The position numbers were made by a program, and so were the translations under genes. Positions 1-60,006 of a stretch of DNA of 60,006 nt are shown piece after piece. Position 1 is the stretch's first letter, and every line of letters starts with the position of its first letter. The notes under the pieces were generated by a model that did no database searches, was not told where the DNA came from, and worked only from the letters and a program-made list of their open reading frames with translations. The DNA is taken from contig NZ_JXYP01000027.1 of assembly GCF_000964005.1 (NCBI RefSeq), positions 1 through 60,006 of the forward strand. The letters run 5' to 3'. This DNA is from Williamsia herbipolensis. GTDB taxonomy: Bacteria > Actinomycetota > Actinomycetes > Mycobacteriales > Mycobacteriaceae.

Positions 1-139
1 CCTCCACCCCGCCCAGCACATCGACCCCGCCCAGCACGCCTTCGCAGCCGACCACACCGGTCGCCTCGACGCCCACCACGGCACCGAAGTTCGGGAGCAG
101 CTGACCCGTACCCGTTCGGCAGAGAGGCTCCGGGGCGGG

Positions 140-355
140 TCAGTCTGTCCCGGCGTCGAGTCGGCGGGCGAGCTCGGGTCCGATCACGCGCAACGAGGCG
201 GCGTCGGCCATGCCGAGGTGATGGGTGTCGACATCGACCGTGGTGACCGTCCCAGCGACGTACGGTCGCCAACTCTCGCCCACCGCGGCCGGATCGTCCT
301 TGTCGGCGGTGGCGACGACGACCAGCATCGAGCCGTCGAACACCTCGGGGCGGTG
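140..355 (-). pseudogene. 3' remnant of an NRPS-type thioesterase domain
   Basis: The minus strand encodes about 70 residues that match the C-terminal end of EntF/DhbF-like thioesterase domains: VFDGSMLVVVATAD, then ESWRPYVAGTV, then the region around the catalytic His (VDVDTHHLGM), ending in IGPELARRLDAG and a stop. In EntF the corresponding segments are the FDGK strand, the AWSPWI helix and the terminal KIGPIIR helix. The similarity stops at about position 355, where the DNA becomes the coding start of the opposite-strand DUF4190 gene. The nucleophile Ser, the lid and the rest of the synthetase are absent, so it cannot work. It points the same way as the giant NRPS, which itself lacks a thioesterase, but lies 14 kb beyond it on the far side of the S10 operon. 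Confidence 0.65.
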
Positions 356-794
356 CTCCGCCGGCCCGGGACCGTATCCCGGCGCGGGATACGGCGAGAC
401 CCCCTTCGGGCAACCCCAGTACGAGCAGCCCCGGTACGGCCAGCAACCGCCGTATGGCCAACCCCAGTACGGGCAGGCGCCTTACGGTCAGGCGCAGTTC
501 GGTGCGCCCGCTTTCGGTGCGCCACAGAACAACACGCTCGCGGTGGTCTCGCTGGTCACGGGCATACTGTCGATCCCCGCGCTGCTGCTCTGCTACCTCG
601 GGGTGCCGCTGGCGATCGCGGCGCTCATCACCGGTTTCCTCGCCCGAGGTCAGATCACCCGTGAACTTGCGCGCTTCCGCGGTACCGGTCAGGCGACAGC
701 CGGGATCATCTGCGGCGCCATCAGTCTCGTGTTGCTGGTGCTGCTGATCGTCCTCATCGTCGCGGTCGGTCTGAGCTCACCCACCGACTTCTGA
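225..794 (+). CDS. DUF4190-type membrane protein, 5' end lost or replaced
   Basis: From about position 364 the frame encodes a Pro/Gly/Gln/Tyr-rich tail with repeated YGQP/YGQA-like units, then NNTLAVVSLVTGILS and two long hydrophobic segments separated by a short polar stretch (ARGQITRELARFRGTGQATAG). This is the usual layout of small actinobacterial DUF4190 membrane proteins with a disordered cytoplasmic N-terminus. The open frame reaches back to 225, but those first 45 or so codons are antisense to the thioesterase remnant and do not look like this family. No convincing start lies after the junction. The gene is therefore probably truncated or expressed from a chimeric start. Its function is unknown. 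It converges on rpsQ across a strong hairpin. Confidence 0.5.
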   Translation: MSTSTVVTVPATYGRQLSPTAAGSSLSAVATTTSIEPSNTSGRCSAGPGPYPGAGYGETPFGQPQYEQPRYGQQPPYGQPQYGQAPYGQAQFGAPAFGAPQNNTLAVVSLVTGILSIPALLLCYLGVPLAIAALITGFLARGQITRELARFRGTGQATAGIICGAISLVLLVLLIVLIVAVGLSSPTDF

Positions 795-824
795 GGTCGG
801 TCGCGACACCGGTTCGCACGAACA

Positions 825-861
825 GAACGACCCGCCACCGTGATCCGGTGGCGGGTCGTTC
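825..861. terminator. Bidirectional hairpin terminator
   Basis: A perfect 16-bp inverted repeat (825-840 against 846-861) with a 5-base loop lies between the convergent DUF4190 gene and rpsQ. It would end the S10 operon on the minus strand and the DUF4190 transcript on the plus strand. The flank has no long T tract, which is normal in high-GC actinobacteria. Confidence 0.8.
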
Positions 862-891
862 CGCTCTACGTGGGTCGTGATGCGAGAGGGC

Positions 892-1185
892 TTACTTGGC
901 CTTCTCGAGGACCTCGACGAGGCGCCAGCGCTTGGTGGCACTCAGCGGGCGGGTCTCCATGAGGCGCACGCGGTCGCCGATGCCGGCGATCTCCTGCTCG
1001 TCATGGGCCTTCACCTTCGAGGTGGTGCGGATGATCTTGCCGTAGAGGGGATGCTTCACGCGGTCCTCGAGCTCGACCACGATCGTCTTCTGCATCTTGT
1101 CGCTCACGACATATCCGACCCGCACCTTGCGCTGTGCGCGCGGCTTCGTTTCGGGTGTTGTCACAGTGGTGTCCTTCTCGCTCAT
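892..1185 (-). CDS. rpsQ: 30S ribosomal protein S17
   Basis: 97 residues. It contains the S17 OB-fold signature [14 protein letters not shown] followed by [10 protein letters not shown], and the family's basic surface. It binds 16S rRNA early in 30S assembly. It is the last gene of the operon; its ATG overlaps the rpmC stop by four bases (ATGA), implying translational coupling. The operon ends here, as in M. tuberculosis, with the spc operon not following directly. The N-terminal 18 residues before the S17 core are a Lys/Thr-rich extension common in actinobacteria. Confidence 0.97.
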
Positions 1186-1430
1186 GCGTCGTCACCGACC
1201 GTCGCGTCGGAGTCCGGGCCGCCGGCGAGTCCGAGCTCGCGCTCACGCATCACGGTGTAGACGCGTGCGATCTCACGACGGACCAGCCGCAGACGGCGGT
1301 TGTTGTCGAGCTGTCCGGTCGCCATCTGGAAGCGCAGGTTGAACAGCTCTTCCTTTGACTCGCGGAGACGCTCGAGGAGTTCTGTGTCACCGAGCTCGCG
1401 GAGCTCGGCGGCAGCGATACCGAGTGCCAT
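1182..1430 (-). CDS. rpmC: 50S ribosomal protein L29
   Basis: 82 residues. The core is [33 protein letters not shown], the two-helix hairpin of L29, which sits at the peptide exit tunnel and helps dock trigger factor and SRP. A short acidic tail ([13 protein letters not shown]) extends past the usual end. The ATG shares one base with the rplP stop (TGATG), so it is probably coupled to rplP translation. Confidence 0.96.
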
Positions 1431-1846
1431 CAGAACGACTCCTCTCGTGTCACGATGCGGGTCTTGATGGGCAGCTTGTGCTGCGCGCGGCGCAGGGCCT
1501 CGCGAGCGGTGTGCTCATCGGGGTAGCTCATCTCGAACAGCACGCGACCGGGCTTGACCGGCGCGACCCACCACTCGGGCGAACCCTTACCGGAACCCAT
1601 GCGGGTCTCGGCGGGCTTCTTGGTCAGCGGGCGGTCGGGGAAGATGTTGATCCACACCTTGCCGCCACGCTTGATGTGCCGGTTGATCGCGATACGTGCG
1701 GACTCGATCTGACGGTTGGTGATGTACGCGCTCTCCAGTGCCTGGATGCCGTAGTCACCGAACGTCACCTTGGTGCCGCCCTTGGCCTGCCCCTTGAGGC
1801 TGGGGTGGTGCTGCTTGCGGTGCTTGACCCGGCGTGGGATCAGCAT
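1430..1846 (-). CDS. rplP: 50S ribosomal protein L16
   Basis: 138 residues, the usual length. It opens [15 protein letters not shown] and carries the L16 motifs GDYGIQALE and [12 protein letters not shown], with the Arg-containing loop that reaches toward the A site. It follows rpsC after three bases and overlaps rpmC by one. Confidence 0.97.
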
Positions 1847-1849
1847 GGG

Positions 1850-3425
<1,576 letters not shown>

Positions 3426-3442
3426 CTGCTACTCCCTCCTGC

Positions 3443-4279
<837 letters not shown>

Positions 4280-4322
4280 GAGTCTTCTTGTCCTCTACTT
4301 CTTCCCAGGGGTACCGGCGGCG

Positions 4323-4628
4323 TCAGCCGACCGGCCCTCCGAAGATCTCGATGGGCTTGCTGTCTGCGGTCAGCGTGACGATGGCGCGCTTGGTGTCCTT
4401 GCGCTTGCCGTAACCCGACCGGGTGCGCTTGCGCTTGCCCTGACGGTTGGCGGTGTTCACGCTCACGACCGAGACATCGAAGATCTTCTCGATGGCGATC
4501 TTGATCTGGGTCTTGTTGGACTCCGGGTGCACGATGAACGTGTACACGTTGTCCTCGATCAGTCCGTAGGACTTCTCCGAGATCACCGGCGCGAGGATGA
4601 TGTCGCGCGGATCTGCCTCAACAGTCAT
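4323..4628 (-). CDS. rplW: 50S ribosomal protein L23
   Basis: 101 residues. It contains [13 protein letters not shown] and [20 protein letters not shown] followed by the [21 protein letters not shown] loop region. It is the exit-tunnel protein that docks trigger factor and SRP. Its ATG lies one base beyond the rplD stop. Confidence 0.97.
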
Positions 4629-4629
4629 C

Positions 4630-5319
4630 TCAGGCCTCCTTCTCGTCTGTCTTCACCGCGCGCGAGACGAACGCGTTGAGCGCCTCGACGCTGAACACGA
4701 CCTCGTCGGAATCGAGCACGTCGTAGGTGTTGAGCTGATCGGGCGTGATCGGCAGCACGTACTGCAGGTTCGCGACCGACTTCCATGCCGCGGTGTCCTC
4801 GCGGCCGATGACGACCAGGAACTTGCGGCGATCCGACAGCGCCTCGAGGAACGTCCGCGCGGCCTTCGTCGACGGGTCCTGCCCGGCGACGAGTTCGGTG
4901 ATCACGTGGATGCGCTCGTTGCGGGCCCGGTCCGAGAGGGCTCCGCGCAGGGCGGCGGCCTTCATCTTCTTGGGGGTGCGCTGGCTGTAGTCACGCGGCT
5001 TCGGGCCGTGCACGACGCCACCACCGGTGAACTGCGGGGCGCGGGTCGAGCCCTGACGGGCGCGGCCGGTTCCCTTCTGGCGGTACGGCTTCGCGCCACC
5101 GCCGGAGACCTCGGCGCGGGTCTTGGCCGAGTGGGTGCCCTGCCGTGCGGCGGCCTGCTGCGCGATGACCACCTGGTGCATCAGCGCGATGTTGGCCGGC
5201 GCGTCGAAGATTTCGGCGGGGAGCTCGACGGTGCCGTCGGTCTTGCCGTCGGCGGTCTTGACGTCGAGGGTCAGCTTGGTGGCTGCGTCGCCCGTCGACT
5301 TCGTGGTGTTGACGCTCAT
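4630..5319 (-). CDS. rplD: 50S ribosomal protein L4
   Basis: 229 residues. The conserved L4 loop is visible as [20 protein letters not shown] and [16 protein letters not shown]; it reaches the exit tunnel beside L22. In many bacteria L4 also autoregulates the S10 operon, but nothing in the leader shows that here. A Thr/Asp-rich N-terminal stretch of about 25 residues precedes the core. It overlaps rplC by four bases. Confidence 0.97.
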
Positions 5320-5972
5320 ACGGTCACACCGCCTTTCACTGCGTCGCGGACGATCACGACGCCGCCCTTGCGACCCGGGATCGCTCCCTTGATCAGCAGG
5401 AGGCCGGCCTCGGCATCGACCTTGTGCACGGTCAGGTTCTGGGTGGTGACGCGCTCGTTGCCCATGCGTCCGGCCATCCGCATGCCCTTGAACACGCGAC
5501 CCGGGGTGGCGCAGCCACCGATCGAGCCGGGTGCGCGGTGCACGCGGTGGGCACCGTGGCTCGCGCCCAGGCCCTTGAAGCCGTGGCGCTTCATGACGCC
5601 CGCGAAGCCCTTGCCCTTCGAGGTGCCGGTCACGTCGACGACGGCGCCGTCGGCGAAGATCTCGGCGGTGAGCTCCTGGCCCACGGTGAAGGAGGACGCG
5701 TCGTCGACGCGGAGCTCGGCCAGGTGGCGGCGCGGCGTGACGCCGGCCTTTGCGAACTGTCCTGCGACCGGCTTGGTCACCTTCCGCGGATCGATCGCAC
5801 CGAAGGCGAGCTGGACGGCGACGTAGCCGTCGGTCTCCTTCGTGCGGATCTGCGTGATCACGTTCGGTCCGGCCTTCACGACGGTCACCGGCACAACCCG
5901 GTTGTTCTCGTCGAAGACCTGGGTCATCCCGAGCTTGGTGCCCAGGATTCCCTTTCCGTTCTTCTGTGTCAT
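5316..5972 (-). CDS. rplC: 50S ribosomal protein L3
   Basis: 218 residues. It opens with [13 protein letters not shown] and contains [36 protein letters not shown] and [11 protein letters not shown], all standard L3 motifs of the extension that approaches the peptidyl-transferase centre. Complete length. It lies 35 bases after rpsJ. Confidence 0.98.
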
Positions 5973-6007
5973 ATCTGTGTCAGTCCCTCTTCGGCGCTCT
6001 GGCTCGT

Positions 6008-6313
6008 CTACTGGATGTTGACGTCGACGCTGGCCGGCAGATCGATGCGCATCAGGGCGTCAACGGTCTTGGGCGTGGGGTCGAGGATGTCGATCAGACG
6101 CTTGTGCGTCCGCATCTCGAAGTGCTCGCGAGAGTCCTTGTACTTGTGCGGCGAACGAATCACGCAGTACACGTTCTTCTCGGTGGGCAACGGCACCGGG
6201 CCGACCACGCGAGCCCCGGTACGGGTCACGGTCTCCACGATCTTGCGCGCCGAAGCGTCGATCGCCTCATGGTCATAGGCCTTGAGCCTGATGCGGATCT
6301 TTTGTCCCGCCAC
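6008..6313 (-). CDS. rpsJ: 30S ribosomal protein S10
   Basis: 101 residues, the first gene of the operon. It starts at GTG with a purine-rich ribosome binding site (GAAGAGGA) upstream and reads [19 protein letters not shown], then [20 protein letters not shown]. Besides its 30S role, S10 (NusE) takes part in antitermination with NusB in other bacteria. In M. tuberculosis rpsJ lies a short distance downstream of mftG; here about 48 kb separates them. Confidence 0.98.
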
Positions 6314-6902
6314 GCTGTGTCCTCTTCCGTCTGGTGTCTAGTCGGCAGATCGCCGCGCGAGCGCGGCCACAGATGACCACCGCACGCAGGCGTCCTGCGC
6401 GCTACCGGCGAACCCTCGCCGGAGGTGATCGACACTGTTCATCTGTCGTTGTGCGTTCGACCCGTCACGACGTGCGTCGATACGGGCCTGGTCGAGCTGG
6501 CCGGGTGCGGATCTCTCCGACACCCGAGGTCGGGCGTGTCGTTTGCTCGAACACACGTGTTGCGACGTGTTCGAACCATTGCGTCATCTGCCGTGAACCT
6601 CACCGATCCGGCCACGCGGTGGCGCCGAGATCGGAAATCCGTGCTTGTCGAACGAGTGCGGTCCGATGCCCCGAGCAGTTCGTCTCCGCTTGCTCCGTCA
6701 GCCACACTCGCACCCGATCGAGGCCGCACGAGAGCGCGTACCCGATCAGGGCAACCCGAACAGTATGCAACAGATGCCGGTCGAGGCCAAATTGCCGCCC
6801 GTGGACGGACCACCCGGCGACAGCATGGTCTTCACAGAGTCTGCACATGATCTGCGCGGCATGTCGACAACCGGTCACCACCGTCTCAGCCATGGAGCCA
6901 GC
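6314..6902. promoter_or_regulatory. Gene-free stretch upstream of rpsJ
   Basis: No frame in this stretch resembles a protein. It must hold the promoter and leader of the S10 operon reading leftward, but no -35/-10 pair stands out enough to call. An imperfect inverted repeat (TCGAACAC at 6547-6554 and GTGTTCGA at 6567-6574) lies in it. Long open frames here are GC-rich artefacts. Confidence 0.4.
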
Positions 6903-7201
6903 GAGCTCGTCGCCCGCACCCGCGCGTTGCTGCGTCGGGCGGGGCGGTCGCCGCCGCGGCCGCGAATCTCACGCGCACCGAGTTAGACCTGCTCGCCACC
7001 CTCGCGCGCCATCCCGGTGCGGTCCTCAGTCGTGGGCAGCTGTTGGAGACGGTGTGGGGGTGGGCCGAGGCCGGCGAGACACGCACCGTCGACTCCCACA
7101 TCCGCTCGCTGCGTCAGAAGGTGGGCGCACACCGTATCCGGACCGTGCACGGGGTCGGCTACGCGCTCGACGCCCGCCCCGACGCGACCGACCGACCGTG
7201 A
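6903..7201 (+). pseudogene. Remnant of an OmpR/PhoB-type response regulator
   Basis: ELVARTRALLRRAG, the typical linker after a receiver domain, is readable first. After a frameshift comes an almost complete winged-helix effector: NLTRTELDLLATLARHPG, SRGQLLETVWG, VDSHIRSLRQKVG and IRTVHGVGYAL, then TGA. The receiver domain with its phosphoacceptor Asp is absent, and what lies upstream is unrelated. The stop overlaps the GTG of the adjoining kinase remnant by four bases, so this was once a coupled two-component operon. Confidence 0.75.
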
Positions 7202-7618
7202 CGCCCGGCCTGCCTCGACCGCTCGACGCGATGTGCTCGTTCAAGTCCAAGACCGCCGTCGTGGTCGGCACCGCACTGTTCTCCTCGAGCGTGTCGTTCT
7301 GGGTGACCGCGAAGTGGCAGTTCCGCTACGCGCTGCTGATGGCTCTGGCCGCCGCGCTCGTGGTCACGTGGGTGCTCGCCCACGGCATGACCTCGACGCT
7401 GCGGGAGATGACCGGTGCGGTGCGGAGGATGTCGCAGGGCGACGACACCGGTCGCGTACGGGCCGGCGTGGCGACCCCGACCGCGAGACCCTCGACCTGG
7501 CGCTCGACCAGACCGAGCGGCTGGGGCGACTCATCACTGACCTCCTCGACCTCTCCGCGCGCGCTCCGCCCTCGACGGGGTCGACCTCACACCGACGCAG
7601 ACGTGCCCACCACGGTGA
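7198..7618 (+). pseudogene. Remnant of a sensor histidine kinase
   Basis: The GTG frame starts with a transmembrane helix (RYALLMALAAALVVTWVLA) and a HAMP-like segment (STLREMTGAVRRMSQGD). It then loses the phosphoacceptor H-box and shifts frame into DRETLDLALDQTERLGRLI and TDLLDLS. A second shift follows, and the frame stops. The ATPase domain is gone. It partners the response-regulator remnant just upstream. Confidence 0.7.
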
Positions 7619-7635
7619 GCGGTACGGTGTCGGCC

Positions 7636-8139
7636 ATGACCGAGGCCTCCACCACCCCCCGCCCCGCCGGCACGAACCCGACCTACGCGCTGTGGCGCAG
7701 GCTGCCGCAGAACGCGATCGGTGCCGCGGTGTTCTCACTCGGCATGGTCGCGCGCGTCCCCTACTTCGGCACCATCGTCCCGTCGGTGAAGGAGCTCTCG
7801 CCGGGGCGCTGCGTCGTCACCGCGCCCAAATGGTTCGGCGTGCACAACCACATCGGCACCTTCCACGCCATCGCCGCCTGCAACCTCGCCGAGTGCGCCA
7901 TGGGCATGCTGATGGAGGCCACCGTGCCCGACGGCCTGCGCTGGCTGCCCAAGGGCATGCAGTCGCAATACCTCGCGAAGGCGACCACCGGACTCCGCGC
8001 CGTGGCCACCCTCGACGGACCGATCGACCCCGCGACCATCGGCAGCGGAGCCGACGTCGTGGTCGCCATCGCCATCACCGACAAAGCCGGCCTCGAGGTC
8101 GTGCATTGTGAGATCACCTGCTGGGTGACCCCGAAGTAG
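7636..8139 (+). CDS. Hotdog-fold DUF4442 protein
   Basis: 167 residues. The central PYFGTIVPSVKELSPGRCVV, then HNHIGTFHAIAACNLAECAMG, then SQYLAKATTGLRAVATL follow the pattern of DUF4442 proteins, which are PaaI/YiiD-like hotdog folds probably acting on acyl-CoA thioesters. The His-Asn-His and Glu in the central helix correspond to the active-site region of hotdog thioesterases. The substrate is unknown. It stands alone, just after the two-component remnants and ahead of the GntR gene. Confidence 0.75.
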   Translation: MTEASTTPRPAGTNPTYALWRRLPQNAIGAAVFSLGMVARVPYFGTIVPSVKELSPGRCVVTAPKWFGVHNHIGTFHAIAACNLAECAMGMLMEATVPDGLRWLPKGMQSQYLAKATTGLRAVATLDGPIDPATIGSGADVVVAIAITDKAGLEVVHCEITCWVTPK

Positions 8140-8226
8140 CTTTCGCTTCACCCGGCGTCGGGCGGCCGGAGTTGCGACAATCGTCGTGTGTGCGGCGGGG
8201 TGGTCGTCGCGACGGGAGGAGCGCAC

Positions 8227-8940
8227 ATGCTGCCGGGACGAGGGCGCCACATCGTGTTGCTCGACGCGCTGTCGGCCATCCCGACGGGCCCCTCGCAGGC
8301 GAGCGTCCTCGACGGGTTGCGGCGGGTCATCCTCGACGGCGTAGCGGTACCGGGGTCACCGATCCCGGTCGGTGAGGTCGCGGGGGTCTTCGGCGTCAGT
8401 CCCATCCCGGTCCGCGAGGCGCTCAAGACGCTCGTCGGCGAGGGCCTCGTGGGGCACGAGACGAACGGCGGATACTTCGTCGCCCAGCTGACCGGCGACG
8501 AACTCCGCGAGATCTATTACGTGCGAGGCGTTCTCGAACGAGCGGCGCTGGGACGCGCGGTTGAGCGGGCGACCGCTGACGACCTCGACGCCGCACGCGC
8601 GGCCAACGATGCCCTCCTCGAGGCGACCATGACCGCGGATCTGCGCGCCTATCAGGTCAATTCGCGTCGCTTCCACCAGGCGCTGATCGCGCCGTGCGGA
8701 ATGCACCGGCTCATCAACATGTTCGAGTCGACCTGGAACATCACCGAACCGTTCCAACTCATGCGGACCGCGACCCCGCAGATGCAGACCCGTCTGCACG
8801 CCGACCACGAGGCCATGATGACGGCGATGGCGCAGCGGGACACCGCCTCGTTGCTCGCCGCCGCCGGCGACCACCACGCACGACTAGAGACGATGATCGT
8901 CGGCAGCGCAGCAGATTCGGACATCGCCGACCCGCGGTGA
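8227..8940 (+). CDS. GntR-family regulator, FadR/FCD subfamily
   Basis: 237 residues. I chose ATG 8227 because GGGAGGA lies at proper spacing upstream; a GTG at 8188 is possible. Residues about 20-80 form the winged helix (VLDGLRRVILDGVAVPG, VSPIPVREALKTLVGEGLV). The rest is an all-helical FCD ligand domain (ELREIYYVRGVLERAALG, NSRRFHQALI, and a HADHEAMM segment that carries metal-binding His in this fold). It lies 99 bases ahead of the permease and is the obvious candidate regulator of the permease-racemase pair. A perfect palindrome in the gap could be its site. Confidence 0.88.
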   Translation: MLPGRGRHIVLLDALSAIPTGPSQASVLDGLRRVILDGVAVPGSPIPVGEVAGVFGVSPIPVREALKTLVGEGLVGHETNGGYFVAQLTGDELREIYYVRGVLERAALGRAVERATADDLDAARAANDALLEATMTADLRAYQVNSRRFHQALIAPCGMHRLINMFESTWNITEPFQLMRTATPQMQTRLHADHEAMMTAMAQRDTASLLAAAGDHHARLETMIVGSAADSDIADPR

Positions 8941-9011
8941 TGCCGCCCTTCCGGGCCGGCGAAAATATACTCTCGAAGTAACCCGTCAGAAATAACGCGG
9001 TCCTAATCTCA

Positions 9012-9023
9012 GTGGAATTCCAC
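9012..9023. promoter_or_regulatory. Candidate operator GTGGAATTCCAC
   Basis: A perfect 12-bp palindrome lies 16 bases upstream of the permease start, in the gap after the GntR gene. Its position between promoter and ribosome binding site suits repression. Whether it binds the GntR protein is inferred from position only. Confidence 0.4.
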
Positions 9024-9039
9024 GAATCCAGGAGATGCC

Positions 9040-10605
9040 ATGACCGACGTCGGGACAACGAATGCGGTGGTCGAACCGACGCGCACGAGCGCGGCCGGTG
9101 AGAGCGTCATCAAGATCGGCTACCACCAGAACCTCACCAACGAAGACCTCGCGCCGCTGAAGAAGCAGCACTGGACCTCCTACAACATCTTCGCGTTCTG
9201 GATGTCGGACGTGCACAGCGTCGGCGGCTACGTGTTCGCGGGAAGCCTTTTCGCACTGGGTATCTCGGCATGGCAGGTGCTCATCGCACTGCTCGTCGGC
9301 ATCTTCATGGTGTACTTCCTCTGCAACCTCGTGGCCCGCCCCTCACAGCAGGCGGGTGTGCCCTACCCGGTGACCACCCGCATCGCGTTCGGCGTACGCG
9401 GCGCCAACCTCCCCGCCATCCTGCGCGGCCTCATCGCCGTCGCCTGGTACGGCATCCAGACCTACCTCGCGTCGGTCGCGTTCGGCCTGCTGGCCCTGAA
9501 GTTCTGGCCGTCGCTGGCGAAGTTCGACTCGGTCGGTGACTACGGCTTCCTCGGCCTGTCGCTGCTCGGATGGGGCGGGTTCGTCCTGATGTGGGTGCTG
9601 CAGGCAATCGTGTTCTGGAATGGCATGGAGACCATCCGCAAGTTCATCGACTTCTGCGGACCCGCGGTCTACGTCGTGATGGTGATCCTCGCCGGCTACC
9701 TGATCTACAAGGCCGGCTGGAGCAACGTGCACTTCGATCTCTCGTCGGGCCCCAACAAGAGCGGCTGGGCGTCGATCACGGCACTGATCAGCGCGATCGC
9801 CCTGGTGGTCTCCTACTTCTCCGGACCGATGCTGAACTTCGGCGACTTCTCCCGCTACGGACGCACCTTCGCCGACGTCAAGAAGGGCAACTTCCTCGGC
9901 CTGCCGGTGAACTTCCTGTTCTTCTCGATCCTCGTGGTCTGCACGGTCTCCGCCGGCGCCACAGTCATCGGCCGCGACACCGACGGCAACATCATCACCG
10001 ACCCGGTGCACATCGTCGATCGCATCGACAACACCACCGCCGCGGTCCTGGGCGTGCTGACCTTCGCCATCGCGACCATCGGCATCAACATCGTCGCGAA
10101 CTTCGTCTCCCCCGCGTTCGACTTCTCCAACGTGGCGCCGACGAAGATCACCTGGCGCATGGGCGGCATGATCGCCGCGATCGGTTCGGTGCTGATCACC
10201 CCGTGGAACCTGTTCAACAACCCCTCGGCCATCCACTACACACTCGACGCCCTCGGCGCGGTGATCGGACCGCTGTTCGGCGTGCTCATCGCCGACTTCT
10301 ACCTGGTGAAGATGAAGCAGATCGTCGTCGACGACCTCTTCAGCATGTCGCCGACCGGGCGCTACTGGTTCCGCAGCGGCGTGAACCCGGTGGCCGTGAT
10401 CGCCACCGTCGTCGCCGCAGCCGCGGGCATCGCGATCGTCATCGAGGGAACCACCTACATGGCGAGCTACACGTGGTTCGTCGGCGCCGGAATCGGCTTC
10501 GCGATGTACTGGCTGGGTATGCGCTTCGCGCCCGCGACGTTCATCTACGACAGCCCGCCCGCGCCGGTCGCCGAGGCCGCACCCGCCGCCGACGTCTCGG
10601 CCTGA
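9040..10605 (+). CDS. NCS1-family nucleobase/hydantoin/allantoin permease
   Basis: 521 residues, multi-spanning. It has the family's conserved early motif (PLKKQHWTSYNIFAFWMSDVHS), then PSQQAGVPYPVTTRIAFG at the substrate-site hairpin, FSRYGRT and IADFYLVK late in the protein. NCS1 proteins cotransport purines, pyrimidines, hydantoins or allantoin with Na+ or H+. A good ribosome binding site (AGGAGA) precedes the ATG. The neighbouring racemase argues for hydantoin or a related ureide, but the substrate cannot be read from sequence. Confidence 0.92.
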   Translation: MTDVGTTNAVVEPTRTSAAGESVIKIGYHQNLTNEDLAPLKKQHWTSYNIFAFWMSDVHSVGGYVFAGSLFALGISAWQVLIALLVGIFMVYFLCNLVARPSQQAGVPYPVTTRIAFGVRGANLPAILRGLIAVAWYGIQTYLASVAFGLLALKFWPSLAKFDSVGDYGFLGLSLLGWGGFVLMWVLQAIVFWNGMETIRKFIDFCGPAVYVVMVILAGYLIYKAGWSNVHFDLSSGPNKSGWASITALISAIALVVSYFSGPMLNFGDFSRYGRTFADVKKGNFLGLPVNFLFFSILVVCTVSAGATVIGRDTDGNIITDPVHIVDRIDNTTAAVLGVLTFAIATIGINIVANFVSPAFDFSNVAPTKITWRMGGMIAAIGSVLITPWNLFNNPSAIHYTLDALGAVIGPLFGVLIADFYLVKMKQIVVDDLFSMSPTGRYWFRSGVNPVAVIATVVAAAAGIAIVIEGTTYMASYTWFVGAGIGFAMYWLGMRFAPATFIYDSPPAPVAEAAPAADVSA

Positions 10606-10622
10606 GAGGCCAGACTGAGGTC

Positions 10623-11363
10623 ATGCGGATCTGCCTGATCAACCCGAACACCACCACGTCGATGACCGATCTCATGGTCTCCGCGGCGATCGCAGCCGCC
10701 GGACCGGGCACCGAGATCGTCGGGGTCACCTCCTCGATGGGCCCGGCATCGATCGAGAGCCACTACGACGAGGCCCTCGCCGTGCCGGGTGTACTCGCGG
10801 CCATCACCGCCGATCGCGCCGCCGAGACCCCCTGTGACGCCTACGTGCTGGCGTGTTTCGGCGACCCGGGCCTCGACGCGGCCCGCGAGATCGCCGACGC
10901 GCCGGTGCTGGGCATCGCGCAGGCCGCCATGGCTCTGGCCGCCCTGGTCGGCGGGGGTTTCTCGGTGGTGACCACACTGTCGCGGACCATCGGTCGCGCC
11001 GACGAGCTGACCCATCGGTACGGGGTCGCCGGCCTGTGCCGCGGCCTGCACGCCTGCGACATCCCGGTGCTCGAACTCGAGACCGACCCCGACACCGAGG
11101 CCGTCCTCACCGATGCCTGCGCGCGGGCTCTCGCCGACGACGGTTCGGAGTCGGTCGTCCTGGGGTGCGGCGGGATGGCCGACCTGGCCGCACGCATCTC
11201 GGCGAAGATCGGGGCGCCGGTGATCGACGGTGTGGCGGCCGCGGTACGACTGGCCGAGGCCCTCGTCCCGGTCGCCGGATTCCCCGGGCCGGCCAGTGGC
11301 GAGTACTCGCGACCTCCCGCCAAGCAGTACACCGGGATGCTCGCGGGCTTCGAACGGTTGTGA
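10623..11363 (+). CDS. Asp/Glu/hydantoin racemase family protein
   Basis: 246 residues. It opens RICLINPNTTTSMTD, the hallmark N-terminus of hydantoin racemase. The first catalytic Cys sits in YVLACFGDPGLD and the second in ESVVLGCGGMADL. It lies 17 bases after the permease and is probably translated from the same mRNA. The family includes hydantoin and allantoin racemases, which interconvert enantiomers before ring opening. No hydantoinase or carbamoylase lies in the window, so downstream steps must be encoded elsewhere. Confidence 0.88.
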   Translation: MRICLINPNTTTSMTDLMVSAAIAAAGPGTEIVGVTSSMGPASIESHYDEALAVPGVLAAITADRAAETPCDAYVLACFGDPGLDAAREIADAPVLGIAQAAMALAALVGGGFSVVTTLSRTIGRADELTHRYGVAGLCRGLHACDIPVLELETDPDTEAVLTDACARALADDGSESVVLGCGGMADLAARISAKIGAPVIDGVAAAVRLAEALVPVAGFPGPASGEYSRPPAKQYTGMLAGFERL

Positions 11364-11446
11364 GCCGTCAAGGTTTCTTCGTCTGTTCAGATGAAGATTG
11401 CTAATTTGCAACACTTACGGTGCGTATGTGCGAAAGACTGTGCAAT

Positions 11447-12262
11447 ATGTCGAAGTCTCTCCTTGTGACCGTTCCCGTATACGGCCAGATCGAGTACACC
11501 CACGCGCTGGTGGGAGACCTCGAGCAGGAAAAGGCCGATTATCTGATCGTCGACAACAAAGGTGACTACGAGCCGATCGGCGACGAACGGGTGGTCACGC
11601 CGGGTCACAACACCGGCTGGGCCGGCGGTTCCAACCTCGGTCTGCGGACGGCGTTCGTCGAGGGCTACGACGCCGCGATGACCCTGAACAACGACGTCCG
11701 GCTCTCGCACGGCTACTTCGACGGGCTGCTCGACGACCGCCTCCCCTCCGACGCGGGCGCGGTCGTGGGCCTCTACGACGACGCCGGCGCCCATCCGGCC
11801 CTGCTCGCCGACTACGAGGGACCGGCCGAGAACTACACACCGCGCGACGCCTACCGCCGACTCCCCGCCGTCGACGGCACGGCCCTGTTGCTCACCCGCG
11901 ACGCGTTCGTGGCGACGGGCGGGCTCGACGAGCGCAGCTTCGGACGCTTCGGGTGGGGCGCCGATCTCGACCTGTGCATGCGGCTGCGCGCGGCGGGCTT
12001 CGGCATCTATGCGACCGAACGCAGCTTCCTCAACCACTTCGGTCGCAAGACCGCCGACGCCGTCGCCGGACGCCGCCGCTACCAGTTCTTCGGCGGCAAG
12101 GAGATGGCTCGCGGCCTCAAGAAGCTCTACGGCAACAAGTGGCGCAACGACGTCGTCACCCAGCGCTTCGAGGTCCGCAGTCTCGCCGACCACTCGGTCC
12201 TGCGCACCGAGACGCCCCGCATGGTCTTCAAGGCCGACCCGGTTCACGCCGGCGCCCACTGA
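11447..12262 (+). CDS. Family 2 glycosyltransferase (tandem copy 1)
   Basis: 271 residues. GT-A features are the opening strand LLVTVPVYGQIEYTH, NTGWAGGSNLGLR, the acidic metal-binding stretch MTLNNDVRLS, and GWGADLDLCMRLRAAG with the catalytic-base region ED/D equivalent. It is soluble, with no membrane segment. The start at ATG 11447 aligns with its neighbour; an in-frame GTG at 11420 would add nine residues. It is clearly paralogous to the next gene across its whole length (QIEYTHAL, SFGRF, RSFLNHFGRKT shared). Acceptor unknown; a role with the NRPS product or cell-envelope glycan is inference. Confidence 0.82.
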   Translation: MSKSLLVTVPVYGQIEYTHALVGDLEQEKADYLIVDNKGDYEPIGDERVVTPGHNTGWAGGSNLGLRTAFVEGYDAAMTLNNDVRLSHGYFDGLLDDRLPSDAGAVVGLYDDAGAHPALLADYEGPAENYTPRDAYRRLPAVDGTALLLTRDAFVATGGLDERSFGRFGWGADLDLCMRLRAAGFGIYATERSFLNHFGRKTADAVAGRRRYQFFGGKEMARGLKKLYGNKWRNDVVTQRFEVRSLADHSVLRTETPRMVFKADPVHAGAH

Positions 12263-12355
12263 GCCTCGTGATGCTCTGTCGTGTGTATGCGCGAACTTGC
12301 AGCATCCGATGCGAAATCGCTGTCCCAGCCCGCTCGGCCCGGAGATGATCGGTCT

Positions 12356-13162
12356 GTGAACAGGCGACTCCTGGTCTGTGTACCGGTTTTCGGCCAGATC
12401 GAGTACACGCATGCCCTCATCGGAGATCTCGACCGCGAGGACGTCGATTTCGTCATCATCGACAACCGAGGCGACTATCGGCCCCTCGGCGGCGAGCGGG
12501 TCGTCACACCCGGAACCAACCTGGGGCAGGCCGGCGGATCCAATCTGGGGTTCCGTACCGCCTTCTCCGAGGGTTATCAGAACGCGATGACGTTGAACAA
12601 CGACACCCGTCTCTCGCCGGGCTACTTCGACGGATTGCTCGACCCGCGACTGCCCGATGACGCCGGGGCGGTGTGCGCCGTCTACGACGACCGGGGTGCG
12701 CATCCCGCGCTGCTGTCCGAACACACCGGGGATGCGGCCGACTACGCACCACGGGACGTCTACCGCGATCTCAAGGTCGTCGACGGCACCGGCCTCCTGC
12801 TGACCCGCGAGGCGTTCATCCGGATCGGGGAGCTCGACGAACGCTCCTTCGGCAGGTTCGCCTGGGGTGCCGATCTCGATCTGTGCATACGACTGCGCGC
12901 CGTGGGCATGTCCGTGGTCGCCACCGAACGCAGCTTCCTCAACCATTTCGGCAGAAAGACCGTGTCGGCGGAGATCGGCCGATCCCGCTACGGCTTCCGC
13001 GGCCTGGTCGGCATGTCCCGCGGACTCACCCGCGTCCACGGGCGTGGGTGGACCCACCAGACGAACACCACGTCGTTCGAGCGTTACGACCTCGACACCC
13101 ACGAGCTCCTCGGCACCGACACCCCCCGCCGACTCCTCGAGGTCACCAAGCCTGCCGCCTGA
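12356..13162 (+). CDS. Family 2 glycosyltransferase (tandem copy 2)
   Basis: 268 residues, the close paralogue of the preceding gene: LLVCVPVFGQIEYTHALIGD, NLGQAGGSNLGFRTAF, MTLNNDTRLSPGYFDGLL, SFGRFAWGADLDLCIRLRAVG and RSFLNHFGRKT. The GTG at 12356 gives the start that lines up with copy 1. An in-frame GTG at 12281 would add 25 residues with no counterpart in the family. The 93-base gap to copy 1 carries a leader segment resembling the one before copy 1. Confidence 0.82.
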   Translation: MNRRLLVCVPVFGQIEYTHALIGDLDREDVDFVIIDNRGDYRPLGGERVVTPGTNLGQAGGSNLGFRTAFSEGYQNAMTLNNDTRLSPGYFDGLLDPRLPDDAGAVCAVYDDRGAHPALLSEHTGDAADYAPRDVYRDLKVVDGTGLLLTREAFIRIGELDERSFGRFAWGADLDLCIRLRAVGMSVVATERSFLNHFGRKTVSAEIGRSRYGFRGLVGMSRGLTRVHGRGWTHQTNTTSFERYDLDTHELLGTDTPRRLLEVTKPAA

Positions 13163-13310
13163 TCAGACCGAGGTCGTCCGGCCGGATGTCACATCACGCC
13201 CCGGCAACCATCCGATAGCGAATCGATGCACCGCTGTGCTCGTGGTGGGCAGCCCTCCCCCGGATCGGTAGCCTCGACCTCGGTTGGGGCTGATGTTGCT
13301 GGAGGTACTG

Positions 13311-14249
13311 ATGAGGCGTGTGAGCCTCACGTTGGGACGTGTTTGCGTGGCCCGACTTGTCGTGATCGCCGTGCTGGCGATCGCGGCACCGCTCGGTGCG
13401 ATGGGTCCCGCCGGCGCGGCCCCGGCCCCGGTGGAGCCCACGACCGGCGGGTACAACTCCCCCTCGTGTCGGCCCGCGCCTGCACATCCGCGCCCGGTGA
13501 TCCTGGTGCACGGGACCTGGACCGATTCGGCGCAGACCTGGCAGACCCTCGCGCCGGCGCTCACCGGTCAGGGCTACTGCGTGTTCGCGATCGACTACGG
13601 CCGACATGCGGCCGGCAGCACCGAGAACCTCATGGACCTCGTGGGTGGCGACACCATCACGCGCTCGGCCACCACGCTGGCGCGCTTCGTCGACCGCGTA
13701 CGGCGTGAGACGGGCAGCGCGCGCGTCGACATGGTCGGCCACTCGCAGGGCGCACTCGTCATCCGGCAATACCTGAAGTTCGACGGCGGCGCCCCGGGCG
13801 ACCCCGCCCGCAACACCGTGAACACGGTGGTCACGCTGGCGGGGACCAACCACGGAACCACGTTCGACCTGAACCAGACCATCGGCGCCATCGGCGAGAT
13901 GCTCGGGATCCCGGTGGTGCGCCTCGCCGCCACCACCGTCGGTCCGTCGTATGTCGAGCAGATGGTGGGGTCACCGTTCCTCGATCGGCTCAACGCCGGC
14001 GGTGACAGCCGACCCGGGATCCGGTATGTCGTGGTCGGCACCCGCGACGACACCGTGGTCACCCCGCCCGAACGCACCTTCCTGCGTGCCGGACCGGGCG
14101 CGACGGTCCGCAACACCTGGGTACAGGACGGCTGCGGGACGCGACAGGTCGACCACATGCAGATGACGAGCGACGCGCGCGCGGTGTGGATCGTGCTCGA
14201 CGCACTCGACCCGAGCTATCGAGCGACGCACCCCGCGCCCTGCCGCTGA
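13311..14249 (+). CDS. Secreted lipase/esterase, alpha/beta hydrolase
   Basis: 312 residues. The start at ATG 13311 has GGAGG upstream. A signal peptide is clear: a basic N-terminus, a hydrophobic run (VARLVVIAVLAIAAPL) and a likely cleavage site near AGA/APA at about residue 37. The oxyanion strand PVILVHGTWTDS, the nucleophile elbow MVGHSQGALV, a probable Asp in VGTRDDTVV and a His in VDHMQM form the triad. Four Cys outside the signal could make two disulfides. It acts outside the cytoplasm on lipid esters. It converges on the NRPS gene, 49 bases from its stop. Confidence 0.88.
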   Translation: MRRVSLTLGRVCVARLVVIAVLAIAAPLGAMGPAGAAPAPVEPTTGGYNSPSCRPAPAHPRPVILVHGTWTDSAQTWQTLAPALTGQGYCVFAIDYGRHAAGSTENLMDLVGGDTITRSATTLARFVDRVRRETGSARVDMVGHSQGALVIRQYLKFDGGAPGDPARNTVNTVVTLAGTNHGTTFDLNQTIGAIGEMLGIPVVRLAATTVGPSYVEQMVGSPFLDRLNAGGDSRPGIRYVVVGTRDDTVVTPPERTFLRAGPGATVRNTWVQDGCGTRQVDHMQMTSDARAVWIVLDALDPSYRATHPAPCR

Positions 14250-14298
14250 CACCGCTGCGCACCGCCGTGCCGCCGCGGCCGCCGGTCCGGTCCGACGG

Positions 14299-48483
<34,185 letters not shown>

Positions 48484-48718
48484 CGGCGATGACTGCGGAC
48501 TGTCATCCGCATCACCTCACGATGGTTTCACCAACGCACCTCGCCGGGCGTGGTGACACGCCTGACGTGGACGGGCGATTTCGCCGACTTCTCGAGCTGT
48601 CATCGCGGGTCGTCATGCCAGAATTCACGATGGCAAAACGACTTCCGATGTTACACGAGCATGAACGAGCGATGGAGTGGTGCCGACCCCGGACCGGGGT
48701 CGTGACAGGGCCGGGCGC

Positions 48719-49159
48719 TCAGGCTCCGGTGAGCCGGCTGGCGATCCCCCGCAGGTCGATCTCACTCGTCCGCATGGTGCGGACGGGGGTTGCGGCGGCG
48801 GCGATCTCGAGTTCGGCGAGGTCGGCCATGATGCGGGCGAAGGTACCGTCGACGACGGAGGCGACGGTGGCAGGATCCCGCTCGGTGGACAACGAGGGCA
48901 TACCGGCGAAGACGGCGGCCACGATGGCGGCGCGGTCGTCCATCTGCTGGCTACGGGTGACCGGCACCATCAGTTCGATGGCGGCGTCGAGTTCCCGGTA
49001 GTTGAGCGACCGGTAGTGGTAACGGCACACGACCCGGTTGGGCGCGGACTCCGCGATTCGGCGAACCGTGCCGATCAGGTCCGAGGGGGCGATGCCGCGC
49101 GCCTCGACGAGATCGTGCTCCACGGTCGTTCCCCCCGACCGAACTGCTGCGAATGCCAT
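48719..49159 (-). CDS. Small free-standing A-domain-like mini-domain protein (copy s1)
   Basis: 146 residues from ATG 49159, which has AGGGG six bases upstream; GTG 49183 would add eight residues. Residues about 27-118 follow the mini-domain plan: SDLIGTVRRIAESAPNRVV, SLNYRELDAAIELM (matching the TYxELD start of A domains), MDDRAAIVAAVFAGMPSL, DPATVASVVDGTFARI. None of the later A-domain motifs exist, so it cannot adenylate. It lies between mbtH and the NRPS on the same strand, about 235 bases before the NRPS start. I do not recognise a named family. It may be a subunit or modulator of the NRPS; this is inference from position and similarity to m1 and m2. Confidence 0.75.
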   Translation of the reverse strand: MAFAAVRSGGTTVEHDLVEARGIAPSDLIGTVRRIAESAPNRVVCRYHYRSLNYRELDAAIELMVPVTRSQQMDDRAAIVAAVFAGMPSLSTERDPATVASVVDGTFARIMADLAELEIAAAATPVRTMRTSEIDLRGIASRLTGA

Positions 49160-49421
49160 CTTGAACCCCTGATTCCCGGTCACCGTGCTTGGTGTAGGGA
49201 CACATTAACGGGTGGTGTGGGTCGCTGGGGTATCTGTTTCGTTACAGACTGGAACGGTAAACGCTGGTACTTCTCCACAAAAGGCGCTCTGAGCTGCACT
49301 TTCGCGTCTGAGAACGATGTCGATCGCGTTACATTGACAGGTGATCCGTGTCACATTCGAGCGCGATTCGTGTCCCGACACGGGCGTGTCGGCCGCCGGG
49401 CGAGGTGCCGGCGGGTGGAGA
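49160..49421 (-). promoter_or_regulatory. Lower-GC spacer between mbtH and s1, probable promoter region
   Basis: About 49195-49330 is visibly poorer in GC than its surroundings, and reading leftward it could hold a promoter for s1 and the NRPS. No -35/-10 pair is convincing. An 8-bp hairpin (49375-49382 with 49385-49392) 30 bases past the mbtH stop could attenuate read-through. Confidence 0.3.
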
Positions 49422-49643
49422 TCACTGCGCCGAATCGGCCTCCATGGCCTCGATCAGGCTCTTGGGCCGCAGGTCGGTCCAGTGCTCGTTGACGTAGTCG
49501 AGGCACTCCGCACGCGACGCCTCGCCGAACACCTTGTCCCAGCCCGCGGGGATGTCGACGAAGGTGGGCCACAGGGAGTGCTGGTTCTCCGCGTTCACCA
49601 GCACGAAGAAGCGGCCGTTCTCGTCGTCGAAGGGATTGCTCAT
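49422..49643 (-). CDS. MbtH-family NRPS chaperone
   Basis: 73 residues, full length. It has the family signature [19 protein letters not shown] and the later WTDLRPKSL. MbtH proteins bind the N-terminal subdomain of A domains and are needed for solubility or activity of many actinobacterial A domains. It sits between the two mini-domain proteins and upstream of the NRPS on the same strand. The ATG at 49643 was chosen because it gives the canonical SNPFDDENG start; the longer open frame is antisense-type noise. Confidence 0.96.
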
Positions 49644-49740
49644 GGATGCGGTCCCACTCTCTGTCTGGTCGGAGCCGGCGCACCGGGCGCGGCGGACGGT
49701 TCTGAAGGGCTCGGGCGGTGTCGGGCGAACCCGGTCGGTC

Positions 49741-50097
49741 TCAGACGCGCTCGGCGCCCGCGAGGGCCACCGACGCCTGCACACGCAACGAGATCAATGT
49801 AGCGGCCAGGCCGGCCGGACCCGACAGGGCGAGGCCGGGCACGTTCATCATCAGGGCGACGGTGAGCGCGGAGTCGTCGATGACGTCCCCGCCCGACATC
49901 GCTCCGACGGCGCCGAACGCCGAGGTGGCCAGCTGACCGAAGGTGATGGTGAGACCGGGCTTGCAGATCGCGGGCTGTCCCGGGGCGATCGCCGCGGCCG
50001 CCCCGACGAGCTGACCCAGGGTGCGCGTGTCGTCGATCTGGCTGACACGGACGCGATCGGTGGTGCTCGCCTTCTGCGAACGAAGCTGCATCGCCAC
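49741..50097 (-). CDS. Small free-standing A-domain-like mini-domain protein (copy s2)
   Basis: 118 residues from GTG 50097, with GGGAGAG five bases upstream. Residues about 26-118 follow the same plan as s1, m1 and m2: [70 protein letters not shown]. There is no nucleotide-binding loop or hinge Lys. It is the first gene of the minus-strand series s2-mbtH-s1-NRPS and is divergent from the exporter operon. No named family is recognised. A helper or docking role for the NRPS or MbtH is inferred. Confidence 0.75.
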
Positions 50098-50404
50098 GTT
50101 GCTCTCCCATTCTCCCGCCGCGGGTCCGATCACCGGTCGTCGGTGGTCACACATCACGGTTGCCGATCTCCGCACGCGGGCCGATAAAAGCGTACCGGTA
50201 ATCCCACGTCCCAAAACTAATCGGTCATGACTTTCTTTTTCCGATTTCGATATCGGCGAAATGTCACGGAGCGTTACACACCGCGCCGATCGCACGGAAC
50301 ACGTTCACCGGACGAATACACTCGCCACCGGGTCGGCGGGAGTCGACCCGGCGGGACGCCGTCGACCCCGCGTTCCCCGTCACTCCCCGACGACAGGACC
50401 ACAC
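50098..50404. promoter_or_regulatory. Divergent promoter region of the NRPS and exporter operons
   Basis: The gap between s2 (minus) and the exporter ATPase (plus) contains an AT-rich patch at about 50180-50280 with a run of T and an inverted repeat CCGAT-N6-ATCGG. This is the only place from which both operons could be driven together. No IdeR/Fur-type iron box is visible, so siderophore-like iron control is not supported by this region. Confidence 0.45.
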
Positions 50405-51454
50405 ATGCAGGGCAGCCAGTCCGGTGGATGGACCGCGTCCGGCGGCATCGACCACGCGGGGACGCGACCGAGTGTCGTCGCCGACGGTCTCGTGAAGCGG
50501 TTCGGCGACTTCACCGCCGTCGACGGCGTGTCGTTCGAGGTCGCCCCGGGAACGGTGCTCGGACTGCTCGGACCCAACGGCGCCGGCAAGACCACGACGG
50601 TGAACATGCTGGCCACCCTGCTGATACCCGACGCCGGATCGGCCCGCATCGCCGGTCACGACGTGGTGCACGACCGCGCCCAGGTGCGTCGCTCGATCAT
50701 GTTGACCGGCCAGTTCGCGGCCCTCGACGAATCCCTGACCGGCCAGGAGAACCTCGTGCTCTTCGGCAGGCTGATGGGCCTGGACAAGAAGGCGGCCCGA
50801 CTCCGCGCGGCGGAACTGCTCGAGGCGTTCAATCTCACCGAGGCAGCCGGGCGCCGCGTCGGCAAGTTCTCCGGCGGCATGCGGCGACGCATCGACATCG
50901 CCTGCGGACTCGTGGTCCGACCCGAGGTGGTGTTCCTCGACGAACCGACGACGGGGCTCGACCCGCGCAGCCGCCAGGACGTGTGGAACATCGTCACGAA
51001 CCTCCGCGACCTGGGCATCACGACGCTGCTGACCACCCAGTACCTCGAGGAGGCCGACCTCCTCAGCGACAACATCGTGGTCATCGACAAGGGGCGGGTG
51101 ATCGCCGAGGGCACCGCCGACGAGTTGAAGGAACGCGTCAGCGGGACCTTCTGCGAGGTCATCCCCAGCTATCCCGACGACATCGAGAAGATCACCGAAC
51201 TGCTCGCCGACCTCGTCCCGCGCGACCAGATCCGCAGCGCCTCGGGCGGGACCGCGCTGACCGTCCCCGCGGTCCGCGGCACCGCGACCCTGGTCGAGAT
51301 CGTCCGGCGTCTCGACGACGCCGAGATCGAACTGTCGGATGTCGGTCTGCGACGCCCGTCCCTCGACGACGTCTTCCTCAAGCTCACCGCGCCGGCGGAC
51401 GCCGAGGCCCCGACACCCACGGGGGTCGCGTCGGAGCGCGAGGGGGCGCGGTGA
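50405..51454 (+). CDS. DrrA-type ABC exporter ATPase
   Basis: 349 residues. Walker A is GPNGAGKTT, the signature is FSGGMRRRIDIA, and Walker B is VVFLDEPTTGLDP. The switch region is LLTTQYLEEADLLSD, with Gln where most ABC proteins have His, as is typical of DrrA proteins. ATG 50405 was chosen; longer in-frame extensions have no family counterpart. It energises export by the two permeases that follow; its stop overlaps the next GTG by four bases. The location opposite the NRPS suggests the peptide product is the cargo. Confidence 0.93.
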   Translation: MQGSQSGGWTASGGIDHAGTRPSVVADGLVKRFGDFTAVDGVSFEVAPGTVLGLLGPNGAGKTTTVNMLATLLIPDAGSARIAGHDVVHDRAQVRRSIMLTGQFAALDESLTGQENLVLFGRLMGLDKKAARLRAAELLEAFNLTEAAGRRVGKFSGGMRRRIDIACGLVVRPEVVFLDEPTTGLDPRSRQDVWNIVTNLRDLGITTLLTTQYLEEADLLSDNIVVIDKGRVIAEGTADELKERVSGTFCEVIPSYPDDIEKITELLADLVPRDQIRSASGGTALTVPAVRGTATLVEIVRRLDDAEIELSDVGLRRPSLDDVFLKLTAPADAEAPTPTGVASEREGAR

Positions 51455-52266
51455 CGACCACGGCCCCACGGCCGCTGGTGATCGGCGGGCTCGCGGCCGG
51501 GACCATCAACCCGGTGGGCCAGACGCTGGCGCTCACCGAGCGATCGCTGCGCGGGATGCTCCGCCAGGGCGAATTCGTGCTGGGGATCGTCGCCCCGGTG
51601 ATGTTGACCATTTGTTTCTACGTGCCGTTGCGCAGCATTTTCGACGCTTTTCCCGGTGTCAACTACGCACAGTTCCTGATGCCGGTCATCCTTTTGCAAT
51701 CGGTGGGTTTCGTGGCGACCTCGGCGGCGATGCGCGCCGCCACCGACGGCAGCGCCGGCATCACCGACCGGCTGCGCAGCATGCCGGTCAACGCGGTGAT
51801 CCCGATGTTCGCGCGCCTGGTCGCCAACGCGATCCTGCTGGTCATCTCGCTGTTCTGGGCGGTCGTCTCCGGTCTCGTCATCGGGTGGCGGCCCGAACAC
51901 GGCCTCTTCTACATGGCCGGGTTCCTCGGGGTCGCCTTCGTCGTCGGCCTGCTGCTCGCACTCGGAGCCGACGCGATCGGCGTCGTCGCCAGCAACCCCG
52001 AGGCCACCAGCCAGGCCCTGGCACTCCCGCAGCTCATCCTCGGCATGCTCTCGACCGGGTTCGTGCCCGAGGCGTCGTTCCCCGAGTGGATCCGCCCGTT
52101 CGCGCGGAACCAGCCCATCTCGCAATTCACCGAGTTGATGCGGGCCTTCGACAACGGTCGCGTGACCTGGGATGTCGCGCAGGCACCGCTCATCTGGGCC
52201 GGCAGTGTCGCGGCACTCGCCGTCGCCGGCGGCGCGTACGTGATCGTGCGGGGTGCGCGCCGATGA
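51451..52266 (+). CDS. ABC-2 type exporter permease 1 (DrrB-like)
   Basis: 271 residues from GTG 51451. It has the ABC-2 permease topology of about six membrane spans, with the cytoplasmic coupling-helix region SAGITDRLRSMPVNAVIP and the characteristic RNQPISQFTELMRAF before the last span. It overlaps the ATPase gene (GTGA) and the second permease gene (ATGA), so all three are translationally coupled. Confidence 0.92.
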   Translation: MTTTAPRPLVIGGLAAGTINPVGQTLALTERSLRGMLRQGEFVLGIVAPVMLTICFYVPLRSIFDAFPGVNYAQFLMPVILLQSVGFVATSAAMRAATDGSAGITDRLRSMPVNAVIPMFARLVANAILLVISLFWAVVSGLVIGWRPEHGLFYMAGFLGVAFVVGLLLALGADAIGVVASNPEATSQALALPQLILGMLSTGFVPEASFPEWIRPFARNQPISQFTELMRAFDNGRVTWDVAQAPLIWAGSVAALAVAGGAYVIVRGARR

Positions 52267-53498
52267 ACTGGGAGATCACCGGGACACCGTCGGGCGACGA
52301 GCCCACCACCCGTCTCCCGCGTCGGCCGCGCCACCGATCGCCCGGGCAGACCGACAACGACCACTGGTGGCGGTCGGAGAAACGACCGGTCTCGCGCAGG
52401 TCGGTCGACCCCGACGACACCGAGACCCGCCGCACCGACATGACGCCCGGTCGGCAGGTGCTGTTCCCGGGTACCGGGTCGATCCGCGCGGTGGTCGGTC
52501 CCTGGACGGTGCTGGCCCCCGAGTCGGCCGACCGGCCGACGACGCGGATCCCGGTGCGCGACCGCGGCACCACCGCCGTCGAGGACGCACCCACGACCCG
52601 TCTGCCCTCGGTCCGTCTGCCCACGGCACCGGCCGATCCGGCCGACGCCGTCGCGCCACGGGCCGCCGGTACCGGCAATCTGATGGTGACGCGCTTCCCC
52701 GAGGTGGGCCGCCACAGCGAACGCGGGTTGCGCGCGTGGTTCACCCACACCGGCATCCTCACCGGTCGACAGACCCTCGTCGTCCTCCGTGACCGGGTCA
52801 CCCTGCTGCAGACCCTGCTGTTCCCGGCCCTGAGCATGATCATGTTCAAGGTCGTGCTCGGCGACGCCATCGGTCAGGCGACCGGGCAGAACAGTGCGTT
52901 CGGCACCGTGCCGCTGGTGGTCCTCGTCGGTGCGATGTTCGGTTCCATGGCCGGCGGCGTGCGGCTGACGACCGAACGCAAGTCCGGACTGCTCACCCGC
53001 CTCTATGTCCTCCCCGTCCACCGCGGAGCCGACTTCAGCTCCCGGATCGCGGCCGAACTCATGCGCATACTGGTCGGCACGGTGATCCTGACCCTGTTCG
53101 GGATGATCATCGGCTGGCGCTTCAACCAGGGCTTCGTGCCGGCGCTGGGCATCTTCGCGGTCGCGCTGCTCTACGGGGCCGCGTTCTTCACGATCGTGCT
53201 GGCGTTGGCGCTGTCGTCGTCGAACATCCCGCTCGTACCGATCCTGTCGCTGATCGCGAGCCTGTTCATGTTCTTCAACTCCGGCTTCTCCCCGGTCAGC
53301 GCCTACCCCGGAGTCCTGCAGCCGCTCGTCGCGAATCAGCCGATGACGTGCGCGATCGACACCATGCGCGCGCTGGCGATCGGTGGTCCGGTGACCGACA
53401 GCCTCATCAAGACGGTGCTGTGGGCCGTCGGCGGTCTCGTCGTGTTCGGCTATCCCGCACTCCGCGCCTACCGCCGGGCGGCCGTGTCGCGGGATTGA
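52263..53498 (+). CDS. ABC-2 type exporter permease 2 with long N-terminal cytoplasmic extension
   Basis: 411 residues. Residues about 160-411 are an ABC-2 permease: RQTLVVLRDRVTLLQTLLFP, ERKSGLLTRLYVLPVHRGAD at the coupling helix, about six spans, and VANQPMTCAIDTMRAL near the end. The first 150 residues are hydrophilic, Arg/Pro/Thr-rich and probably disordered; they carry three copies of D-x-P-T-T-R-[L/I]-P at residues 12-19, 90-97 and 108-115. Normal DrrC-type permeases start close to the first span, so this tail is unusual. It should partner permease 1 and the ATPase. Confidence 0.9.
   Translation: MNWEITGTPSGDEPTTRLPRRPRHRSPGQTDNDHWWRSEKRPVSRRSVDPDDTETRRTDMTPGRQVLFPGTGSIRAVVGPWTVLAPESADRPTTRIPVRDRGTTAVEDAPTTRLPSVRLPTAPADPADAVAPRAAGTGNLMVTRFPEVGRHSERGLRAWFTHTGILTGRQTLVVLRDRVTLLQTLLFPALSMIMFKVVLGDAIGQATGQNSAFGTVPLVVLVGAMFGSMAGGVRLTTERKSGLLTRLYVLPVHRGADFSSRIAAELMRILVGTVILTLFGMIIGWRFNQGFVPALGIFAVALLYGAAFFTIVLALALSSSNIPLVPILSLIASLFMFFNSGFSPVSAYPGVLQPLVANQPMTCAIDTMRALAIGGPVTDSLIKTVLWAVGGLVVFGYPALRAYRRAAVSRD
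52296..52607 (+). repeat. Three spaced D-x-P-T-T-R-L/I-P peptide repeats
   Basis: Copies are encoded at 52296-52319, 52530-52553 and 52584-52607, within the cytoplasmic tail of permease 2. The Thr-Thr pair in a basic, Pro-flanked setting resembles a Ser/Thr kinase or FHA-binding site. That reading is inference. Confidence 0.75.
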
Positions 53499-53503
53499 CG
53501 ACA

Positions 53504-53532
53504 TTGACCTATCCGTTCGTCTGGGTAAACAT
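53504..53532 (+). promoter_or_regulatory. Possible promoter for the glycosyltransferase at 53539
   Basis: TTGACC at 53504-53509, a 16-base spacer and TAAACA at 53526-53531 lie in the 40-base gap after permease 2. The expected transcription start falls on or next to the GTG at 53539, which would give a leaderless mRNA. There is no ribosome binding site upstream of that GTG. Confidence 0.4.
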
Positions 53533-53538
53533 GCACCT

Positions 53539-54402
53539 GTGTCTCACCCAGCGATCTCGGTGATCATCCCCGCCTACAACGAGGAAGCGGACATCGCGGC
53601 CTGCCTCGATGCACTGCTGGCCCAGGACGAACCCGTCGCCGAGGTCATCGTCATCGACAACAACTCCACCGACGACACCGCCGCGATCGTCGGCTCGTTC
53701 GTGCGGGAGTCCCCGACCGTCCGGCTGGTCACCGAGCACCAGCAGGGGGCACTGCACGCCGCCGCTCGAGGGGTGCGGGAGGCCACGGGTGAACTGGTCG
53801 CGAAGATCGACGCCGACACCGTCGTCACCCCTCAGTGGACCGCGGCGATCCGCCGCTTCTTCGAGGCGGTGCCGCCCACCGTCGCCGGCGGCAGCGGTCT
53901 GTGCTCCATGCACGACATGCCCGCCCAATGGCTCTTCCGGTCGGCGCAGGCCCGGTTCACCGAGAAACTCGAGGCCGGCATGCGTGAGGGGTCCATCACC
54001 GAGATGGCCGACACCTTCGGCGCGAACTGCGTGATGCGGGCGGCGGTGTGGGCCGACATCGCGGCCCACACCAGCACGCGAGACGACATCCAGGACGACC
54101 TCGACATCGGGATCACCGTGGTGAGCCGGGGATGGCAGCTCGCGTGGGTACCGGGCATGGACGCCCGGATCTCGGGCCGGCGGCTGTGCACGACCCCGGC
54201 CAGCTACTGGAAGTACACCGCGCGCACGCCACGCACCTTCCGCATGCACGGCAGGCGCAAGCAGTGGGCGGGATCATTGGTCGGCATCCAGTTCGCCCGA
54301 CTCGCCCAGGCCCTGGCCTGGCCCGTGCTGGCGTTCTGGGATCCGCGTGAGCGCACCTTCGCCGTCACACCGCGTCGCGAGGAGCAGCGCGTTCTCCCCT
54401 GA
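53539..54402 (+). CDS. Family 2 glycosyltransferase
   Basis: 287 residues from GTG 53539. GT-A motifs: ISVIIPAYNEEADIAACLDA, VIVIDNNSTDDT, and the metal-binding DAD in VAKIDADTVVTPQW. Late residues (DDIQDDLDIGITVVSRGW) provide the acidic catalytic-base region. A C-terminal amphipathic stretch may touch the membrane, but there is no clear membrane span. It belongs to a different subgroup from the tandem pair at 11.4-13.2 kb. It follows the exporter closely and converges on the F420-type reductase gene. Acceptor unknown. Confidence 0.85.
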   Translation: MSHPAISVIIPAYNEEADIAACLDALLAQDEPVAEVIVIDNNSTDDTAAIVGSFVRESPTVRLVTEHQQGALHAAARGVREATGELVAKIDADTVVTPQWTAAIRRFFEAVPPTVAGGSGLCSMHDMPAQWLFRSAQARFTEKLEAGMREGSITEMADTFGANCVMRAAVWADIAAHTSTRDDIQDDLDIGITVVSRGWQLAWVPGMDARISGRRLCTTPASYWKYTARTPRTFRMHGRRKQWAGSLVGIQFARLAQALAWPVLAFWDPRERTFAVTPRREEQRVLP

Positions 54403-54430
54403 CGCGTGCTGCGCCGGCAGCGACGTCAGG
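54398..54430. terminator. Hairpin spanning both convergent stop codons
   Basis: CCTGACG (54398-54404) pairs with CGTCAGG (54424-54430), and an inner GCTGC/GCAGC stem extends it. The structure covers the stop of the plus-strand glycosyltransferase and the stop of the minus-strand reductase, a compact bidirectional terminator. Confidence 0.5.
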
Positions 54431-54878
54431 CGCTGACGTCGAGGGAGGCGATCACCTTGACCGGTTCGATCCACACCACGAGTTCCCCGGGGACCCCGTT
54501 GCGCGCGCCGAACTCCTCGGCGCGGTCGGCACCCATGTAGCGACCGCCCGCCGCCGTGGCGATGCGTCGCACCTCGTCGAGGTCGTCGCTGATCTGCACT
54601 CGCCCCTGCACCTGGACGAAGGCGTACGGCGGCTCGGGGAGGTCGACGCAGAGCACCACACGCGGATCACGCTGCAGCGCCCGCCCTTTCGCCGTGTCGG
54701 CGCCGGTGTTGAAGGCGATGCGCAGGTCGGCCCCGCCGTCGTCAGCGGTGCGTTCGTCGAGCACGAACCACACCGGCGCGATGAGCGGACGTCCGTCGGA
54801 TGCAGTGAATCCCAGCATGCCGGTACGGGTTCCGGTGGACAGGAACTCCCGGACCGCCGGGTCGCCTAGTGAGGTCAC
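54426..54878 (-). CDS. PPOX-class F420/FMN-dependent reductase-like protein
   Basis: 150 residues from GTG 54878, which overlaps the mftG stop by four bases (GTGA); longer frames are spurious. The split-barrel features are REFLSTGTRTGMLGFTASDG, PLIAPVWFVLDE, TAKGRALQRDPRVVLCVD and FVQVQGRVQIS. Such proteins bind F420 or FMN/heme-type cofactors. Its coupling to mftG suggests a redox function next to mycofactocin chemistry, but its substrate is unknown. Confidence 0.85.
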   Translation of the reverse strand: MTSLGDPAVREFLSTGTRTGMLGFTASDGRPLIAPVWFVLDERTADDGGADLRIAFNTGADTAKGRALQRDPRVVLCVDLPEPPYAFVQVQGRVQISDDLDEVRRIATAAGGRYMGADRAEEFGARNGVPGELVVWIEPVKVIASLDVSA

Positions 54879-56221
54879 GATCCGACGATACCGCTGCGCG
54901 CCGAGAGCGGTTCGGCAATGGCGTCGGCGATCCGGGCCGCCATCATCATCGTCGTCGCGTGCGGTCCGCTCGACAGGGCGCCCGGGAGGATCGATCCGTC
55001 GACCACACGCAGACCCTCGACGCCGATCACCCCGCCGAGCGCGTCGGTGGCCGCACCCATCGGCATCGTGCCCCAGGCGTGGTGCGACGTCGCGAGCACC
55101 GGGTCGATCGTCACGCTGCCGTTCTCCACGAGGTCGGCGTGCGCAGCTCCCTCGAGCATCTCCACGACCCGGTGCGACCACCGCCGCATGCCGTCGCCCA
55201 CGGCCTGGGCGGCGCCGATGTCGATACCGACGGCACCGTCGGCGTCGACGGTCAGGTGTCCGCTCGCCCCCGGGACCATGCCCGCCACCCCGACGGCCGG
55301 GCCCGAGCGCGCCACACCGGTGATGTGGTCGGCGAAATCAGCGTTGTAGCAGCGGATCTCGAAACCGTCCTCGGTGTGCAGAACGGTCGGGAGCAGGGGG
55401 AGGCCGGCGCGGGTGCGGGGCGCCGGGGTCCGTTCGCGGTAACGGACCAGGATCTCGCGGTGTTCACCCAGCGGGAAGGTCGACGGTGTCCGGCCGGCCG
55501 AGCGGGCGAGGAGCGTCGCGCTCGCCAGGGTGCCCGCGCAGAGGATCACCTCGTCGGCGGGGATCGTCTCTCCACCGGCGCGGACACCGGTCGCCGTGCC
55601 GTCGGACACCAGCACCTCGTCGACAGTGGTGTCGGCAACGATCCGTAGCGACGGTCGGGCGCGGACGGCGGCCGTGAGGAACGCCCGGTCGGCGGACACC
55701 CGTCGGACGCGGTCGGCGTTGACACGCACCCGGTTGACGCCGACGGTCGGCCATTCCGTGCCGACGAGGTCATATCCTGTTCTGTGCCAATATCTCTCGA
55801 AGGCCATGGCGCGCGGGTGGAGCTCGGTGTCGTCGACGCGGCGGACCGACATCACACCGCCGGACCCGCCGCCGTCGAGGATGCGGTGGAATCGCTCGAC
55901 GGTGTCGATGTCCCACCAGCGTCGATCCCAGCCGTCGAGGTCGGCGCGGTGACCGCGCAGGAAGTAGCCGCCGTTGACGACCGACGACCCGCCCACCCCG
56001 GCGCCGCGGACGAGATCGAGACCGTCGACCGTGCGATACCGCCGCACGCGGTGCGCATCGGGTCCCACGGGGAGACGGGACACACGGAGGTCGGCGTCGG
56101 TCGGGGTGTCGCGGCCCGCCTCGACGAGGGTCACGAGAACGTGGTCACCGCGCGAGAGACGCTCGGCCACCACGCATCCGCAGCTGCCCGCACCGACCAC
56201 CACGACACGACGCGGTGTCAC
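54875..56221 (-). CDS. mftG: GMC-family oxidoreductase MftG
   Basis: 448 residues from GTG 56221, seven bases after mftF. The FAD-binding motif VVVVGAGSCGCVVAERLSRG is at the N-terminus. The GMC C-terminal block reads HHAWGTMPMGAATDALGGV, then LRVVDGSILPG and GPHATTMMMAARIADAI, with the catalytic His pair. In mycobacteria MftG links reduced mycofactocin to electron transport. Identity rests on its place after mftE and mftF as well as the family match. Confidence 0.9.
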   Translation of the reverse strand: MTPRRVVVVGAGSCGCVVAERLSRGDHVLVTLVEAGRDTPTDADLRVSRLPVGPDAHRVRRYRTVDGLDLVRGAGVGGSSVVNGGYFLRGHRADLDGWDRRWWDIDTVERFHRILDGGGSGGVMSVRRVDDTELHPRAMAFERYWHRTGYDLVGTEWPTVGVNRVRVNADRVRRVSADRAFLTAAVRARPSLRIVADTTVDEVLVSDGTATGVRAGGETIPADEVILCAGTLASATLLARSAGRTPSTFPLGEHREILVRYRERTPAPRTRAGLPLLPTVLHTEDGFEIRCYNADFADHITGVARSGPAVGVAGMVPGASGHLTVDADGAVGIDIGAAQAVGDGMRRWSHRVVEMLEGAAHADLVENGSVTIDPVLATSHHAWGTMPMGAATDALGGVIGVEGLRVVDGSILPGALSSGPHATTMMMAARIADAIAEPLSARSGIVGS

Positions 56222-56228
56222 GAGCGGC

Positions 56229-57830
56229 TCACGAATGCGATGGCGCGGCCCCCTCGGTGACCGCACGTCTCTCCGCGATCCGCCCGGACGTCGCGTGCCG
56301 CTCCGCGGCGTGGACGGATCCGATGACCGGTCGCAGCGCACCCGCCGCCCGTGCGGCGAGCACGCCCTCCCACAGACCGGCACCGTAGGCGAGGTCGTCG
56401 AGGCGTTTGAGGATCACGAACCGGGCGACACCGAGGCGCTGCACCGGGTCGGGGTTGAGCATCTCCGAGCGCACCCATTCGACGAGGCCGTCGGCGAGGG
56501 CGACGGCGAGCAGCACCTGACGGAACCGGGCCGAGAACACCGCGAGCACGACCGACAGCGGCCAGTAGTGCCGACACAGCGCCGAGGCGAACTGCAGGAA
56601 CCCGAACCCCATCGACTGTGCGGTCAGCTTCGCCGCCACCGAGAACGCGTCGGGGACGTGCGACACCCGGCCGTGCAGACGTCGTCCGATGATCGCGATC
56701 ATCGCCACCAGCAGGCCCAGCCCCCATCGCGAGCGGGTCAGCACGCCGAGTGCCGCCACGGCCATGGGGACCGTCATCACGATCGGCGCCGCGAGGGTGG
56801 GATGGCGATCGCTCAGCAGGGCCGCCCCGGTCCCGTAGAAGCGTCGGCGTCGCAGCGCCGGACCGAGCCGGTCGCGGTGATCGTGCGCCGCGACGGCGAT
56901 GGGGTCGTACCGGATGACCCAGCCCGCAGACGTGATGCGCCAGCAGAGGTCGACGTCCTCGGCCACGTGCAGCGACTCGTCGAACCCGCCCGTCGAAACC
57001 TCACGGAACACGCTGCGGCGCACTATGATCGCAGCACTCGGCACGTACGGGACACGCGTACCCGGCGCCACCGCGCTCTCCCGACGCCCCATGTCGAGCG
57101 ACGAGCACAGCGCCTCGTAGCGCGCCATCGGGCCGCCGTCGGGGGTCATCGCGACGATGCGTGGCGCCACCATCGCGACGCGGTCGTCGGAGAAATGCGC
57201 GAGAAGCTTGAACAGCCAACCGGATTCGGGGACGACGTCGGAGTCGACGAAGGCGATGAGATCGGTCTCGACGCGACGGGCCCCGTGGTTGCGCGCGGCC
57301 GCCGGACCGACGCTGCGATCGAGACGGAGGAGCTCGACCTCTTCCCCACGCCCCGCGTCGCCGACGACGACCGGTGTCGCGGAGCCGTCGTCGACGACGA
57401 CGACACGGACCCCGACCAGTGCGGCGAGCAACCGATCGACCCCGGATTGGTTGTCGCGCACCGGGATGACCACGGTCACGTCCCCGGTGTCGGGCCCGAA
57501 CATGGGCCGCGGATGGGCGACCCCGGCGTCGAGCAGACGACGACCCAGGGTCGCCGAGGAGGGACCCGAGACCACCAGTCGGCCGTCGGCATCGATCATG
57601 TCGACCGCCGCGGGGGACAGGGTCAGCAGGCGCATCGGGGATCCGCCCAGGAGGTGCCGGCGCGTTGCGGGGTTGACGACGGTGCCCAGGTCGAGCTGCA
57701 CCTGGAACCCGTCGGGCAGTTCCTGCGGCGTGCGCACCGGCGCGTTCTCCGTCGCCTCCTCGGACCCGCCGTCGGCCGTGGCCTCGGGATCGGTCGCGTC
57801 GGTGTCGGCACCCTCGGTTCGACGGGTCAT
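56229..57830 (-). CDS. mftF: Mycofactocin glycosyltransferase MftF
   Basis: 533 residues from ATG 57830, which overlaps the mftE stop (ATGA). Residues about 1-40 are acidic and disordered. A PqqD-like segment follows (VQLDLGTVVNPATRRHLLGG, RLLTLSPAAVDMI). The GT2 domain has VTVVIPVRDNQSGVDRLLAA, the metal-binding DSD in LIAFVDSDVVPESGW, and AEDVDLCWRITSAGW. Two or more hydrophobic segments after about residue 340 anchor it to the membrane. In mycobacteria MftF adds the beta-1,4-glucose chain to mycofactocin. It is somewhat longer than usual because of the N-terminal tail. Confidence 0.92.
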   Translation of the reverse strand: MTRRTEGADTDATDPEATADGGSEEATENAPVRTPQELPDGFQVQLDLGTVVNPATRRHLLGGSPMRLLTLSPAAVDMIDADGRLVVSGPSSATLGRRLLDAGVAHPRPMFGPDTGDVTVVIPVRDNQSGVDRLLAALVGVRVVVVDDGSATPVVVGDAGRGEEVELLRLDRSVGPAAARNHGARRVETDLIAFVDSDVVPESGWLFKLLAHFSDDRVAMVAPRIVAMTPDGGPMARYEALCSSLDMGRRESAVAPGTRVPYVPSAAIIVRRSVFREVSTGGFDESLHVAEDVDLCWRITSAGWVIRYDPIAVAAHDHRDRLGPALRRRRFYGTGAALLSDRHPTLAAPIVMTVPMAVAALGVLTRSRWGLGLLVAMIAIIGRRLHGRVSHVPDAFSVAAKLTAQSMGFGFLQFASALCRHYWPLSVVLAVFSARFRQVLLAVALADGLVEWVRSEMLNPDPVQRLGVARFVILKRLDDLAYGAGLWEGVLAARAAGALRPVIGSVHAAERHATSGRIAERRAVTEGAAPSHS

Positions 57831-58543
57831 CGCAGGACGCCGTGTTCGTCGGGCGACCATCGACGTACCGCGTCGGCCAGTCGCGTCGCCATCGCGGCGA
57901 GGTGGGCGCGCCCGTCGTCGGGATGTCCACGCCGCGGGTCGCCGAGCACCCCGTTCGGGCTCACCGCACGCACACCCGATGATCGCAGGGTGGGCATGAG
58001 ATCGGCGACGGCGGCGGTGGTGCCAACCGCGACGGCGTCCGATCGCACGGTCTCCGGCGAGATGTGCAGCAGGAGTGCGGTTTCGGTGGCACCGGCGTGC
58101 GCGTCGGCGCCGGCCACGGCGCACGGGAACCAGGCCGCGTCGCGCCCCTCGACCCGGAGCAGGCCGACCGCGTCGATCAGGGTGGCGACGTTGCCGCCGT
58201 GGCCGTTGACGAAGACGATGCGTGCGGCCCACCGGCAAGCGCTGCGGCCGTACTCGACGAGGACCTGTCGCAGCGCCTCGTGTCCGATGGAGATCGTGCC
58301 GGGGAAGTCCTCGTGCTCGCCGCTGGCGCCGTAGGCCAGCGCCGGGGCCAGCAGCGTCGGCCCGTCGTCGGCTCCGAGCGTGGCGCAGGCACCGTCGGCC
58401 ACGGCACCGGCGATACGCGTGTCGGTGTCGAGGGGCAGATGCGGGCCGTGCTGCTCGACCGACCCGACAGGGACCACGAGCGTGACCTGCCGGTCGTCGA
58501 GTTCGGTCCAGGTCGCCGCGCCGAGCCCACCGGAGCAGATCAT
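57827..58543 (-). CDS. mftE: Mycofactocin peptidase MftE (creatininase family)
   Basis: 238 residues from ATG 58543; the open frame runs further upstream but no family member needs it. Metal-binding motifs are VGSVEQHGPHLPLDTDT, NGHGGN and GADAHAGATET. MftE cleaves the modified C-terminal Val-Tyr dipeptide from the MftA peptide to give the AHDP precursor. It begins the E-F-G series on the minus strand, but mftA-D, which normally precede it, are not in the window; the gene upstream is a divergent racemase. Confidence 0.92.
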   Translation of the reverse strand: MICSGGLGAATWTELDDRQVTLVVPVGSVEQHGPHLPLDTDTRIAGAVADGACATLGADDGPTLLAPALAYGASGEHEDFPGTISIGHEALRQVLVEYGRSACRWAARIVFVNGHGGNVATLIDAVGLLRVEGRDAAWFPCAVAGADAHAGATETALLLHISPETVRSDAVAVGTTAAVADLMPTLRSSGVRAVSPNGVLGDPRRGHPDDGRAHLAAMATRLADAVRRWSPDEHGVLR

Positions 58544-58746
58544 TCGGACAATGCTAGCCACCGCAAGCGCTTCTGAACACACGAAGCGGCGAACGCTTTT
58601 CACCCTTCCCGGCGTTTCGCGGACCGGCGCGCCGCGCCCGCGGGCAAACCACCCGGTGACAGCGATCACCGGGGCGACATGCGATGCTGGAAGCGACGGA
58701 GCGAGCGCTCGGTCAATCCATCGGCAACCGACGACGAGGTACTTCG
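58544..58746. promoter_or_regulatory. Divergent mftE / racemase promoter region with repeats
   Basis: The gap holds the palindrome AAGCGCTT (58565-58572), an overlapping inverted repeat CGCTTC-N9-GAAGCG (58568-58573 with 58583-58588) and a further AACGCTT (58592-58598). The cluster is suited to an operator acting on both genes. No regulator gene is adjacent, so the binding protein is unknown. Confidence 0.35.
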
Positions 58747-59865
58747 ATGAGTTCGAGTGAACAGCCGCGCGAGGAGCGACGCCAGGGCCCGGTGACGGGC
58801 ATCCGGGTCGTGGAGTTCGCCGGCATCGGGCCCGGTCCGCACGCTGCGATGATGCTGGCCGATCTCGGGGCCGATGTGGTGCGTGTCCAACGGTCCGGGA
58901 CGCTCCCCGCGCCGGGTCGCAACGCCGATCAGCTCCTGCGCGGGCGGTCGGCGGTCGTGGAGGCCGACCTCAAGTCGGCCGCCGACAAGACCGAGGTGAT
59001 CCGACTCGTCGCCCGCGCCGACGTCCTCCTCGAGGGTTTCCGGCCCGGGGTGATGGAGCGCCTGGGCCTCGGACCCGACGACCTGCTCGCGGTGAACCCT
59101 CGACTCGTCTACGGCCGCATGACCGGCTGGGGTCAGGACGGCCCGATGGCCGACCGCGCCGGACACGACATCAACTACATCTCGATGACCGGCATGTTGC
59201 ACGCGATCGGCCGGGCGGGTGAGCGGCCGGTGCCGCCGCTCAACCTCGTCGGCGATTTCGGCGGCGGGTCGATGTTCCTCGTGCAGGGCGTGCTGGCCGC
59301 GCTCGTCGAGCGTGGGGTCTCGGGTGCCGGACAGGTCGTCGACGCGGCGATGGTCGACGGCGCTTCGGTTCTGGGACAGATGATGTGGGCATTCCGCGGC
59401 ACGGGTCTGTGGCGCGACGAGCGTGGCGTGAACATGCTCGACACCGGCGCACCCTGGTACGAGGTCTACGAGACCTCCGACGGGAAGTACATGGCCGTGG
59501 GTGCGATCGAGCCCCAGTTCTACGCGCAGTTGATCACCGGCCTCGGTCTCGAGGGGGCCGACATCCCCGACCAGAACGACATCGCCCGCTGGGACGAGCT
59601 GCGCGCGGTGTTCACCGAGACGTTCGCCTCGCGCACCCGGGACGACTGGGCGGCGGTCTTCGCGGGCACCGACGCCTGCACCACCCCGGTGCTCACCTTC
59701 GCCGAGGCCCCGGTCGACCCGCACATGGCCGCACGCGCGAACCTGCAGGAGTTGGACGGCGTGATGCAAGCCGCTCCCGCACCGCGCTTCTCGCGCACCG
59801 AGACCGGCGCACCGGTGGCGCCGGCGCGCACCGCGACCGAGCTCGCGAGCGTCTGGACCGACTGA
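58747..59865 (+). CDS. mcr: Alpha-methylacyl-CoA racemase (CaiB/BaiF family III)
   Basis: 372 residues from ATG 58747 with GACGAGGT upstream. It matches the M. tuberculosis racemase plan: [45 protein letters not shown], then [19 protein letters not shown] containing the catalytic His, and [16 protein letters not shown] with the catalytic Asp. It interconverts (2R)- and (2S)-methylacyl-CoA for beta-oxidation of branched fatty acids or sterol side chains. It occupies the place where mftD is expected upstream of mftE, in the opposite direction. Confidence 0.93.
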
Positions 59866-59881
59866 CCCGGAGCGGGACGGT

Positions 59882-60006
59882 CTAGATGTGATGTCCAGGG
59901 AGGTTGGTCAGTCGGGTGACTGGTGGCTGACCTCCGGTGGCGGAGTGGGCTCGGTGGTGATTGTAGAAGTGCAGCCAGCCCGGGAGCGCATGGTCGCGTT
60001 GTCCGG
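59882..60006 (-). mobile_element. 3' end of an IS481-family transposase
   Basis: Reading leftward from the window edge, the frame gives HALPGWLHFYNHHRAHSATG, then GQPPVTRLTNLPGHHI and TAG. This is the typical end of IS481/IS3-type transposases, the last part of the integrase core region with its Tyr-Asn-His-His-Arg-His stretch. The rest of the element and its far end lie outside the window. It starts about 16 bases after the racemase stop. Confidence 0.85.

Follow-up and report, generated by a model that had tools for sequence, protein, structure and literature searches.

Small domains derived from the start of adenylation domains and their possible docking role at C/A cuts of actinobacterial nonribosomal peptide synthetases

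The locus and the mini-A_N family

The window, that is the whole stretch of 60,006 nucleotides of Williamsia herbipolensis DNA analysed here, carries the gene of a giant nonribosomal peptide synthetase (NRPS) and, next to it, an mbtH gene flanked by two short genes, s1 and s2 (Table 1). The order s2-mbtH-s1-NRPS on one strand, as given in the original prediction, agrees with the coordinates and translations, all four genes being on the minus strand. In Pfam the sole match to PF03621 was the product of the middle gene, and neither s1 nor s2 matched this model. Upstream of the NRPS region, a gene for a GMC oxidoreductase (54875-56383, minus strand) adjoins one for a family-2 glycosyltransferase (56229-58238, minus strand), a pair presumably resembling part of a mycofactocin cluster.

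Table 1 Features of the s1-mbtH-s2 and giant NRPS locus, numbered from the first nucleotide of the window.
Feature	Positions	Strand	Description	Clade or Pfam match
s1	48719..49159	-	free-standing mini-A_N protein, 146 aa	clade s1/s3
mbtH	49422..49643	-	73 aa, between s1 and s2	Pfam MbtH PF03621, E 6.6e-29
s2	49741..50097	-	free-standing mini-A_N protein, 118 aa	clade s2, near C-side types without resolution
m1	38843..39126	-	mini-A_N embedded between C and Ser-type A domain, module 3	
m2	32032..32319	-	mini-A_N embedded between C and Ser-type A domain, module 5	
giant NRPS, 11,394 aa	14299..48483	-	carries m1 and m2	

The proteins s1 and s2 and the embedded segments m1 and m2 form one family of domains of about 90 aa, here designated mini-A_N (minis). 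By sequence, each consists of the first ~60-75 residues of an A domain, with a predicted alpha-beta-beta-alpha fold, followed by two new C-terminal helices; the Ala-rich end remarked on earlier for s2 appears as two helices in its predicted model. That the four segments can be superposed, as first claimed by eye, was confirmed by searches with s2 and, for s1, by the results given below. Within its own genome s2 alone found m2 (E 2.3e-5), and a profile of the eight s2 proteins of the genus, which includes no NRPS sequence, recovered both embedded sites in 8/8 NRPSs of the genus with i-E values of 1.2e-2 to 2.2e-9 (search of nine proteins). The same profile matched the C-terminus of another NRPS (5.7e-14) and also ordinary A-domain starts, some of them with equal strength (best 1.7e-7), the matched part being shorter in most cases. 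When embedded copies were added to s2, the profile gave 42-103 bits over near-full length at two sites per giant, its six embedded or C-terminal member copies matching by construction, and at most 38 bits at true A-domain starts, where the match ended by about position 67.

The relation to adenylation domains is clearest for m2, which matched many A/ANL profiles over its first ~57 residues (best 4.8e-6) and Pfam AMP-binding (PF00501) with E 2.2e-4 and 20.6 bits, below the gathering cut-off of 29.9. A mini profile matched the N-terminal part of A_core in PDB ANL sequences in register. Homology to ANL adenylation domains thus covers their first ~60-75 residues, whereas the minis lack the catalytic motifs, the remainder of A_core and A_sub; no full A_core with ATP-binding motifs was found in them, and the stopping of the matches near residue 60-75, ahead of any ATP-binding or hinge motif, upholds the earlier statement that they lack both. 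Pfam gave no match for s1, s2 or m1, and only 1/17 rows of minis at the C side of subunit cuts and 2/14 rows of those at the N side (see below) had weak Pfam or NCBIfam matches. None of the tested mini segments has a model of its own in Pfam or NCBIfam, and profile-based annotation therefore probably misses them.

The most divergent member is s1, which matched residues 3-59 of DltA with E 0.019 and the m1 sites of two of the eight NRPSs with 4.4e-4 and 2.5e-3 (>0.1 in two more). It is tied to the family by two results: a C-side mini profile containing no s1 scored the s1-type ORFs of loci L141, L143, L145, L147 and L148 with 29, 26, 25, 26 and 16 bits, respectively, and s1 forms one clade with other free-standing minis, designated s3 (SH-aLRT 100).

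Conservation and distribution of the minis

Genera are given below as labels, g1 being that of the window; at a guess, g9 is Gordonia and g22 Nocardia. Orthologues of s1 and s2, and the order s2-mbtH-s1-NRPS, occur in 8/8 genomes of g1, the window's own included, and each of the eight NRPSs of this genus read whole has two embedded minis, as have four partly read giants of other genera. Median dN/dS over 28 pairs was 0.24 for s1, 0.47 for s2, 0.63 for m1 and 0.18 for m2, the most conserved of the four, with 0.74 and 0.30 for the A domains following m1 and m2; conservation of m2 therefore exceeds that of the catalytic domain it precedes. The view of the locus as a working system rather than debris is supported by this conservation and by the dN/dS values.

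Outside the window's genus the same order was present in 10/11 genomes, namely 9/9 g11 genomes having a strong s1 match, and one of g17. The run s2-mbtH-s1 is kept in 18/18 genomes of g1, g11 and g17. A g13 genome (L147) has two neighbouring free minis with no mbtH between them, whose types are unsure (s1 or s3; s2 or C-side). The third free type, s3, adjoins mbtH at 11/11 fetched g9 loci (10 genomes), and an s3-like third mini lies downstream of the giant NRPS in eight g11 genomes (L142, L144, L160, L239, L241, L243, L246 and L247), with no mbtH in the 8/8 stretches fetched. Genome G030 encodes a very divergent free mini in a 182-aa ORF (L245, 3671-4216, minus strand), with an NRPS nearby in L117 and no mbtH found. 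Upstream of Rhodococcus-like giants bearing m1 and m2 in g23, g14 and g6, none of six regions contained a free mini, so that embedded minis do not depend on the presence of free ones.

Among 301 genomes drawn from the family, the s1 profile matched 46 and the s2 profile 213 (26/31 genera), many of the weaker matches being ordinary A domains or acyl-CoA-synthetase-like ORFs as judged by ORF length and matched range. When 394 genomes from the class and 298 from the order were searched, one of these searches being run at E 1e-7, the listed matches reaching at least position 84 of 96 all came from the window's family, which is that of Rhodococcus and Prescottella; the listed matches outside it were A-domain starts lying within positions 4-82, with E 2.3e-8 or weaker. 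The named carriers of mini pairs are Rhodococcus, Prescottella, Rhodococcoides and Antrihabitans, probably joined by relatives of Gordonia (g9) and Nocardia (g22).

Paired minis at C/A cuts

Other NRPS genes of the family were found to end in a C domain, a mini and a stop codon, and in 72/74 cases the next ORF on the same strand opens with a mini and an A domain. The C-side mini lies 1-23 residues from the stop, and the first domain of the following ORF begins 34-203 nt past it. The 74 ends span ten genus labels; all loci were found through their minis, a bias that limits the pairing counts to mini-bearing cuts, and part of them were chosen for two side-by-side matches. A scan that asked for a C-side mini alone, and whose loci were not so chosen, gave the complete arrangement at 38/38 loci, from Prescottella equi, P. 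defluvii and P. agglutinans, Rhodococcoides, Antrihabitans, and Rhodococcus erythropolis, R. qingshengii, R. globerulus, R. aetherivorans, R. zopfii, R. phenolicus and R. maanshanensis, among others. At one of these loci, L196, the mini of the following ORF is succeeded by a break in the frame. In the genome concerned (Prescottella defluvii SampleD3_15; L116 and L196) the NRPS is spread over many overlapping frames, which resembles sequencing error. The two exceptions to pairing are Nocardia-like loci (L123 8336-10894 and L124 8336-10897), where the next ORF opens with an A domain and the partner mini may have been lost or be located elsewhere.

Among the loci read, ORFs whose start is real open with mini-A (70), C (30), A (6) or T (4), and a mini heads none of the 30 that start with C. 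Of the six A-first ORFs, two are the exceptions just described, frame fragments account for three (two of them in a single genome), and the last is in L228. Real ends are C-mini (71), C (13), A (10) and T (6), the 13 C ends comprising 10 epimerization-like ends of giants and 3 frame fragments. At internal C-A joints a mini was absent from ~347 (340 plus 7 reclassified), while 22 embedded minis were found in 11 giants besides the window, overlapping loci being counted as they come and 7/29 candidates having been removed as A-domain edges. Since several loci stem from the same contig, neither 74 nor 340 counts independent cases; the 69 complete pairs gave 48 non-redundant ones at <93% identity. 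The plain joints and the pairing together indicate that a mini marks particular C-A joints and that cutting such a joint leaves one per half, the first at the end of the C-bearing protein and the other at the start of the A-bearing one. In three genomes of the window's genus (G002, G003 and G005; L030, L113 and L114) a further NRPS cluster lies at a distance of about 20-50 kb from the giant and is split as C-mini and mini-A after two modules and before A3, the place of m1 in the giants.

In a tree of 113 minis (89 columns), 53/110 inner branches were weak. The labels C-side, N-side, m1, m2, s1, s2 and s3 required 9 changes on it (minimum 6, shuffled mean 64.9), a clustering helped by near copies. 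C-side and N-side types are largely distinct; m2 forms one clade (100) and m1 falls in two places. One branch (80) unites m2 with the Rhodococcus-like C-side and N-side minis, and the g9-type minis fall into one set for the C side and another for the N side. An N-type identity of s1, suggested by eye, has no support in the tree.

Of the A domains that follow N-side minis, 70/70 were nearest to the giants' A5 or A3, which belong to the mini-bearing modules, compared with 54/90 of the remaining A domains in these ORFs. For the C domain before a C-side mini there was no such tie, its nearest relatives being the C domains before A8, A5, A7 or A6 of the giants. The pocket code DVWHFS[LM]V[DE], presumably a Ser code as regards both its positions and its meaning, was present in 56/63 readable junction A domains, i.e. 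those after N-side minis, and the code DVWHFSLVD in 40/246 readable plain C-A modules; unreadable codes (7/70 junction, 79/325 plain) were left out. The nearest-A pattern and these counts indicate that mini and A domain travel together and that the A domain of the Rhodococcus-like lineage mostly loads Ser. The proposed link to Ser-loading A domains is partial: besides these 56, six readable junction A domains, taken as belonging to the g9-type lineage, carry different codes, for which reason a strict linkage of minis to Ser was rejected. Some junction A domains taken as g9-type (loci among L104-L114) have unusual pocket codes such as DADNADMVY. In the accessible part of PMC5550956, Rhodococcus is described as having many uncharacterised, probably lipopeptide NRPS clusters, often predicted to be Ser/Thr-rich.

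A docking role and its alternatives

As minis occur on nearly always both sides of C/A cuts, at the facing ends of consecutive subunits (72/74), they are probably couplers, and of the roles first suggested for them that of docking adaptors is the one favoured by architecture outside the window, those of decoy and allosteric partner being conjectural. A mini occupies the C-to-A joint of certain modules, and where this joint is cut the C-side and A-side minis would bind each other and hold the module across two proteins. A paired, homologous and folded element at C/A fits the docking kind, which makes docking the likeliest job of the C-side/N-side pair, with somewhat better than even prospects, and s1 and s2 would belong to the same toolkit. 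Whether mini-A_N domains as a whole constitute a new class of NRPS docking domains for C/A cuts, with s1 and s2 as its free-standing members, is judged to be evenly balanced.

The AlphaFold model of a natural C-side/N-side pair as one tethered chain, obtained by reading two adjacent intact Rhodococcus zopfii genes through the intervening stop, contained two folded minis (pLDDT 67-92 in 10-residue blocks) with no confident arrangement between them (pTM 0.45; 6/25 alignment rows paired). For the 48 non-redundant pairs, C-mini and N-mini distances had no excess co-evolution given those of the flanking C and A domains (partial Mantel r 0.028, 151/2000 permutations as high; larger lineage r -0.025, 1277/2000 as high). 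There was no charge match between C-side and N-side minis, both being acidic, and the two Nocardia-like ends lacking a partner mini speak against docking, as do the Rhodococcus-like giants with no free mini in the six upstream regions read.

As for the window itself, s1 and s2, supplied by the genes around mbtH, would be free-standing docking members that pair with m1 and m2 or with each other, aiding assembly, dimerisation or gating of the giant NRPS; this is put forward tentatively, at roughly one chance in three. In giants with no neighbouring free mini (g23, g14, g6), m1 and m2 perhaps pair with each other. Somewhat more speculatively, a pseudo-symmetric heterodimer of minis carved from A domains might be what permits the C/A cut, with s1, s2 and s3 as diffusible plugs for embedded or terminal minis, choosing which A-bearing subunit is coupled, so that the assembly line could be exchanged or switched in trans.

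It is unlikely, though not negligibly so, that m1 generally pairs with m2, within one giant NRPS or between two copies, while s1 and s2 pair for a separate task. The two minis in every giant read whole, also in giants with no free mini upstream, and the joint presence of s1 and s2 types in the genomes examined from g1, g11 and g17 are in line with this, whereas in the g9 genome G210 (L111, L159) a single neighbourhood showed a free mini besides one C-side and one N-side copy, an uneven set. A little less probable is a capping function, in which a mini, by mimicking the A_N face, would shield the surface that a C (or A) domain exposes once its natural neighbour has moved or is part of another protein, serving solubility and stability instead of docking. 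The origin of the minis from A_N, the natural neighbour of C, their position directly after C and before A, and the tethered model with no confident packing all agree with it; it leaves the minis on both cut sides and the free-standing copies unexplained, as well as the embedded minis of joints where C and A share one chain (22 cases besides the window's two).

MbtH proteins bind A domains, and the contact lies late in the A core, in the part missing from the minis. The free minis adjoin mbtH in g1 (8/8), g11 (9/9), g17 (1/1) and at the fetched g9 loci (11/11), and s1 and s2 could on this ground be A_N mimics binding MbtH as decoys, stores or handover partners, a putative link drawn solely from gene order. 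It is considered improbable: the minis are the first ~75 residues of A_N, well before the MbtH contact, there is no adjoining mbtH for the 8/8 fetched third minis of g11, the g13 pair or the G030 mini, and C-side and N-side minis need no MbtH logic. Functionless scars of module exchange are very improbable, for although the linker between C and A is known as a border of exchange units (accessible part of PMC8150014), mini and junction A domain move together (70/70) and m1 has a high dN/dS of 0.63, the minis are kept in ten genus labels with 72/74 paired and dN/dS values as low as those of s1 and m2.

Docking by paired minis was also compared, by description, with characterised systems. In the accessible part of PMC9113145 the NRPS docking classes COM, PAX and betaHD are complementary pairs characterised at E/C or PCP/C junctions, whereas minis are sited at C/A and head no C-first ORF (0/30). 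COM and PAX act, like minis, as complementary pairs at NRPS subunit ends, but are helix-hand or three-helix pieces, and none is described there at C/A or as carved from a catalytic domain. The betaHD of SLiM/beta-hairpin docking is, as minis are, a small domain at subunit ends of NRPS or PKS-NRPS, and its alpha-beta-beta-alpha-alpha string with a central hairpin is similar to that of the predicted s2 model; as described in the same part, however, it is tethered before C/Cy and its partner is a short peptide, whereas both mini partners are homologous, folded and A-derived. Kinship with betaHD was not supported, with no betaHD- or docking-named chain among the 50 PDB sequences listed; the structure fold lists for minis showed ANL domains and no betaHD among the entries listed, their histone rows being taken to reflect a common helical arrangement. 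The nearest parallel to a C/A cut is the DHD of trans-AT PKSs, which docks at an intra-module cut (KS/DH); there, according to the accessible part of PMC9113145, one side only provides a largely disordered KS C-terminus of ~70 aa that binds the DH surface, while minis offer a folded domain on each side. The literature searched, with few subscription papers and with PMC9113145, PMC5550956, PMC13324335 and PMC8150014 accessible in part, contained no description of A-domain-derived minis or of C/A docking. With its pair of homologous folded elements at C/A, the arrangement matches the docking kind and none of COM, PAX, betaHD or DHD.

If the docking reading is true, part of a catalytic domain would here have given rise to a docking module. 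Engineers would gain a matched pair for the C-A linker, where exchange units already have their border according to the accessible part of PMC8150014. A natural, portable coupling at C/A would then explain how very large synthetases of these actinobacteria come to be cut within modules.
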